A stretch of DNA of 64,000 nt from Leifsonia virtsii (GTDB taxonomy: Bacteria > Actinomycetota > Actinomycetes > Actinomycetales > Microbacteriaceae): the NCBI RefSeq assembly GCF_030433675.1, contig NZ_JAROCB010000001.1, positions 741,333 through 805,332 on the forward strand. Direction: 5' to 3'. The position numbers and the translations under genes were made by a program. Position 1 is the first letter of the stretch, and every line of letters begins with the position of its first letter. Below the pieces are notes generated by a model that did no database searches, had not been told where the DNA came from, and saw only the letters and a program-made list of their open reading frames with translations. Below, piece by piece: positions 1-64,000 of this stretch.

Positions 1-696
1 GGCCGGCTTGCCGAGGATGCCCTTGTAGCCGTCGAACGCCTTATACGCGATCAGGTTGTTGAAGTCGTAGCTCGAGATGTCGTACTGGCCGGCGAACGGG
101 TGGCCCTTGACGATGGTGTTGTCGGCTGTGACCTTGTCGGCGGAGAAGACCTGCTCGTCGACGATCGGACCGGCAGGGCTGGAGAGCACCTGCGGGAAGG
201 TCTGGTCGTTCGGCACCTTCAGCTTGAAGACGACGGTGGTCTTGTCCGGGGTGGACACGCTGTCGAGGTTCGCGAGCAGCGACGCGGGACCGTTCGGGTC
301 GTTGATCTTCAGCTGGCGGTAGAAGGTGAACTTGACGTCGGAGGACGTCAGGTCGTGGCCGTTCGCGAACTTCAGACCCGGCTTGAGCTTGACCGTGTAC
401 TCGGTCGGCGACGTGAAGTCGGCGCTCTCGGCGATGTCCGGCTTGACGTCCGGGCTGCCGTAGGGGGTGTTCAGGAGGAACGGGTAGACCTGGTTCATGA
501 CGGCGAAGGAGCCGTTGTCGTACGAGCCGGCGGGGTCGATCGACGTGATCTTGTCGGTGGTGCCGACGGTGATGGCGCCGCCGCCACCGCCTCCGCCGTT
601 GTTGCTTCCGGAGCAGCCGGCGAGCACCAGTGCCGCGGCCGCGAAAGCGGCGGACACGGCGAGCAGGCGCCGGCCACCGTTGTGTGCGGATGTCAT
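1..696 (-). CDS. ABC transporter substrate-binding lipoprotein, family 5 (peptide/oligopeptide type), partial
   Basis: The first 232 residues of an extracellular solute-binding protein are visible; the rest lies beyond the left edge. The N-terminus has a short basic stretch, an Ala-rich hydrophobic segment and a lipobox ending at Cys28 (LAGC), so it should be a membrane-anchored lipoprotein. A Gly-rich linker (about residues 35-41) leads into the mature domain, which shows family-5 hallmarks: a start on ITSIDPAGSYD, then PDIAESADF, the KLKPGLKFANG block and a D-V-K-F-T-F helix. Such proteins deliver peptides or related solutes to Opp/Dpp-type ABC importers; the actual substrate cannot be told. 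The ATG at 696 is the only start giving a proper signal peptide. Permease and ATPase genes would be expected off the window. Confidence 0.85.
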   Translation of the reverse strand, partial: MTSAHNGGRRLLAVSAAFAAAALVLAGCSGSNNGGGGGGGAITVGTTDKITSIDPAGSYDNGSFAVMNQVYPFLLNTPYGSPDVKPDIAESADFTSPTEYTVKLKPGLKFANGHDLTSSDVKFTFYRQLKINDPNGPASLLANLDSVSTPDKTTVVFKLKVPNDQTFPQVLSSPAGPIVDEQVFSADKVTADNTIVKGHPFAGQYDISSYDFNNLIAYKAFDGYKGILGKPA

Positions 697-845
697 ATCC
701 GATTACCTCTTCCTGGTGTGGGATGCGCGTCGGACGTCACAGCAGGCGTGCGGGATCGCCGTTCGCGTGAGAACTTTCCTAGCACGGAATGGCCACGGAA
801 CCCGCATCCTGATGCGGATCCGGGCGCGATCTTTACACGGACGCA

Positions 846-888
846 ACAAAAGAGCGCTTCTGCGGGGCGCCGACGGCAGAATCCGCAG
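846..888 (-). terminator. candidate terminator after dnaG
   Basis: On the minus strand, just after the dnaG stop, a 6-bp stem (CTGCGG at 888-883 with CCGCAG at 865-860) is followed by AAGCGCTCTTTTGTTG, the most T-rich tail seen in the window. The loop is long (17 nt), so the assignment is moderate. Confidence 0.4.
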
Positions 889-895
889 TGGCCGT

Positions 896-2782
896 CTACT
901 CGCCGCGGAGGCGGCGGCGCTCGGTCTCGATCGCGACCATGGCGATCGAGATCTGCCGGCGCAGCTCCGGGTCCTCCGTGCGGCCGAGCCGGGAGGTGAG
1001 CTCGGCCTTCTCGCGGAGCAGGTCGCGGTCGATCAGGCCGTCGACGATCGAGCGGGCGTACCGGCCGGGGTCGCCGCCCTGCGGGAGTTCGGCCACGGCG
1101 AGGGCGTTCACGGTCGGCACGTACGCCTGCGGCACCTCCGCCAGCACGCGGTCCACCCAGCCGGGCTGGGTCATCGTCGGGAGCTGGCTGGCGATGGCGT
1201 CGCGGACGACCGCGTGGGTCGGATTCACGAACGGCACCTGCACGGCGCGGGCGGCGCGGTCGGCGCCCACCTCGCCGGGGAGCTGGAGCAGGACCATGAG
1301 GCTCTCGCGCTCGGTGCGCTGCGTCGGGTCCGCGAGGTCGGACTGCGCGAGCGGGCGGGGCTGGTCGGCGGGGGCTGCGGCGGCTGCGCCGCGCGGGTCG
1401 TGCTGCGCCGTCCTGCTCGCCTCGCGCTGGTCGCCGCCACGGCCGCCGCCGCGGGCCCCGCTGTGCTGCGCCGAGCGGACGGCACGCGCCGCGTCCTGCA
1501 GCTCGGCGCCGGACAGCCGGGCCAGCTCGCGCGTGTAGCCGTTCTGCGAGGCGGGGTCGCGGATCGTCGCCACGATCGGCGCGCCGGCACGGAGAGCTGC
1601 GGCCCGGCCCTCGACCGAGTCGAGGTCGAAGCGCTCCACCACCTGCCGGATCATGAACTCGAACATCGGCTTGCGGGCGTCGATCATGCGCCGGACGGCG
1701 TCGTCGCCCTTCGCGAGCCGCAGGTCGCACGGGTCGAGGCCCTCCGGCCCGACCGCAACGTACGTCTGCGCCGAGAACCGCTGCTCCTCGCCGAACGCGC
1801 GTGCCGCGGCCTTCTGACCGGCCGCATCCGGATCGAACGTGAAGATGACGGACCCCTGGCTGTTGTCGTCGCCCATGACGCGCCGGATCACCTTGATGTG
1901 ATCGACGCCGAACGACGTGCCGCAGGTCGCGACCGCGGTGGTGATGCCCGCGAGGTGGCACGCCATCACGTCGGTGTAGCCCTCGACGACCACCACCTGG
2001 TCCTGACGGGAGATGTCGCGCTTCGCCAGGTCGAGGCCGTAGAGCACCTGCGCCTTCTTGTACACGGCGGTCTCGGGGGTGTTGAGGTACTTCGGGCCCT
2101 TGTCGTCGTCGAGCAGGCGCCGGGCGCCGAAACCGATCGTCTGCCCGGTGACATCGCGGATCGGCCAGATCAGCCGGCCGCGGAACCGGTCGTACACCCC
2201 GCGGTCGCCCTGGGAGACGAGGCCGGCGGCGACGAGCTCATCCTGCGTGAAGCCCTTGCCGCGCAGGTGCTTGGTCAGCTCGTCCCAGCTCTTCGGCGCG
2301 TAGCCCACGCCGAAGTGCGCTGCCGCCGCGGCGTCGAAGCCGCGCTCGCCCAGGAAGCGGCGGCCGGGCTCGGCGTCGGGCGCGGAGAGACGATCGCGGA
2401 AGAACTCCTCCGCCGCGGCGTTCGCCGCGAGCAGGCGGGCGCGGTTGCCGGAGCTCTCGGACGGTCCGCCGCCGCCCTCCTCGTAGTGCAGCTGGTAGCC
2501 GATGCGCGCCGCGAGCCGCTCGACGGCGTCGGTGAAGGAGACGTGGTCCATCTTGAGCAGGAACTCGTAGACGTCGCCGCCTTCGCCGCAGCCGAAGCAG
2601 TGGTAGCGCCCGACGCCCGGGCGGACGTAGAAGCTGGGGCTCTTCTCGTCGTGGAACGGGCACAGCCCCTTGAGCGCGCCGACGCCGCCGGTCTTGAGAC
2701 TGACGTAATCGCCGACGATGTCGCCGATGTTGGTGCGGGCCTTGACCTCTTCGATGTCGCTCTGTCGAATCCGGCCGGCCAT
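896..2782 (-). CDS. dnaG: DNA primase DnaG
   Basis: A 628-residue primase that makes RNA primers at the replication fork. Visible features in order: a CHC2 zinc-binding domain (Cys41, His44, Cys62, Cys65), the catalytic core, and a TOPRIM fold with the EGYTD motif at 267-271 and the acidic FDPDAAG block at 316-322. The C-terminal third, expected to bind DnaB helicase, is Arg/Ala-rich and ends in a helical LTSRLGRTEDPELRRQI segment. Length is normal for the family. The ATG sits 6 nt after a TAGAAT -10 box, suggesting a leaderless message. It lies with the dgt and dusB genes, an association often seen in actinobacteria. Confidence 0.97.
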   Translation of the reverse strand: MAGRIRQSDIEEVKARTNIGDIVGDYVSLKTGGVGALKGLCPFHDEKSPSFYVRPGVGRYHCFGCGEGGDVYEFLLKMDHVSFTDAVERLAARIGYQLHYEEGGGGPSESSGNRARLLAANAAAEEFFRDRLSAPDAEPGRRFLGERGFDAAAAAHFGVGYAPKSWDELTKHLRGKGFTQDELVAAGLVSQGDRGVYDRFRGRLIWPIRDVTGQTIGFGARRLLDDDKGPKYLNTPETAVYKKAQVLYGLDLAKRDISRQDQVVVVEGYTDVMACHLAGITTAVATCGTSFGVDHIKVIRRVMGDDNSQGSVIFTFDPDAAGQKAAARAFGEEQRFSAQTYVAVGPEGLDPCDLRLAKGDDAVRRMIDARKPMFEFMIRQVVERFDLDSVEGRAAALRAGAPIVATIRDPASQNGYTRELARLSGAELQDAARAVRSAQHSGARGGGRGGDQREASRTAQHDPRGAAAAAPADQPRPLAQSDLADPTQRTERESLMVLLQLPGEVGADRAARAVQVPFVNPTHAVVRDAIASQLPTMTQPGWVDRVLAEVPQAYVPTVNALAVAELPQGGDPGRYARSIVDGLIDRDLLREKAELTSRLGRTEDPELRRQISIAMVAIETERRRLRGE

Positions 2783-2788
2783 GCTTCG

Positions 2789-2794
2789 ATTCTA
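2789..2794 (-). promoter_or_regulatory. -10 box of a leaderless dnaG promoter
   Basis: TAGAAT on the minus strand, six bases before the dnaG ATG. This spacing puts transcription start on or next to the A of the start codon. No clear -35 hexamer was seen. Confidence 0.5.
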
Positions 2795-2838
2795 GTGAGC
2801 CGGACCGACCCTCCGGCCGGCCGGGCCGAATCTGTGGA

Positions 2839-4032
2839 CTACTCCCCCGGCGGACGGCGGCGTCGCGTGTTCTGCGCGATCTCGATGATGGCGCAGAACA
2901 CCTCGATGCCCACCCGGAGCAGCAGCACCGCCAGCATCGCGCCCACCAGCGTGATGAGCACGCCGAAGAGGAAGACGAACGCCCCGATCGGGGCATGGGT
3001 CGCGATGGCGGAGGTGAGCGCGTTGGCGAACCCGACGACGACCCCGAGCGCGATCAGGACGAGCCCGACCACGTACACCGGCCCTGCCAGCTTGCGCGTG
3101 ACGTAGTTGGTGAACGTGAAGTCGAACAGCGAGGAGAAGAAGCGGGAGTCGTCCAGGCGGTCGGCGAGGTCGCTCACGGTGCGTCCGGACGGCGCGTGCG
3201 GTCCTGCGGCGGCGTCGGCGGGCTCGGAGACGGCGGCATAGGCGTCGGGACCGGGGACGGCGCCTGCCGTCTCGGCACCCTCTGCTACCGCCGGGGCAGC
3301 GGGCTCGGCCTCGGTGTCGGCCGCGTCGAGGCGCTCGGTCGGTGCGGTCGCGGTCGTCGACGAGGGCTCGCCCACGGTGCTCGCCGCGTCGGCGGCCTCT
3401 GTCGTCTCCACCGCGGTCTCCTGAGTAGTGTCGGACGGTCGAGCGGCCGCGGCCGTCGGGGCCGGTGCCGCGTAGACCTCCTCCGCGGTCGGAAGACGCT
3501 TGGTGGTCGCCTCGGACCCGGACGCGGACTCCGTCTCGACCAACGGCTCGGCGGGCGAGCTCGACGTGTCGGCCGCGACCGATCCGGCCGCTGGGCTCGT
3601 CGCGACCGGGTTGCGCGCGCCGAGTGTCGCGTCCATGATCGACGGCGCCTCGCCCTCAGGGGCGATCGGCGTGGGCTTCGCGGCGGTGCGGCGCGTCCGC
3701 GTGGCGGGCTTCTTTGCGGCGGGCGTCGCGGTGCCGTCCGCCGGGGTCTTACCGGCGGGCGTCTTCGCGGCTGCGGCCGTGCCCGACTTGGTGGCGCGGG
3801 TGGTCTTCGCGGCCGGCTTGGCTGTTCCGGAGGACGCGGTGGCACCCGTCTTGGCGGTGCTCGCGCGGGACGACGTCCGCGCCGCTCCCGTGCCGCCGGA
3901 CGCGCGCGACGCGGGGCGGGCGGCCTTCGGCGCGGCCGGGGCCGCCGCCGGTTCGGTCGCCGCTGCCTCGGTCGCCGGTGCTTCGCCCTCGGTGGGGCGG
4001 TCGCCGTCCGACGGTGGTGGTGCGGTGCTCAT
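2839..4032 (-). CDS. DUF4282 membrane protein with long low-complexity N-terminus
   Basis: A 397-residue protein of unknown function. About the first 285 residues are low complexity: an Ala/Lys/Thr/Pro-rich part (AKTPAGK, PAAKPAT-like repeats) gives way to an acidic Ala/Glu/Asp/Thr-rich part. The C-terminal ~110 residues are the DUF4282 domain: the ADRLDDSRFFSSLFDFTFTN-like entry, then two transmembrane helices (about 317-341 and 350-385), ending in an Arg-rich tail. The basic half may bind nucleic acid or lie along the membrane; this is only inference. The ATG at 4032 is preceded by GGGAGGAG at good spacing, so an upstream in-frame Met is not used here. It lies between dgt and dnaG, all on the minus strand. 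Confidence 0.8.
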   Translation of the reverse strand: MSTAPPPSDGDRPTEGEAPATEAAATEPAAAPAAPKAARPASRASGGTGAARTSSRASTAKTGATASSGTAKPAAKTTRATKSGTAAAAKTPAGKTPADGTATPAAKKPATRTRRTAAKPTPIAPEGEAPSIMDATLGARNPVATSPAAGSVAADTSSSPAEPLVETESASGSEATTKRLPTAEEVYAAPAPTAAAARPSDTTQETAVETTEAADAASTVGEPSSTTATAPTERLDAADTEAEPAAPAVAEGAETAGAVPGPDAYAAVSEPADAAAGPHAPSGRTVSDLADRLDDSRFFSSLFDFTFTNYVTRKLAGPVYVVGLVLIALGVVVGFANALTSAIATHAPIGAFVFLFGVLITLVGAMLAVLLLRVGIEVFCAIIEIAQNTRRRRPPGE

Positions 4033-4105
4033 TCGTCTCCTCCCGAAGGCTTGCTCCCCAGCATTCTGCACACGGCGGCGGGATTCAACCCCGCGCGTCG
4101 GCGCG

Positions 4106-5422
4106 TCAGTGCTGCACGAGGCGCTCGTACCAGCTGAGCGCCGACTGATCGGTCAGGCTGGCGACCTGATCGACCACCACGCGCTTGCGCTGCTCGTCGC
4201 TGTCGGCGACACGCCAATCCTCCGCGAAGCCCGGGTCGAGCTCCGCGGGGCCGCGCTGGTACAGGATGTCGGCGAGCGTCGTCAGGATCTGCCGCTGCTG
4301 CGCGTAGATCGGCTGCCGGGTGTTCCGCGACATGACGAACGTGGCCACGATGCCCTTCAGCACCGCGATCTCGGCGCGGATGCCCGCCGGGACCACCACG
4401 TCGGCACCGAACCGGATGAGGTCGGTGCGCCCTGCGGCCTCCTTCGTGGCGTGCACGGCCGCGTGCGCGAATCGTCCGATCAGCTGGCTCGTCAGGTTCT
4501 TCAGACGCGCCTGCGAGCGACGGGAGCCGTCCCACCCGTCGAGCCAGATGTCCATGCTGTCGAGGCGGTCGAAGGCCTCGATGAGCTCCTGGTGGCTCAC
4601 CTCGCCGCCGACCCACTCGTGCATCGATTCGACGAGGTCTTCGTGGTCGACACGGCTGCCGAGCGCTGCGACGTCTATGTAGCCGTTGACCACGGCGTCC
4701 TCGAAGTCGTGGACGGAGTAGGCGATGTCGTCGGAGAGGTCCATCACCTGGGCCTCGATGCAGCGCTGGCGGGCGGGGGCGCCCGCGCGCATCCACTCGA
4801 AGACGGCGTGGTCGTCGGCGTAGAAGCCGAACTTGGCGCGACCGCTCGGATCGGCCACCGAGGACGACGCCGGCCACGGGTACTTGCAGCTCGCGTCGAG
4901 GCTGGCGCGGGTGAGGTTGAGCCCGTAGAGCCGGCCGTCGCGGCCGAACACCTTCGGCTCGAGGCGCGTGAGCAGCCGCAGCGTCTGGGCGTTGCCCTCG
5001 AAGCCGCCGATCTCCTCCGCCCATGCGCTCAGGGCGCGCTCGCCGTTGTGACCGAACGGCGGGTGCCCGATGTCATGCGCGAGGCAGGCCGTGTCGACGA
5101 TGTCCGGGTCGAGCCCGAGACTGTTGGCCAGCTCGCGGCCCACCTGTGCGACCTCGAGCGAGTGCGTGAGGCGGTTGCGCGCGAAGTCGAGGCCGGCGGT
5201 CGGGCTGAGCACCTGGGTCTTCGCGGCGAGCCGTCGCAGGGCGCTCGAGTGGAGCAGCCGGGCCCGGTCGCGGGCGAAGTCGCTCCGGCGGTTCGAGTGC
5301 TGCTCGGGAAGCCAGCGCTCACGGTCGTGCTCGGTGTACCCGGAAACGGCCTCGGCCGAGTGCGAGTGCGCCGGTGCCGCGGGAGCCGCCGCGCGGGTCG
5401 TCGCCGCCACGTCATCCACCAC
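4106..5422 (-). CDS. dgt: deoxyguanosinetriphosphate triphosphohydrolase (HD family dNTPase)
   Basis: Predicted to hydrolyse dGTP (or dNTPs) to the nucleoside and triphosphate, controlling nucleotide pools. The HD signature is intact: His87 in RLTHSLE, His116-Asp117 in AHDIGHPPFGH, and a later SDDIAYSVHD segment carrying the last metal-binding Asp. The ARDRARLLHSSALRRL stretch is typical of this family. The length of about 438 residues is normal. Starting at GTG 5422 (or the adjacent GTG 5419) overlaps the end of dusB by about 11 nt, so the two are probably translationally coupled. About 25 residues at the N-terminus are Ala-rich and poorly constrained. Confidence 0.93.
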   Translation of the reverse strand: MVDDVAATTRAAAPAAPAHSHSAEAVSGYTEHDRERWLPEQHSNRRSDFARDRARLLHSSALRRLAAKTQVLSPTAGLDFARNRLTHSLEVAQVGRELANSLGLDPDIVDTACLAHDIGHPPFGHNGERALSAWAEEIGGFEGNAQTLRLLTRLEPKVFGRDGRLYGLNLTRASLDASCKYPWPASSSVADPSGRAKFGFYADDHAVFEWMRAGAPARQRCIEAQVMDLSDDIAYSVHDFEDAVVNGYIDVAALGSRVDHEDLVESMHEWVGGEVSHQELIEAFDRLDSMDIWLDGWDGSRRSQARLKNLTSQLIGRFAHAAVHATKEAAGRTDLIRFGADVVVPAGIRAEIAVLKGIVATFVMSRNTRQPIYAQQRQILTTLADILYQRGPAELDPGFAEDWRVADSDEQRKRVVVDQVASLTDQSALSWYERLVQH

Positions 5423-6602
5423 TGTTGTGCACCTCCGCGTCGGCGACCTCGGCACGCTGGGCGCCGTCGAGGTCGCGGCTCTCGAGCCAGCCGTCGGGCA
5501 GGGCCGGGCGCTTCGGCGAACCGGCGCGGCCCCGCTGGCCCTCCGCGGCCTCGCCCGGGTACTCCTGATCCCAGTCAAGGGTCGCCAGGAGCTCGTCGAG
5601 GTGCTCGAGCGTGTCGACGGTGGCGAGGTTGGCGCGCAGGTCGCCGCCCACCGGGTAGCCCTTGAAGTACCAGGCGACGTGCTTGCGGATGTCGCGGCAG
5701 CCGCGCTCCTCGCTGTCGAAGAACTCGACCAGCAGCTCCGCGTGGCGGCGGAAGGTCTGCGCGACCTGACCGAGCGTCGGATGCGCCTGCGCGGCCGCAG
5801 CCTCTGCTGCGCTGATCTCGCCCGCGCGGGCGCGGAAAGCCGCCGCCAGGTCGCCGAACAGCCACGGCCGGCCGAGGCATCCACGGCCCACGACGACGCC
5901 GTCGCAGCCGGTCTCCTCGACCATCCGGATGGCGTCGGCCGCCGACCAGATGTCGCCGTTGCCGAGCACCGGGGTGGAGGTCACGGTCTCTTTGAGCTTC
6001 GCGATGGCCGACCAGTCGGCGTGGCCGGAGTAGAACTCCGCGGCCGTGCGCGCATGCAGTGCCATCGACGCAACGCCCGCGCCCTCGGCGATCCGCCCGG
6101 CCTCGAGGTAGGTCAGGTGGTCGCCGTCGATGCCCTTGCGCATCTTGATGGTCAGCGGGATGTCGCCGGCCGCCTTCACCGCGCCCTCGACGATCTCGCG
6201 GAACAGCCCGAGCTTCCACGGCAGCGCGGCGCCGCCGCCCTTGCGGGTCACCTTGGGCACCGGGCAGCCGAAGTTGAGGTCGATGTGGTCGGCGCGGTCC
6301 TCCGCGACGAGCATGGTCACGGCCTCGCGCACCGTCACCGGGTCGACCCCGTAGAGCTGGATGGAGCGCGGCGTCTCGGACTCGTGGTGCGTGATGAGCC
6401 GCAGGGACTCCGGCGTGCGCTCCACCAGCGCCCGTGACGTGATCATCTCGCTGACATAGAGACCCGCACCGAACTCGCGGCAGAGCCGGCGGAACGCCGT
6501 GTTGGTGATCCCCGCCATGGGCGCGAGGACCACGGGCACGTCGAGCGCCAGCGGACCGATGGTCAGCTGGGGAGCGTGGCTTAGGGTGGCTGTGGTAGAC
6601 AT
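5412..6602 (-). CDS. dusB: tRNA-dihydrouridine synthase (DusB/Dus family)
   Basis: A 396-residue flavoenzyme reducing uridines in tRNA D-loops to dihydrouridine. The TIM-barrel motifs are clear: APMAG at 27-31, the catalytic Cys113 in NFGCPVPKVTRKGGG, IKMRKGID, and the FMN phosphate-binding GNGDIW and VVGRGCLGRPW segments. The ATG at 6602 gives the usual N-terminus just before the LTIGPLALDVPVVLAPMAG entry. It is divergent from the YbaK-type gene, with 33 bp between the two starts, and is followed without a gap by dgt. Confidence 0.96.
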   Translation of the reverse strand: MSTTATLSHAPQLTIGPLALDVPVVLAPMAGITNTAFRRLCREFGAGLYVSEMITSRALVERTPESLRLITHHESETPRSIQLYGVDPVTVREAVTMLVAEDRADHIDLNFGCPVPKVTRKGGGAALPWKLGLFREIVEGAVKAAGDIPLTIKMRKGIDGDHLTYLEAGRIAEGAGVASMALHARTAAEFYSGHADWSAIAKLKETVTSTPVLGNGDIWSAADAIRMVEETGCDGVVVGRGCLGRPWLFGDLAAAFRARAGEISAAEAAAAQAHPTLGQVAQTFRRHAELLVEFFDSEERGCRDIRKHVAWYFKGYPVGGDLRANLATVDTLEHLDELLATLDWDQEYPGEAAEGQRGRAGSPKRPALPDGWLESRDLDGAQRAEVADAEVHNSGG

Positions 6603-6635
6603 CTCACTCGATTCTCCCAGAAAGCGTGCTGAGCT

Positions 6636-7154
6636 ATGGCCGAGAGCCCGGAATCCGTGGATAACTCCCCCGCCGCTGCGGCTGTGGACACCGGACGCAC
6701 CCGCGTCACGGCCGACGCAGAAGCCCGCGGGGTCGACATCCGCATCGTCGAGCGCCCCGCCGCGCGGAGCCTGGAGGAGGCGGCCGAGCTGCTGGGCATC
6801 CAGCCGTCCGACATCGTGAAGACGCTCGTGGTGAAGCGCAGCGACGACACCTTCGTCTTCGCGCTCGTTCCCGGCGGCCGCAAGATCGCGTGGGCGAAGC
6901 TGCGCGGCGTGCTCCAGGTGAACAAGCTGCAGCTGCCTGACGCCTCCGTCGCCCTCGCCGCGACCGGCTACGAGCGCGGCACCATCACGCCGTTCGGGAG
7001 CACGACCGCGTGGCCGGTCGTCGCCGACGCGACCATCCCGGGCCGGACGGTCTCGATGGGGGCGGGCGAGCACGGCTACTCCCTCTTCGTCGACGCGGAC
7101 GACCTCATCCGCGCCTTCGGCGCCACCGTCGCCGACATCACCGACCCCGAATAG
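6636..7154 (+). CDS. YbaK/EbsC family aminoacyl-tRNA deacylase
   Basis: A 172-residue stand-alone editing domain of the kind that removes mischarged amino acids from tRNA, for example Cys from tRNA(Pro) by YbaK. Family marks are ADIVKTLVV-like KTLVVK at about 67, the VPGGRKIAWAKL core, GYERGTITPFGS, and VSMGAGEHGYSLFV near the end. The 20 or so residues before the domain are Ala-rich and acidic. The proline tRNA synthetase at the right end of the window has its own inserted copy of this fold, so this enzyme is a trans-acting version or acts on another tRNA. Transcription diverges from dusB. Confidence 0.85.
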   Translation: MAESPESVDNSPAAAAVDTGRTRVTADAEARGVDIRIVERPAARSLEEAAELLGIQPSDIVKTLVVKRSDDTFVFALVPGGRKIAWAKLRGVLQVNKLQLPDASVALAATGYERGTITPFGSTTAWPVVADATIPGRTVSMGAGEHGYSLFVDADDLIRAFGATVADITDPE

Positions 7155-7177
7155 CCGCCGCGCGCCCCTTCCGATCT

Positions 7178-7231
7178 GTGGGACGCAACACGCCGCAATG
7201 CACGCGCGCATTGCGGCGTGTTGCGTCCCAC
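7178..7231. repeat. hairpin repeat family A, copy 1
   Basis: A perfect inverted repeat with 24-bp arms (7178-7201 and 7208-7231) and a 6-nt loop. The arm contains the family core GGGACGCAACACGCCG. It stands between the YbaK-type gene and the DUF559 gene, upstream of the latter. Copies 2-4 are at 8180, 11530 and 47221. The arms are far longer than normal intrinsic terminators and no T-run follows. Confidence 0.95.
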
Positions 7232-7291
7232 GGATTCGATGGGTGTGGATAACGTCCGCGGCGCGTCGGCGGATTTGCCAGAGTGATCGGC

Positions 7292-8203
7292 ATGCGCCGC
7301 CCCGCCGACCTTCCCCCCATCGCTCGTTCGTCATCCTTCTCCACCCGCACTGCGCAGCTCGCGGGCGTCACGCGATCGCGCCTCCGGCGCACAGACCTCA
7401 CGAGCCCGTATCACGGCGTCCGGCGGACGACCGATGCTCCGATGACGCTCGATGAGCGCTGCCGCGCCTACCAGCGGGTGATGCCGGACGGGCTGTTCTT
7501 CAGCCACGCCACGGCCGCCGCGCTCTACGGGCTGCCGCTGCCGCGCAGCGACCGCGAGCTGCTTCACGTGGGCGCGCGGCGCCCCAGACGGGCACCGCGC
7601 GCGGCCGGCATCGTCGGCCACCGTGTGACCCTTGGCGAGGGCAGCGTCTTCACCCTCCGCGGCCTTCCCGTTCCCGCGCCGGTCGAGGTTCTGCTCGAAC
7701 TCGCCGGGATGCTGGGACACGACGATCTCGTCCGGGTCGGAGATGCACTGGTGCGGCGCACGGACCCTCTGTCGTCGATGGAGGAGCTCCGCTCCGCCGT
7801 CGCCGGCGCCCAGGGGAGACCGGGCATCCCGACCCTGCGCAACGCTCTCGAATGGATGCGTGCACGCACCGACTCTCCCATGGAGACGACGCTCCGGCTG
7901 GCGCTGGTACGCTCGGGCCTTCCCGAACCGAGCATCAACCATGTCATCGACATCGGGAGCGGGCGGACGGCGCATCTCGACCTCGCCTACCCGAATCATC
8001 TCGTCGCGATCGAGTACGACGGGGACCACCACCGCACAGACGACCGGCAATATCACCTCGACGGCGACAGGCTGTGGCGGATCGAGAAGCGAGGGTGGCG
8101 GATCGTCCGCATCAACCGCTCACACATGGGCCACTCCGAAGAGGAAGCCGTCCGCCGGGTGCGCGACGCCCTCGCGTCTATGGGACGCAACACGCCGTTA
8201 TGA
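7292..8203 (+). CDS. DUF559 / AbiEi-type domain protein, probable PD-(D/E)XK nuclease fold
   Basis: A 303-residue protein with two parts. The N-terminal ~45 residues (RTAQLAGVTRSRLRRTDLTS) resemble the AbiEi-type winged-helix start found in actinobacterial genes of this class. The C-terminal part (about 200-295) is a DUF559 domain: HLDLAYPNHLVAIEYDGDHH followed by QYHLDGDRLWRIEKRGWRIV, which fits the Asp...Glu-x-Asp pattern of Vsr-like nucleases. No activity has been proven for most members. The ATG at 7292 is preferred; a GTG nine bases earlier is possible. The last seven residues, MGRNTPL, and the stop codon come from the left arm of hairpin copy 2, and copy 1 lies 60 bp upstream, so the gene is bracketed by the repeat. 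Confidence 0.8.
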   Translation: MRRPADLPPIARSSSFSTRTAQLAGVTRSRLRRTDLTSPYHGVRRTTDAPMTLDERCRAYQRVMPDGLFFSHATAAALYGLPLPRSDRELLHVGARRPRRAPRAAGIVGHRVTLGEGSVFTLRGLPVPAPVEVLLELAGMLGHDDLVRVGDALVRRTDPLSSMEELRSAVAGAQGRPGIPTLRNALEWMRARTDSPMETTLRLALVRSGLPEPSINHVIDIGSGRTAHLDLAYPNHLVAIEYDGDHHRTDDRQYHLDGDRLWRIEKRGWRIVRINRSHMGHSEEEAVRRVRDALASMGRNTPL

Positions 8204-8232
8204 CGAACGCAAAACGGCGTGTTGCGTCCCAT
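8180..8232. repeat. hairpin repeat family A, copy 2
   Basis: A perfect inverted repeat: arm ATGGGACGCAACACGCCGTT at 8180-8199, its complement at 8213-8232, and a 13-nt loop. The left arm is translated as the end of the DUF559 protein and the TGA stop (8201-8203) is in the loop. The right arm ends 3 bp before the stop of the DsbA tail frame on the minus strand, so it sits between convergent genes. Confidence 0.95.
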
Positions 8233-8235
8233 GGA

Positions 8236-8421
8236 TCAGGATGGGAGGGCGCAGGTGTCGCCGTCGCAGACGGCTCCGGCCCCGCCGAGCGGGACGAGCG
8301 CCGGGCGCAGCGCGGGCGCCGCTTGGGGCGTTCCCGCGTCCGAGGCCGCTCCGGCGGTCACGCCGACGGGTGCACCAGGCGCGGCCGCTGCGGGCGCGGC
8401 CGCTGCGGGTGCGCCGCTCAC
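8236..8421 (-). pseudogene. out-of-frame C-terminal tail of the DsbA/FrnE-like protein
   Basis: A 61-codon frame beginning at a GTG that overlaps the TGA of the DsbA gene (GTGA, 8421-8418). It encodes an Ala/Pro-rich linker and ends in CDGDTCALPS. In actinobacterial FrnE-like proteins a similar Cys-containing tail (C-x4-C or C-x2-DGC) commonly closes the protein, so this probably belongs to the upstream gene and is separated by a one-base frameshift. Alternatives are a coupled tiny ORF or programmed -1 frameshifting. The stop sits directly next to hairpin copy 2, as expected for a true gene end. Confidence 0.55.
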
Positions 8422-9089
8422 GCGGTCACCGCCGCGCGCTCGGACCAGACCTGCTCCAGGACCTGGGCGAAGGTCTGCGCGTCCTGGGCGCCGGAGACGC
8501 CGTACTTGCCCTCGATGACGAAGAACGGGACACCGTTGATGCCGTACTCGACAGCGGTCGACTGGTCGGCGCGCACGTCGGAGAGGTACTGGTTCGACTC
8601 GAGGGCGGCCACGGCCTCCGCGCGGTCCAGACCGACCTCGGCGGCCAGGTCGGCGAGGTCTTCGACGCGACCGACGTGGCGGCCCTCCACGAAGTACGCG
8701 CGGAAGAGGCGCTCCGCCAGCTCCAGCTGCTTGCCGTTGGCCTTCGCGAAGTGCAGCAGCTCGTGAGCCTTCACGGTGTTGGTGTGCTTCAGGTGCTCGA
8801 AGTCGTAGTCGAGGCCGACGGACGAGGCGATTCCGGTCACCCGCTCCAGCATCTGCTCCACCTGGCCGGCGGGAAGACCCTTGTGGCCGGCGAGGAAGTC
8901 GACCTCGCTGCCGTCGAAGTCGACCGGGGTGTCCGGGGACAGCTCGAACGAGTGGTACTCGACCTCGACGGCGCGGCCGTCGCCTGCGCCCGAGAAGAGG
9001 CCGCTGCCGGCCTCGAACTTGCGCTTGCCGATGTAGCACCACGGGCACGCGATATCGGACCAGACGTCGATCTTGATGGGTTCGCTCAC
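8418..9089 (-). CDS. DsbA family (FrnE-like) thiol oxidoreductase
   Basis: A cytosolic-type DsbA-fold protein of 223 residues with no signal peptide. The active-site CPWC is at residues 15-18 within the family motif WSDIACPWCYIGKRKFE. The helical insert and the closing GVPFFVIEGKYGVSGAQDAQTF segment, including the cis-Pro loop GVPFF, are complete, so the enzyme core is intact. The GTG at 9089 gives the usual N-terminus. The frame ends in SERAAVTA with a TGA, but the adjoining frame continues into a tail of the type expected for this family (see 8236-8421). It may act as disulfide isomerase or oxidoreductase, or as an uncharacterised FrnE-like enzyme. Confidence 0.88.
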   Translation of the reverse strand: MSEPIKIDVWSDIACPWCYIGKRKFEAGSGLFSGAGDGRAVEVEYHSFELSPDTPVDFDGSEVDFLAGHKGLPAGQVEQMLERVTGIASSVGLDYDFEHLKHTNTVKAHELLHFAKANGKQLELAERLFRAYFVEGRHVGRVEDLADLAAEVGLDRAEAVAALESNQYLSDVRADQSTAVEYGINGVPFFVIEGKYGVSGAQDAQTFAQVLEQVWSERAAVTA

Positions 9090-9118
9090 GAAAGAAGCAA
9101 CATCGTGCACGACTGCAG

Positions 9119-9931
9119 TTATTCCGACGCCGCGGTGGGCGTGTCGACCGCTCCCCCGAACCTCCGGTTGCGCTGCTGGTACAACGTCACGGCCTCCCAC
9201 AGGTCGGTCCGGCTGAAGTCCGGCCACAGCGTGTCGAGGAACACCATCTCGGCGTACGCGCTCTGCCAGAGCAGGAAGTTGCTGGTGCGCTGCTCCCCCG
9301 AGCTCCGCACGAACAGGTCGACGTCGGGCATGTCGGGCAGGTACAGGTGGCGCTGGATGGTCTTCTCGCTCACCGCGGACGGACGCAGCCGGCCCGCGGC
9401 CACCTCGTCGGCGATGGACCGCACAGCGTCGGCGATCTCCGTCCGGCCGCCGTAGTTGACGCACATGGTCAAGGTCAGCACGTCATTCCCGGCGGTGAGC
9501 CGCTCGGCGTACTGCAGCTCCTTGATCACCGACGACCACAGCCGCGGCTTGCGGCCGGCCCACCGCACCCGCACGCCCCACTCGTTGAGCTGGTCGCGCC
9601 GCCGGTGCAGCACATCGCGGTTGAAGCCCATCAGGAAGCGGACCTCGTCGGGCGAGCGCTTCCAGTTCTCGGTCGAGAAGGCGTAGACGCTGAGGTGCTT
9701 GATCCCGGCCTGGATGGCTCCCGCCACCACGTCGAGCAGGGCCGCCTCCCCTGCCCGGTGCCCCTCGATCCGGGTCAGGCCCTGGCGGTTCGCCCAGCGG
9801 CCGTTGCCGTCCATGACGATGGCGACGTGCGACGGCACGCTGCCCGCGGGGAACGCGGGAGGGTACACCCCGGTCCAGTCGAGCGGGCGGTACTCGACCG
9901 CGTCCTTGTGCGTGTACGGCTTCGGACTCAT
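9119..9931 (-). CDS. uppS: isoprenyl (undecaprenyl) diphosphate synthase
   Basis: A 270-residue cis-prenyltransferase making the lipid carrier for cell-wall synthesis. Motif [18 protein letters not shown], gives the catalytic Asp41; GHRAG follows, then [12 protein letters not shown], and the C-terminal [20 protein letters not shown] and WPDF blocks are all present. Length is normal. The ATG at 9931 overlaps the recO stop in an ATGA arrangement, so recO and uppS are coupled. Confidence 0.96.
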
Positions 9932-10677
9932 CCACTCGCCTTCTGATCGTCGCTGTCGTGCGCCACGTGCTGGAGCGAGCGCAGCCCGCGCTCCAGGTGC
10001 CACTGGGTGTACGCCGCCACCACGCCGTTGGCGCGGCCTCGGGTGGTCTCTGACGCCGCCTCGGCCGCCTCCCAGTCGCCGGTCAGCAGCGCGCCGAGGA
10101 GGGCGATGGTGTCGGCGTCGACCCGCGGAGCGCCTTGCGGCGCGCAGTCGTCGCACACCACGCCGCCGAGCTGGACGACGATGTGCGTGTGCGGGCCGGG
10201 GGTGCCGCAGCGCGAGCAATCCTGGAAGCTGGGCGCCCAGCCCGCGAGCGACAGCGCCCGCAGCAGGTAGGAGTCGAGCGTGAGCCCGGCGCCGTGCTCC
10301 CGGCGCGAGAGCGAGCGCAGAGCGCCGACGAGCAGGAGGTACTGCTGCAGGGAGGCCTCGGCGTCGGTGAGCCGGTCGGCCGCCTCCACCATCGCGTTCG
10401 CCGCGGTGTAGCTGGCGTAGTCGTCTGCGATCAGCGCGCCGTAGGCGCCGAGCGTCTCAGCCTGGGTGATCACGTCGAGGCTGCGGCCCTCGTACAGCTG
10501 CACGTCGGCGACCATGAACGGCTCAAGCCTGGACCCGAAGCGGGACGCCGTGCGCCGCACGCCCTTCGCGACCGCGCGGATCTTGCCGTGCTGCCGGCTG
10601 AGCATGGTGACGATGCGGTCGGCTTCCCCCAGCTTGTGGGTGCGGAGCACGACGGCTTCATCACGGTAGACAGGCAC
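9928..10677 (-). CDS. recO: DNA repair protein RecO
   Basis: A 249-residue recombination mediator that helps load RecA at ssDNA gaps. The N-terminal OB fold starts [23 protein letters not shown], typical of RecO, and the C-terminal part has a Cys4 zinc-binding module ([10 protein letters not shown]...CDDCAPQG). The GTG at 10677 is chosen because it gives the standard RecO start; further upstream the frame is open but not RecO-like. It is transcribed toward uppS and overlaps it by 4 nt, a neighbourhood shared by many actinobacteria. Confidence 0.95.
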
Positions 10678-10759
10678 ACTCCAGTATCGCGCGCTCCCCT
10701 GACAGGTCGGCGGATGCGGACGGCGAGGCACAGCCGCCGGGAGATGGTACATATGGTGG

Positions 10760-11512
10760 GTGAGCACGACCGCCGCCCTCTCGATCCCGCTGTGGGGCGA
10801 CCTGATCGCCGTCGGCGTCGGCAGCCTGCAGGGCGCCATGTTCGCGGCGGGCTTCCGCGACCGCAGGCTCGACCTGCTCGGCGTCGCCATCATCGGCGTG
10901 GCGACCGGCATCGGCGGCGGCCTGCTGCGCGACCTGCTGCTCAACGTCACCCCGGTGGCGCTGCAGTCCAACTGGTACCTGCCCGCGACGGTCGTCTCCG
11001 CACTGCTCGGGATGCTGCTGATCCGGCTGTTCCGCCGGCTCGACCCGGTCATCACCTTCCTCGACGCGCTCACCATCGGGCTCTTCGGGGCGATCGGTGC
11101 GAGCAAGGCGCTGGCGCTCGGGCTGCCGGAGGTGCCCGCGGTGTTCGTCGGCGTGGTCGCCGCGGTCGGCGGGTCGATCCTGCGCGATGTGCTGCTGAAC
11201 CTCCCGATCGCGCTCATGCACGTCGGCTCGCTGTACGCGGTGGCCGCGGGCGCCGGGACGATCGTGCTCGTGGGGATGATCGACCTCGGTGCGCCCCTGA
11301 CGGTCGCCGCGATCGTCTGCGTGGTGGTGACGCTGGTCATCCGGCTCCTGGCCGTGCGGTTCGGCTGGAGTCTGCCGGAGCAGCGGGAGCTCGGCCGCAT
11401 CCCGACGCCCCGGTGGATGGTGTTCGGCCGCCGCCCGAGCGCCTCGCGCACGACGGAGCGCACCGACACGGGAGCCCTCCCCCGTTACCGCATCGACAAG
11501 CCCGGCGACTAG
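10760..11512 (+). CDS. TRIC-type (UPF0126/YicG family) membrane cation channel
   Basis: A 250-residue integral membrane protein with about seven hydrophobic helices and the two internal-repeat signatures of the prokaryotic TRIC family: [13 protein letters not shown] near residue 52 and [12 protein letters not shown] near 137. Family members form trimeric monovalent-cation channels; some were earlier proposed to move glycine. The last ~45 residues are a basic cytoplasmic tail ending in a Pro/Arg-rich stretch. The gene is divergent from recO (82-bp gap) and convergent with leuA across hairpin copy 3. The GTG at 10760 is the best start, lying shortly after a TACATA sequence. Confidence 0.88.
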
Positions 11513-11529
11513 GCGCCCGCCGCGAAACG

Positions 11530-11582
11530 ATGGGGCGCAACACGCCGTTCCGCGGGAGCGATAACGGCGTGTTGCGCCCCAT
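11530..11582. repeat. hairpin repeat family A, copy 3
   Basis: Perfect 20-bp arms (11530-11549 and 11563-11582) with a 13-nt loop, the same geometry as copy 2. The arm reads ATGGGGCGCAACACGCCGTT: compared with copy 2 the A at position 6 is G, and the facing T in the right arm is C, so pairing is kept. It fills the gap between convergent TRIC and leuA genes and may end transcription from both sides. Confidence 0.95.
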
Positions 11583-11588
11583 GGACGG

Positions 11589-13430
<1,842 letters not shown>

Positions 13431-13446
<16 letters not shown>

Positions 13447-13472
13447 CAGCTAAGGAGGAGCAGACCGTACAC
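13431..13472 (-). CDS. leuL: leuA leader peptide
   Basis: A 13-codon frame, MYGLLLLSCRDES, starting at GTG 13472. Four consecutive Leu codons (CTG CTC CTC CTT) occupy 13463-13452, just before the arm of the hairpin at 13409-13446. The GTG lies seven bases after a TATCCT box, so the message may begin at the start codon. Leucine leader peptides before leuA are known in actinobacteria; this one is assigned from pattern alone. Confidence 0.75.
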
Positions 13473-13479
13473 AGGGCTC

Positions 13480-13485
13480 AGGATA
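13480..13485 (-). promoter_or_regulatory. -10 box (TATCCT, extended) of leuL-leuA
   Basis: TATCCT preceded by TGC on the minus strand, giving an extended -10 (TGCTATCCT). Its spacing from GTG 13472 predicts a transcript starting at the leader peptide's first codon. Confidence 0.5.
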
Positions 13486-13585
13486 GCACGCGCGCTGGAG
13501 CTCAAAGCAGCGCGGAGCGATGCCGCGACGCCAGCGCCGAGGGAGCCTGCGACCGAGGTCACGGATGGCCGAGCGACGGAGCCAT

Positions 13586-16072
13586 TCAGCTGCGTCCCCG
13601 GACGAACGTCGCGGCCTGGGCGACGGACAGCTCCGGCAGGTACGCGCGGACCAGCGCGATGCCGATCGCCGGCAGCGCGACAGGGTCCGGGTAGGCCATG
13701 ATCAGCGGGTGCAGTTCCGGCTGGAACTTCTGCTTGAACTTGAGCAGCGAGCGGAACCCGTACACCGGCTCCAACGACGAGCTGAGGAAGCCGAGCAGGC
13801 GGTCCATCGTGTCCTTGTCGTCCTCCGGCGTCGCCGCGGTGTGCGCGAGCGGCGCGGCAGAGAGGGACATGAACTCGATGCCGTCCTCCTTCATCCGCGT
13901 GGCGGCCTCGGCGATGAGGAACTCCATGACGCCGTTGATGCTGTCGGGGCGGCGGCGCATGAAGTCGAGCGTCCAGCCGACCACGATGCCGTCGCGGAAC
14001 GTCGGCAGCCAGCTGGTCACGGCTTCCACGCGGCCGTGCTCGTCGACGGCGAGCATGAGCCGGACCTCCGGGTCGCGCAGCTCGTCGAGCCCGCCGAGGG
14101 TGAAGCCCATCTCGGGCAGATCCTTCTCGGCCACCCACTGCTCCGAGATATCCGAGAGCTGGACGGTCGTGGTGAGCGGCAGCGCGGCGAAGCTCGTCCA
14201 CTCGGAGCGGATGCCGGCCCGCTGGGCGCGGTTGATGGACGAGCGCACGTCCTGCCACTTCTTGCCGGTCGTGGCCCAGAGCTGCGGACGGATCACCGTC
14301 TCCTCCGCGACCGTCATCGTCGACCAGCCGAGACGCTCGAACAGCGGCGTGTAGTGCGCGTCCACGCTGTAGAACACCGGGATCCAGCCGTTGTCGTCGC
14401 AGAAGCGGGCGAAGCCCTGGATCGCGCCGTCGTGCGGTCCGCGCGCACCGAACGGGCCGCCCGTGGTGAGCGCGACGCGGCCCTCGACGCGATAGGCGAT
14501 GGCGCCGCCGCCGATCGGATCGAACCAGTACGAGTTGCCGGGCCAGGTGGCCATGAACGAGATCGCGTCGCCGCCGCCGCGGTGCAGCAGCTCGCGGACG
14601 TGCGAGGCGTCGTCGCCCGGCCGGCGCCGCAGGCCGCGGCCGAGCACGGCGGGGATGGCGCCGAGGATCGCGACGATCCAGAACACCGTTCCGATGTTGT
14701 GGTAGACGATCGTCGCGAGCGGTGTGGTCGGCAGGTACTCGACCGGCTCGCGGCGCAGGAAGCTGACCGGGACGAAGCGCTCCAGCACGTCGGCGAGCAG
14801 GTCGCCGACCTCCACCGGCCGGGTGAAGCCGGTGTCCTTCTGCAGCCAGCCGACGAGCACGTACAGCCCGACGAGGCCGACGCCGGTGCCGATCAGCAGC
14901 AGCACGTAGCGGCGCACGGCTCGCATCGAGGGCAGCACCGTGAAGTGCCGCCGGTAGACCACCAGCAGGATCGCCATCGCCAGCGGCACGAGCGTCGACA
15001 GCGCGAGGATGATGGTGACCTCCCAGTAGCGCGGGGAGACCACGGGACGCGTCGACGCGATGGGGAGGATGCCGTAGTACAGCGCGGACAGCAGCGCGAG
15101 CAGGCCGTTCACGGCGACGGCGAGCCAGACGGCGAAGCGGCGGCCGCGCAGCAGGCCGTAGGCCGCGACGAGCAGCAGGAGCAACGGCAGCACCGACAGC
15201 AGCACGGGTCCAAGGCCGTTGATGCGCTCCAGGGTGAGGTCGCGGAAGCAGGCGCGCGTCACCGCGAACGCCTGGCAGCGCTCCACGACGGTGGTCGCAC
15301 TGGGCGCCTCGTTGCTGAACAGCAGCCCGATCGGCGACAGCAGCCCGTAGCGGGTGGAGCCCAGCAGGCCGATGACCGGCCCGAGTGCGGTGATGGTCAG
15401 CGCGGAGGCGAGCAGCACCCGGACCTCGTGGTGGGAGCTGCGCAGCCAGCCTCCGGTCACCCGGGTCTGGCGCAGCAGCGGGCCGAGGCCGAGGCCCGTC
15501 AGCACTGCGAGCAGGCGGTAGAGGTCGGACGGCAGACCCGAGTACAGCAGGTACATGATCGCGACGAGCAGGGTGATGACGCGGATGCGGCGCCGCCACA
15601 GCGTCCCGGCGAACGCGCTCGCGGTCATGATCGTGCCGCCGATCGCGGTGAAGACGTCGAGCACGAGGAGGCCGTGGACGTTGCGCGCCCACAGCTCGCC
15701 GACGTTGTTCGCCACCACCTGCACGATCGCGCCGACGACGATCCCGACCGCGGCGGTGCCGAAAAACGCCAGCGCCGTGCGCCAGGTGCCCATCAACCGT
15801 TCGGACACCCCGACGAGCGCGACCGTCAGGATGAGCACGACGATCAGCTCGAACAGGTCGTCGGTGAACAGCACGGCCGTGAAGGGCGACCACCAGTGCC
15901 CGTCGATCAGCTGGATGGCGCCGGCGCCGACCCAACCGCGCAGCGGCCGGTGCGGCCCGCGCAGCGGACCGGTGACGAGCGCGAGCACGAGGATCAGCAG
16001 CGTCACCCCGGTGGTGAAGGGGTGCTGCACAATGAGCCGGCCCGCACGGGCGAGCACAGCGCGAGGTTTCAC
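13586..16072 (-). CDS. MprF-like aminoacyl-lipid synthase/flippase (rhomboid-like membrane part plus DUF2156)
   Basis: An 828-residue protein. The first ~500 residues are membrane segments; the earliest part (TAVLFTDDLFELIVVLILTV, then RTALAFFGTAAVGIVVGAI) resembles rhomboid-like domains found in actinobacterial relatives. The C-terminal ~320 residues form the DUF2156 GNAT-like catalytic domain of lysyl- and alanyl-lipid synthases: FMATWPGNSYWFD, AYRVEGRVALTTGGPFG, INRAQRAGIRSEW, and RRRPDSINGVMEFLIAEAA. Such enzymes transfer an amino acid from aminoacyl-tRNA to a membrane lipid, lowering surface negative charge. The GTG at 16072 overlaps the stop of the esterase gene (GTGA), so the two are coupled. 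The amino acid and lipid cannot be read from the sequence. Confidence 0.85.
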   Translation of the reverse strand: MKPRAVLARAGRLIVQHPFTTGVTLLILVLALVTGPLRGPHRPLRGWVGAGAIQLIDGHWWSPFTAVLFTDDLFELIVVLILTVALVGVSERLMGTWRTALAFFGTAAVGIVVGAIVQVVANNVGELWARNVHGLLVLDVFTAIGGTIMTASAFAGTLWRRRIRVITLLVAIMYLLYSGLPSDLYRLLAVLTGLGLGPLLRQTRVTGGWLRSSHHEVRVLLASALTITALGPVIGLLGSTRYGLLSPIGLLFSNEAPSATTVVERCQAFAVTRACFRDLTLERINGLGPVLLSVLPLLLLLVAAYGLLRGRRFAVWLAVAVNGLLALLSALYYGILPIASTRPVVSPRYWEVTIILALSTLVPLAMAILLVVYRRHFTVLPSMRAVRRYVLLLIGTGVGLVGLYVLVGWLQKDTGFTRPVEVGDLLADVLERFVPVSFLRREPVEYLPTTPLATIVYHNIGTVFWIVAILGAIPAVLGRGLRRRPGDDASHVRELLHRGGGDAISFMATWPGNSYWFDPIGGGAIAYRVEGRVALTTGGPFGARGPHDGAIQGFARFCDDNGWIPVFYSVDAHYTPLFERLGWSTMTVAEETVIRPQLWATTGKKWQDVRSSINRAQRAGIRSEWTSFAALPLTTTVQLSDISEQWVAEKDLPEMGFTLGGLDELRDPEVRLMLAVDEHGRVEAVTSWLPTFRDGIVVGWTLDFMRRRPDSINGVMEFLIAEAATRMKEDGIEFMSLSAAPLAHTAATPEDDKDTMDRLLGFLSSSLEPVYGFRSLLKFKQKFQPELHPLIMAYPDPVALPAIGIALVRAYLPELSVAQAATFVRGRS

Positions 16073-17352
16073 GAACCCAGCCCCATCTGCCGCGCGATCG
16101 CCGGGAACCCGTGCGCCAGCACGTAGCGCACCGTCTTCCAGTCGTGCGCGGTTCCGGGCGAGCTGAGCAGCTGGGCCTTCACACCCGCGGCCGTCGCGTC
16201 GTCGTAGAGCTTGCGGGCGAAGGCGGTGTACTTGGCGTCGTTCCGACCGGCGCCGAACACCATCGTGGAGTCGCGGTACGGCGCGTGCGCGGCCAGCGCC
16301 GCGGCAGGCTGCGCCTTCTCGTACGCCGCCTTCGACCCATCGAATCCGGTCTGGATGGTCAGCTCCTCGTTCCCCAGTGTCGGCCCGAGCTCGCTCGACG
16401 AGGCCAGCGCCGAACCGAAGAGGTCGGGCCGCCCTGTGGCGAACTGCACGGCGCAGGTCGCGCCCTGCGAGTAGCCGAACACCCCCCATCCTGCCGGATC
16501 GCTGCTCACGCGCAGGTGCGAACGCACCCAATCGCGCACATCCGTCAGCAGGTAAGTGGCCGAGTTGCCGAAGGTGCGGGAGTCGACGCACATCGGGTTG
16601 CGTCCGGGCCCGCCGAGCTGGTCGGCGGCGACCACGATCGGTGCGTAACCCTGGTGCTTCGCGGCGAACGCATCCATCGACGCAGCGATGCCGCCCGCCG
16701 TGAACATATCGGCCGGGGCGCCCGGCTGGCCGGAGAGCGCGTAGAGGACGGGAAGCGCGGGCGGGTCGGCGGTGAGCGCCACGGGAGGCAGATAGACCAC
16801 GGCCTCACGCGCCGGGAAGTGGGACTGGGTCGCCGCGATCCGGACGGTGCCCACCTCGCCCTTCGCCGGCACGGAGGCGCTGCCGGAGGTGGTCGCGCGC
16901 CAGTTCGTGCCGCTGACGACCTCGCCGTGCTCGTTGTGCAGCTGGAGGCCGCGGTAGGGCACGACGCCGAGCGCGTCGTTCAGGTTGCGGTAGGCGCCGA
17001 AGTCGGCGTTGATGCCGCAGAAGGCCGCAGCCAGGAACACCGGGATGCTGACGACGGCGATCAGCTTGCGCCACCACCGCGACCGGAACAGGTTCGCGAC
17101 GGCGAGGCTCACTCCCCCGAAACCGAGGGCCGTCCACAGCGTCGTCACGGGCGTGAGGGCGACACCGAACACGTCCATCACGTCGTCGACCAGCCACACC
17201 ACGAACCAGCCGACCAGACCGCCGGCGACCGCGGCGATCAGGCCGGCGAGCGTCCGCCGCCAGGTGGGGCGGATGAGGAGGTACAGCGCGAACGCCGCGG
17301 CGACGAGGTAGAGCGGGACGAGGAACGACAGTTTGTCGATCCTCAGCGTCAT
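16069..17352 (-). CDS. membrane-anchored alpha/beta-hydrolase (esterase)
   Basis: A 427-residue protein with three N-terminal transmembrane helices (about 10-29, 35-60, 66-85, plus a fourth hydrophobic stretch near 100) and an extracytoplasmic esterase-family domain. The nucleophile elbow GYSQG is present in WGVFGYSQGATC; the catalytic His is likely in SSPGTAHDWKTV. The fold matches the antigen-85/esterase D class rather than lipases with lids. It is coupled by a 4-nt overlap to the MprF-like synthase. Paired hydrolase and synthase genes are known for alanyl-phosphatidylglycerol (PA0919/PA0920 of Pseudomonas) and for alanylated lipids in Corynebacterium, so aminoacyl-lipid turnover is a reasonable inference. 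A GTG start at 17379 is possible. Confidence 0.75.
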   Translation of the reverse strand: MTLRIDKLSFLVPLYLVAAAFALYLLIRPTWRRTLAGLIAAVAGGLVGWFVVWLVDDVMDVFGVALTPVTTLWTALGFGGVSLAVANLFRSRWWRKLIAVVSIPVFLAAAFCGINADFGAYRNLNDALGVVPYRGLQLHNEHGEVVSGTNWRATTSGSASVPAKGEVGTVRIAATQSHFPAREAVVYLPPVALTADPPALPVLYALSGQPGAPADMFTAGGIAASMDAFAAKHQGYAPIVVAADQLGGPGRNPMCVDSRTFGNSATYLLTDVRDWVRSHLRVSSDPAGWGVFGYSQGATCAVQFATGRPDLFGSALASSSELGPTLGNEELTIQTGFDGSKAAYEKAQPAAALAAHAPYRDSTMVFGAGRNDAKYTAFARKLYDDATAAGVKAQLLSSPGTAHDWKTVRYVLAHGFPAIARQMGLGS

Positions 17353-17423
17353 CAGCGGGTCCAGGGCGGGTCCTCTCACGCGGCACGGGCGAACGACTCA
17401 TTATTCAGCGCTCAGATCACGAC

Positions 17424-17451
17424 TGGCTGAGGCTCTGTGAGAGTTCAGCCA
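17424..17451. terminator. weak hairpin between the ABC permease and esterase genes
   Basis: TGGCTGA (17424-17430) and TCAGCCA (17445-17451) form a 7-bp stem with a 14-nt loop in the 112-bp gap. It lies after the ABC permease stop in the reading direction of neither gene: both flanking genes read leftward, so it is upstream of the permease stop region and in the esterase leader. It could equally be an operator; support is weak. Confidence 0.25.
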
Positions 17452-17464
17452 ACTGTCAGCGCGC

Positions 17465-18907
17465 TCACTCGACCGCGAGAGCCTCCACCGGCGAGACGCG
17501 GGTGGCCCGGCGCGTCGGAGCCAGCGCCGCGACGACCGCGAGGACCGCCGCCGCGACGGCGATCGCGGCGAGGAACGGCCACGGCAGGGCGGGCGCGAGC
17601 AGGCCCCCGCCCGGGAGCATCCCGAGCAGCGACTGCGCGCCGATCCAGCCGTAGGCGGTGCCGAGCGCGAGCCCCGTCACCACGGAGGCGACGACCAGTT
17701 GCGCACTCTCGGCGAGGACCATCCGCCGGATCTGGACGGCGCTGAAGCCGAGCGCCCGCAGCAGCCCGAGCTCCCGCCTGCGCTGCAGCACGCTGACGGA
17801 GAGCGAGTTGACCACGCCGCACGCGGCGATCGCGGCCGAGAAGCCGACCAGCACGGTGAAGACGGCGAGCACGCCGCCGATGACGTCTTCCGCGTCCTGG
17901 TAGAGCGCCGGATCGCCATCGGCGGCCGCGCGGAGCTGCTGCTGCCACGTCGAGGCCGCGACGACGAACATGGTGATCAGCGTCACGCCGATGACCAGGC
18001 CGATCGCCGTCCGCGAGCTGCGCTCCGGGTTGCGGACCGCGTTCGCCGCCGCCAGCCGGGTGGCGGCACTGCGCCCCATGACGAGGCCGACCGCACGGAG
18101 GACCGCCGGGAGGAAGAACGGCGCCGCCTGGATGACCCCGGTGAACGAGACGATCCCTCCGGCCAGCGCGACCAGCACGCCGTAGGTCCAGATGTCCCTG
18201 GTCACGCCGAGGCCCTCGAAGGCGCCGACCCCCAGCAGGAGCCCGAGGGCGAGCAGCGCGCCGCCCAGGACGAGAAGCACCAGCGACACCACGGCGCGCC
18301 CACGGCTGCGCACGGCCGCGAGCGGCCGCTCCTGCGCGGCGCCCAGCGCCTGCACCGGCGTCACCGTCAGCACTCGCCGGCTGCCCACCCACGACGCCAG
18401 CCACGTGGTGAGCACCACGACGACGACCGGTGGGACCATCTCCAGACTGAGAACGGGATAGGTGCCGTCGGGCAGCGCGCCCGTCGCCACGAACACCCTC
18501 ACCGCGACCAGTGCGAGCACCGCCGCCGCCGCGCCGCCGATGAGGGCGCCGAACAGGCCGACGGCGAGGCCCTCCCCCGCGACCGCCCGGCGCTGAGCGC
18601 GGGCGCTCGACCCGATCAGCCGCAGCAGCGCGATGGTGCGGATGCGCCCGGCGATCACCGTGGCGAACGTGTTGGTGATGACGATCGCGCCGACGTAGAC
18701 GGCCACGATGAAGAAGATCACCCCGACCACGGTCAGAGCGATCTTCGCGCTCTGGCGCTGGCCGACGTCCGACGCGCCGATGTAGGCCGACAGCACGTCG
18801 ACGCCGCCGACGAGGGCGACCCCGAACGCGGAGCTGAGCGCGGCGACGAGGATGCCGGCCCGGTGATCGCGCGCATTCGCACGGAAAGCGGAGAACGGGC
18901 GGCTCAT
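17465..18907 (-). CDS. ABC transporter permease, FtsX/MacB family
   Basis: A 480-residue permease with two FtsX-like units. The N-terminal helix is followed by the GAIVITNTFATVIAGRIRTIALLRLIGSS segment typical of this family, with three further helices; a second set begins AVRNPERSSRTAIGLVIGVTLIT and ends in the conserved LSVSVLQRRRELGLLRALGFS block and two more helices. The last residues, TRVSPVEALAVE, are the characteristic C-terminus. With the ATPase it should form a MacB/LolCDE-type mechanotransmission exporter, or an antibiotic-peptide resistance system; the substrate is unknown. The ATG at 18907 overlaps the ATPase stop (ATGA). Confidence 0.9.
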   Translation of the reverse strand: MSRPFSAFRANARDHRAGILVAALSSAFGVALVGGVDVLSAYIGASDVGQRQSAKIALTVVGVIFFIVAVYVGAIVITNTFATVIAGRIRTIALLRLIGSSARAQRRAVAGEGLAVGLFGALIGGAAAAVLALVAVRVFVATGALPDGTYPVLSLEMVPPVVVVVLTTWLASWVGSRRVLTVTPVQALGAAQERPLAAVRSRGRAVVSLVLLVLGGALLALGLLLGVGAFEGLGVTRDIWTYGVLVALAGGIVSFTGVIQAAPFFLPAVLRAVGLVMGRSAATRLAAANAVRNPERSSRTAIGLVIGVTLITMFVVAASTWQQQLRAAADGDPALYQDAEDVIGGVLAVFTVLVGFSAAIAACGVVNSLSVSVLQRRRELGLLRALGFSAVQIRRMVLAESAQLVVASVVTGLALGTAYGWIGAQSLLGMLPGGGLLAPALPWPFLAAIAVAAAVLAVVAALAPTRRATRVSPVEALAVE

Positions 18908-19659
18908 GCTCGCGCCTCCATCCCGAGCATGAACGCGGAGATCTCCTCGGCCGACGACGGGCCGCGCTCGGCGGCGACGCGGCCGTCGGCGAGGAACACG
19001 ATGTGGTCGGCGAAACTCGCCGCCACCGGGTCGTGGGTCACCATGGCGATGCTCTGGCCGAAGGTGCGGGCCGCCTCCTGCAGCACGCCGAGCACCTCGC
19101 GGCCGGTGCGCGAGTCCAGGTTGCCGGTCGGTTCGTCGGCGAAGACCAGGTCGGGGCGCGTCGCCAGTGCCCGCACGATCGCGGCCCGCTGCTGCTGGCC
19201 GCCGGAGAGCTCGTGCGGCCGGTGGGTCAGGCGCCCGGTGAGGCCGAGCGTCTCGACGAGGTGGTCGATCCACTCGGACTGCTCGCGGGTCGGCCGACGG
19301 CCGTCGAGCTCGAACGGGAGCAGGATGTTGCCGCGCACGTCCAGCGTCGGCACCAGGTTGAACGACTGGAACACGAAGCCGACCCGGCGGCGGCGCAGCA
19401 GTGTCAGCTCCGCATCGCCGAGGTGGGTGATCTCGGTGTCGCCGAGGAACACGCGCCCGCTGCTGACCGAGTCGAGGCCCGCCATCACGTGCATCAGGGT
19501 CGACTTGCCGGATCCGCTCGGACCCATGACGGCGGTGAACCGGCCCGCCGGGATGCCGAGCGTGACGCCGTCGAGCGCGTTCACGCGCCCCGCCCCGCTG
19601 CCGTAGGTCTTCGTGGCCGCGTCGACGCGCGCCACCGTTTCGGTGAGAGTCAGCTCCAT
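18904..19659 (-). CDS. ABC transporter ATPase, MacB/LolD family
   Basis: A 251-residue nucleotide-binding subunit: Walker A GPSGSGKST (about 46-54), Q-loop VFQSFNLVPTL, signature LSGGQQQRAAIVRAL, Walker B FADEPTGNLD and the switch His in VTHDP. The DEPTGNLDS form and the VFQSFNLVP Q-loop are typical for MacB/LolD/FtsE-like ATPases. It is the first gene of the pair. The ATG lies 7 nt after a TAGCGT -10 box and is probably leaderless. The adjacent two-component system may control it, as often happens with such exporters, but no shared promoter shows this. Confidence 0.93.
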   Translation of the reverse strand: MELTLTETVARVDAATKTYGSGAGRVNALDGVTLGIPAGRFTAVMGPSGSGKSTLMHVMAGLDSVSSGRVFLGDTEITHLGDAELTLLRRRRVGFVFQSFNLVPTLDVRGNILLPFELDGRRPTREQSEWIDHLVETLGLTGRLTHRPHELSGGQQQRAAIVRALATRPDLVFADEPTGNLDSRTGREVLGVLQEAARTFGQSIAMVTHDPVAASFADHIVFLADGRVAAERGPSSAEEISAFMLGMEARA

Positions 19660-19666
19660 GCCCTCA

Positions 19667-19672
19667 ACGCTA
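19667..19672 (-). promoter_or_regulatory. -10 box of a leaderless ABC exporter promoter
   Basis: TAGCGT on the minus strand, 7 nt before the ATG. It is part of an 11-base block TAGCGTTGAGG that also precedes the comEA and FUSC starts. Confidence 0.5.
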
Positions 19673-19740
19673 GGGAGCGGCCGCCCCCGCCGGATCGGGC
19701 GCTGGGGCGATCCTGTGTCCTCCCTGAGGATGATCCCTCG

Positions 19741-19812
19741 CGCGACTGCGGTACCCCGTCACGACTGCGGGTGCGCGCCCGGGCGCACTTGTACCGGGGC
19801 ACCGCAGTCGCG
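19741..19812. repeat. nested inverted repeat after the response regulator gene
   Basis: Outer arms of 18 bp, 19741-19758 and 19795-19812, match at 17 positions (core GCGACTGCGGTRCCCCG). Inside, the core recurs as CGACTGCGGG (19762-19771) and a perfect inner hairpin GTGCGC...GCGCAC occupies 19771-19788. It lies 14 bp after the response-regulator stop and upstream of the ABC ATPase promoter. It could act as a terminator; the same core appears near 37880. Confidence 0.8.
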
Positions 19813-19826
19813 GGTGAGGTCGCGGG

Positions 19827-20519
19827 CTATTCGCCGCCGGTCAGGCCGTGCTCGAACGCGTAGACGACCATCTGCACGCGGTCGCGCAGGCCGAGCTTGG
19901 CGAGGATGCGGGAGATGTGCGTCTTGACCGTGGCCTCCGAGAGGAACTCGCTGCCCGCGATCTCCGCGTTGCTGAGGCCCCGGGCGGCGAGCACGAAGAT
20001 CTCCCGCTCGCGCGAGGTCAGCGACGCGAACTCGGCCGGCTCCTGCCGGGTCGGCTGCGCCGCCGAGAAGTACTCGAACAGCTCGCGCGTCGCCCCCGCG
20101 GCGATCACCGCGCTCCCCGCGTGCACCGTGCGGATGGCCGCCAGCAGGAACTCCGGCTCCGCGTCCTTCAGCACGAACCCGGACGCCCCGCCGCGGATCG
20201 CGCGCGCGGCCGCCTCGTCGAGGTCGAACGTGGTCAGCACCACGATGCGCGGCGGCGTTCGGCCCGCGCGCTCGGCGTCCGCGATGATGGCGCTCGTCGC
20301 CGCGATGCCGTCCATCACGGGCATCCGGATGTCCATCAGCACCACGTCCGGCCGGGTCTCGGCGGCGACCCGCACACCTTCCTCGCCGTTGCCGGCCTCC
20401 CCGGCGAACTCCAGATCCGGCTGCGAGCCCAGGAGCATCCGGACGCCGGCGCGGAACAGCGGCTGATCGTCGACGAGCAGCACGCGGATGGGCGGCGCCT
20501 CGACCGCGGCGCCGCTCAC
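19827..20519 (-). CDS. NarL/LuxR-type response regulator
   Basis: A 230-residue two-component regulator. Receiver domain: acidic pair Asp17-Asp18, phosphorylation site Asp63 in VVLMDIRMPVMDG, TTFD switch Thr and the Lys in FVLKDAEP. The C-terminal ~65 residues are a LuxR helix-turn-helix (LTSREREIFVLAARGLSNAEIAGSEFLSEATVKTHISRILAKLGLRDR). One oddity is the extra residue stretch AGSEFLSEATVK where AxxLfiSexTVK is usual; the helix looks intact. The GTG at 20519 overlaps the kinase stop (GTGA), so kinase and regulator are coupled. Confidence 0.95.
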   Translation of the reverse strand: MSGAAVEAPPIRVLLVDDQPLFRAGVRMLLGSQPDLEFAGEAGNGEEGVRVAAETRPDVVLMDIRMPVMDGIAATSAIIADAERAGRTPPRIVVLTTFDLDEAAARAIRGGASGFVLKDAEPEFLLAAIRTVHAGSAVIAAGATRELFEYFSAAQPTRQEPAEFASLTSREREIFVLAARGLSNAEIAGSEFLSEATVKTHISRILAKLGLRDRVQMVVYAFEHGLTGGE

Positions 20520-22384
20520 GCCGCCGCCCCCGGCAGGAACGCGGTGACGACGAACTCGCCGTCGCGTCCCTCGGCGGTCAGCCAGCCGCCCGCGAGGGAC
20601 GCGCGCTCGCGCATCCCGGGCAGGCCGTGGCCGACCCGCGGCAGCGAGCCGGTGGTCGTCGGTTCGGTGGTGGTGTTCCTCATGGTGTTCCTCACGGTGA
20701 TGACGAGGCCGGGGCCGTGGTCGACGGGCGCCTCGGCGAGCACGACGCCGGCCGGGCGGCTGGTGTCGCCGTGGCGCAGCGCGTTGGTGAGCGCCTCCTG
20801 CACGATGCGGAAGGCGGCGAGCTGTTGCGCGGAGCCGAGCCCCGCGACGTTCCCCTCGCGCTCGAGGGTGACGGGGAGACCGGCCGAGCGGATGTGCTCG
20901 ACCGTCTGGTCCAGGTCGGCGAGCGACGGCTGCGGGCCGTCGTGGGCGCCGGGCGGGCGGCCGGGCTCGGGCTGCGACTGCCGCAGCTCGGCGAGCAGCA
21001 CCCTCACGTCGCCGAGCGCGGAACGGGCGGTGGACGCGATGGTCGCAAGCGCCTCGTCCACCGCCTCCGGGTCGGTCTGGCGGGCGTACCGCGCGCCGTC
21101 CGCCTGCGCGATCACGACCGCGAGCGAGTGGGCCACCACGTCGTGCATGTCGCGGGCGATGCGGGTCCGCTCCTGCTCGACCACCACATCCTGGACGGCG
21201 CGGTTGCGGTCGAGCTCCGCCTCCGCCCGCGCACGGCGGGCGACCCGGGCGTTGCGCCAGGTGCGCACCAGGAGGCCGAGCACCCACGACAGCCCGAGCA
21301 CGGTCACGCTGACCACGAAGAGGAAGGCGAACTGCAGCGCCACGCTCGCGATCTGGCTAGACAGGAGGTCGTAGTAGCCCTGGGCGACGGCCGCCGTGAC
21401 CGTCAGGTAGAGGGCGGCGACGAGCGCACCGATGCCGGCCGAGATGAGGCCGGCGCCGCGCACGATGCGGTCGCCGTAGGCGGCGGTGGCGTACAGCACG
21501 ATCAGGATCCCGATGTCGCTGACCAGGATGTTGTGCCCGGTCGTCATCTGCAGCACGGCGCCGAGCCAGGCGAGCGAGAGCGACACCGCGGGCGACATCC
21601 GGCGCAGCGCGATGGCCACCGCCAACGCCATCGTGACGAGGACCGCGGAGCGGTCCCACACCCCGCCGATGAGCAGGCAGAAAGCGGTGAAGGCCCCGGC
21701 GCCCGCGATGTCGAAAGTGAGCTGGGCGCGCGTCAGCCGGCGCACGAGCTCGGGCCGGGAGGGGTCGTCCTCCGTCTGCTCCGCCCCGCCGCTCGACGCC
21801 AGCCAGACGAGCACGGAGGGTCCGGTGCCTGCGCCGGTGCCGTGCTGCGCCGCACGCTGCCGGGCGACCAGGAAGCCGAGCAGCCAGGCCGCGACGAAGA
21901 TGACGGCCAGCAGGAGGCTCATCAGCAGCACGCCGATGCCCTGGCTGGTGTAGTAGCCGGCGATCACCGGCCCGAACTGCGGGAACTTCAGGTCGCCGCG
22001 CACGGTGAACAGGTACGCCACGGCCGGACCCAGCAGGATCGCGGAGGCGAAGTCGAGCCAGCGCAGCACCGGGCCGCCGTGCGCCGCGACGCCGACCAGC
22101 ACGGCGACGACGGCCACGGCCGCGATGATGCGGTAGGGGGCCGCCAGGGACTCCTGCTCGGTCAGCTCCAGCAGGACGCCCGCCCAGAGCAGCCCCAGCG
22201 CGACCCCCGGCAGGATGCGGGAGAGCGCGATCGCGGCCGCGTAGAACGCGAGCGCGAGCGTCGCCGCCAGGTCCTCCGGCAGCCCGCTCAGGAACCACGC
22301 CGCGAACAGCACGAGCGCCAGCGCCGGCTCGAGCACCCAGCGGTAGGGCGCGAGCGCGGCGAGCGATCGGCGGAGGTCCGGCAT
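20516..22384 (-). CDS. sensor histidine kinase, HisKA_3 (NarL-type) family
   Basis: A 622-residue membrane kinase. The first ~375 residues contain two similar membrane modules (about 1-175 and 212-375): ALSRILPGVALGLLWAGVLL at 53 matches ALRRMSPAVSLSLAWLGAVL at 259. This suggests an internal duplication of the sensor. The dimerisation helix carries His414 in ARDMHDVVAHSLAV, the typical HisKA_3 H-box. The ATPase domain has FRIVQEALTNALRHG (N-box, about 535-550) and GHGLPGMRERASLAGG. No periplasmic sensor domain is apparent, so signals are probably sensed in the membrane, such as cell-wall or lipid stress (inference). The ATG is 6 nt after TACCGT. Confidence 0.92.
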   Translation of the reverse strand: MPDLRRSLAALAPYRWVLEPALALVLFAAWFLSGLPEDLAATLALAFYAAAIALSRILPGVALGLLWAGVLLELTEQESLAAPYRIIAAVAVVAVLVGVAAHGGPVLRWLDFASAILLGPAVAYLFTVRGDLKFPQFGPVIAGYYTSQGIGVLLMSLLLAVIFVAAWLLGFLVARQRAAQHGTGAGTGPSVLVWLASSGGAEQTEDDPSRPELVRRLTRAQLTFDIAGAGAFTAFCLLIGGVWDRSAVLVTMALAVAIALRRMSPAVSLSLAWLGAVLQMTTGHNILVSDIGILIVLYATAAYGDRIVRGAGLISAGIGALVAALYLTVTAAVAQGYYDLLSSQIASVALQFAFLFVVSVTVLGLSWVLGLLVRTWRNARVARRARAEAELDRNRAVQDVVVEQERTRIARDMHDVVAHSLAVVIAQADGARYARQTDPEAVDEALATIASTARSALGDVRVLLAELRQSQPEPGRPPGAHDGPQPSLADLDQTVEHIRSAGLPVTLEREGNVAGLGSAQQLAAFRIVQEALTNALRHGDTSRPAGVVLAEAPVDHGPGLVITVRNTMRNTTTEPTTTGSLPRVGHGLPGMRERASLAGGWLTAEGRDGEFVVTAFLPGAAA

Positions 22385-22390
22385 GCCTCT

Positions 22391-22396
22391 ACGGTA
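22391..22396 (-). promoter_or_regulatory. -10 box of a leaderless kinase promoter
   Basis: TACCGT on the minus strand with six bases, AGAGGC, before the kinase ATG. It matches the spacing at other leaderless starts in the window. Confidence 0.45.
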
Positions 22397-22473
22397 CGGT
22401 GCGGGCGCGCGGCGACCGGCATCCGGACCGCGGAATCATCCTCCGGATGTACGGCCGCCCGGCCGCCGCCGGC

Positions 22474-23367
22474 TCAGAAGCCGAGGCGGCCGAGCTGCTT
22501 CGGATCGCGCTGCCAGTCCTTCGCGACCTTCACGCGGATCGACAGGAACACGTGCCGGCCGAGGAGCTTCTCGATCGGTCCGCGCGCCGCCGCCCCGACG
22601 TCGCGGATGCGGCTGCCGCCCTTGCCGATGACGATCGCCTTCTGGCTGTCGCGCTCGACGAAGAGGTTGGCGTAGACCTCCACGAGGTCTTTGTCGTCGC
22701 GCTCGACGATGTCGTCGATGGTGACGGCGAGCGAGTGCGGCAGCTCGTCCTCGACGCCCTCGAGCACGGCCTCGCGGATGAACTCGGCGATGCGGTCCTC
22801 CAGGCCCTCGTCGGTGATCGCCTCGTCGGGGTAGAGCGGCGCCTCGGAGGTCGGAAGCAGCTTCATCAGCTCCGACCTCAGGGTCTCCAGCTGGATGCGG
22901 CTCGCCGCCGAGACCGGCACGATCGCCTCCCACTCGCGCAGTGCCGAAACGGCGAGGAGCTGCTCGGCGACCTGCGCCTTGCCCGCAGCGTCGACCTTGG
23001 TGACGATCGCCACCTTCTTGGCCCGCGGGTACGCGTCCAGCTGCTCGTTGATGAAGCGGTCGCCCGGCCCGATCTTCTCGTCGGCCGGCACGCAGAAGCC
23101 GATCACGTCCACATCGCCGAGCGTCGACTGCACGAGCGTGTTGAGCCGCTCGCCGAGCAGGGTGCGCGGGCGGTGGATGCCCGGGGTGTCCACGAGGATC
23201 AGCTGGCCGTCCTTCTGGTGCACGATGCCGCGGATGGCCCGGCGGGTGGTCTGCGGCTTGGAGCTGGTGATGGCGACCTTCTCGCCCACGAGCGCGTTGG
23301 TCAGCGTCGACTTGCCGACGTTCGGTCGGCCGACGAATGAGACGAATCCGGCGTGGTAGTCGGTCAC
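22474..23367 (-). CDS. era: ribosome-assembly GTPase Era
   Basis: A 297-residue GTPase that checks 30S assembly near the 3' end of 16S rRNA. G-motifs: GRPNVGKST (13-21), effector TSSKPQTTRRAIRGI, DTPGIHRPRTLLGE, and IVTKVD. The C-terminal KH domain shows VEVYANLFVERDSQKAIVIGKGGSRIRDVG. Length is normal. The GTG at 23367 overlaps the stop of the CorC-like gene (GTGA). Together with ybeY and phoH upstream this forms a ribosome maturation group. Confidence 0.97.
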   Translation of the reverse strand: MTDYHAGFVSFVGRPNVGKSTLTNALVGEKVAITSSKPQTTRRAIRGIVHQKDGQLILVDTPGIHRPRTLLGERLNTLVQSTLGDVDVIGFCVPADEKIGPGDRFINEQLDAYPRAKKVAIVTKVDAAGKAQVAEQLLAVSALREWEAIVPVSAASRIQLETLRSELMKLLPTSEAPLYPDEAITDEGLEDRIAEFIREAVLEGVEDELPHSLAVTIDDIVERDDKDLVEVYANLFVERDSQKAIVIGKGGSRIRDVGAAARGPIEKLLGRHVFLSIRVKVAKDWQRDPKQLGRLGF

Positions 23368-24767
23368 GATCTGGTCTCCTGGGTGGTGTGGCGGTGGTCG
23401 GCGTGACGGTCGGCGTGACGGTCGGCGGCCCTGCGGTCGCCGTGGCGGTCGGGCTGGCGGTCGCCGGCGTGCGGCACCGGGCTTGTCGGTGCGTCGCCCT
23501 CCGGCAGCAGCGCGACATCGCGCTCGACGAGCACGGTGGCGACGTGCTTGTGCCGGCCCTCGATCCGGTCGACGGTGAACCGCAGGCCGTGCACGGTGAC
23601 GGTCGAGCCGACCTCGGGCAGCCGGCCGAGCGCCTTGGTGACGAGACCGCCGACGCTGTCGACGTCCTCGTCCTCGATCTCCAGGTCGAACAGCTCCCCC
23701 AGGTCGTCGATCGGCAGCCGGGTGGCGATGCGGTAGCCACCCTCCGGCAGCGGCTGGATGAGGGCGACCTCGTGGTCGTACTCGTCCGAGATGTCGCCCA
23801 CCAGCTCCTCGATGAGGTCCTCGAGCGTCACAAGGCCGGCGATGCCGCCGTACTCGTCGACGACCATGGCCAGGTGGTTGGACTCGCGCTGCATCTGCGC
23901 GAGCAGCGCGTCGGCCTTCTGCGACTCGGGCACGAACAGGGCGGGGCGGGCGAGCTCGCGCACGGTGAGCTCGTCGGCGCCGAGCGGTCGCTCGTAGCTG
24001 AGCTTCGCGGCGTCGCGGAGGTACAGGATGCCGACCACCTCGTCCGGGTCGCCCCCGTCGATCACCGGCATCCGCGAGACGCCGGTGGAGAAGAACAGGC
24101 CCATGGCGGTGCCGAGCCCGGCCGTCGAGTCCACGGTCTTCATGTCGGTACGCGGGATCATCACCTCGCGCACGACCGTCGCGTTGAACTCGAAGATCGA
24201 GTGGATGAGCTCGCGGTCGTCCTCCTCGAGCACGTCGAACTCGGTGGCCTCGTCGACGATCGACAGCAGCTGCTCCTCGCTGGTCACCGGTGCCGACCGG
24301 GCACGCGACGGCGTCACCCGGTTGCCGAGGGCCACGAGTCCGCCGGGGATCGGGCCGAGCACGACCCGGACGAACCGCACGATCGGAGCGGAGAGGCGCA
24401 GCAGCACGGTCGAGTTGGCCCGTCCGACGCTCCGCGGGCTGACCCCGACCAGCACGAACGACACGGCCGTCATGATCAGGGCGGCGAGGATGAGAGAGAC
24501 CCACCACTGCTCGAAGATCTGCTCGAAGGCGAGCGTTACGAGCACCGCCGCGGTGGTCTCGGCGAGGAGACGGGTGAACCCGACGGCGTTCTGGTAGGCG
24601 CCCGGGTCCTGCGAGATCGCGAGCAGCGACTTCTTCGCGCGGGAGGTCTCTGCCAGGTCGGAGAGGTCGCCGCGCGACTGCACGCCGAGGGCCGAATCGA
24701 CGGCCGCCATGAGACCGCCGAAGGCCACCAGCAGGAACGCGACGATGAAGAACAGCGCCTGCAGCAT
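23364..24767 (-). CDS. CNNM/CorC-type transporter-like protein (DUF21, CBS pair, CorC domain)
   Basis: A 467-residue membrane protein historically called hemolysin C-like. Order: four N-terminal helices of the DUF21 domain (about 1-135), a linker, two CBS motifs (REVMIPRTDMKTV and VDEYGGIAGLVTLEDLIEELVGDI), and the C-terminal CorC/transporter-associated domain (GGYRIATRLPIDDLGELFDLEI). Relatives export or regulate Mg2+ and other divalent cations. The final ~25 residues are a His/Asp/Arg tail (DRHADRHADHRH), encoded by a repeated GTGACGGTCGGC-like sequence on the plus strand; metal binding is possible. It sits between ybeY and era, with 8 nt and a 4-nt overlap respectively, as in many actinobacteria. 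Confidence 0.92.
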   Translation of the reverse strand: MLQALFFIVAFLLVAFGGLMAAVDSALGVQSRGDLSDLAETSRAKKSLLAISQDPGAYQNAVGFTRLLAETTAAVLVTLAFEQIFEQWWVSLILAALIMTAVSFVLVGVSPRSVGRANSTVLLRLSAPIVRFVRVVLGPIPGGLVALGNRVTPSRARSAPVTSEEQLLSIVDEATEFDVLEEDDRELIHSIFEFNATVVREVMIPRTDMKTVDSTAGLGTAMGLFFSTGVSRMPVIDGGDPDEVVGILYLRDAAKLSYERPLGADELTVRELARPALFVPESQKADALLAQMQRESNHLAMVVDEYGGIAGLVTLEDLIEELVGDISDEYDHEVALIQPLPEGGYRIATRLPIDDLGELFDLEIEDEDVDSVGGLVTKALGRLPEVGSTVTVHGLRFTVDRIEGRHKHVATVLVERDVALLPEGDAPTSPVPHAGDRQPDRHGDRRAADRHADRHADHRHTTQETRS

Positions 24768-24775
24768 CTCAGGTC

Positions 24776-25237
24776 CTAGCGCTGTCGGTCGTAGCGCCCG
24801 AAGCCGACGAGGATGTCGCGCTGGATGGCGAACATCTCGCGCTCCTCGGCCGGCTCGGCGTGGTCGAACCCGAGCAGGTGCAGGATGCCGTGCGTGGTGA
24901 GCAGGAGCAGCTCGTCCTGCAGCGTGTGGCCGGCGGTCTCCGCCTGCACCTGGGCGACCTGCGGGCACAGCACGACATCGCCGAGCAGGCCCGCGGGCGA
25001 CGGCTCCTCCTCGGTGCCGGGGCGCAGCTCGTCCATCGGGAAGCTGAGCACGTCGGTCGGGCCGGGCTCGTCCATCCACTGCACGTGCAGCTGCTCCATG
25101 GCGGCCTCGTCGACGAGCACGATCGCGAGCTCGGCGTCCGGGTGCACGTGGAGGATGTCGAACGCGTACGCGGCGAGCCGCTGCAGGGCGGACTCGTCCA
25201 CCTCGATGGTCGACTCGTTGTTGATCTCGATGCTCAC
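24776..25237 (-). CDS. ybeY: endoribonuclease YbeY (rRNA maturation factor)
   Basis: A 153-residue metalloprotein required for 16S rRNA 3'-end processing and ribosome quality control. The three-His zinc site is seen as His116, His120 and His126 in HGILHLLGFDH, and TDVLSFPMDE and GDVVLCPQVA are standard core blocks. The N-terminal region (EINNESTIEVDESAL) also fits. The GTG at 25237 gives the usual start. It follows phoH by 8 nt on the same strand. Confidence 0.96.
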   Translation of the reverse strand: MSIEINNESTIEVDESALQRLAAYAFDILHVHPDAELAIVLVDEAAMEQLHVQWMDEPGPTDVLSFPMDELRPGTEEEPSPAGLLGDVVLCPQVAQVQAETAGHTLQDELLLLTTHGILHLLGFDHAEPAEEREMFAIQRDILVGFGRYDRQR

Positions 25238-25245
25238 GGCGGCCC

Positions 25246-26340
25246 TTATCGTCGCTTCGGGAGGTGGTCTCGCGGAATGGCCGAGCGCCGCTCGGCGCGG
25301 TTGGCGAACTCGGCCGCCTGGTCGCGCTCGAACCGGCGGGCCTGCTGCTTGGCGTCGTACTCGGTGTAGGCGTCCACGATCCGGCCGACCAGGCTGTGGC
25401 GGACGACGTCCTCGCTGCCGAGGCGGGCGAAGTGGATGTCGTCGATGTCGTTCAGCACGCGCGTCACCAGCCGGAGGCCGCTCGCCGCGTTGGGCAGGTC
25501 GACCTGCGTGATGTCGCCGGTGACGACCATCTTGGAGTTGAAGCCGAGACGCGTCAGGAACATCTTCATCTGCTCCGGCGTCGTGTTCTGCGCCTCGTCG
25601 AGGATGATGAACGAGTCGTTCAGGGTGCGGCCGCGCATGTACGCCAGCGGCGCGACCTCGATCGTGCCCGCCGCGAGCAGCTTCGGGACGAGGTCCGGGT
25701 CCATCATCTCGTTGAGCGCGTCGTAGAGCGGCCGCAGGTACGGGTCGATCTTGTCGGTCAGCGTGCCGGGCAGGTAGCCCAGCCGCTCCCCCGCCTCGAC
25801 CGCGGGACGCGTGAGGATGATGCGGTTGACCTCCTTGCGCTGCAGCGCCTGCACGGCCTTGGCCATGGCGAGGTAGGTCTTGCCTGTACCGGCGGGTCCG
25901 ATCCCGAACACGATGGTGTTGTGGTCGATCGCGTCGACGTACCGGCTCTGGCCGAGGGTCTTCGGGCGGATGCTCTTGCCGCGCGCGGTCAGGATGGCCT
26001 GCCCGAGCACGTCGGACGGGCTCAGGTTGAGGTCGGTGCCGAGCATGCGGGCGGAGCTCGTGACCTCGGCGGGCGAGAGCTCCTGGCCGTTGCGCACCAT
26101 CTGCAGCAGCTCCTCCACGAGGCGCTGCGCCGCGCCCACCTGGGTCGCGTCGCCGGTGAGCGTGATCTCGTTGCCGCGCACGTGGACGTTCACGAGCGGA
26201 TACTGCCGCTCGAGCGTGGTGAGCAGGCGGTCCTGCGGCCCGAGCAAGCGGACCATCTGGACGCCGTCGACGCTCAGGCGCGCCTCGGCGCCCTGCTCTC
26301 CCGCGTTCGACGGGCCCTGGGTGGCTTCAGAGTTGGCCAA
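25246..26340 (-). CDS. PhoH-like ATPase/RNA-binding protein
   Basis: A 364-residue PhoH/YbeZ-family NTPase, often linked to YbeY and RNA turnover. The N-terminal region has a KH-like segment (VNVHVRGNEITLTGDATQVGAAQ), followed by the P-loop GPAGTGKTYLAMAKAV, Walker B FIILDEAQNT and the TGDITQVDLP motif. A TTG start at 26340 is chosen: GGAAGGAA lies just before it, and it overlaps the HIT gene by 14 nt, so the two are coupled. No better ATG or GTG is in range. The C-terminus ends in a Lys/Arg-rich tail. Confidence 0.93.
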   Translation of the reverse strand: MANSEATQGPSNAGEQGAEARLSVDGVQMVRLLGPQDRLLTTLERQYPLVNVHVRGNEITLTGDATQVGAAQRLVEELLQMVRNGQELSPAEVTSSARMLGTDLNLSPSDVLGQAILTARGKSIRPKTLGQSRYVDAIDHNTIVFGIGPAGTGKTYLAMAKAVQALQRKEVNRIILTRPAVEAGERLGYLPGTLTDKIDPYLRPLYDALNEMMDPDLVPKLLAAGTIEVAPLAYMRGRTLNDSFIILDEAQNTTPEQMKMFLTRLGFNSKMVVTGDITQVDLPNAASGLRLVTRVLNDIDDIHFARLGSEDVVRHSLVGRIVDAYTEYDAKQQARRFERDQAAEFANRAERRSAIPRDHLPKRR

Positions 26341-26698
26341 GTGTTCCTTCCTGGAGGCTGTGTCCCCCACCGTTGGCGCTGAGGACGTGGGCGTGGACGT
26401 GGAACACGGTCTGACCCGCGCCCGCGCCGGTGTTGAAGACGAGACGGAAGTCGCCGTCGGAGTGCTCGTCGGCCAGCCGCTTCGCTGTGGCGACGAGCTC
26501 GGCGAGCAGCTCCGGGTCGCCCGCCGCGAGCTCGGTGACGTCGCGGTACTGCTCCGTCTTCGGCACCACGAGCAGGTGCACCGGCGCCTGCGGCGCGATG
26601 TCGCGGAACGCGATGATGCGCTCCGAGTCGAACACCACGTCGGCCGGGATCTCGCCCGCGATGATGCGCGAGAAGATCGAAGGTTCCGTCTCTGCCAT
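26327..26698 (-). CDS. HIT family nucleotide-binding hydrolase
   Basis: A 123-residue histidine-triad protein. HVHAHVL near residue 105 is the catalytic H-phi-H-phi-H-phi motif, preceded by GAGAGQTVFHVHAH, and the N-terminal SIFSRIIAGEIPADVVFDSERIIAF is the typical HINT/FHIT-like opening. Likely substrates are purine nucleoside phosphoramidates. The ATG at 26698 is favoured over 26707 because TAGGAT at 26706-26711 gives a -10 box seven bases before it, while the other start would overlap that box. Three palindromic 20-bp iterons lie upstream. Confidence 0.93.
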   Translation of the reverse strand: MAETEPSIFSRIIAGEIPADVVFDSERIIAFRDIAPQAPVHLLVVPKTEQYRDVTELAAGDPELLAELVATAKRLADEHSDGDFRLVFNTGAGAGQTVFHVHAHVLSANGGGHSLQEGTLGQL

Positions 26699-26705
26699 GT
26701 CCCCC

Positions 26706-26711
26706 ATCCTA
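26706..26711 (-). promoter_or_regulatory. -10 box of a leaderless HIT-phoH-ybeY promoter
   Basis: TAGGAT on the minus strand, seven bases before ATG 26698. The iterons at 26767-26817 start 56 bp further upstream. Confidence 0.5.
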
Positions 26712-26766
26712 TTCGCGTGCGCCGACAGCGGGCGGGGTGTCCGCTCTCGGCGTCATGCCCGCGCGG

Positions 26767-26817
26767 TTCGTGACGAATGGTCTCCGTTCGCCACGAATCG
26801 CGGCCGTTCGTCACGAA
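26767..26817. repeat. three palindromic iterons at an exact 20-bp period
   Basis: TTCGTGACGAA (26767), TTCGCCACGAA (26787) and TTCGTCACGAA (26807) are spaced exactly 20 bp, about two helical turns. The first and third are 11-bp palindromes (TTCGT-N-ACGAA) and the middle one has one mismatch. Flanks are also alike (cCGTTCG...CACGAATCG). They occupy the gap between rsmE and the HIT gene, in the upstream region of the HIT-phoH-ybeY group and just after rsmE. Spacing on one face of the helix suggests a protein-binding array. Confidence 0.85.
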
Positions 26818-26826
26818 TCGGGCGCG

Positions 26827-27555
26827 TCACCAGCGGCCGAGCGCCGCGTTCAGCACGGCGAGGGCCGCGGGTCCCGCGGTCGAGGTGCGCAGCACCGTCC
26901 CGCCCAGTCGCACCAGCTCTGCGCCGGCCGCGCGGAAGGCGTCCAGCTCCTGCGGCGCGATGCCGCCCTCCGGGCCCACGACGAGCACCAGGTCGCGGCC
27001 GTCCGGAACGACGGCCGTCAGCGCCGCCTCCGCGTCCGGCTCGAGCACGAGCACCCGTGCGCCCGCGGCCAGCGCCGCGACCTGCTTCGTCGTCGCCAGC
27101 TCCCGCACCTCGGGCGTCCACGCGCGGATGGACTGCTTGGCCGCCTCGCGCACGATGGTCGCCCAGCGCTCGCGGCCCTTCGCCACCTTCGCGCCCTCCC
27201 AGCGGGAGACCGAGCGGGACGCGGCCCACGGCACCACCGCGTCCACGCCGAGCTCCGTGGCCGCCTGCACCGCGAGCTCGTCGCGGTCGCCCTTCGCCAG
27301 CGCCTGCACGAGCGTGATCGTCGGCGCGGGTCGCTCGACGCGCGAGACCGCCTCCACGTCGATCGTCAGCTCGGCGTTGGTCGCCTCGATGACTTCTCCG
27401 GAGGCGACGAGGCCGCGGCCGTTCCCGATCAGCACCGACTCCCCCGGCCGCGTGCGGTTCACGGTCGCCGCGTGCTTGGCCTCGGCTCCGGTGAGGGACA
27501 GCCGGGCGCCGACCTCGACGTCCTCGAGGTCCTCGCGCAGATAGAGGGACGCCAT
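26827..27555 (-). CDS. rsmE: 16S rRNA (uracil1498-N3)-methyltransferase RsmE
   Basis: A 242-residue SPOUT methyltransferase acting on 16S rRNA. The N-terminal PUA-like domain has HAATVNRTRPGESVLIGNGRG; the C-terminal knot shows [34 protein letters not shown], and the SAM-binding LVVGPEGGIAPQELDAF and RLGGTVLRTSTAGPAAL blocks. Length is normal. It follows dnaJ by 7 nt, an order seen widely in Gram-positive bacteria. Confidence 0.96.
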   Translation of the reverse strand: MASLYLREDLEDVEVGARLSLTGAEAKHAATVNRTRPGESVLIGNGRGLVASGEVIEATNAELTIDVEAVSRVERPAPTITLVQALAKGDRDELAVQAATELGVDAVVPWAASRSVSRWEGAKVAKGRERWATIVREAAKQSIRAWTPEVRELATTKQVAALAAGARVLVLEPDAEAALTAVVPDGRDLVLVVGPEGGIAPQELDAFRAAGAELVRLGGTVLRTSTAGPAALAVLNAALGRW

Positions 27556-27562
27556 CGCCGGG

Positions 27563-28675
27563 CTACAGGTGGAGGAAGCGGTCGCGCAGCTTCGCGAACA
27601 GGCCCTGCTGGAAGCGCGCGAGCGACGGCTCCTGCGGCTTGTGGGTGGCCGCGAACTTCTTGATCAGCTCCTTCTCCTTGTGGTCGAGCTTCGTGGGCGT
27701 GACCACCTGGATGCCGACCCGCAGGTCGCCGCGGCCGGAGCCGCGCAGGTGCGTGATGCCGCGGTCCTTGACCGTGACGATGTCGGCGGACTGCGTCCCC
27801 GGCTTCAGCTCCAGCCGGATGTCGCCGTCGAGGGCCTTCACCGTCGCGGTGGTGCCGAGGATGGCATCCGTCATCGACAGCTCCAGCGTGCAGAGCAGGT
27901 CGTCGCCGTCGCGGCTGAACACCTCGTGGTGCTTCACCTTGATCTCGAGGTACAGGTCGCCGTTCGGGCCGCCTGCGGGGCCGGCCTCGCCGCTGCCGGG
28001 CATCTGCAGGCGCAGGCCCGTGTCGACGCCGGCGGGGATGTCGACCGGCACCGTTCGGCGGGCGCGCACGCGGCCCTGACCCTGGCAGGTGACGCACGGC
28101 GTCGCGATGACCGTGCCGTAACCGCGGCAGGTGCCGCAGGGGCTCGAGGTCATCACGTTGCCGAGCAGCGAGCGCACCGAGCGCTGGATGCTGCCGGTCC
28201 CGTGGCAGATGTCGCACGTCACCGGGTGGGTGCCCGGCTGGCAGCACGAGCCGTTGCACGTCTCGCAGACGACGGCCGTGTCGACCTCGAGGTCGCGGTG
28301 GGTGCCGAAGATGACCTCGTCGAGGTCGACCTCCACGCGCAGCAGGGCATCCTGGCCGCGCTCGCGCCGGGAGCGCGGGCCGCGTCCCTGGCCGCCCCCT
28401 CCGCCGAAGAAGGTCTCGAAGATATCGCTGAAGCCCGCGAAGTCGGCGCTCCCGCCACCGCCGAACCCGCCGGAGCCCCCGAGGTCGTACTGCTGCCGCT
28501 GCTGCGGGTCGCTGAGCACGTCATAGGCATGCGTCACCAGCTTGAACCGCTCCTGCGCCTCGGCGCTCGGGTTCACGTCCGGGTGCAGCTCGCGCGCGAG
28601 CCGGCGGTACGCCTTCTTGATCTCGTCGGGGCTGGCGTCGCGCTCGACGCCGAGGACTTCATAGTGGTCGGCCAC
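27563..28675 (-). CDS. dnaJ: chaperone DnaJ (DnaJ2-type)
   Basis: A 370-residue type I J-protein that stimulates DnaK. J-domain HPD is at residues 31-33, followed by a Gly/Phe-rich segment, a zinc-finger region with four Cys pairs ([32 protein letters not shown]) and two beta-rich substrate-binding domains. The first Cys repeat lacks the final Gly (CxxCxGxC). Being beside hrcA rather than dnaK marks it as the hrcA-linked paralogue common in actinobacteria; a second dnaJ near dnaK is to be expected elsewhere. The GTG at 28675 is the natural start. It should be controlled from the CIRCE element upstream of hrcA. Confidence 0.96.
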
Positions 28676-28724
28676 GTGGGCTGTTCCTTACTTCGATCGT
28701 TCGCTGTTCTTCGCTTCCGGCGGC

Positions 28725-29747
28725 CTACTGGTCGCCGAGCAGCCGGGAGAGGTAGCGGGCGACGGCCCGGACGGCCGCCATGTTGCCCGAGTAGTCCATG
28801 CGGAGCGGGCCGAGCAGGCCCACGCGGGCGACATCCGACCCCGCGGCACTGTAACCGCTGGAGAGGACGGATGCTTCCGTCAGCCCGAAGCCGGCGTTCT
28901 CGCGCCCGATGCTGACGGCGACGCCGTGCTGGTCGGTCGCCATCTCGTCGAACAGGCGCAGCAGCACCACCTGCTCCTCGATCGCCTCCAGCACCGGGGT
29001 GATGCTGCCCGGGAAGTCGAGCTCGGTGCGCACCAGGTTGGCGGCGCCCGCCATCACCAGCTTCTCCTGCCGGTTGGCGGCGATCTGGTCGAGCAGGGCG
29101 CTGGCCACCGGCTCCACAAGGGCGCGCGTGCGCTCGGTCAGGGCCTCCGGCAGCTCCTTGAGCCGGGCGGTCGCCTCGCCGAGCGTCAGGCCGGCCGCGG
29201 CGCCGTTGATCGCGCCGCGGATCTCCGCCACATCCTCGTCGGTCAGCTCGGTCGCCGGCTCGATCACGCGCTGCTCGACGGCGCCCGAGTCGGTGATGAG
29301 CACGCTCAGCAGCCGGCGCGGGGCCAGCGACACCAGCTCGATGTGCCGGATGCGCGAGCGCGCCACCGACGGGTACTGCACCAGTGCGACCTGGTTGGTC
29401 AGCTGCGACAGCAGACGGACCGTGCGCGACAGCACGTCGTCGAAGTCGGCCGACGCTCCGAGGAACGTCTCGATCGCCGTCCGCTGCGCGGAGCTGAGCG
29501 GGCGCACCTCGGCCAGGTGGTCGACGAAGAGCCGGTAGCCCTTGTCGGTGGGGACGCGGCCCGAGGAGGTGTGCGGGGCCGCGATCAGCTCCTCCTCCTC
29601 CAGCAGCGCCATGTCGTTGCGGATGGTCGCCGCCGACACCCCGAAGGAGTGCCGCTCGACGATGCTCTTGGAGCCGACCGGCTCCCGCGACGCGACGTAG
29701 TCCTGCACGATGACGCGCAGCACCTCAAGGCTGCGTTCCGAGACCAT
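28725..29747 (-). CDS. hrcA: heat-inducible transcription repressor HrcA
   Basis: A 340-residue repressor of class I heat-shock genes. The N-terminal winged helix reads SLEVLRVIVQDYVASREPVGSKSIVERHSFGVSAATIRNDMALLEEE, followed by the SSGRVPTDKGYRLFVDHL segment, and the C-terminal domain ends with GPLRMDYSGNMAAVRAVARYLSRLLG. Length is normal. Its own promoter contains a CIRCE operator, so it is autoregulated and co-regulates dnaJ. GGGAGGCGGAG lies right before the ATG. Confidence 0.97.
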   Translation of the reverse strand: MVSERSLEVLRVIVQDYVASREPVGSKSIVERHSFGVSAATIRNDMALLEEEELIAAPHTSSGRVPTDKGYRLFVDHLAEVRPLSSAQRTAIETFLGASADFDDVLSRTVRLLSQLTNQVALVQYPSVARSRIRHIELVSLAPRRLLSVLITDSGAVEQRVIEPATELTDEDVAEIRGAINGAAAGLTLGEATARLKELPEALTERTRALVEPVASALLDQIAANRQEKLVMAGAANLVRTELDFPGSITPVLEAIEEQVVLLRLFDEMATDQHGVAVSIGRENAGFGLTEASVLSSGYSAAGSDVARVGLLGPLRMDYSGNMAAVRAVARYLSRLLGDQ

Positions 29748-29768
29748 CTCCGCCTCCCGTCGACCGAT

Positions 29769-29795
29769 TTAGCACTCGTGGTTCCTGAGTGCCAA
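29769..29795. promoter_or_regulatory. CIRCE operator upstream of hrcA
   Basis: TTAGCACTC, nine bases, then GAGTGCCAA: the standard CIRCE arrangement with one mismatch in the second arm. It begins 22 bp before the hrcA ATG, placing it between the -10 box and the start codon, where bound HrcA would block initiation. Confidence 0.93.
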
Positions 29796-29800
29796 TCCTA
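29795..29800 (-). promoter_or_regulatory. -10 box of the hrcA-dnaJ promoter
   Basis: TAGGAT on the minus strand overlaps the outer base of the CIRCE element, so the predicted transcription start lies inside the operator. The -35 region shows no good match. Confidence 0.5.
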
Positions 29801-29825
29801 CCGCGCAGAAACGCGCGCCGGATGA

Positions 29826-29855
29826 TTGCTGGCTGTGACACGGTCGCAGTACCGT
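29826..29855 (+). promoter_or_regulatory. candidate promoter of the first DUF4870 gene
   Basis: TTGCTG (29826-29831), 18-bp spacer and TACCGT (29850-29855). The transcript would have a leader of about 45 nt with GAAAGGG before the ATG at 29906. Confidence 0.45.
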
Positions 29856-29905
29856 ATGTGCACCGGCTCGGCAGCGCCGCAGCCGATCACGAAAGGGTTC
29901 CGCAC

Positions 29906-30397
29906 ATGTCAGACCCGAACCAGCCCAACGACCCCAACGCCGGGGTCCCGCCGCAGCCGGGAGCCGTGCCCCCGCAGCAGCCCTACGCTCAGCCCGCCGG
30001 CGGCCCGCAGCAGCCGTACGCGCCATCCGCCGCCGCTGCCCCGCTCGACGCCGCGCAGGACAAGCAGTGGGCGGCCTTCGCCCACCTCGGCGGCATCCTG
30101 TGGTTCCTCCCCTCGCTCATCATCTGGCTGGTGTTCAAGGACCGCGGCCGGCTGACCGACCAGGAGGCCAAGGAAGCCCTCAACTGGCAGATCACCTGGA
30201 TCATCGCCTGGGTGGCCTCGCAGGTGATCGGGATCATCATCGGCAGCTTCACCTACGGCGTCGGCTACCTGCTGTTCGGCCTGCTCATCCCGTGGGCGCT
30301 GTACATCGTGAACCTCGTGTTCTCGATCCTCGGCTTCGTGCGGGTGAACGGCGGCGGCACCTACCGCTACCCGGTGAACTTCCGGTTCATCAAGTAG
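29906..30397 (+). CDS. DUF4870 membrane protein
   Basis: A 163-residue small membrane protein of unknown function. About 50 residues of Pro/Gln/Ala-rich sequence (PQPGAVPPQQPYAQP) precede a DUF4870 domain: AQDKQWAAFAHLGGILWFLPSLI, VFKDRG, then two or three transmembrane helices and a final YRYPVNFRFIK motif. The ATG at 29906 has GAAAGGG before it. A shorter paralogue follows after 94 bp; the two appear to be a tandem duplication. The gene is divergent from hrcA. Confidence 0.88.
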   Translation: MSDPNQPNDPNAGVPPQPGAVPPQQPYAQPAGGPQQPYAPSAAAAPLDAAQDKQWAAFAHLGGILWFLPSLIIWLVFKDRGRLTDQEAKEALNWQITWIIAWVASQVIGIIIGSFTYGVGYLLFGLLIPWALYIVNLVFSILGFVRVNGGGTYRYPVNFRFIK

Positions 30398-30491
30398 CGG
30401 AGCGTTCAGGCTCTTTTCAGTTTCGGGATGCGAGCCCTAGGCTGGGGGCGACCATGTCCACCCCTGCCCATGTACAGAGGAGAACAGAACG

Positions 30492-30875
30492 ATGTCCGCG
30501 ACACCCCCGCCCCCGCCGCCCCAGCAGCCCTACGGTGGCAGAGCGCAGCAGCTGAGCCCCGCCGACGAGAAGCTCTGGGCCACCCTGATCCAGATCGGGG
30601 GCATCCTGTTCAACTGGATCCCCGCCCTCATCGGGTACCTGGTGCTGAAGGACCGCGGTCCGTTCGTGCGCGCCCACTCGGCGACCGCGCTGAACTTCCA
30701 GATCACGATCTTCATCGCCTACGTCGTCGGCGGCATCCTGTCGATCGTCGTGGTCGGCATCTTCATCATCCTGGCGGCCTGGGTGCTGAACATCGTGTTC
30801 AGCATCATCGCCGCGGTGAAAGCCAACCAGGGTGAGTTCTACACCTACCCGATCGCGATCAAGTTCGTCAGCTGA
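30492..30875 (+). CDS. DUF4870 membrane protein (paralogue of the preceding gene)
   Basis: A 127-residue protein with the same plan: a shorter Pro-rich start (PPPPPPQQPYGG), LSPADEKLWATLIQIGGIL, VLKDRGPFVRAHSATALNFQ, two transmembrane helices, and a YTYPIAIKFVS end. The domain pattern (KDRG, LN[FW]QI, FxxxAxVxAN or VRVN, YxYPxxxxFx) is shared with the upstream gene. GAGGAGAACAG before the ATG provides a ribosome site. Role unknown. Confidence 0.88.
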   Translation: MSATPPPPPPQQPYGGRAQQLSPADEKLWATLIQIGGILFNWIPALIGYLVLKDRGPFVRAHSATALNFQITIFIAYVVGGILSIVVVGIFIILAAWVLNIVFSIIAAVKANQGEFYTYPIAIKFVS

Positions 30876-30894
30876 CCCGACGCGCTCGGACGGA

Positions 30895-30932
30895 GCCGCC
30901 CCCGCGGGATCGATGAGATCCGCGGGGGCGGC
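30895..30932. terminator. bidirectional terminator between DUF4870 and hemW genes
   Basis: A perfect 13-bp stem (GCCGCCCCCGCGG with CCGCGGGGGCGGC), loop 12 nt flanked by GATC on both sides, followed by TTCTC. It fills the gap between convergent stops, 19 bp after the DUF4870 stop and 3 bp before the hemW stop. Confidence 0.85.
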
Positions 30933-30935
30933 TTC

Positions 30936-32213
30936 TCATGTCCGCCGGGCGATCTCGACCGGCGCCGAGTCTTGAGGCTGGGCGACGTCCTCCGCCAGCA
31001 GTCGCCGCACCACCGCGTCCGCCAGCAGCCGGCCGCGCTGCGTCAGCACGATCGACCCGCGCAGGGCGGCGCGCCCGTCCACCAGACCGTCGGCGATGAG
31101 GCCGGGCACCTCTCGACGGCCGGCCTCTCGGAGTTCGTCGACCCCGAGTCCGTCGCGGATGCGGCTGAGCAGCAGCACACGCTCCACCTGGCGCGTCTCG
31201 GCGTCGAGCGTCTCCCGCCCGGCCGCGGGCGACTCCCCCGCCAGCACGCGCTGGGCGTAGGCGGCGGGATGCTTCACGTTCCACCAGCGCACGCCGCCGA
31301 CATGGCTGTGCGCGCCGGGGCCGACGCCCCACCAGTCGTGGCCGAGCCAGTACGCGAGGTTGTGCCGGGAGCGGTGGGCCGTGTCCGTCGCCCAGTTGCT
31401 CACCTCGTACCAGTCGTAGCCGGCCTCGGCGAGCCGCGCGTCCGCCAGCTCGTACATGTCGGCTTCGAGGTCGTCGTCGGGCTCGGGAACCTGCCCGGAG
31501 CGGATCTGCCGCGCCAGCTTCGTGCCGGGCTCGACGATGAGCGCGTACGCCGACAGATGGTCGGGCGCGCACGCGAGCGCCGTGTCGAGGCTGCGCGACC
31601 AGTCGTCGAGCGACTCCCCCGGCGTCCCGTAGATCAGGTCGAGGCTCACCTGCAGCCCGGCGTCGCGCGCCCACCCGACGACCAGCGGGATGCGCGCCGG
31701 GTCGTGCGTGCGCTCCAGCGTCTCGAGCACGTGCGGGACGGCCGACTGCATCCCGAAGGACACCCGTGTGAAGCCGGCGTCGGCGAGCCGGCGCAGGTCG
31801 TCGGCATCGACCGAGTCCGGGTTCGCCTCGGTCGTCACCTCGGCGCCGTCGGCCAGCCCCCAGGCGTCGCGGACCGCGCCGAGCATCGCCGCCAGGTCGC
31901 CGGGCGGGAGCAGCGTCGGGGTGCCGCCGCCGAAGAACACGGTCGACACGGGACGCGCCGGCAGTCCGCTGCCCTCGAGCGCCGCCGCCGCGAACCCGAC
32001 CTCGCGCACCGCGTGCCCGGCGTAGTCGGACTGGGAGACACCGCGCAGCTCGGTGGCCGTGTAGGTGTTGAAGTCGCAGTAACCGCAGCGCACCCGGCAG
32101 AACGGGACGTGCAGGTAGACGCCGAAGTCGCGCTCGGCCGCGCCCTCGGCGGCGGACGCGGGCAGCAGTCCGTCGGCCGGGGCCGGGTCGCCGACCGGCA
32201 GGATGCTCGGCAT
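30936..32213 (-). CDS. hemW: HemW (radical SAM coproporphyrinogen oxidase-like, heme chaperone)
   Basis: A 425-residue radical SAM protein. The cluster motif is Cys39, Cys43, Cys46 (CRVRCGYC), preceded by GVYLHVPF and followed by DFNTYT. Other blocks are VFFGGGTPTLLP, TTEANPDSVD, FGMQSAVPHVLETLERTHD and SLDLIYGTPGES. CX3CX2C without a fourth upstream Cys fits HemW rather than coproporphyrinogen oxidase HemN; HemW is a heme trafficking protein, so the older name is misleading. The ATG at 32213 overlaps the stop of the DUF1990 gene (TGATG). Confidence 0.93.
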   Translation of the reverse strand: MPSILPVGDPAPADGLLPASAAEGAAERDFGVYLHVPFCRVRCGYCDFNTYTATELRGVSQSDYAGHAVREVGFAAAALEGSGLPARPVSTVFFGGGTPTLLPPGDLAAMLGAVRDAWGLADGAEVTTEANPDSVDADDLRRLADAGFTRVSFGMQSAVPHVLETLERTHDPARIPLVVGWARDAGLQVSLDLIYGTPGESLDDWSRSLDTALACAPDHLSAYALIVEPGTKLARQIRSGQVPEPDDDLEADMYELADARLAEAGYDWYEVSNWATDTAHRSRHNLAYWLGHDWWGVGPGAHSHVGGVRWWNVKHPAAYAQRVLAGESPAAGRETLDAETRQVERVLLLSRIRDGLGVDELREAGRREVPGLIADGLVDGRAALRGSIVLTQRGRLLADAVVRRLLAEDVAQPQDSAPVEIARRT

Positions 32214-32878
32214 CAGGCGGAGCTCGCGGGGTGGAGCGCGCGCAGGTAGCGGGCCGTGTAGCGGCGCTGCACCATCGACAGGACCGGCGACGTCAGCCGG
32301 TAGAACGCGTTGGACGGCCGCGACAGGGCGCGCAGGACGAACCACACGGTCCCGTCGTCGCGCTGCTCGACCAGGAACAGCTCCTCGCCGCTCTCCGGGT
32401 GACCGTGCAGCGTGCCGTAGGCGAAGCCGCGGCGGTGCGGCTCGTCGACGACATAGACCACGCGGATCGGCGCGGACACCTTGAACGGGCCGAACGGGAT
32501 CTTGAGCACGGCGGTCATCCCGTTGCGCACGAACGGCGTGCCGTCGTCGGCGAAGACGTCCTCCTCGGTGCGGTTGGCGCGCATCCGCACCGGAGTGCCG
32601 TCCGGGCCGAACTCGACGCCCTCGTACTGGACGCCGGTGCCCTCCTGCACGTCGGTGACGAGGATGCCGCTCCCCTTCTGCACGCCCCAGGCCATGAGCG
32701 CCGTGGCCGCGGCCTCGAAGCGCTCGTCGCCGCTGCCCAGCCGGACCTTGCGCTCCAGCGGCTTGTAGCCCTTCGGCGGGTAGTACAGCAGGTCGGCCGC
32801 CTGGGTGCCGCCGACCGCCCCGTACGTGACGGGTTGGTCGGTGAAGGTCGAGCGACGCATGTACTCATCTTCCGTCAT
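32213..32878 (-). CDS. DUF1990 family protein
   Basis: A 221-residue DUF1990 protein of unknown function, similar in kind to plant and actinobacterial proteins. The family blocks are VTYGAVGGTQAADLLYYPPKGYKPLERKVRLGSG, ALMAWGVQKGSGILV, then FGPFKVSAPIRVVYVVDEPHRRGFAYGTLHGHPESGEELFLVE, and FYRLTSPVLSMVQRRYTARYLRALH at the end. No enzyme motif is recognisable. The start could be the ATG at 32878 or the Met six codons later (MRRSTFTDQP); both keep the domain. Confidence 0.85.
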   Translation of the reverse strand: MTEDEYMRRSTFTDQPVTYGAVGGTQAADLLYYPPKGYKPLERKVRLGSGDERFEAAATALMAWGVQKGSGILVTDVQEGTGVQYEGVEFGPDGTPVRMRANRTEEDVFADDGTPFVRNGMTAVLKIPFGPFKVSAPIRVVYVVDEPHRRGFAYGTLHGHPESGEELFLVEQRDDGTVWFVLRALSRPSNAFYRLTSPVLSMVQRRYTARYLRALHPASSA

Positions 32879-32923
32879 GGGCGACGGGTTCGCGAAACGC
32901 CGGTTCCGGATGCCGGCGCAGGA

Positions 32924-33202
32924 CTACTTCTTGTCCTTCTTCTCGGTGTCGCCGAAAGGCGCAGACGACGACAGCCCCGGCGGTGCTGCGTCGACAAGCT
33001 TCTGGCGCGCGAGCTCAACGAGCTTCGCGGCAGCATCGAAACTCACGCTGACGGTCCCGAACGAATTGAAGGTGAGCGCACCATCATGCCCGTCATCGCG
33101 GAACACCTCGAGCAGCCGCTCGCCGCTGGCGTCGACGAGCTCTACCGCAATTCCATCCCGAGTAGAGACGTCACTCGCGATCTGGAAGCGATAGGGTCCC
33201 AT
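32924..33202 (-). CDS. small hypothetical protein downstream of lepA
   Basis: A 92-residue protein not recognised by me. It is probably mostly beta strand (GIAVELVDASGERLLEVF, ALTFNSFGTVSVSF) with one helix (DAAAKLVELARQKLVD). It ends in FGDTEKKDKK, resembling the [12 protein letters not shown] end of LepA just upstream. The ATG at 33202 is chosen because GAAAGG lies 8 nt before it; a GTG at 33211 would bypass that site. It starts 20 bp after the lepA stop, so it is very probably in the same transcript. Confidence 0.7.
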   Translation of the reverse strand: MGPYRFQIASDVSTRDGIAVELVDASGERLLEVFRDDGHDGALTFNSFGTVSVSFDAAAKLVELARQKLVDAAPPGLSSSAPFGDTEKKDKK

Positions 33203-33222
33203 TCGCCTCACCTTTCAAAGAT

Positions 33223-35079
<1,857 letters not shown>

Positions 35080-35148
35080 CGTCCGGCCATTCTCCCATGA
35101 ACGCTCGTCGCCCGGGCGCACCCCGCCCCGGCCACTGCCCGCCTCAGC

Positions 35149-36369
35149 TCAGGCGAAGCGCTCGGACCGCTCGACGATGCGCGCGGCGCCGTCCTCCCAG
35201 CGGTAGACCTCGGAACCGCCGATGAACACGCGCTCGGCGCGCGAGTTCACATCCAGCGGGTCTCCGGACCAAACGACCACGTCGCCGTCAAGCCCGGGGG
35301 TCAGCGAGCCGACCCGGTCGTCGAGGCGGAGGAACGCGGCCGGGTTGACCGTCAGCGCCTCCAGCGCGGTCTGCCGGGGCAGCCCGTCCTTCACGGCGAG
35401 GGCGGCCTGGTAGACGAGGAAGTTGATCGGTACGACCGGGTGGTCCGTCGTGATGGCGACCCGGACGCCGGCCGCGGCGAGGGTGGCGAGGTTCGCGATC
35501 GCGCGGTCGCGCAGCTCCACCTTCGACCGGGAGGTGAACATCGGACCGAAGATCACCGGGATGTCGCGCTCGGCGAGCACGTCGGCGATCTTGTGCGCCT
35601 CGGTGCCGTGGTTGACCACCAGCCGGTAGCCGAACTCGTCGGCGAGCCGAAGCGCCGTGGCGATGTCGTCGTGGCGGTGGGTGTGCTGGTCCCAGGCGAG
35701 TTCGCCCTCGAGCACCCGGACCAGCGTCTCCTTCGCCAGGTCGCGGTCGAACGGCTTGCCCTCGACCTGAGCGTGCTGTCGCTGGGTGCGGTAGTTCTGG
35801 GCGGCGACGAAGGCCTCGCGGATGATCATGGCGACGCCGAGACGCGTGCTCGGCGTCTGGTTCTTGCCGCCGTAGACCCGCTTCGGGTTCTCGCCGAGCG
35901 CCGACTTCACGCTGACGGCCTCGCGGATCACCTGCTCGTCGATGGTGCGACCGCCCCAGGTCTTGATGGCGACCGTCTGGCCACCGATCGGGTTGCCCGA
36001 GCCCGGCTTGACGACGACGGAGGTGACACCTCCGGAGAGGGCGTCGCGGAAGCCCTCGTCGTCGATGTTGATGGCGTCGATCGCGCGGACCGCGGCCGTG
36101 TTGGGCGTGGTCATCTCGTTGGTGTCGTCGCCCGCGGGACCGTTGGCCTCCTCATGGATGCCGACGTGGCCGTGCGACTCGATGAAGCCGGGGAGCACCC
36201 ACTTGCCCGCGGCATCGACGACCGTCGCGTCGTCGGGCACCCGCACGTCGTCCGCGCCGCCCACCGCCTCGATGACGCCGTCCCGGACGAGGACGACGCC
36301 GTTCTCGATGGGCTCCTGGGAGACCGGGACGACGTAACCGTTGACGATGGCGAAGGTGGTGGAAGTCAT
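35149..36369 (-). CDS. amidohydrolase family protein
   Basis: A 406-residue metal-dependent hydrolase. The HxH-like site is His66/His68 (ESHGHVGIHEE), followed by the conserved KPGSGNPIGGQ and KTWGG, DQHTHRHDDI, VVNHGTEAHKI and TTDHPVVP (likely metal-binding His and Asp). The N-terminal beta-sandwich (VNGYVVPVSQEPIENGVVLVRDG) and closing GSLTPGLDGDVVVWSGDPLD are typical. It resembles the imidazolonepropionase-like group, whose members often act on unknown amides. Substrate not assigned. The start lies 6 nt after TAGGCT. Confidence 0.9.
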   Translation of the reverse strand: MTSTTFAIVNGYVVPVSQEPIENGVVLVRDGVIEAVGGADDVRVPDDATVVDAAGKWVLPGFIESHGHVGIHEEANGPAGDDTNEMTTPNTAAVRAIDAINIDDEGFRDALSGGVTSVVVKPGSGNPIGGQTVAIKTWGGRTIDEQVIREAVSVKSALGENPKRVYGGKNQTPSTRLGVAMIIREAFVAAQNYRTQRQHAQVEGKPFDRDLAKETLVRVLEGELAWDQHTHRHDDIATALRLADEFGYRLVVNHGTEAHKIADVLAERDIPVIFGPMFTSRSKVELRDRAIANLATLAAAGVRVAITTDHPVVPINFLVYQAALAVKDGLPRQTALEALTVNPAAFLRLDDRVGSLTPGLDGDVVVWSGDPLDVNSRAERVFIGGSEVYRWEDGAARIVERSERFA

Positions 36370-36375
36370 GGCTCG

Positions 36376-36381
36376 AGCCTA
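36376..36381 (-). promoter_or_regulatory. -10 box of a leaderless amidohydrolase promoter
   Basis: TAGGCT on the minus strand, six bases (CGAGCC) before the ATG. Confidence 0.5.
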
Positions 36382-36457
36382 CGCGCGGCCGATCGGGCGG
36401 GAACCGCGTCCAGCGGATCTGTGGAATGCTCGTCGGCCGAGCGCGTTGTGGAGAAGT

Positions 36458-37339
36458 ATGAACATCCTCCTGACCGGCGCGACCGGCTTCATCGGCTCCT
36501 CCGTCCTCCCCCGGCTCCTCGACGAGGGCCACACCGTGACCGCGCTGGTGCGCGACGAGGAGAAGGCCGCCGTCGTTCGGTCGGCCGGCGCCACGGCCCT
36601 CGTCGGCGACGCGGCCGACGCGGCCCTGGTGGAGCGGGCGGCGCGCGAGAGCGACGGCGTCATCCACCTCGCCTCGTCGAAGCACGTCGACGCGGTGCTG
36701 GTGCCCGCGGTGCTCGCGGGGCTCGCCGGATCGGGCGCGCCGTTCGTCCACACCGGCGGCATCTGGACCTACGGCAGCAGTGACGACATCACCGAGCTGT
36801 CTCCCGTCGCCCCGCCGGCGCTGACCGCCTGGCGCGGAACGGCCGAGGCGCTCGTGCTGGGAGCGGACGGCGTGCGCGGGACCGTCATCGTCCCCTCGAT
36901 CGTCTACGGCCACGGCAAGGGACTGCCGAACCTCATCGTGGACGCGCCGCGCACCGAGGGCGCCGCCCCCGCGCTTCGCCTCATCGGCGACGGCTCGCAG
37001 CACTGGGCGACGGTCCACGTCGACGACCTCGCGGCCCTCTACGTGCTGGCCCTCGAGCACGGCGCCGCCGGCTCGGTCTACATCGGCGCCAGCGGGCACA
37101 ACCCGACGGTGCGGGAGCTCGGCGAAGTCGCCGCAGAGGCGGCGGCCCTCGCGGGCGGCGTGGTGGCGGAGTCGGCCGAGGAAACCGCTGCGCGGATCGG
37201 CGAGGGCCTCACGGAGGCGCTGCTGCTCGACCAGCAGGCGGGTGGCGCCAAGGCGCGGATCGACCTCGGCTGGGAGCCGAACGGCCCGGCGCTGACCGAG
37301 GAGCTGCTCGTCGGCTCGTACGCCCCCGCACGCGTCTGA
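36458..37339 (+). CDS. NAD(P)-dependent epimerase/dehydratase-like SDR
   Basis: A 293-residue extended/atypical short-chain dehydrogenase. The Rossmann motif GATGFIG is at residues 7-13, with VRDEEKAAVVRSAGA for cofactor ribose recognition, HTGGIWTYGSSDD, VPSIVYGHGKG, and WATVHVDDLAALYVLALEH. The usual catalytic YxxxK is not evident; instead there is an atypical WTYGSS segment, so the activity may differ from sugar epimerases. The ATG at 36458 has GGAG four bases before it. It is divergent from the amidohydrolase gene (88 bp). Confidence 0.88.
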   Translation: MNILLTGATGFIGSSVLPRLLDEGHTVTALVRDEEKAAVVRSAGATALVGDAADAALVERAARESDGVIHLASSKHVDAVLVPAVLAGLAGSGAPFVHTGGIWTYGSSDDITELSPVAPPALTAWRGTAEALVLGADGVRGTVIVPSIVYGHGKGLPNLIVDAPRTEGAAPALRLIGDGSQHWATVHVDDLAALYVLALEHGAAGSVYIGASGHNPTVRELGEVAAEAAALAGGVVAESAEETAARIGEGLTEALLLDQQAGGAKARIDLGWEPNGPALTEELLVGSYAPARV

Positions 37340-37371
37340 TCCGGACCCGGGAACGCGCCGGGGCGTCGGTT

Positions 37372-37401
37372 TTGCCGGGACACGGCCACCGCTGGTAAAG
37401 T
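37372..37401 (+). promoter_or_regulatory. candidate rpsT promoter
   Basis: TTGCCG (37372-37377), an 18-bp spacer and TAAAGT (37396-37401). It would give rpsT a leader of about 98 nt, as is usual for this ribosomal gene. Confidence 0.5.
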
Positions 37402-37505
37402 GGTTTGTTGGCTTGCGTGTGGATGTGTCCGCACGAAACGCCGCAAGGCGCCCTCTCCGCTGAGCGGCACATCCCTAACTCATCACGAAACGAAAGTGAC
37501 CACTC

Positions 37506-37766
37506 GTGGCAAACATCAAGTCGCAGATCAAGCGCAACCGCACCAACAAGAAGGCGCAGGAGCGCAACAAGGCCGTCAAGAGCGAGCTCAAGACCGCCAT
37601 CCGCGCCACCCGTGAGGCCGTCGTCGCCGGCGACAAGGAGAAGGCGACCGCGGCGCTGCGTCTCGCCGCGAAGAAGATCGACAAGGCGGCCAGCAAGGGC
37701 GTCATCCACAAGAACCAGGCGGCGAACCGCAAGTCGGCCATCGCCAAGCAGGTCGCCGCGCTCTAA
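37506..37766 (+). CDS. rpsT: 30S ribosomal protein S20
   Basis: An 86-residue S20 with the hallmark [30 protein letters not shown] start and [24 protein letters not shown] end. It starts with GTG, which is common for S20 genes and links to its known translational control. It has its own promoter and is convergent with holA; the close link with holA is a general bacterial feature. Confidence 0.98.
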
Positions 37767-37801
37767 GCGACGGCCGTCCGCGGGACCTGTCCCGCGCCGC
37801 G

Positions 37802-37842
37802 AGCGAGCCCCCGTCCGGACCGAGTCCGGGTGGGGGCTCGCT
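37802..37842 (+). terminator. rpsT terminator hairpin
   Basis: An 11-bp perfect stem (AGCGAGCCCCC at 37802-37812 with GGGGGCTCGCT at 37832-37842) 35 bp after the rpsT stop. The interior GTCCGGAC/GTCCGG segments can extend the structure. No long T-run follows. Confidence 0.7.
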
Positions 37843-37884
37843 GCGTCTGCGGTGCGTTCGGCCGCCCGCGCGCCGTGCGCGACT

Positions 37885-38016
37885 GCGGTGCGGCGGAACG
37901 AATGCGGCGGGGCGAGCGGGCGCAGACGTTCCGTTGCACCGCAGACGTTCCGGATCAATGCGCGAGTGCGGTGTGGCGGAACGAATGCGGCGGGGCGAGC
38001 AGGCGCAGACGTTCCG
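37885..38016. repeat. 49-bp direct repeat with inverted arms between rpsT and holA
   Basis: Two copies, 37885-37933 and 37968-38016, differ at two positions. Within the first, GCGGTGCGGCGGAACG (37885-37900) pairs with 37927-37942 at 14 of 16 positions, forming a hairpin. CAGACGTTCCG occurs three times, at 37923, 37942 and 38006. The first copy begins with GCGACTGCGGTGC (from 37878), the core also seen at 19741. The region (287 bp from the rpsT stop to the holA stop) has no gene. Confidence 0.85.
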
Positions 38017-38053
38017 AACGGGCGCCGTCGCACCGACGGTAGCGCGGGATACG

Positions 38054-39094
38054 TCAGTCGCGGCCGCGGGCGCTGACGATGCGGATCATGCGCTCGAGGG
38101 CGAACACCGGGTCGCGGCCGCCGCCCTTGACGTTGGCGTCGGTCTCGGCGAGCAGCTCGATGCAGCGGCCCAGGCCGTCCTCCGTCCAGCCCTGGAGGTC
38201 GCGGCGGGCGCGGTCGACCTGCCACGGCGCGAGTCCGAACTGCTGCGCCAACTGGCCGGAGCCGCCGCGGGCGCCGGAGATCTTGGCCATGGTGCGGATC
38301 TTGCTGGCGAACGCGGCCACCATCGGTACCGGGTCCGCCCCGGACGCGAGCGCATGACGCATGGTGACGAGAGCCTCGCCGTGGCGGCCGGCGATCGCGG
38401 CGTCGGCCACCTGGAACGCGTTGGTCTCCACGCGGCCGCCGTAGTACTTGTCGACCGTCGCCTCGGTGATCTGCTCGGCCGAGTCGGAGAGCAGCTGCTG
38501 GCAGGCGGCCGCGAGCTCCGCGAGGTCGTCCGAGAACGCCGAGGTGATCGCCCGGAGCGCGCCGGGGGTCACCTTGCGGCCGGCCGCCGCGAACTCCGCC
38601 TGCGCGAAGTCGTACTTCTCGGCGTCCTTCTTCAGCTCGGCGCAGACCACCTCGATGCCGCCGCCCTTGCCGGAGCGGATGACGTCGAGCAGCTTCTTGC
38701 CGCGCACACCGCCCGCGTGGCGGAGCGTGACGACCGTACCGTCGGCCGGGGCTTCGAGGTAGTCGAGCATGTCGGCGAGGAACGCCTCGTTGCACTTCTC
38801 GACGGCCTCGACCCGGATGAGCCGCGGCTCGCCGAACAGGGAGGGGCTCGCGAGGGTGAGCAGCTCCCCCGGCGCGTAGTCTCCCGCGTGCAGGTCGCTG
38901 ATCTCCAGGCTCGGATCGTCGGCCTTGAGCGCGTCGCGCAGAGTGCGCACGGCACGGTCGGCGAGGAACCCCTCGGAACCGGTGACGAGGACCACGGGAG
39001 CGGACCGCACCTGGTTCCACGGAACCTGCGGGATCGCGCTGGCGGCGGTGCGCGCCTTGCTCGCTCCGCCTCTGCTGTTGCCTCGGGTCGCCAC
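38054..39094 (-). CDS. holA: DNA polymerase III subunit delta
   Basis: A 346-residue clamp-loader subunit that opens the sliding clamp. Family features include PQVPWNQV, PVVLVTGSEGFLADRAV, LFGEPRLIRVE, and the C-terminal FALERMIR region; the Walker-like motif is degenerate, as normal. The GTG at 39094 gives the standard actinobacterial N-terminus with a Ser/Gly/Arg-rich start. The comEC frame overlaps the first 463 nt in another reading frame. Confidence 0.93.
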   Translation of the reverse strand: MATRGNSRGGASKARTAASAIPQVPWNQVRSAPVVLVTGSEGFLADRAVRTLRDALKADDPSLEISDLHAGDYAPGELLTLASPSLFGEPRLIRVEAVEKCNEAFLADMLDYLEAPADGTVVTLRHAGGVRGKKLLDVIRSGKGGGIEVVCAELKKDAEKYDFAQAEFAAAGRKVTPGALRAITSAFSDDLAELAAACQQLLSDSAEQITEATVDKYYGGRVETNAFQVADAAIAGRHGEALVTMRHALASGADPVPMVAAFASKIRTMAKISGARGGSGQLAQQFGLAPWQVDRARRDLQGWTEDGLGRCIELLAETDANVKGGGRDPVFALERMIRIVSARGRD

Positions 39095-41463
39095 GTTCCT
39101 CCTCGTCCGTATCCAGGATACGGGCGACCACCGGCAGTGGTCGCCGCGGGCCGCTCGCTCCACACCGCGACACCGTGCTCGCGGGGGGAGACGAGGAGCA
39201 TGCCCTGCTGATCGGTGCGCGCGACGGCGGTCCCGACCTGCGCCAGCATCCGGAGCGCCGACCGAGTCGGGTGACCGTAGCCGTTCCTCTCCCCCACCGA
39301 CACGAGCCCGACGCGCGCCGACAGCGCTGCGTAGAGCGCCGGGCTCTGGTCCGCGGACCCGTGGTGACCGACCTTCACCACGTCGACCGGACGGACCGTG
39401 CGCGTCGCGAGCAGCGCGTCCTGCGCCTCCTCGCCGAGGTCGCCGAGGAAGACGGCGCGCAGCCCACGTCCCTCGACCTCCACGGTGAGACTGCCGGCGT
39501 TCCCCGTGTCGCCCTCCGCAGCGCCGCCGCCCGCGGGACCCGGCGGCCACAGCAGACGCCAGCGCAGCTCTCCCAGGCTTCCGCTCAGCCCCGCGTGCGC
39601 CCGCTCGGCGGGGACACCGGCGTCACGGAGCAGGCCCAGCGTGCGCTCGTCGGCGTCTCGTACCGGACGCTGCACCAGCGCCCGCTCCGCCCGCGACACG
39701 ACACCCGAGAGGCCGCCGACGTGGTCTGCGTCGAAGTGGGTGAGCACCAGGAGCTGCACCCGGCTGACCCCGAGACGGTCCAGGCACGTAGTGGCGGGTG
39801 CAGGCTCGCGTCCGACGTCGATCATCGCCACGGCGTCTCCGTCACGGACGAGAAGCGCATCTCCCTGCCCGACGTCGCAGGCGGCCAGCACCCAGTCGGA
39901 CGGGATGGAGGCGACGCGGGCGACCCAGGCTCCCGCGAGCACACCGCCGTAGACCACGACTCCGATCGCGAGCACACCGGCGGCGACGGCCGCGACCGCC
40001 GGGGATGAACGCCGCACCGACACCAGGACCGCCACCGCGACGAGCGTCAGCGCGCACAGCACGACGCCGAGCGCGCCGGGCGCCCACGGCAGCGCCGTTC
40101 CGGGCAGACCGCTCGCCAGCGCCGCGACCTGGGCGATCCAGGCGGAGGGCACCCAGGCGAGCCGGACCAGCACGTCGCCCAGCCAGGGCGCCCAAGGCAG
40201 CACGGCACAGGCCAGGCAGCCGAGCACGGTGGCGACAGGAGCGGCCGGCTCCGCGAGGAGGTTCGCCGCGACGCCGTACAGCGGGAGGCTCGGCGCCAGG
40301 AGGATGAGGACGGGCTGGCACGCCAGCTGCGCCGCCGCGGGCACCGCGAGGGCGAGGGCGAGCGAGCGCGGCATCCAGCGGCCGAGTGCGCGGGCGAGCG
40401 GCGCTGCGAGGACCAGCAGCCCGGCGGTCGCGAGCACCGAGAGGGCGAACCCGTAGTCTCGGGCGAGCCACGGGTCGTGGATCAGCAGCACGACGACAGC
40501 GAGAGCGAGTGCGGGGATGCCGTCCGCCGGGCGTCCTCGCGCCAGCCCGACGAGCATCACGGACGCCATGGCCGCCGCGCGGATGACGCTGGCGCCCGGG
40601 CCGACCAGGACCACGAAGCCGAGCAGTGCCGCCCCCGCGACGACGACGCGGGTACGACGCGGCAGGCCGAGCAGCCGCGCAGCGAGGAAGACGAGACCGA
40701 TCACCAGCGCGCAGTTCGCGCCGGACACCGCGGTCAGGTGGCTGAGCGACGAGGCCTTCATCGCCGCGTCGAGACCCGGCGTCACAGCGGTCTCGTCGCC
40801 GATGGCGAGGCCGGGGAGCAGGCTGCCGCCGTCGCCGGGCAGTCCCGTCGCCGCGTGCGCGAACCGCGCTCGCAAGGCGGCGGCCCAGGCGAGCCAGGGC
40901 GGCGGGGGCTCCTGCACGGCCGGCCGGTCGTGCGCCCGGACGAGATAGGTCGTCGCCTCCCCCGGATCCTCGCGCACGACCGCCCCATGGACGCTCACGA
41001 CGGCTCCGAGTGCGAGCTCGCGCGCCTCAGCCTCCGACGCGTCGAACTGCACGGTTACCGGGACACCGGCACCCTCTCCTGCGGTCCTGCCGCGCAGGCT
41101 CCAGCGCGGGGCGTCTCCGAAGCCGCCCGACAGGCGCTGCGGCGGCCGATCCACGCCGACCAGGAGGTCGACCGAGGCGCCGTCGCGAACGGCCGCGTCC
41201 AGCTCCGCCGATGCCCGCGCCGGCGCTTGCGCAGCGACAACCGACGCGCCGAGCGCGACCGCGCCGAGCGCCACAGCCGCCACGGGTAGAAGCCGGAAGA
41301 GCCGGAGCCGACGCGAAGCCCGCACGGCCGCCCGGCCGACGCACACGACCGCGGAAACGGCGCCGACGACGACCACGGCCCACGCCGCCTCGGGGAGCCC
41401 GATCAGCAGCGCGCACGTCACCCAGAGGGCGACGGCGGGCACGGCGAGGCGGAGGTCGGGCAT
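38632..41463 (-). CDS. comEC: ComEC/Rec2 DNA-uptake channel with out-of-frame 3' extension
   Basis: A 943-codon frame; the first ~775 residues are a complete ComEC. N-terminal helices and OB region are followed by the competence domain (GLAIGDETAVTPGLDAAM, HLTAVSGANCALVIGLVF, RAAAMASVMLVGLARGRP) and a metallo-beta-lactamase-like domain (ACDVGQGDALLV, LTHFDADHVGGLSG, VVKVGHHGSADQSP). After VAVWSERPAATTAGG the frame has no stop and runs 463 nt into holA as Ser/Arg/Pro-rich sequence with no family resemblance. Either the true stop has been lost or an indel shifted the frame near 39100-39180. The start overlaps comEA (TGATG). Confidence 0.88.
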   Translation of the reverse strand: MPDLRLAVPAVALWVTCALLIGLPEAAWAVVVVGAVSAVVCVGRAAVRASRRLRLFRLLPVAAVALGAVALGASVVAAQAPARASAELDAAVRDGASVDLLVGVDRPPQRLSGGFGDAPRWSLRGRTAGEGAGVPVTVQFDASEAEARELALGAVVSVHGAVVREDPGEATTYLVRAHDRPAVQEPPPPWLAWAAALRARFAHAATGLPGDGGSLLPGLAIGDETAVTPGLDAAMKASSLSHLTAVSGANCALVIGLVFLAARLLGLPRRTRVVVAGAALLGFVVLVGPGASVIRAAAMASVMLVGLARGRPADGIPALALAVVVLLIHDPWLARDYGFALSVLATAGLLVLAAPLARALGRWMPRSLALALAVPAAAQLACQPVLILLAPSLPLYGVAANLLAEPAAPVATVLGCLACAVLPWAPWLGDVLVRLAWVPSAWIAQVAALASGLPGTALPWAPGALGVVLCALTLVAVAVLVSVRRSSPAVAAVAAGVLAIGVVVYGGVLAGAWVARVASIPSDWVLAACDVGQGDALLVRDGDAVAMIDVGREPAPATTCLDRLGVSRVQLLVLTHFDADHVGGLSGVVSRAERALVQRPVRDADERTLGLLRDAGVPAERAHAGLSGSLGELRWRLLWPPGPAGGGAAEGDTGNAGSLTVEVEGRGLRAVFLGDLGEEAQDALLATRTVRPVDVVKVGHHGSADQSPALYAALSARVGLVSVGERNGYGHPTRSALRMLAQVGTAVARTDQQGMLLVSPREHGVAVWSERPAATTAGGRPYPGYGRGGTWRPEATAEAERARRAPPPARSRRFRGTRCGPLPWSSSPVPRGSSPTVPCALCATRSRPTIRAWRSATCTRETTRRGSCSPSRAPPCSASRGSSGSRPSRSATRRSSPTCSTTSKPRPTVRSSRSATRAVCAARSCSTSSAPARAAASRWSAPS

Positions 41464-42143
41464 CAGACCACCACGCGGTCCTTGAGGCCGTCGAAGAGTT
41501 TCTGGCCGATGCCGGAGACCTTGAGCAGGTCGGACGGCTGGGCGAAGCGCCCGTTGGCCTGCCGCCAGTCCACGATGCGCTGCGCGAGGGCCGGACCGAT
41601 GCGCGGTAGACCTTCCAACTCTGCCTGAGTGGCCGTATTGAGGTTGACGGGAGCACTGCCCGCAGCCGCACCGGAGCCGACGGCAGATCCGGAGCCCACC
41701 GCAGCGCCCGCCGGCGGGTCGCCCACCTTCGGAATCGCGAGCTGCTCCCCATCCGCCACCGGACGTGCGAGGTTCACGGCCGCGACATCTGCGTCGTCCG
41801 CCACCCCTCCTGCCGCGGCCACCGCGTCGACCACCCGCGCTCCGGCGGCCAGCGACACGAGCCCCGGCCTGCGCACCGCGCCGGTCACATGCACCAGCAC
41901 CGAACCTGGCGGCGCCGACTCCACCGGGGATGTCTCACGCAGAGCGACCGCCGACGGCGTCACGACGGAGCCACCGCCCTGCGCCGCCGCCGACACCAGC
42001 ACGGCGATCACGGCCGCGACGATCAGCAGCACCACCGCGCCGCCGACCCCCGCACGCACCCGCCGAGACCGCGGGGCGGGCTCCGCTCCGCGCACACCGG
42101 AGACGGCCGGCTCATCCGGTGCGGTGTCGGCGCTGTGTCGCAT
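41463..42143 (-). CDS. comEA: ComEA-like DNA-binding competence protein
   Basis: A 226-residue membrane-anchored DNA receptor. The basic N-terminus and single transmembrane helix (GGAVVLLIVAAVIAVLVSAAA, about 31-51) precede an SLBB-like domain (VLVHVTGAVRRPGLVSLAAGARVVDAVAAAGG) and a Gly/Ser/Ala-rich linker. The C-terminal helix-hairpin-helix pair (LNTATQAELEGLPRIGPALAQRIVDWRQANGRF...LLKVSGIGQKLFDGLKD) binds DNA. With ComEC this forms the uptake machinery, although pilus genes are not in this window. The ATG is 6 nt after TAGCGT. Confidence 0.95.
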   Translation of the reverse strand: MRHSADTAPDEPAVSGVRGAEPAPRSRRVRAGVGGAVVLLIVAAVIAVLVSAAAQGGGSVVTPSAVALRETSPVESAPPGSVLVHVTGAVRRPGLVSLAAGARVVDAVAAAGGVADDADVAAVNLARPVADGEQLAIPKVGDPPAGAAVGSGSAVGSGAAAGSAPVNLNTATQAELEGLPRIGPALAQRIVDWRQANGRFAQPSDLLKVSGIGQKLFDGLKDRVVV

Positions 42144-42149
42144 GCCTCA

Positions 42150-42155
42150 ACGCTA
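42150..42155 (-). promoter_or_regulatory. -10 box of a leaderless comEA promoter
   Basis: TAGCGT on the minus strand, six bases (TGAGGC) before the comEA ATG; it belongs to the TAGCGTTGAGG group with the ABC exporter and FUSC starts. Confidence 0.5.
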
Positions 42156-42208
42156 GGAAGGCCGCACGCCCGGCACCGGCCGCCTGCGGAATCGGTGGAG
42201 AACGCAGC

Positions 42209-42242
42209 GAGGGCGCCGGATTGTGGAGAACCCGGCGCCCTC
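42209..42242 (-). terminator. leuS terminator hairpin
   Basis: An 11-bp perfect stem (GAGGGCGCCGG/CCGGCGCCCTC) with a 12-nt loop, 23 bp after the leuS stop. No T-run. Confidence 0.75.
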
Positions 42243-42265
42243 AGCTCACGAATGAGCCGACGACC

Positions 42266-44881
42266 TCAACCGCGCGGCTTGGTGGCGATGTTCACCAGGC
42301 GCGGCGCCCGCACGATCACGTTGACGACCTCCTGGTCGCCCACCGACCGCGTGACCGCCTCCGAGCCGCGGGCCAGAGCCTCCAGCTCGTCGGCCGAGAT
42401 CTTCGGCGAGACCTCGAGCCGGTCGCGAACCTTGCCGTTCACCTGCACGACGGCCGTGACCGACTCCTCGATCAGCAGTGTGGGGTCGGGCTTGCGCCAC
42501 TGCGCCAGCGCCACCGACGGCTCGTAGCCGAGCTTCTGCCACATGTCCTCGGCGGTGTATGGCGAGAACAGGTTCAGCGCCATCGCGACGACCTCGGCCG
42601 CCTCGCGCACGGCCGCGTCGCCCGGGCCTGCGCCGGTGTCGATCGTCTTGCGGGTGGCGTTCACCAGCTCCATCAGACGCGCGACGACGACGTTGAACTT
42701 GAACGACTCCACCAGCCCCGGCGCGTCAGCCAGGAAGCGGTGCGTGACACGGCGCAACGCCGCATCCCCCGTCTTCCAGACCACGTCGGGAGCGCTGGTC
42801 ACGTCGTCGGCGATGCGCCAGGCGCGCGCCAGGAACTTCGCCGAACCGGACGGCGACACGTCGGCCCAGTCGATGTCGTCCTCCGGCGGGCCGGCGAACG
42901 CCATGGTCAGGCGCACCGCGTCGACGCCGTGCTCGTCCAGCTGCTCGGAAAGCTTCACCAGGTTGCCGCGCGACTTGGACATGGCCGAGCCGTCCATCAG
43001 CACCAGGCCCTGGTTCAGCAGGGCGGTGAACGGCTCCGTGAAGCTGATGTAGCCGAGATCGAACAGCACCTTGGTGACGAACCGGGCGTACAGCAGGTGC
43101 AGGATGGCGTGCGTCACGCCGCCCACGTACTGGTCGACCGGCGCCCACTTCTCCGCCTCGCGCGGGTCGAAGGCCTGCGTGTCGTCCTTCGGGTTCAGGA
43201 AGCGCAGGAAGTACCACGAGCTGTCCACGAACGTGTCCATCGTGTCGGTGTCGCGGGTGGCAGGGCCCCCGCACGACGGGCACGAGACGTTCAGCCACTC
43301 GGTCGCCCCGCCCAGCGGGCTGGTGCCCTTGGGCTGCAGGTCGAGTCCCTCGGCCGGCGGCAGCAGCACCGGCAGCTCCGACTCGGGCACCGGCACCTCG
43401 CCGCACTGCTCGCAGTGGATGATCGGGATGGGCGTGCCCCAGTACCGCTGCCGGGAGATCAGCCAGTCGCGCAGCCGGAAGTTCTTCGCCGGTGCGCCCA
43501 GGTGCGACGCCTGCAGCGCCTCGGTGACGCGACGGATCGCGTTCGACTTGCTCAGCCCGTCGAACGGCCCCGAGTTGATCAGGCGGCCCTCTCCGGTCAG
43601 CGCGACGCCGGTCTCGGCCGGGCTCTCCAGCGCGGCCTCCTCCGGCAGGATCGGCTCACCGGTCTCCGGGTCGGTGTGGATGACCGGGATGGCGCCGGTC
43701 ACCGGCTGCGTCGTGTCGACCACGACCCGCACGGGCAGGTCGAACGCACGGGCGAAGTCCAGGTCGCGCTGATCGTGCGCAGGCACGGCCATGATCGCAC
43801 CGTGCCCGTAATCGCTCAGCACGTAGTCGGCGGCCCAGATCGGCAGCTTCTCGCCGGTCAGCGGGTTGATCGCGTGGCGCTCCAGGAAGACGCCGGTCTT
43901 CTCGCGCTCGGTGCTCAGCCGGTCCATCTCGGTCGTGCCGCGCACGGCCTCCAGGTACTCGTCGAAGCGCTGCTTGACCTCGGGACGCGCACCCTCGACC
44001 AGCTCGGCGGCCAGGTCGGAGTCCGGCGCGACGACCATGAAGGTGACGCCGTAGAGCGTGTCAGGACGGGTCGTGTAGACGGTGACCGGCTCCTCGCGGC
44101 CCTCGATCTGGAACGTGACGTCGGCACCCGTCGAGCGCCCGATCCAGTTGCGCTGCATGGAGATGACCTTGGACGGCCACGCGCCCTCCAGCTGGTTCAG
44201 GTCATCCAGCAGGCGGTCGGCGTAGTCGGTGATGCGGAAGTACCACTGGGTCAGCTTCTTCTTCGTGACCAGGTTGTCGCAGCGCTCGCAGCGGCCGTTC
44301 ACGACCTGCTCGTTCGCCAGCACGGTCTGGTCGAAGGGGCACCAGTTGACCTGGCTGGCCTTGCGGTACGCCAGGCCCTTCTCGTACAGCTTCAGGAACA
44401 GCCACTGGTTCCAGCGGTAGTAGGAGGGGTCGCTCGTCTGCAGCACGCGGTCCCAGTCGAAGCTGGGCGCGTAGCGGCGCATCGACGCCTTCTGCTGCGC
44501 GATGTTGTCGTTGGTCCAGCCGGCCGGGTCGAGCCCGCGCTTGATGGCTGCGTTCTCGGCGGGCAGGCCGAAGGAGTCCCAGCCGATCGGGTGCAGCACG
44601 TTGAAGCCCTGCTGCCGCCAGTAGCGGGCGATGACGTCGCCCAGCGCGTACGCCTCGGCGTGGCCCATGTGCAGGTCGCCGGACGGGTACGGGAACATGT
44701 CGAGGATGTACTTGCGCGGGCGCGTGTCGGCGGGGTCGTCGGTCGCGAACGGGCGCAGCTCCTCCCAGATCGGGAGCCACTTGTCCTGGATCGCCGCGAA
44801 GTCGTACTGCGCGCGCTCGGTCTGCGCGTCCTGCGGGGTGCTCGCGGCCGTGGTGCCGGCTGCGTCGTGCTCGTGTGCCAC
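42266..44881 (-). CDS. leuS: leucyl-tRNA synthetase
   Basis: An 871-residue class Ia synthetase. HIGH-type motif HMGH at 71-74 ([15 protein letters not shown]), a zinc-binding insert with CERCDNL and the [11 protein letters not shown] element, the CP1 editing domain ([18 protein letters not shown]), and the KMSKS variant AMSKSRGN. The C-terminal anticodon and Leu-specific domains ([19 protein letters not shown]) are present. A bacterial-type enzyme of normal length. The GTG at 44881 gives an N-terminal extension of about 25 residues before [10 protein letters not shown]. The 86-nt leader has two hairpins. Confidence 0.97.
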
Positions 44882-44905
44882 GTGACTCTCAATCTCGGAT
44901 CCGTC

Positions 44906-44958
44906 GTGCCGCGGGTGGGTTCGGCGGCACGGAAGAGGTCCGGACGGCGCGCGTCCGG
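44906..44958 (-). terminator. two hairpins between pabB and leuS
   Basis: CCGGAC/GTCCGG (44940-44945 and 44953-44958, loop 7) and GTGCCGC/GCGGCAC (44906-44912 and 44924-44930, loop 11) occupy the gap after the pabB stop. They may end pabB transcription or form part of the leuS leader. No T-box sequence was found. Confidence 0.4.
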
Positions 44959-44967
44959 GTCTCCAGC

Positions 44968-46398
44968 TTACTGAACGTCGGAGGCGTCCAGTCCGTTCCC
45001 AGCGGGCTCCCGGTTCGCCGACGGCGTGACGGCGCCGGCGACACCGGCGGCACCGAGCAGCGCGGCGGCCTTCACGCGCACCTCCTCCAGCTCCTCGCGC
45101 GGCACCGACAGCGCGGTGATGCCGCCGCCTGCGCCGATCGTCGCCATGCCGCCGGCGAAGTGGATGCTGCGGATCACCATCGCGAGCTCCGCCGTGCCGT
45201 TGAACGCGAGGTAGCCGAAGCATCCGGCGAACGCGCCGCGCGGGCCGCGCTCCAGCCGGTGCAGGATGCGCATCGCGCTCAGCTTGGGCGCGCCGGTCAT
45301 CGAGCCGGCCGGGAAGCACGCGGCCACCGCGTCCACCGCGCCGAGCCCGGCCCGCAGCCGGCCCTCGACGGTGGACACCAGCTGGTGCACCTGCGCGTAG
45401 CTCTCCACGGCGAGCAGGTTGCGCACCTCGACCGAGCCGACCTCGCTCACCCGGCCGAGGTCGTTGCGCATGAGGTCGACGATCATCACGTTCTCGGCGC
45501 GCTCCTTCTCGCTCGCCTCGAGGTCGGCGCGCAGCTCGAGGTCGGCGGCGACGGTCGCGCCGCGGGGACGCGTCCCCTTGATCGGACGGGTGCGGACGCG
45601 GCCGTCGGCCTCCACGCGCAGGAACTGCTCCGGCGACGAACTGACCAGCACGTCGCCCCCGATCCGCACGAACCCGGCGTGCGGCGCGGGGCTGAGCTCG
45701 CGCAACCGCAGGTGCACGGCCAGCGGGTCGGCATCCGTCCGCGCCTCCGCACGGTTGGTGAGGCACAGCTGGTAGGCGTCGCCGGCGCGGATGGCGTCCT
45801 GGCAGGCGGCGATCGCGGCGAGGTACGCGTCGTCGTCGTGCCGCCAGCGTGCGGTGGCCGCGGGGATGGGATGCGCCGCGCGGTAGGCGGCCGCGGCGCC
45901 GGCGGCGTTCGCGAGCGCGGAAGCCGTCGCGGCGAGCCAGGCGCGACCGTCGGGGGTGTCCGGCGCGACGAGCTCGGCGGTGCCTGCGGCGTGGTCGACG
46001 CAGAGGAGACGGTCGACGAGCAGCAGGGCGGCATCCGGCGACCCGGAACCGGAGACAGAGACCGGGACGCCTGTAGCGGCAGCGCCCGCCTCGTAGCCCA
46101 ACCGGCCCCACCAGCCCACCGGGTAGGCGCCGGGCTCCGGACGAGGCCGAGCGGCCAGGTCGTCCCGGAGTGCGTCGAGGATCCCGCCCGGCGTCGTGAC
46201 GCCGTCGACCGTCACCGTGCCGTCGGCGACGGACGCGGTCGCGGTGACCGAACCCGTCCCGAGGAAAGTGCGCCCGTCGGAAGCATCCGGCCCGCTGTCC
46301 AACCACACGGCGTCGCCGCCGGCGCCGAACACGGTCACGAACGCGTCCGCCGGGTCAACCCGGGTCTCGAGCCGGTGCACGCGGAGCGGGAGAGCCAC
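44968..46398 (-). CDS. pabB: aminodeoxychorismate synthase component I (PabB)
   Basis: A 476-residue chorismate-binding enzyme for folate synthesis. The motif PIKGTRPRG, with Lys where anthranilate synthases have Ala, identifies it as PabB. Other blocks are [66 protein letters not shown] and [14 protein letters not shown]. It needs a glutaminase partner (PabA), which is not in the window. The GTG at 46398 is 6 nt from a TAGGCT box that is palindromic with that of pabC, which reads away. Confidence 0.93.
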
Positions 46399-46402
46399 CG
46401 GA

Positions 46403-46411
46403 CTAGCCTAG
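46403..46411. promoter_or_regulatory. palindromic bidirectional -10 element for pabB and pabC
   Basis: CTAGCCTAG contains TAGCCT on the plus strand (46404-46409) and TAGGCT on the minus strand (46405-46410). The GTG starts at 46416 and 46398 are each six bases from the end of their box, so both transcripts are predicted to be leaderless from one shared element. Confidence 0.65.
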
Positions 46412-46415
46412 GCGA

Positions 46416-47225
46416 GTGGATCCACAGCGCACCGGACCGATGACCGCGCTCGCCGACTGGGCGAACGGCGAACTGCGGTTCCGCGACGACTGCGAATTAG
46501 TGGAGACCGAGCTGCTCGGCGCCGACTCCTTCCTGGTCGAGGAGGGCCGCGTCCTCGCTCTCGGCCTGCACCGGTCCCGGTTCGCCGAGACCGCGCGCGA
46601 GCAGGGCTTCGGCGACCTCGGCAAGCTGGAGGCGTTCTGGGACGCCGGGATCGCCGCCCTGCCGCGCGACGGCGCCTGGTTCCCGCGGTTCGAGCTGGTG
46701 CGTGTCCGGGACGCGCTGCGGCTGCGGTTCCGGCAGCGTACGGCTCCGGAGCGGACGTCGTCGGTCGTCGTCGCGACCGCGGACGCCGACCCGCGCCGGG
46801 TCCCGCACCTCAAGGGTCCGGACATCGACCGGCTGAGCGCGCTCCGGCCGAAGGCGCAGCGGCGCGGCGCGCAGGAGGCCGTGATCCTGGACGACGGCCG
46901 CGTCTCGGACGGCGCGACGACCGCGTTGCTGTGGTGGCGCGGCGGGACGCTGTTCGCTCCCCCGTTCGAGCTGCCGCGCGTCGACAGCGTCGCCGCGCGG
47001 ACGGTGCGCGGCATCGCGGCGGCGCTCGGCGTCCCGGTCGAAGAGGAGTCCGTGCGCCCGTCGGAGCTCGACGGCGCGGTGCTGTGGGCGGTCAACGCGC
47101 TGCACGGCATCCGGCCGGTGACCTCCTGGGTCGACGGTCCTGTCCTCGCCGCCGATCCGGCGCGCACGGACGCCTGGCGCGCCCGCTTCGCAGCGCTCGC
47201 CCGGCCGCTCCCTTCGCCGAGTTGA
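46416..47225 (+). CDS. pabC: class IV aminotransferase-like, probable aminodeoxychorismate lyase (PabC)
   Basis: A 269-residue PLP fold type IV protein. Key segments are FRDDCELVETELLGADSFLVEEGR, LHRSRFAETAREQG, and the PLP region HLKGPDIDRLSALRPKAQRRGAQEAVILDDGRVSDGATTALLWW, where the Lys in HLKGPD is the Schiff-base candidate. The position beside pabB supports release of 4-aminobenzoate and pyruvate from aminodeoxychorismate. Divergence from canonical PabC is noticeable, and branched-chain or D-amino acid aminotransferase activity cannot be excluded. A GTG at 46416 or ATG at 46440 may start it; the -10 spacing favours the GTG. Confidence 0.85.
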   Translation: MDPQRTGPMTALADWANGELRFRDDCELVETELLGADSFLVEEGRVLALGLHRSRFAETAREQGFGDLGKLEAFWDAGIAALPRDGAWFPRFELVRVRDALRLRFRQRTAPERTSSVVVATADADPRRVPHLKGPDIDRLSALRPKAQRRGAQEAVILDDGRVSDGATTALLWWRGGTLFAPPFELPRVDSVAARTVRGIAAALGVPVEEESVRPSELDGAVLWAVNALHGIRPVTSWVDGPVLAADPARTDAWRARFAALARPLPSPS

Positions 47226-47272
47226 CACGACACGCCGTGCGGCCGGCGGGCTGCGCGGCGTGTTGCGTCAAC
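47221..47272. repeat. hairpin repeat family A, copy 4 (diverged)
   Basis: Arms 47221-47240 and 47253-47272 pair at 17 Watson-Crick positions plus two G-T wobbles and one mismatch, with a 12-nt loop. Core CACGCCG and the right arm GGCGTGTTGCGTC match the family. It overlaps the pabC stop and precedes the cydC stop on the other strand, again between convergent genes. Confidence 0.85.
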
Positions 47273-47283
47273 CAGGCGGAAAT

Positions 47284-48978
47284 CTAGGCGACGAGCCGGC
47301 CGTCCTCCAGACGCAGCGTGCGGTCGACCAGGTCGGCCGGGACGTCGGTGTGCGAGATCAGCAGCACCGTGCGGCCGTCCTCCGCGGCCGTGGTGAGCAC
47401 GTCGCGGACGATCGCGCCGGCGGCCGCCGCATCCACGTTCGCCGTGGGCTCGTCGACGACCAGCACCGGGAAGTCGGCGAGTAGCGCCCGCGCGAGCGCG
47501 ATCCGCTGCGCCTGACCGCCGGAGACCAGGGCGCCCCGCTCACCCACCCGGGCGTCGAGTCCGCCGCGCTCGGCCGTCCACTCGGCGAGCCCGACCCGGC
47601 CCAGGGCCGTGAGCAGCTCGTCGTCGGTGGCGGTGTCGCGGGCGAAGAGGAGGTTCTGCCGCAGGTCGGCGTCGAACAGGTACGGTCGCTGCTCCACGAG
47701 CCCGACCACGCGCCGCACGTCGTCCTGCCGGAGCCCGCGCGTCTCCACGCCGTCGAGCGCGTAGCCTCCGCTGTGGTCGAGCAGGCGGGTCAGGACGTGC
47801 GCGAGCGCGGTCTTGCCTGCCCCGGTCGGTCCGGTGAGCACGACGCGCTCCCCCGGCGCGAGCCGCAGCGACACGTCGCTCAGCACCGCGCCCTCCGCCT
47901 CCGGCCAGCGCGCCGACACGCCGTCGAGCCGCACCTCCGGGACGCCGCCGAGCGCGAGCGGCGCCGCGTCGGGAGCGTCCACCGGGATGCCGTCCGGCAC
48001 GGTCGCGGGAGCGACGTCCGCGATCCGCTCCGCGCTCGCGCGCACCCGCCTCCAGGCGCCGAACGCGAGCGGGACCATCCCGAACACCTCGAACACCGCC
48101 AGCGGGAGGAGGGCGAGCACCGCGAGCCCCGGTGCGCTGAGCGCGCCGTCGCGGAGAGCGGGGATCCCGGCCGCCAGCGCCCACACGGTGGCGGCGCCCG
48201 CGAGCACGGACACGACACCGGCCGTCACGCCCAGCCCGGCGGCACGCGACCGCGCGGCAGCGGTCAGCCGGTCGCTGGCCACGCGTACGCGCTCCTGCGC
48301 GGCGGGCAGGGCGTCGTACGCGGTGAGGACATCGAGGTTCGAGACCAGGTCGTGCAGCGCGTCGTTGAGGGCGGCGCGCAGCGGGGCGATCCGCCGCTCC
48401 GACGACGCGGTCGCCCACCGGTTCACCAGCACACCGGCGACGAGCGCCACCAGCAGGGTCGCCAGCAGCGCGACCCCCGCGGCCGGGAGGATCAGGAACG
48501 CCACCACCGCGCTTCCCGTCACCACGACGGCCGCGGTCACCAGGGGCTGCACGACCCGAAGGGCCAGGTTCTGCAGCTCGTCGACGTCGTCGGCGACCCG
48601 TGTCAGCAGGTCGCCCGACCGCACGCCGCGGAGGCCGTCGGGCGCGAGCGGCTCCAGCCGCCGGTACAGGCGCGAGCGCACGGTGCCGAGCTGCCGGAAC
48701 GCCGCGTCGTGCCCGGCGAGGCGCTCCAGGTAGCGGAAGAACGCTCGGCCCAGGGCGAACGCGCGAACGCCCACCACGGCCATCGACAGGTACAGCATCG
48801 CCGGCTGCTCCGACGCCCGGGTGATCAGCCACGCGGACACCCCGAGCAGTGCGACCGCGCTCGCCCCGCTCAGCACGCCGAAGGCGATCGCGGTGCCGAG
48901 CCGGCCCGCGGGCGGCACGGCGAGCCGCAGAATGCGACGGACCTCGGGGGTGGGCGCAGTGAGCGTCTCAGCGGACAC
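47284..48978 (-). CDS. cydC: ABC exporter subunit CydC (cytochrome bd assembly)
   Basis: A 564-residue half-transporter: six N-terminal helices (GTAIAFGVLSGASAVALLGVSAWLI..., about 1-315) and an ATPase with Walker A GPTGAGKTALA, Q-loop VGLVEQRPYLFD, signature LVSGGQAQRIALARAL and VVDEPTANVD. With CydD it forms the thiol (cysteine/glutathione-type) reductant exporter needed for cytochrome bd. In actinobacteria mycothiol or cysteine may be the cargo. The signature lacks the normal first Leu-Ser (LVSGGQAQR) but is otherwise intact. It overlaps cydD by 11 nt. Confidence 0.93.
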   Translation of the reverse strand: MSAETLTAPTPEVRRILRLAVPPAGRLGTAIAFGVLSGASAVALLGVSAWLITRASEQPAMLYLSMAVVGVRAFALGRAFFRYLERLAGHDAAFRQLGTVRSRLYRRLEPLAPDGLRGVRSGDLLTRVADDVDELQNLALRVVQPLVTAAVVVTGSAVVAFLILPAAGVALLATLLVALVAGVLVNRWATASSERRIAPLRAALNDALHDLVSNLDVLTAYDALPAAQERVRVASDRLTAAARSRAAGLGVTAGVVSVLAGAATVWALAAGIPALRDGALSAPGLAVLALLPLAVFEVFGMVPLAFGAWRRVRASAERIADVAPATVPDGIPVDAPDAAPLALGGVPEVRLDGVSARWPEAEGAVLSDVSLRLAPGERVVLTGPTGAGKTALAHVLTRLLDHSGGYALDGVETRGLRQDDVRRVVGLVEQRPYLFDADLRQNLLFARDTATDDELLTALGRVGLAEWTAERGGLDARVGERGALVSGGQAQRIALARALLADFPVLVVDEPTANVDAAAAGAIVRDVLTTAAEDGRTVLLISHTDVPADLVDRTLRLEDGRLVA

Positions 48979-50602
48979 GGGACACCTCCTCCGCCTCGAC
49001 GGCGATCACCCGGTCGGCGGCCTCCGCGGCCGCATCCCGGTGGCTCACGACAAGCACCGCCGCACCCTGCTCCGCCACGCGCTTCACCGACGCGAGCAGG
49101 CGTCGCTCGGTCGCGGCGTCCAGCGCCGAGGTCGGCTCGTCGAGGATGAGGACCCGGCAGCCGTGGGTCCGCAGCCGGTAGAGTGCCCGCGCCACGGCCA
49201 CACGCTGCGCCTGGCCTCCGGAGAGCCCGGTGCCGCCGGCACCGAGCTCCGTCGCCGGGTCGAGCTCGCCGACCGCCGCGTCGCGCAGCGCCTCGGCGAC
49301 CGCAGCGCCGTCCGGCGCGGGATCGCCGAGTGCCACGTTGTCGGCGATGCTTCCCGCGACGAGCCCCGGCCGCTGCCCGGCCCACGCGATCGCGCCGCGC
49401 CGGCCGTCGGCATCCGCCCGTCCCCCGGCGAGGATGCGTCCCTCCGCGGGCACGAAACCGAGCGCGGCGCCGACGAGGGACGACTTGCCCGCTCCGCTCG
49501 GCGCCCGCAGCACGGCCAGCACGCCCGGCGGCACGTCGGCCGTGAAGCCGTCGACCACCGTCCGCCCGTCGTAGCCGACGTTCACCTGCTCGAACACCAG
49601 TCCGTCGCCGGCGGGCGCACCGGGAGCGGCGACCGGCTCGGCGACGCCGTCCGCCGCCTCGATGACCGCGAACGCCCGATCCGCCGCCTCCATGCCCTCG
49701 GCAGCCGCGTGGTAGCTCGCGCCGACGTTCCGCAGCGGCAGGAACGCCTCCGGCGCCAGCAGCAGCACGAACAGGCCGACCGACAGATCCAGCGAGCCGC
49801 CCAGCAGCCGGAGCCCGATCGTGACCGCGATCACCGCGACCGACAGGCTCGCCACCAGCTCCAGCACGAAGCCGGAGAGGAACGACATCCGGAGCACCTT
49901 CATCGTGTGCACCCGGTACTGGTCGCTGACCTCGCGGATGCGCGCCTCCTGCCGGTGCTGCCGGCCGAACAGCTTCAGGGTCGACAGGCCGGCGACGACA
50001 TCCAGGAACCCGCTCGACAGCGTCGACAGCGCCCGCCACTGCCGCTTCTGCGCCGCCTGGGTCGCCCAGCCGACGAGCACCATGAAGACGGGGATGAGCG
50101 GGAGCGTGACGAGCAGCACGATCCCGCTGGTCAGGTCGGCCCAGCCGATGGTGAGGACGAGGAGCGGCGTGGCCACCGCGGTCGCGACCAGCTGCGGCAG
50201 GTAGCCGGCGAAGTAGCCCTCCAGCGCCTCCATGCCGTGCCCGGCGACCAGGGTCACGTCGCCGGAACTCCGCCGGGCGACCCACCCGGGCCCCAGCTTC
50301 CCGATCGCCGCGGTCAGCCGCTCACGCAGCTGGCCGACGGCGCGGGCACCGCCGCGGGCGGCGACGGCGTCCGTCGCCCAGAGCAGCAGGCCGCGCGCGG
50401 CCACCGCTCCGGCGAGCAGCAGCAGCGTCCCGCCGAGCGAACCCAGGTCCTCCCCGGCGATCGCGCGGACGATCACGTCGGTGACCAGCCACGAGAAGGC
50501 GACGACGCACGCCGTCCGCAGCACGGCGAGCAGCGCACCGGCCGCGAGCGTGCCGCGGGTGGCGGAGGCGTACTTCAGGAGGCGCGGGTCGAGCGGGCGC
50601 AT
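48968..50602 (-). CDS. cydD: ABC exporter subunit CydD
   Basis: A 544-residue half-transporter of the same design. The membrane domain (RGTLAAGALLAVLRTACVVAFSWLVTDVIV and following helices) precedes Walker A APSGAGKSSL, Q-loop WAGQRPGLVAGS, signature GLSGGQAQRVAVARAL and ILDEPTSALD. It pairs with CydC. The ATG at 50602 follows the cydB stop by 1 nt, so the four genes are one operon, A-B-D-C. Confidence 0.94.
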   Translation of the reverse strand: MRPLDPRLLKYASATRGTLAAGALLAVLRTACVVAFSWLVTDVIVRAIAGEDLGSLGGTLLLLAGAVAARGLLLWATDAVAARGGARAVGQLRERLTAAIGKLGPGWVARRSSGDVTLVAGHGMEALEGYFAGYLPQLVATAVATPLLVLTIGWADLTSGIVLLVTLPLIPVFMVLVGWATQAAQKRQWRALSTLSSGFLDVVAGLSTLKLFGRQHRQEARIREVSDQYRVHTMKVLRMSFLSGFVLELVASLSVAVIAVTIGLRLLGGSLDLSVGLFVLLLAPEAFLPLRNVGASYHAAAEGMEAADRAFAVIEAADGVAEPVAAPGAPAGDGLVFEQVNVGYDGRTVVDGFTADVPPGVLAVLRAPSGAGKSSLVGAALGFVPAEGRILAGGRADADGRRGAIAWAGQRPGLVAGSIADNVALGDPAPDGAAVAEALRDAAVGELDPATELGAGGTGLSGGQAQRVAVARALYRLRTHGCRVLILDEPTSALDAATERRLLASVKRVAEQGAAVLVVSHRDAAAEAADRVIAVEAEEVSRVR

Positions 50603-50603
50603 G

Positions 50604-51644
50604 TCAGGCGGTCACCGGCTGCTGCGGCTCCCCCGCGTCGTCGACGGTCTCCTGCGGGATGTGGTCGCGGGTCACGCGCTTGCGGAAGATCCAGTACGTC
50701 CAGCCCTGGTAGACCAGGATGAGCGGCAGGAAGATCGCCGCGACCCACGTCATGATCGTCAGTGTCGTGTCGGAGCTCGACGCGTTCGCGATCGTCAGGG
50801 TGTTCTCCGGGTTCGGCGACGACGGCATGACATTCGGGAACAGCGCCGCGAACAGCGACACCACGGCCAGCGCGATCGTCGCGGCCATGAAGCCGAACGA
50901 CCAGCCCTCGACCCCGCGCAGGTTGGCGATCCAGGAGGCGATCAGGGCCACGGCGGCGAGGATCGCCAGGGCGAGGAACACCGGCGAGAAGTGGTTCAGC
51001 GCCGTCCAGCCGAGGAAGACGGCGGCCACCACGATCGCCGCGGCTCCCGAGCGCGTCGCCAGCTTCCGCGCCCGCAGCCGGAGGTCGCCGTCCGTCTTCA
51101 GCGAGACGAACACCACACCGTGGGTGAAGAACAGCAGGAGGGTGGTCAGTCCGCCGAGCAGCGCGTAGCCGTTCAGAAGGTCGAACAGGGTGCCGGTGTA
51201 ATCGTGGTGCGCATTCAGCGCGACGCCCTGCACGATGTTGGCGAACGCCACACCCCAGAGGAACGCGGGCAGGGCGGAGCCGACCACGATCATCCCGTCG
51301 AACCAGCGCTTCCACCGCGCATCGGGACGCTGGTGCCGGTACTCGAACGACACGCCGCGCGCGATGAGCGCCAGCAGGATGAGCAGCAGCGCCAGGTAGA
51401 AGCCGCTGAACAGGGTCGCGTACCACTCCGGGAAGGCCGCGAACAGCGCGGCCCCGCCGACGATCACCCAGGTCTCGTTGAGGTCCCAGACCGGACCGAT
51501 CGTGTTGATCATCACGCGCCGATCGGTGTCGTCGCGGCCGAGGAACGGCAGCGCCATCCCGACCCCGAAGTCGAACCCGTCGAGCACGAAGTAGCCCACG
51601 AAGAAGAAGGCGACGATGCCGAACCAGAGAACTGCCAGATCCAT
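50604..51644 (-). CDS. cydB: cytochrome bd ubiquinol/menaquinol oxidase subunit II
   Basis: A 346-residue polytopic membrane subunit of the oxygen-scavenging terminal oxidase. Typical segments are LWFGIVAFFFVGYFVLDGFDFGVGMALPFLGRDDTDRRVMINTIGPVWDLNETWVI and the later GVEGWSFGFMAA; the Trp-Asp-Asn/Glu block is characteristic. It ends in EPQQPVTA. The gap to cydA is 13 nt. Confidence 0.97.
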   Translation of the reverse strand: MDLAVLWFGIVAFFFVGYFVLDGFDFGVGMALPFLGRDDTDRRVMINTIGPVWDLNETWVIVGGAALFAAFPEWYATLFSGFYLALLLILLALIARGVSFEYRHQRPDARWKRWFDGMIVVGSALPAFLWGVAFANIVQGVALNAHHDYTGTLFDLLNGYALLGGLTTLLLFFTHGVVFVSLKTDGDLRLRARKLATRSGAAAIVVAAVFLGWTALNHFSPVFLALAILAAVALIASWIANLRGVEGWSFGFMAATIALAVVSLFAALFPNVMPSSPNPENTLTIANASSSDTTLTIMTWVAAIFLPLILVYQGWTYWIFRKRVTRDHIPQETVDDAGEPQQPVTA

Positions 51645-51657
51645 TTCCGTGCTCCTC

Positions 51658-53070
51658 CTAGTAGACCGTCGCGACCGGGACGGGCTCGCCCGCCTCGTCG
51701 AGATGCTTCTCGATCGGCTCGGGGCCCTTCTGGGCGGCCCGCTTGATCAGCTTGAACTCGACCACGGCGAGCGTGCCGTAGATGGCCGTGAAGGCGATCA
51801 GCGAGATCAGCACCTCCAGGCCCGTCGTGCCGGGCGAGACGCCGTCGGCCGTCTTCATCAGGCTGAACACGATCCAGGGCTGCCGGCCCATCTCGGTGAA
51901 GATCCAGCCGACGATCATGGCCAGCAGCGACAGCGGCATCGCCCAGATGGCGATCTTCCACATCCACGGCTTGGCGGGGCTGCGGCCCTTGCGGGTCAGC
52001 CACAGGCCGACGACCGCGATCAGGACGTGGAGCATGCCGAGCCCGATCATCCACCGGAAGGCCCAGTAGGTGACCCAGATGGTCGGGGTGTAGTCGCCGG
52101 GACCGTACAGCTGCGTGTACTGCGCCTGCAGGTCGTTGATGCCCTCGACCGTGCCGTTGAGGCTGTGCGTCGAGAGGAACGACAGCAGGTACGGGATGCG
52201 GATGGAGAACAGCTCGTGGACGCCGTCCGGGGTTCCGAGGGTGAAGATCGAGAAGGAGGCATCCGCTCCGGTCGACGTCTTGTACAGGGCTTCGGCCGCG
52301 GCCATCTTCATCGGCTGCGTGGAGACCATCGCGAGTCCCAACTGGTCGCCGCTGAGCACCGTGCCGATGCCGGCGCCGATCATCAGCCACAGACCGAACT
52401 TGAGCGCCGGTCGCATGGTCTCGAGGTTCCGGTTGCGCGACAGGTGCCAGGCGGCGACGGCGATGATGAGACCCGCCGAGACCATGAAACAACCGAAGAT
52501 CGTGTGCGGGAAGGCGGCGAGGGCGACCTTGTTGGTGAGCACGGCCCAGAGGTCGGTCAGCTCGGCGCGGCCCTTCGCGGCGTTGATGTGGTAGCCGACC
52601 GGGTTCTGCATGAACGCGTTGGCGGCCAGGATGAAGTAGGCCGACAGGATCGTGCCGATCGACGTGATCCAGATGGTCGCGAGGTGCAGGCCCTTCGGGA
52701 GCTTGTCCCAGCCGAAGATCCAGAGGCCGATGAAGGTGGCCTCCAGGAAGAAGGCGAGCAGGCCCTCCAGCGCCAGCGGTGCGCCGAAGATGTCGCCGAC
52801 GAAGCGCGAGTAGTCGGACCAGTTCATGCCGAACTGGAACTCCTGCACGATGCCGGTGACGACGCCCATCGCGAAGTTGATGAGGAAGATCTTCCCGAAG
52901 AAGTGCGTCAGCTGCAGGTAGTGCGGCTTGCCGGTGCGGTACCAGGCGGTCTGGAAGATCGCGGTGCAGGTGACCAGGCCGATGGTGAGCGGTACGAACA
53001 AGAAGTGGTAGATCGTGGTGAGTCCGAACTGCCAGCGTGCCAGCAGGAGCGGATCCAGCAACTCGTTCAC
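51658..53070 (-). CDS. cydA: cytochrome bd oxidase subunit I
   Basis: A 470-residue haem subunit. The N-terminus ARWQFGLTTIYHFLFVPLTIGL contains the haem-ligand His, followed by FLINFAMGVVTGIVQEFQFGMNW, HTIFGCFMVSAG, and the conserved GRQPW motif in EMGRQPWIVF near residue 395. Length fits the short Q-loop group. It is preceded by GGAGGGA six bases from the GTG start. The two 17-bp palindromes upstream suggest repression by the divergent BlaI-like protein. Confidence 0.97.
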   Translation of the reverse strand: MNELLDPLLLARWQFGLTTIYHFLFVPLTIGLVTCTAIFQTAWYRTGKPHYLQLTHFFGKIFLINFAMGVVTGIVQEFQFGMNWSDYSRFVGDIFGAPLALEGLLAFFLEATFIGLWIFGWDKLPKGLHLATIWITSIGTILSAYFILAANAFMQNPVGYHINAAKGRAELTDLWAVLTNKVALAAFPHTIFGCFMVSAGLIIAVAAWHLSRNRNLETMRPALKFGLWLMIGAGIGTVLSGDQLGLAMVSTQPMKMAAAEALYKTSTGADASFSIFTLGTPDGVHELFSIRIPYLLSFLSTHSLNGTVEGINDLQAQYTQLYGPGDYTPTIWVTYWAFRWMIGLGMLHVLIAVVGLWLTRKGRSPAKPWMWKIAIWAMPLSLLAMIVGWIFTEMGRQPWIVFSLMKTADGVSPGTTGLEVLISLIAFTAIYGTLAVVEFKLIKRAAQKGPEPIEKHLDEAGEPVPVATVY

Positions 53071-53088
53071 ATGCCATCCCTCCGTTAC

Positions 53089-53105
53089 TTCTACGCTCCG
53101 TAGAA
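53089..53105. promoter_or_regulatory. palindromic operator 1 between cydA and the BlaI-like gene
   Basis: TTCTACGCTCCGTAGAA, 7-bp arms around CTC. It lies 18 bp before the cydA GTG, in its predicted leader or promoter. It shares the half-site TTCTAC/GTAGAA with operator 2. Confidence 0.8.
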
Positions 53106-53112
53106 GTCCAAC

Positions 53113-53129
53113 TTCTACAAAGTGTAGAA
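53113..53129. promoter_or_regulatory. palindromic operator 2 between cydA and the BlaI-like gene
   Basis: TTCTACAAAGTGTAGAA, 7-bp arms around AAG, containing the TACA...TGTA pair typical of BlaI/MecI/CopY sites. Centres of the two operators are 24 bp apart. It overlaps the -35 position of the BlaI-like gene and contains a TACACT -10-like sequence toward cydA. Confidence 0.8.
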
Positions 53130-53149
53130 CATTCCCAGCCGGATCGCGC

Positions 53150-53155
53150 TACCCT
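53150..53155 (+). promoter_or_regulatory. -10 box of a leaderless blaI-like promoter
   Basis: TACCCT, six bases (GGAAAC) before the GTG at 53162. The operator at 53113-53129 ends 20 bp upstream, where a -35 would be. Confidence 0.55.
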
Positions 53156-53161
53156 GGAAAC

Positions 53162-53530
53162 GTGGCCAATCTCGGAGAACTCGAACGGGCCGTCATGGAC
53201 GCCCTGTGGGACGGCGACGCCCCCGTCACGGCCGGGGAGCTACGCGACAAGCTAGCGGCGGCCCGGCAGGGCGGCAAGGCACCGGCGCTCACCACGATCC
53301 TCACCGTCCTCTCCCGTCTGGAGTCGAAGGGATTCGTCGCGCGCGACCGCGACGCGCGGCCCCACCTCTACACCGCCGCGCTCACCCGGGCCGGCCACGT
53401 GGCCGACCTGATGCGCGAAGTGCTCGAGTCGTCGTCCGACCGCACCCAGGCACTCGCCTACTTCGTCGGGTCGGTCGACGAGTCGGAGGCCGAGGTGCTG
53501 CGGCGCCTCCTCGACGCCCGCAGCGTGTGA
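53162..53530 (+). CDS. BlaI/MecI/CopY family transcriptional repressor
   Basis: A 122-residue winged-helix repressor. The start NLGELERAVMDALWDGDAPVTAGELRDKL and the TTILTVLSRLESKGFVARDRDARPHLYTA wing are typical, with a C-terminal dimerisation helix pair (LMREVLESSSDRTQALAYFVGSVDESEAEVLRRLL). It is coupled to an M56 peptidase by a GTGA overlap, so it is probably released by proteolysis. Two palindromes lie between it and cydA. In mycobacteria BlaI/BlaR pairs are known to affect beta-lactamase and respiratory genes, so control of cydABDC is a testable inference. Confidence 0.92.
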   Translation: MANLGELERAVMDALWDGDAPVTAGELRDKLAAARQGGKAPALTTILTVLSRLESKGFVARDRDARPHLYTAALTRAGHVADLMREVLESSSDRTQALAYFVGSVDESEAEVLRRLLDARSV

Positions 53531-54483
53531 GCGCCTCCCCCGTGGCGGGGCTCTGGGCCGCGGTCTTCCTCGGCGCCCTCGCGGTCGCCCTCGCCTGGCC
53601 CGTGCCGCTGCTGCTCGCCCGGGCCAAGTGGCCGTCCGCCGCTCCCGTGCTCGCCGTCGCGCTCTGGCAGTCGATCGCGCTCGCGGGAGGCATCTCGATG
53701 ATCGGGTCGCTGCTCGTCGCAGGCCTGCAGCCGTTCGGCGACGACCTGTGGAGCCGGATCGCGGGGGCCGCATCCCACATCTTCCAGGGTTCCCTCCCCG
53801 CGGATGTGACCCTGCTGAACGCGTTCCTGCTGAGCGCAGCGGTTCTGCTCACGGCGCACCTCCTGCTCAACCTCGCCCTCACCTCGGTGCGCAGCCGCAA
53901 CCAGCGGCACCGCCACATGGAGCTGCTGCGGCTGCTGTCGTCGCCGCTGCCCGACACCCCGAGCACGCGCGTGATCGACCATCCTGCGCCCGCCGCCTAC
54001 TGCCTCCCGGGAGCCCGCAGCGTCACCGTGCTGTCGGAGGGGATGATCGAGCTGCTCTCCCCCGCCGAACTCGACGCCGTCGTCGCCCACGAGCGCGCCC
54101 ACCTGCGGCAGAAGCACCACCTGCTGCTCGACGCGTTCCGCTCCTGGAAGCGCTCGCTGCCGTGGTTCCCGATCGCCACCCGGGCTCAGGACGCCGTAGC
54201 GCTGCTCCTGGAGATGCTCGCCGACGACACCGCGCGGCGCACCTCAGGGGATGCGGTGCTCGCCGAGGCGATCCGGCTGGTCGACGAGACGGGCCAGGCG
54301 GGTGCCGTGCTCGGCGCGCCGAAGGACCGCCGCACCCCCGAGCAGCGGCGCGCGGCTCTCCTCGCGCGCGAGGAGCGCCTGACCGACGGCCGCCGCACGG
54401 TCGGGCCTGTGCTCCGCGCCGCGGTCGTCGTCGCGACGGCACTCCTCGTCCTCGTCCCGCCCGTCGTCGTCCTGCTCTCCTGA
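53527..54483 (+). CDS. M56 family membrane metallopeptidase (BlaR1/MecR1-like)
   Basis: A 318-residue membrane protease. HEXXH zinc site HERAH occurs in AVVAHERAHLRQKHH (about residues 185-199), followed by the helical EMLADDTARR segment that supplies the third metal ligand. There are three helices before and one at the C-terminus (VVVATALLVLVPPVVVLL). Unlike BlaR1 there is no penicillin-binding sensor domain, so the signal is unknown. It should cleave or inactivate the BlaI-like repressor. The GTG overlaps the repressor stop. Confidence 0.92.
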   Translation: MSASPVAGLWAAVFLGALAVALAWPVPLLLARAKWPSAAPVLAVALWQSIALAGGISMIGSLLVAGLQPFGDDLWSRIAGAASHIFQGSLPADVTLLNAFLLSAAVLLTAHLLLNLALTSVRSRNQRHRHMELLRLLSSPLPDTPSTRVIDHPAPAAYCLPGARSVTVLSEGMIELLSPAELDAVVAHERAHLRQKHHLLLDAFRSWKRSLPWFPIATRAQDAVALLLEMLADDTARRTSGDAVLAEAIRLVDETGQAGAVLGAPKDRRTPEQRRAALLAREERLTDGRRTVGPVLRAAVVVATALLVLVPPVVVLLS

Positions 54484-54514
54484 CGGTTTGGGGCGGGGGC
54501 TCAGGCGACGACGC

Positions 54515-54520
54515 TAGGGT
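54515..54520 (+). promoter_or_regulatory. -10 box before the DedA leader frame
   Basis: TAGGGT, six bases before ATG 54527. The transcript should start at a short frame that ends over the DedA start codon. Confidence 0.5.
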
Positions 54521-54526
54521 TCGGGT

Positions 54527-54553
54527 ATGCCGCGACGGGAGCCGACGACATGA
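54527..54553 (+). CDS. eight-residue leader frame overlapping the DedA start
   Basis: ATG CCG CGA CGG GAG CCG ACG ACA TGA encodes MPRREPTT, and its TGA (54551-54553) overlaps the DedA ATG (54550-54552). The ATG is six bases from a TAGGGT box. It may be translated as a leaderless upstream frame coupled to DedA, or simply be part of the leader with GGGAG as the DedA ribosome site. Confidence 0.4.
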   Translation: MPRREPTT

Positions 54554-55227
54554 ACGACGCACTGACCTGGGTGCTCGACCTGGTGCAGAGTGTCGACCCG
54601 GTGCTCCGGACGCTGCTCGCGGGGGTCGGCATCATGCTGGAGACCTCGATCCTGGTCGGCCTCATCGTGCCGGGCGACACCATCGTCCTCGTCGCCAGCA
54701 CTGCGGTGGAGGGCCCGGTCGAGTATCTCGCGCTCGTCCTCGCGGTGATCGTCGGGGCGCTCTGCGGCGAGTCGATCGGGTTCGCGCTCGGGCGCTGGTT
54801 CGGCCCGCGCATCCGCGCCAGCCGTCTCGGCGCCCGCATCGGCACGCGCAACTTCGATCGCGCTGAGGCGTATCTGGCACGACGTGGCGGCATCGCCGTG
54901 TTCCTGTCCCGCTTCCTGCCGGTGCTGCACTCGCTCATCCCGCTCACCGTCGGGATGAGCCCGATGCGGTACCGCACCTTCATGGCCTGGACCGCGCCGG
55001 CCTGCGTGCTCTGGGCGCTGGCGTACGTCACGGTCGGCTCGGCCGCCGCGGGCGGCTACCGCGAGCTCTCGCGCGAGCTGCACTGGGCCGGCTACGTCTT
55101 CGTGGCGGTGATCGCCGTGTTCGTGCTCGCTGTGTTCGTGGTCAAGAAGGTGCTCGGCAAGCGGGAGGCCCGGCATATGGAAGCGGCGGCCCGGGAGTCC
55201 GAGCCGCCGCTTCACGAAGCCGAGTGA
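54550..55227 (+). CDS. DedA family membrane protein
   Basis: A 225-residue protein of the DedA/VTT superfamily, which has been linked to recycling of undecaprenyl phosphate and to phospholipid flipping. Features are LIVPGDTIVLVASTAVEG, GALCGESIGFALGRWFGPRI, the AYLARRGGIAVFLSRFLPVLHSLIPLTVGMSPM motif and about five helices. It ends in a basic/acidic cytoplasmic tail. It is convergent with the osmoprotectant binding-protein gene with only 4 bp between stops and no visible terminator. Confidence 0.92.
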   Translation: MNDALTWVLDLVQSVDPVLRTLLAGVGIMLETSILVGLIVPGDTIVLVASTAVEGPVEYLALVLAVIVGALCGESIGFALGRWFGPRIRASRLGARIGTRNFDRAEAYLARRGGIAVFLSRFLPVLHSLIPLTVGMSPMRYRTFMAWTAPACVLWALAYVTVGSAAAGGYRELSRELHWAGYVFVAVIAVFVLAVFVVKKVLGKREARHMEAAARESEPPLHEAE

Positions 55228-55231
55228 CCGG

Positions 55232-56158
55232 CTACTTGATCGGGTGGTCCTGAAGCCACTTCTTGGCGACCGCGTCGGGCTGGGTCTTGCTCGAGCCCTG
55301 GTTCTCGCCGTTCATGTCGATGAGGTCCGACGTGGTGAGCTCCTTAGAGACCTTGTTCAGGACCTCCTTCACCTTGTCCGACGCCTTCTTCGAGTTGATC
55401 AGCGGCACGATGTTCTGCGCCGCGATCAGGTTCTTCGGGTCCTTGAGGGTCACGAAGCCGTTGTCCTTGATGGCCGGGGTCGTCGTGTAGATGTCGGCCA
55501 GCTGCACGTCGCCGTTCTTCAGCGCCGCGACGGTCAGCGGACCGCCCGAGTCGCTGATCGGCTTCAGCGTCGCGGTGACGCCGTAAGCTGACTTGAGGCC
55601 CGGGATGCCGTACGGCCGGGTCTCGAACTCCGGGTTGGCGCCGACGGTGAGCGGCACGGTGACCTTCTTCAGGTCGTCCAGGCTGGTCACGCCGTACTTG
55701 TCGGAGAACTCCTTGGTGACGTTGTACGAGTCGGCGTCCTGCGCCTCCGACTGGTCGAGCACCTCGTAGCCCTTCGGCAGCGCCTTGCCGAGCGCGCTGT
55801 AGACGTCGTCGCTCGAGGTCGCGGTGCTGTTCTTGTCGTAGAACTGGAGCAGGTTGCCGCTGTACTCGGGGATGAGGTCGATCGAGCCGTCCTGCAGCGC
55901 CTTCAGGTAGACGTCGCGCTGACCGATGCTCGGCTTGTACGAGACCTTGACGCCGTTGGCCGCGAGGGCCTGGCCGTAGATCTGCATGAGGATCTCGGAC
56001 TCGCCGAACGCGGCCGAGCCGACCGTCACGGTGTCGCCGGACGAGGAGCTGGAACCGGTGTTGAACGCGCCGCCGCCGGACGAGCAGGCGCTCAGGGCGA
56101 GCAGGGCCCCGGCGGCGAGCACGCCTGCTGCGAGGCGGCTCTTCTTCGATGCGAACAT
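55232..56158 (-). CDS. osmoprotectant/betaine ABC transporter substrate-binding lipoprotein
   Basis: A 308-residue lipoprotein, last gene of the Opu-type operon. The signal peptide and lipobox LSAC put Cys25 at the lipidation site, followed by a Gly/Ser linker and the OpuC-like fold: VTVGSAAFGESEILMQIYGQALAANGVKV, QDGSIDLIPEYSGNLLQFY, and the C-terminal NIVPLINSKKASDKVKEVLNKVSKELTTSDLIDMN. Likely ligands are glycine betaine, carnitine, choline or other quaternary amines; which one cannot be told. The ATG at 56158 gives a proper signal peptide. Confidence 0.92.
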   Translation of the reverse strand: MFASKKSRLAAGVLAAGALLALSACSSGGGAFNTGSSSSSGDTVTVGSAAFGESEILMQIYGQALAANGVKVSYKPSIGQRDVYLKALQDGSIDLIPEYSGNLLQFYDKNSTATSSDDVYSALGKALPKGYEVLDQSEAQDADSYNVTKEFSDKYGVTSLDDLKKVTVPLTVGANPEFETRPYGIPGLKSAYGVTATLKPISDSGGPLTVAALKNGDVQLADIYTTTPAIKDNGFVTLKDPKNLIAAQNIVPLINSKKASDKVKEVLNKVSKELTTSDLIDMNGENQGSSKTQPDAVAKKWLQDHPIK

Positions 56159-56210
56159 GATCTCTCTTCTCTCGGTGTGTTTCGTGTTCTCTGTGTGCGG
56201 GTAAGTAACG

Positions 56211-56951
56211 TCAGGAGGTCGTGGCGCCCTCGGGCGCGGTCGTGCGGGTGCGGCCACGGCCGCCCTCCGCGGTGTCGCGGACGCGGCCGGCGACGACGCC
56301 GCGCGGGACGACGAGCCGCTGGACGATCGCGAACAGGCCGTCGGAGACGAGCGCGAGCGCGATGACGATGATGGAGCCGCCGAGCATCTCGGGGTAGTTC
56401 TGCACGGCGATGCCGTCGATGAGGAACCGGCCGAGGCCGCCGACGGGCAGGATGGCCGCGACGGTCCAGGTCGCGATGACCTGCAGCGCGCCGGAGCGGA
56501 TGCCGCCGATGACGAGCGGAAGGGCCAGCGGCAGCTCCACCTTGGCGAAGACCTGCCAACCGGTCATGCCGATCGACCTGGCCGCGTCGATCGGCGCGCG
56601 GTCGACCGATTCGAGGCCCGAGTAGGCGCCCGCCAGGATCGGCGGGATGGCCAGGATGGTCAGCGCGATGAGCGGGGGAACGATCGAGATGTTGGCGGTG
56701 ATCAGGGCCAGGTACACCACGAGCCCGAGGGTCGGCAGGGCGCGGAGCGCGCCGGAGACCCCGACCGCGACGCCGCGGAACTTCCCGGTGTGCCCGATGG
56801 CAAACCCGATGGGCAGCGCGATCGCGGCGGCGAGCACCAGCGTGAGCAGCGAGTACAGGATGTGCTCGAGCGTCCGCGCCGGGATGCCGCCGGCGCCGAC
56901 CCAGTTGGCCGGGTCGAAGATCCACCCGAAGGCGGCGAGGATGTCGGTCAT
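56211..56951 (-). CDS. osmoprotectant ABC transporter permease
   Basis: A 246-residue permease with about six helices. The binding-protein-dependent loop is GLESVDRAPIDAARSIGMTGWQVFAKVELPLALPLVIGGIRSG, and GGLGRFLIDGIAVQNYPEM is typical of OpuCB/OpuCD-like subunits. A 30-residue Arg/Thr-rich cytoplasmic tail follows. The ATG at 56951 overlaps the preceding permease stop (ATGA). This is one of two permeases in the operon. Confidence 0.93.
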   Translation of the reverse strand: MTDILAAFGWIFDPANWVGAGGIPARTLEHILYSLLTLVLAAAIALPIGFAIGHTGKFRGVAVGVSGALRALPTLGLVVYLALITANISIVPPLIALTILAIPPILAGAYSGLESVDRAPIDAARSIGMTGWQVFAKVELPLALPLVIGGIRSGALQVIATWTVAAILPVGGLGRFLIDGIAVQNYPEMLGGSIIVIALALVSDGLFAIVQRLVVPRGVVAGRVRDTAEGGRGRTRTTAPEGATTS

Positions 56952-57637
56952 GCTCCGGTCACCGCCTTCATCGCGGCGCTGCGGCCCTGCTTGCGGGTGC
57001 GCCGGTCGGCGCGTGTCCACGGCAGGAGCAGTCGGCCGATGTCGACCAGGATCAGGTCGAACACCAGCGCCAGGATCATGATCAGGACGATGCCGGTGAC
57101 GGCCTCCTCCGGGTAGTACCGGTTGAGGCTGTCCGTGAACAGGAAGCCGAGGTTCGGGACGCCGAGGAGGGCCGCGACGCTGACCAGGCTCACCGTGCTC
57201 ACGGAGACCACACGGAGTCCGGCGAGCAGCACAGGACCGGCGAGCGGGAGCTCCACCGTCCAGAACCGCCGCCAGCCGGAGAAGCCGACCGCTGTCGCGG
57301 ACTGCAGCACGTCACCGGGAACGGCGGCCAGGGCGTCCGCCGAGGTGCGCGCCATGAGCGCCAGCGCGTAGACGCTGAGGGCGATGACCACGTTGACGGG
57401 CGACAGGATCTGCGTGCCGATGAGCGCGGGCATGGCGAAGAAGAACGGCAGCGACGGGATGGCGTACAGGATGCCGCACACCGTGAGCAGCACGCCGCGG
57501 CTCCAGCGGTAGCGGTTCGCCACCCACCCGATGGGCACGGCGACGACGAACCCGATGACGATCGGCAGTGCCGCCAGCCACACGTGGGAGACCGTGAGAT
57601 TCCAGACCTGGCCGAGGTTCGACCACAAGAAGCTCAC
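56948..57637 (-). CDS. osmoprotectant ABC transporter permease
   Basis: A 229-residue permease similar to the next gene: SFLWSNLGQVWNLTVSHVWLAALPIVIGFVVAVPIGW, then LLTVCGILYAIPSLPFFFAMPALIG, DVLQSATAVGFSGWRRFWTVELPLAGPVLLAGLRVVSV. It overlaps the ATPase gene by 4 nt and the following permease by 4 nt, which points to one polycistronic message. Confidence 0.93.
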   Translation of the reverse strand: MSFLWSNLGQVWNLTVSHVWLAALPIVIGFVVAVPIGWVANRYRWSRGVLLTVCGILYAIPSLPFFFAMPALIGTQILSPVNVVIALSVYALALMARTSADALAAVPGDVLQSATAVGFSGWRRFWTVELPLAGPVLLAGLRVVSVSTVSLVSVAALLGVPNLGFLFTDSLNRYYPEEAVTGIVLIMILALVFDLILVDIGRLLLPWTRADRRTRKQGRSAAMKAVTGA

Positions 57638-58533
57638 GACGCGTCCTCACCCTGCGCCGGAGCACCCGCGACCGGAACGGTCGCGGCCTTTGCCTCGGAG
57701 GGGACGGCGCCGCCGGTCGGCGCGCCGGACAGGACGCCGGCCGGACGTCCGTCGTCGTCGACGAGCACGGAGCCCGTCGGCGTCTGCTCGACGTGGAGGA
57801 CCCGACGGCCGCGCTCCGCGCCGATGAACGACGCGACGAAGTCGTCGGCCGGGTCGGCGAGGATCTCGGACGGCGTGCCCTTCTGCGCGACGATCCCGCC
57901 CTTGCGGAAGATCACCACCTGGTCGCCGAGCTTGAACGCCTCGTCGATGTCGTGCGTCACGAAGACGACCGTCTTGCCGAGGTCGCGCTGCAGCCGGAGC
58001 AACTCGTTCTGCAGGTCGTCGCGCACGATCGGATCGACCGCACCGAACGGCTCGTCCATGAGCAGGATGTTCGGGTCGACCGCGAGACCGCGAGCCACGC
58101 CGACGCGCTGCTGCTGACCGCCGGACAGCTGGCTCGGATAGCGGTCGGCGAGCGAACGCTCGAGGCCCACCGTGTCCATCAGCTCGAGCGCGCGCTGGCG
58201 CGCCTCCTTCTTCTTCACGCCCTTGAGCAGTGGCACCGTCGCGATGTTGTCGACGACCTTGCGGTGCGGGAGGAGGCCGGAGTTCTGCATCACGTAGCCG
58301 ATGGAGCGCCGGAGGGCGACGGGCTGGAGGGAGAGCACGTCCTCTCCGTCGATCTCGATCGCGCCGGAGGTCGGGTCGACCATCCGGTTGATCATCCGGA
58401 GGATGGTCGTCTTGCCACTGCCCGACGAGCCCACCAGCACGGTGATCTTGCGCGACGGGATGACGAGCGAGAAGTCGTCGACCGCCAGCGTCCCGTCGGG
58501 GAAGCGCTTCGTCACGTCGCGGAACTCGATCAC
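57634..58533 (-). CDS. osmoprotectant ABC transporter ATPase (OpuCA-like)
   Basis: A 299-residue ATPase: Walker A GSSGSGKTTILRMINR, QNSGLLPHRKVVDNIATV (Q-loop), signature QLSGGQQQRVGVARGLAV, LLMDEPFGAVDPIVRDDLQ and THDIDEAFKLGDQV. The first gene of the operon. OpuCA-type proteins carry tandem CBS domains after residue 240; here the remaining ~60 residues show only one short VLVDDDGRPAGVLSG-like segment, so the osmosensing module is truncated or lost. The GTG at 58533 follows GGAGGG. Confidence 0.93.
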   Translation of the reverse strand: MIEFRDVTKRFPDGTLAVDDFSLVIPSRKITVLVGSSGSGKTTILRMINRMVDPTSGAIEIDGEDVLSLQPVALRRSIGYVMQNSGLLPHRKVVDNIATVPLLKGVKKKEARQRALELMDTVGLERSLADRYPSQLSGGQQQRVGVARGLAVDPNILLMDEPFGAVDPIVRDDLQNELLRLQRDLGKTVVFVTHDIDEAFKLGDQVVIFRKGGIVAQKGTPSEILADPADDFVASFIGAERGRRVLHVEQTPTGSVLVDDDGRPAGVLSGAPTGGAVPSEAKAATVPVAGAPAQGEDAS

Positions 58534-58853
58534 GAAAGCCCTCCACGGAAAGGTGCTGCATCGTGGAGTGCTGCGCGCTCGAAGTCGCTCGGGTGTGCAC
58601 GGACTGAGTCGGCCATCGTCTTCAGCCAAACAGGGTCGAGCCGTTTGCGCAACGGAATGCGTCGAATTGTGGCGTTCAGGGTCGGTCGCATACCGGCCCC
58701 CCTTCGGTCTCGTGGCGTTCGGTGGCGGCCCCGGTCTCCCGATCGTCTGAGCTGCCTACGCCCTCTGTTCGGAGCGCTCGCCCGTGTGGATGCCAACCTG
58801 CCACCGACCACCGACATTCCCGTTTCGCGCGGATGGTTCGGGGCGCCGACGGG
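58534..58853. other. 320-bp gap upstream of the osmoprotectant operon
   Basis: No convincing gene. It should carry the Opu promoter. An inverted repeat CCGTT-N5-AACGG lies at 58641-58655. A minus-strand frame through the region has no ribosome site and no recognisable content. The TetR regulator ends at its right side and reads in the same direction. Confidence 0.6.
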
Positions 58854-59510
58854 TCAGGCGCTGTCGCCGAACCGCCGCTCGAGGTACTCGCGGGCCACCG
58901 TGCGCGCCTCCCCGATGAAGCGCTCGTCGCCCTCCGGGTCCTCGACGAAGGCGCGGTTGATCAGGGAGTCCATGATCTCGACGACGACCTCGAGCCGGAA
59001 GGACAGCTCCTCGCCCGAGGGCAGGCCGTACTCGTCGGACAGGATGTCGGCGAACTGCTGGGCGAAGCTGACGGGACGGACGACCTCGTCCTCCGGGACC
59101 CCGGCGCGCTCGACGTCGGTGAAGCGGATGATGCGGAAGCCCGGCTCGGTGCGGAACATGCCGACGAAGGCGTCGATGGCGCACTCGACCGCGTTCCACC
59201 AGTGCGCCGGCGACTGGGCGTCGATGGCCTCCACCACCGAGCGGCGGTAGCGCAGCAGCGCGCGGTCGCGCAGGGCCTGGAGCAGCACGATGCGGTCGGG
59301 GAAGTAGCGGTAGACGGTTCCGATGGACGCACCGGCGCGCTCGGCGACCATTGCGGTAGTGAGGCGGTCGAATCCGATCTCGTCGACGACGGCGGCGGCA
59401 GCGTCGAGCAGGGCGTCGATCCGGGCGGCGCTGCGCTCCTGGATGGGTTCCGTGCGGACGAGCGGAGCTCCGACGGTGCTCTGTCCGGCGACCAGATCAT
59501 TGATGGGCAC
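58854..59510 (-). CDS. TetR family transcriptional regulator
   Basis: A 218-residue regulator. The DNA-binding helices are DALLDAAAAVVDEIGFDRLTTAMVAERAGASIGTVYRYFPDRIVLLQALRDRALL, near residues 30-80; the C-terminal ligand domain begins SVVEAIDAQSPAHWW and is not of a type I recognise. GAAGGAG before the ATG supports the start. It precedes the Opu operon by 320 bp on the same strand and diverges from the App1 gene, so either may be a target. Confidence 0.92.
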   Translation of the reverse strand: MPINDLVAGQSTVGAPLVRTEPIQERSAARIDALLDAAAAVVDEIGFDRLTTAMVAERAGASIGTVYRYFPDRIVLLQALRDRALLRYRRSVVEAIDAQSPAHWWNAVECAIDAFVGMFRTEPGFRIIRFTDVERAGVPEDEVVRPVSFAQQFADILSDEYGLPSGEELSFRLEVVVEIMDSLINRAFVEDPEGDERFIGEARTVAREYLERRFGDSA

Positions 59511-59709
59511 GAGGGCGACTCCTTCTCTAGTCGTACAAGTGGTGGTGCGGGTCCCCAGCCCTGCGACGCCGTGCGTCGCGCTTCCCGTGAATCATATTCG
59601 TGGAAACCTCACTTCCGCTGGGCATTACCCTGCGACGCGCCGCAGAAAAGTCCCCCAGATCTGGGGGATGCATTCGTGACCGCCTCCACTCCATGAGAAA
59701 ATACATCAG

Positions 59710-60810
59710 ATGCCCTCCCCCGAATCGCGCCACGAGCCCGTCTCCGGCGACTCCCCCTCACGCCGCGGCGCAGCGGTCGAGCCGATCATGCATCGGGCCG
59801 CGCGCATCGAGGACGCCTTCCACGAGTTCCGAGCCAGGCGGGCCCGCAAGCGGGGCTTCCTTGCGACGGTGGTGCCCTACACCGGCTACGGCGCGCCCAG
59901 CTGGGTGCGCATCCTCGGCCGGGTCGTTCTGGCCAAGGACCCGCGCCCCGGGTCCCGCGCCGAGCGGCTGCACCGCAAGCGCGAGGAGTCCATCCGCGGC
60001 TGGCGCTCGTTCGTCAGCGTCCCGCTCGCCCAGACCACCGTGACCGTGGAGATCGAGGGCGACCGCCACGAGGTCGTCACCGACCGCGGCGGGGTCATCG
60101 ACACGGTCATCCCGGTGCAGCTCACCCCCGGCTGGCACACCGTGCGGCTCTCGACCGCGGAGTCGACGCGCGTCTTCGAGGCGCCCGTCTTCGTGGTCGA
60201 CCCCAAGGCGACCTTCGGCGTGATCTCGGATGTGGACGACACCGTCATGGTGACCGCCCTGCCGCGCCCGCTGCTGGCCGCCTGGAACACCTTCGTGCTC
60301 GACGAGCACGCCCGCGTGCCCACGCCCGGCATGGCCGTGCTGCTCGAGCGGCTCGCCTCCACGCATCCCGGAACGCCGGTGATCTATCTCTCGACCGGTG
60401 CGTGGAACGTCGCGCCGACGTTGAGCCGGTTCCTCTCGCGCAACCTCTTCCCCGCCGGCCCGCTGCTCCTGACGGACTGGGGGCCCACGCACGACCGCTG
60501 GTTCCGCAGCGGACGGGAGCACAAGCGCACCAGCCTCGAGCGGCTGGCCCAGGAGTTCCCCGGGCTGAAATGGCTGCTGATCGGCGACGACGGGCAGCAC
60601 GACGAAGACCTGTACGGCGAATTCACGGTCGCGCACCCGGAGAACGTCTCGGCCGTGGCCATCCGCCAGCTCTCCAGCGGCGAGGCGGTGCTCGCCGGCG
60701 GCCGCTCGAAGGCGCAGAAGCACAGCGAGCTGTCGGGGGCGCCGTGGGTCTACGCACCCGACGGGGCCGGGCTGAGCGAGCAGCTCGGAGAGCTGGGTCT
60801 GCTCCCCTAG
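59710..60810 (+). CDS. App1 family (DUF2183) phosphatase
   Basis: A 366-residue protein with a beta-rich N-terminal half (FVSVPLAQTTVTVEIEGDRHEVVTDRGG) and an App1/HAD-like catalytic domain. The DxDxT motif is SDVDDTVMVT near residue 178; IYLSTGAWNVAPTLSRFL is the second motif and WLLIGDDGQHDEDLYGEF holds the acidic site. Yeast App1 is a Mg-dependent phosphatidate phosphatase; the bacterial substrate is not known. The first ~55 residues are a hydrophilic, basic start. Confidence 0.88.
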   Translation: MPSPESRHEPVSGDSPSRRGAAVEPIMHRAARIEDAFHEFRARRARKRGFLATVVPYTGYGAPSWVRILGRVVLAKDPRPGSRAERLHRKREESIRGWRSFVSVPLAQTTVTVEIEGDRHEVVTDRGGVIDTVIPVQLTPGWHTVRLSTAESTRVFEAPVFVVDPKATFGVISDVDDTVMVTALPRPLLAAWNTFVLDEHARVPTPGMAVLLERLASTHPGTPVIYLSTGAWNVAPTLSRFLSRNLFPAGPLLLTDWGPTHDRWFRSGREHKRTSLERLAQEFPGLKWLLIGDDGQHDEDLYGEFTVAHPENVSAVAIRQLSSGEAVLAGGRSKAQKHSELSGAPWVYAPDGAGLSEQLGELGLLP

Positions 60811-60834
60811 CGACAGCACCGCGCAGCGGTGTCG
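60811..60834 (+). terminator. short hairpin after the App1 gene
   Basis: CACCGC (60817-60822) pairs with GCGGTG (60826-60831) across a 3-nt loop, directly after the stop codon. Short and without a T-run; it may be only a weak terminator. Confidence 0.3.
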
Positions 60835-60857
60835 GTGGGACCTGCCAGGATGGCCCC

Positions 60858-61949
60858 ATGCGAGCCAGCCGCGACGACCTGCTCCGGATGCGCCGACTCG
60901 CGCAGGCGATCGACGGCCCGCGCGAGCCGGACCCTGCCGCCGTGGCGCGCCGGATGCTCGCCGTGCAGGGCCAGGACTTCGCGGCGGGCTGCTGGGCGCT
61001 GGCCCTGCGCTCCGAGGGCGCGCGGCAGTCCGACGTGCTGGCCGCGCTCGATACTGGCACGGTCATCCGCTCGTGGCCGATGCGCGGCACGCTGCACTTC
61101 GTCCCGCCGGAGGACCTGCGCTGGATGCTCTCGGTCACCACGGACCGGCTCCTCGCGGGCCTCGGGCGCCGTCAGGAGCAGCTGGGGCTGACCGCGGCCG
61201 ACTTCGCCCACGCCGCCGACGTGGTGACGGGGGTGTTGTCCGGCGGTCGCAGCATCGGCCGCGCCAATCTGATGGAGGTCTGGGAGCGGGCGGGCATCGC
61301 GACGACCGGCCAGCGCGGATACCACCTGATCTACTACCTGGCCCAGACGGGACTGCTCTGCTGGGGCCCGGTCGTGTTCGCGGGGAACGGCAACCCGTCG
61401 CAGGCGCTGGTGCTGCTCGACGAATGGGCTCCTGCGCCGCCTCCGCTGGATCCCGACGAGGCGATCTCCCGGTACCTCTTTCGCTACCTGGCAGGCCACG
61501 GCCCCGCCACCGTGCGCGACTTCGTCTGGTGGATCAAGGGGACCGTCGGCGGCGCGAAGACGGCCCGCGCTGTCCTCGGCGATGCACTCACCATGCTGGA
61601 GGTCGACGGCGTCGAGTATCTCGTGACCGCCGAGCTCGCCGACCGTGCGGCGGCCACACCGGCGACGCGAGCGGAGAGGGAGGCGGTGCAGCTGCTGCCC
61701 GCCTTCGACGAGTACCTGCTCGGCTACCAGGACCGCTCCCCCATCCTCGACGAGGGTCACTTCGAGCTCATCGTGCCCGGCGGCAACGGCGTCTTCCAGC
61801 CGATCATCGTCGCCGGCGGCCGCGTCGTCGGCACCTGGCGCCGCGACAACGGCCGCGCGGTGCCGCAACCGTTCGGCGAGCTCAGTGCGGCGCGGCGCAC
61901 GCGGCTCGATCGCGCAGCGACGGCGTACGCCCGGTACGCGGCGGGCTGA
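60858..61949 (+). CDS. winged-helix (HTH_42) protein, AlkZ-like DNA glycosylase candidate
   Basis: A 363-residue protein of the winged-helix superfamily. The AVARRMLAVQGQDFAAGCWALALR segment has the QxQ arrangement (Gln-Gly-Gln) described as catalytic in AlkZ-type DNA glycosylases that remove bulky lesions or unhook interstrand crosslinks, and the STRGTLHF-like SWPMRGTLHFVPPEDLRWM and LLPAFDEYLLGYQDRS blocks are shared by that group. Tandem winged helices fill the rest. Many relatives remain uncharacterised, so activity is inferred. ATG 60858 is preceded by a CAGGAT sequence, six bases away. Confidence 0.8.
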   Translation: MRASRDDLLRMRRLAQAIDGPREPDPAAVARRMLAVQGQDFAAGCWALALRSEGARQSDVLAALDTGTVIRSWPMRGTLHFVPPEDLRWMLSVTTDRLLAGLGRRQEQLGLTAADFAHAADVVTGVLSGGRSIGRANLMEVWERAGIATTGQRGYHLIYYLAQTGLLCWGPVVFAGNGNPSQALVLLDEWAPAPPPLDPDEAISRYLFRYLAGHGPATVRDFVWWIKGTVGGAKTARAVLGDALTMLEVDGVEYLVTAELADRAAATPATRAEREAVQLLPAFDEYLLGYQDRSPILDEGHFELIVPGGNGVFQPIIVAGGRVVGTWRRDNGRAVPQPFGELSAARRTRLDRAATAYARYAAG

Positions 61950-61959
61950 CCGCGCCGGG

Positions 61960-61965
61960 TAGCGT
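61960..61965 (+). promoter_or_regulatory. -10 box of a leaderless FUSC promoter
   Basis: TAGCGT, six bases (TGAGGG) before GTG 61972; third example of the TAGCGTTGAGG block. Confidence 0.5.
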
Positions 61966-61971
61966 TGAGGG

Positions 61972-63066
61972 GTGGCACGCAACAGCTCGACCGCACGCCG
62001 GCTCCCCGCCGCGATCGCCCTCCCGAAGACCATCCGGGCGAGCTCGCGCGCGCCGTTCCTGCAGGTCGTGAAGACCGCCGTCGCGATGATCCTCGCGTGG
62101 GCCGCCGCGAGCCTGTTCGTGCACGGCGAGCTGCCCGTGTTCGCGACCATCGCGGCGCTGCTGGTGGTGCAGCCGAGCGTGAACCAGTCCGTCGGGCGCG
62201 CCATCGAACGTTCGATCGGCGTCATCGTCGGCGTGGTGGTCGCCTACCTGATCGGCCTGGCGTTCGGGACGAACAGCTGGATCGTGCTGCTCGCGGTCGT
62301 CGTCTCCGTGCTGCTCGCGTGGGCGCTGAAGCTGACGCCCGGCACCGCGAATCAGGTGCCCATCACGGCGATGCTGGTGCTCGCGATCGGCGCATCCGAC
62401 CCGCAGTACGCGCTCGCCCGCATCGTGGAGACGGTGCTCGGCGCGGCGATCGGCGTCGTCGTGAACGTGGCGATCGTGCCGCCGGTGCTGACGGCGCCCG
62501 CCCGGCAGGCGGTGGTGGCGCTCGGGGCCGAGCTCGCGTCCACCCTCGACCGCCTGGGGTCGGCGCTGACGACCGAGCACACCCGGGCCGAGCTGGACGC
62601 GCTCCTCATCGAGGCGCGCCTGCTGCGGCCGATGGAGGCCAAGGCGCAGAGCGCGCTGACGGCGGCCGACGAGAGCCTGTCGCTGAACCCGCGGCAGCGC
62701 AAGCACCGCGTGTACCTGGAGCACGACCAGCAGTTGTTCGAACGGTTGCGGCCGCTGATCAACCGCACGATCGGGATGACCCGCGCGTACCACGACCACT
62801 ACGACGACAGCCTCGCGGCCGAGCCGACCATCCACGCGATCGCCGACGAGCTGCACCGCGCCGCCCACGACCTGCGACTGCTGGCGCGTGACCCGGACGA
62901 GCCCGTCGTCGAGCCCGGCACCGAGACGGCGGGAGTACCGGTGCTGACGGCGCCGCTGACCGTCGCCACCCCGGACCCGCGCCACTGGGTGCTGATCGGC
63001 TCCCTCGTGGAGGATCTCCGTCGCGTCCACGTCGAGATCGCCGGCGACGACGCTTCGACGGCCTGA
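61972..63066 (+). CDS. FUSC-like aromatic-acid exporter family protein
   Basis: A 364-residue membrane protein. Six N-terminal helices (about 30-190: TAVAMILAWAAASLFV, ELPVFATIAALLVVQPSVNQSVGRAIERSIGVIVGVVVAYLIG) carry the Phe/Asn-rich FUSC pattern; the C-terminal half is a long helical soluble domain (LDALLIEARLLRPMEAKAQSAL..., LFERLRPLINRTIGMTRAYHDHYDDSLA). Related proteins export aromatic acids or confer fusaric-acid resistance. Substrate unknown. It is convergent with proS, with 18 bp between stops. Confidence 0.85.
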   Translation: MARNSSTARRLPAAIALPKTIRASSRAPFLQVVKTAVAMILAWAAASLFVHGELPVFATIAALLVVQPSVNQSVGRAIERSIGVIVGVVVAYLIGLAFGTNSWIVLLAVVVSVLLAWALKLTPGTANQVPITAMLVLAIGASDPQYALARIVETVLGAAIGVVVNVAIVPPVLTAPARQAVVALGAELASTLDRLGSALTTEHTRAELDALLIEARLLRPMEAKAQSALTAADESLSLNPRQRKHRVYLEHDQQLFERLRPLINRTIGMTRAYHDHYDDSLAAEPTIHAIADELHRAAHDLRLLARDPDEPVVEPGTETAGVPVLTAPLTVATPDPRHWVLIGSLVEDLRRVHVEIAGDDASTA

Positions 63067-63084
63067 CCGGACCCTCGACGCGCG

Positions 63085-64000
63085 CTACGCGGTGAGCTCC
63101 GCAACCGCCTCCGCGACCGACAGCGTGCGCCGGTCGCCGGTGCGGCGGTTCCACAGCTCGACCTCGCCCTGCGCGGCCCCGCGGCCCACCACGAGCACGC
63201 GCGGGACGCCGATCAGCTCGGCGTCGCCGAACTTGACGCCCGGCGACACCTTGGGGCGGTCGTCGTAGAGCACGTCGAGACGGGCGTCCTCCAGCTGCGC
63301 GATGATCTCCTCGGCCAGCTCGTACGCAGCGTCGTCGCGGCCGGTGGCCACCACGTGCACGTCGAAGGGCGCGACGGACTCCGGCCAGACGAGACCCCGG
63401 TCGTCGTTGTTCTCCTCGGCGATGATCGCGAGGATGCGGGTGACGCCGATGCCGTAGGAGCCCATGGTGACCGTGACGAGCTTGCCGTTCTCGTCGAGCA
63501 CCTTCAGACCGAGCGCCTCCGCGTACTTGCGGCCGAGCTGGAAGACGTGCCCGATCTCCATGCCGCGGGCCAGCTCGACGGGACCGGACCCGTCGGGCGC
63601 GGGATCGCCCGGCTTGACCTCGGCGACCTCGACCACGCCGTCCCAGCCGAAGTCGCGACCGGCGACCAGACCGAAGACGTGCTTGCCCTCGGTGTTCGCT
63701 CCCGTGATCCAGCCGGAGCCGTCGACCACGCGCGGGTCGACGACGTAGCGGATGCCGGTGGCCGACTCCTCGCCAAGCACGGCGCCCTCGGGCGACCAGG
63801 GACCGATGTAGCCCTTCACGAGGCCTGGGTGCTTCGCGAAGTCCTCGTCGGTGGCCGCGTCGACCTCGGCCGGCGCGAAGGCGACCTCCGCACGCTTGAG
63901 GTCGACCTCGCGGTCGCCGGGCAGCCCGACGACGACGAGCTCCCGCGTGCCATCGAGGTTGGTCAGGGCGAGCACGACGTTCTTGAGCGTGTCCGCCGCC
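63085..64000 (-). CDS. proS: prolyl-tRNA synthetase, C-terminal part (5' end beyond window)
   Basis: About 305 codons of a bacterial-type (long) ProRS; the start is off the right edge. The visible portion begins in the inserted editing domain, which resembles YbaK ([40 protein letters not shown]...[11 protein letters not shown]), continues with motif 3 ([38 protein letters not shown]) and ends with the anticodon-binding domain ([37 protein letters not shown]). Both editing insert and catalytic motif 3 appear complete. Confidence 0.96.

What the first reader, a model, noticed from the sequence alone, without database searches (positions are those of the whole stretch)
7178..8232. A DUF559 nuclease-like gene bracketed by two copies of a long perfect hairpin
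Copies 1 and 2 of hairpin family A sit just upstream (24-bp arms) and at the 3' end (20-bp arms) of the DUF559 gene, and two more copies sit elsewhere without the gene. This is the arrangement seen for REP sequences and their RAYT transposases: a nuclease-type protein flanked by the palindromes it might move or process, plus stand-alone copies. DUF559 belongs to the PD-(D/E)XK nuclease group and has no established function with hairpins. The link is an inference from position only, but it could be an undescribed repeat-nuclease system.
Basis: partly seen in the sequence, partly recalled or inferred. Interest (0 to 1): 0.75.

Follow-up and report, generated by a model that had tools for sequence, protein, structure and literature searches.

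The report
Nuclease genes bracketed by dispersed palindromes
A bacterial gene for a probable DNA-cutting protein sits between two copies of a long mirror-image DNA sequence that is also scattered through the genome, and many related genes come with their own different mirror-image sequence, pointing to an undescribed family of gene-and-repeat partners.

Summary
The window (genus Leifsonia) carries a DUF559/MTES_1575-type nuclease gene between two ~60-bp palindromes; the genome holds 50 exact-core copies (reversed control 0), mostly just past gene ends. The exception (G203) has its gene bracketed by a different palindrome. Paralogues about 40% identical are bracketed by their own palindromes (42 of 51), as are homologues in other actinobacteria (46 of 77; control genes 6 of 198). 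A paralogue palindrome and a Curtobacterium palindrome are dispersed as well. Palindrome similarity falls with protein similarity. One solo copy is a clean 55-bp presence/absence difference between sister species. The protein joins an AbiEi-like DNA-binding region to a nuclease domain; published AbiEi proteins bind paired 23-bp inverted repeats. Best reading: a REP/RAYT-like nuclease-palindrome system with an unrelated enzyme (no Y1 transposase found in 28 genomes). Binding, cutting and mobilisation are inferred, not shown.

The parts
7174..7235 (.). upstream palindrome (type A, spacer 18 between the ACACGCCG cores), left border of the cassette
7283..8203 (+). nuclease gene: AbiEi-like N-terminal region plus C-terminal MTES_1575/DUF559-type nuclease domain (GTG start as listed; ATG at 7292 likely)
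8177..8235 (.). downstream palindrome (type A, spacer 17), contains the stop codon of the gene; right border of the cassette
11530..11582 (.). solo palindrome (type A) between convergent genes, after a glycine-transporter-family gene
47221..47272 (.). solo palindrome of the second subtype (type B, outer arm GTTGAC, spacer 18) between convergent genes

Best explanation
This is a two-part system. Part one is a gene for a protein with an AbiEi-like DNA-binding region and a DUF559/EDxHD-like nuclease domain, kept at one locus in the genus. Part two is its cognate ~60-bp palindrome, made of two ~22-bp half-sites around a spacer of nearly fixed length. Two copies delimit the gene as a cassette and dozens of solo copies sit mostly just past the ends of other genes. 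Most likely two protein molecules bind the two half-sites (as AbiEi and Rv2827c do on paired 23-bp inverted repeats), the nuclease domains cut or nick near the spacer, and repair of the break copies or moves palindromes, making them REP-like elements served by a resident nuclease. Shown: bracketing, copies tied to the gene, a separate palindrome for different paralogues, co-divergence, fixed architecture, species-specific presence of some copies. Inferred: binding, cutting, mobilisation.
For: 50 copies, control 0. Gene and repeat co-occur, 18 of 19 against 1 of 9. The gene-less locus differs by the palindrome-gene-palindrome segment. G203 has a swapped palindrome: 2 copies, both flanking its gene, and 0 in the 27 other genomes. 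Paralogues: 42 of 51 with matched sides. The paralogue palindrome GCCGAATGTCG is present in all 7 genomes in whose fetched paralogue loci I saw that flank. Curtobacterium GAGCAGAA palindrome: 50, 19, 21, 32, 14 and 4 copies in six genomes whose homologue has it upstream (both sides in 2 of 6), 0 in six genomes chosen as controls. Among 97 bracketed genes, pairs over 70% identical share the palindrome in 35 of 35 cases, pairs at 30-45% in about 1% or fewer. Clean 55-bp presence/absence in a sister species. Nuclease-like residues conserved; profile matches to 3hrl and 3r3p; AbiEi profiles E about 1e-7; AbiEi-type proteins bind 23-bp inverted repeats set 3 or 13 bp apart (PMC7319586, passages). 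Orthologue median identity 52% against 84-87% for three neighbours. No Y1 transposase match in 28 of 28 genomes.
Against: No binding, cutting or movement was measured. G207 has 9 copies and no orthologue; G217 has 26 copies and its orthologue is split in two pieces. G203's palindrome is not dispersed. Type B copies in this genome do not match the resident gene's arms. Solo arms fit the own gene best in only 3 of 7 genomes, though better than the average of the others in 7 of 7 (a sample of exact-core copies). The GCCGAATGTCG palindrome also occurs at 1-2 copies in three genomes where I saw no gene with that flank. 31 of 77 named homologues and 9 of 51 paralogues fail the bracket test. The polarity of the 55-bp difference is unknown. 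Arms covary within genome in 7 of 8 sets at p<0.05, which duplex recognition alone does not predict.
Confidence: 0.6

Rival explanations
1. Homing-type cassette: the nuclease cuts solo palindromes and the palindrome-gene-palindrome cassette is copied into the break, so the palindromes are target sites rather than the cargo that spreads.
For: The nuclease-domain profile matches 3r3p, 'Mobile intron protein', E 0.0064; that this is the EDxHD homing endonuclease I-Bth0305I is recalled. A review says that enzyme dimerises on a target of nearly 60 bp (PMC3943268, passages). The cassette runs palindrome to palindrome.
Against: In the genus 19 of 19 orthologues lie beside one or both of the same neighbours. 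Of 9 gene-less genomes, the 8 whose locus I saw have no ACACGCCG palindrome there (one, G214, has an unrelated short one). Homing genes normally interrupt their target (recalled). It does not by itself explain some 50 solo copies.
Confidence: 0.17
2. AbiEi-like regulator: the upstream palindrome is the operator of the gene and the dispersed copies are sites of a genome-wide DNA-binding protein; the nuclease domain has another task, such as defence.
For: The N-terminus matches AbiEi profiles; AbiEi and Rv2827c repress their own promoters through paired 23-bp inverted repeats (passages). The upstream palindrome mostly lies about 50-120 bp before the start.
Against: Does not explain the matched downstream palindrome, the preference for gene 3' ends or the differences between species.
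Confidence: 0.12
3. Ordinary transcription terminators or 3'-end RNA hairpins whose stem sequence happens to be shared, with no functional tie to the nuclease gene.
For: Copies lie past gene 3' ends (median 23 bp from core to end, 51 of 55 measurable) and are enriched between convergent genes: 29 convergent, 22 tandem, 2 divergent and 2 unassigned of 55, against 31 of 208 intergenic gaps over 60 bp (genes by my own simple caller). Arms covary in most sets.
Against: No T tract: 0 terminator-like sites in 6600-12000. It predicts neither the gene-tied presence nor matched pairs around paralogues. The core is near-invariant.
Confidence: 0.07

Closest known systems
REPtron (REP palindromes with tnpAREP/RAYT)
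   Same: Nuclease-type gene next to palindromes, mostly single copy and not itself seen to move; copies dispersed genome-wide, presence of the gene often correlated with their number (PMC8266576, passages); repeats predominantly downstream of genes (PMC3733652, abstract).
   Different: The enzyme is a DUF559/EDxHD-type nuclease, not an HuH enzyme: 0 of 28 genomes match PF01797. Palindromes are mostly 53-67 bp (REPs 20-40 bp) and have no regular GTAG tag.
EDxHD homing endonucleases (I-Bth0305I)
   Same: Weak profile match of the nuclease domain (identity of 3r3p with I-Bth0305I recalled); a target of nearly 60 bp bound by a dimer according to a review.
   Different: The gene does not interrupt its target; two whole palindromes flank it and many solo copies exist.
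AbiEi / Rv2827c antitoxins (type IV toxin-antitoxin)
   Same: N-terminal region matches AbiEi profiles; AbiEi and Rv2827c bind paired 23-bp inverted repeats; 23+13+23 bp in the Rv2827c promoter makes 59 bp.
   Different: A nuclease domain is fused at the C-terminus; the palindrome is on both sides of the gene and dispersed; no toxin gene was recognised next door.

Membership tests
REPtron | HuH Y1-type transposase (PF01797) | tested here: not met
   0 of 28 genus genomes at E <= 0.001; 5 of 14 control genomes ring, E. coli among them
REPtron | palindromes next to the enzyme gene | tested here: met
REPtron | solo copies dispersed, number correlated with the gene | tested here: met
   presence tied to the gene and many solo copies
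REPtron | element of 20-40 bp | tested here: not met
   39 of 51 upstream and 38 of 51 downstream palindromes of paralogues are 53-67 bp; REP size from the abstract
REPtron | GTAG tag at the foot of the palindrome | tested here: not met
   GTAG or CTAC near the feet in 6 of 37 type A and 1 of 17 type B elements
REPtron | enzyme acts on the folded single strand | not testable with these tools
   strand covariation was mixed
EDxHD/Vsr-like nuclease | conserved E, D, x, H, D nuclease residues | tested here: inconclusive
   E201, E244, H250 and D260 invariant in 80 sequences, D233 in at least 90%; profile matches 3hrl E 0.0022 and 3r3p E 0.0064; no structure could be predicted. Equating these residues with the motif is my inference
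EDxHD homing endonuclease | gene interrupts its own target site | tested here: not met
   whole palindromes on both sides; no palindrome of this type at the 8 gene-less loci seen, of 9
DUF559 / MTES_1575 Pfam families | match above curated cut-off | tested here: not met
   30.2 bits against 38.2 for MTES_1575 in the window protein. At E up to 0.01, which is not the cut-off, 77 of 80 family members hit MTES_1575 and 51 of 80 DUF559
AbiEi | AbiEi-like DNA-binding region | tested here: met
   PADLOC AbiEi E 1.3e-7 over residues 17-143 of the window protein; 3 of 4 proteins scanned hit; but Pfam AbiEi_1 and AbiEi_4 hit only 3 and 2 of 80
AbiEi | cognate AbiEii toxin next door | tested here: inconclusive
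   upstream neighbour is a tRNA-editing-domain gene; the downstream one reads as dsbA-type (my reading of the ORF); no family scan was run on it

The most novel reading that the evidence does not exclude
A large, so far undescribed family of actinobacterial nucleases each recognises its own ~60-bp palindrome in duplex DNA through an AbiEi-like region and spreads it through the genome: a second and unrelated origin of REP-like elements, in which dozens of natural protein-palindrome pairs give a ready-made specificity code.
Probability: 0.5. Interest if true: 0.93.

Novelty: new variant of a known kind. Interest (0 to 1): 0.86.

Why it matters
REP elements are tied to one enzyme class, and how they spread is called poorly understood (abstract of PMC8266576 in the listing; passages). 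A second, unrelated nuclease class with the same genomic habit would make the question testable by comparison, give a function to a protein family named as of unknown function, and explain many intergenic palindromes in actinobacteria. Many protein-palindrome pairs that differ in sequence but share a layout would also serve to read out how such proteins recognise DNA.

Tried and rejected
Rejected: chance; plain terminators (and gene-tied presence); RAYT-driven spread; a known RNA family (0 hits at gathering score). Tried without result: which protein segment tracks the palindrome (all four segments alike, rho 0.14-0.20); deciding duplex against hairpin from covariation. In the window's type A set there is none (523 paired cells against 520.8 expected), but 7 of 8 within-genome sets have p<0.05 for the total (one of them pools two genomes), so this stays undecided. 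My first subtype sort was faulty, kept only 11 elements and is replaced. Covariation pooled over several genomes is inflated by genome-specific subtypes, so only one search is used. Two places were left out of the subtype counts as neither type (L054, inside a gene and without outer arms; L021), and L054 also from the orientation count.

Limits of the counts. Control genes are neighbours in the same loci. The 51 paralogue loci are those fetched, not every paralogue listed. One search used only genes that had passed the bracket test. The six control genomes were picked because their own flanks differ. Fisher values ignore shared ancestry. Genes in fetched stretches were called by my own simple script.

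Literature: ten searches in one open-access library; those naming DUF559, MTES_1575 or PF18741 (38, 39, 55, 84, 85, 86) listed no paper whose title or abstract joins that family to palindromes (137 papers, 10 listed; 81, 12 listed). Subscription papers and preprints were not searched.

Full report
What is in the window. The gene at 7283-8203 lies between palindromes at 7174-7235 and 8177-8235, with a third copy at 11530-11582 and a diverged one at 47221-47272. All four fold better than 200 shuffles as single-stranded DNA. The genome has 50 exact-core copies, reversed control 0, spacers 16-18 only. Six more places with one core mismatch were seen, one of them a chance match inside a gene (L054). 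The 56 places sort into 37 type A (outer arm like ATCCRTGGGNCGCR, 33 with spacer 17), 17 type B (outer arm with GTTGAC, 15 with spacer 18) and 2 of neither type. The eight core bases hardly vary; the spacer sequence is nearly free. Of 55 kept places 29 lie between convergent genes, 22 in tandem gaps, 2 in divergent gaps and 2 could not be assigned; where a 3' gene end borders the gap (51 of 55) the core lies a median of 23 bp from it, 14-31 bp in 32 of 51.

The gene and the repeat go together. The genus is Leifsonia (record titles). In 28 genomes the orthologue is found in 19, in all 19 beside one or both of the same ybaK-type and dsbA-type neighbours. Exact-core copies occur in 18 of these 19 and in 1 of the 9 others. 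Seventeen of the 19 have a palindrome on both sides; G200 and G219 lie at contig ends and show one. In 12 gene-bearing loci where a conserved downstream motif was found, the ybaK-type stop lies 1,067-1,173 bp from it; in the five gene-less loci where it was found the distance is 25-99 bp, and 25 bp in G207, whose ybaK-type protein is the closest to the window's among the gene-less. So the difference is the palindrome-gene-palindrome segment and a few bases. The locus was seen in 8 of the 9 gene-less genomes (not G222); none has an ACACGCCG palindrome there, and G214 has an unrelated short one. The exception G203 has the gene bracketed by another palindrome, present twice in G203 and nowhere else in the 28. 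G215 has diverged cores beside its gene. Against this, G207 has 9 copies without the gene and G217 has 26 with a split gene.

Each relative has its own palindrome. The paralogues (about 40% identical) are bracketed by unrelated palindromes, e.g. of the types CGAGGGGCACGTAAACGCCCC, ATTCGTGCCGAATGTCG and GATTTGTGCCAAATC. The two sides match each other in 42 of 51 fetched genes, against 57 of 603 cross-gene comparisons; 39 of 51 upstream and 38 of 51 downstream palindromes are 53-67 bp long. In 80 named actinobacterial loci (best 80 of at least 553), 46 of 77 analysable genes have matched sides against 6 of 198 neighbour genes. Over 97 bracketed genes, palindrome similarity falls with protein identity: pairs above 70% share it in 35 of 35 cases, 55-70% in 43% of 214, 45-55% in 21% of 283, and pairs at 30-45% in 1% or fewer of 4,110; 14 pairs below 30% include about one match. 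Other palindromes are dispersed too: GCCGAATGTCG in 11 of 28 Leifsonia genomes, among them all 7 in whose fetched paralogue loci I saw that flank (1 to 14 copies), an eighth (G215) where a copy abuts a split paralogue by coordinates, and three with 1-2 copies and no such gene seen. A Curtobacterium palindrome has 50, 19, 21, 32, 14 and 4 copies in six genomes whose homologue carries it upstream (both sides in 2 of 6) and 0 in six others picked as controls.

Turnover. Against the sister genome G213 (flanks about 91-98% identical outside the nuclease gene), 14 copies lay in 464 kb of the window's contig; 3 had no counterpart sequence in the G213 contig, and of 11 comparable, 8 are shared and 3 are absent from G213: one a clean 55-bp difference, one a messy gap, one occupied by a different palindrome. 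All 9 copies found in the G213 contig lie at places where G000 has a copy, one of them decayed. At the 8 shared sites the arms differ at 28 of 352 positions and the spacers at 40 of 140 aligned positions. The gap after the glycine-transporter-family gene carries palindromes of several kinds in different species. Solo arms resemble the own gene's arms more than the average of other genomes in 7 of 7 genomes, but are closest to their own in only 3 of 7.

The protein. The N-terminal half matches AbiEi profiles (E 1.3e-7; Pfam's AbiEi models hit only a few of 80 members). The C-terminal part matches MTES_1575 weakly, and a profile of that part reaches 3hrl (E 0.0022) and 3r3p (E 0.0064) among solved structures; that 3r3p is I-Bth0305I is recalled. 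E201, E244, H250 and D260 are invariant in 80 sequences, so the nuclease is probably active. The orthologue evolves fast: median identity 52% (16 loci) against 84-87% for three neighbours. AbiEi and Rv2827c bind pairs of 23-bp inverted repeats 3 and 13 bp apart (PMC7319586, passages; PMC3985639, passages), and I-Bth0305I is said to dimerise on nearly 60 bp (PMC3943268, passages). Both fit a ~60-bp dyad read in duplex DNA. Covariation of the arms at p<0.05 in 7 of 8 within-genome sets keeps a hairpin or cruciform stage open.

Mechanism. I propose that two molecules bind the two half-sites, cut or nick near the spacer, and that repair copies or moves palindromes, with gene 3' ends as tolerated landing places. 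The free spacer of nearly fixed length and the strict core fit this. Binding, cutting and movement are inferred. Homing of the whole cassette, a regulator role and plain terminators are the rivals.

Known kinds. It works like a REPtron but is not one: no Y1 transposase match in 28 of 28 genomes, longer elements, no regular GTAG tag. It is not a homing gene of the usual layout. I therefore call it a new variant of a known kind, with an unrelated enzyme; if duplex recognition and mobilisation were shown it would deserve a class of its own.

Noticed in passing
G000 contig C2 and the rest: Copies are uneven: 28 of 50 lie on the 1.24-Mb contig C2, 22 on the remaining 2.96 Mb; cause unknown.
   Followed up: no
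window 11512-11590 and orthologous gaps (loci L072-L097): The gap after the glycine-transporter-family gene carries palindromes of different kinds in different Leifsonia species, as if it were a preferred landing place.
   Followed up: partly
G134 (another genus of the family), L252-L261: 67 ACACGCCG palindromes; in 9 of the 10 stretches read the outer arm is like TTCAGGCTGTGCTGCG with spacer 20. The partner gene was not looked for.
   Followed up: no
paralogue flanks such as L125, L272, L276, L292: Half-arms of the ATTCGTGCCGAAT type are themselves palindromic, a palindrome inside a palindrome.
   Followed up: no
L002, L017, L046, L047, L055: Type A and type B palindromes stand side by side in one gap in five places, like mosaic REP clusters.
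   Followed up: no
window 8236-8418, minus strand: A short reading frame ending in CDGDTCALPS whose stop abuts the downstream palindrome; the DNA of its end recurs at the same place in other Leifsonia species.
   Followed up: partly
G213 C22, site orthologous to G000 C2:457534: An unrelated palindrome (arm with AACAGCTCCGGAGTTCTTCGAGC) occupies the place where the window genome has a type A copy.
   Followed up: no
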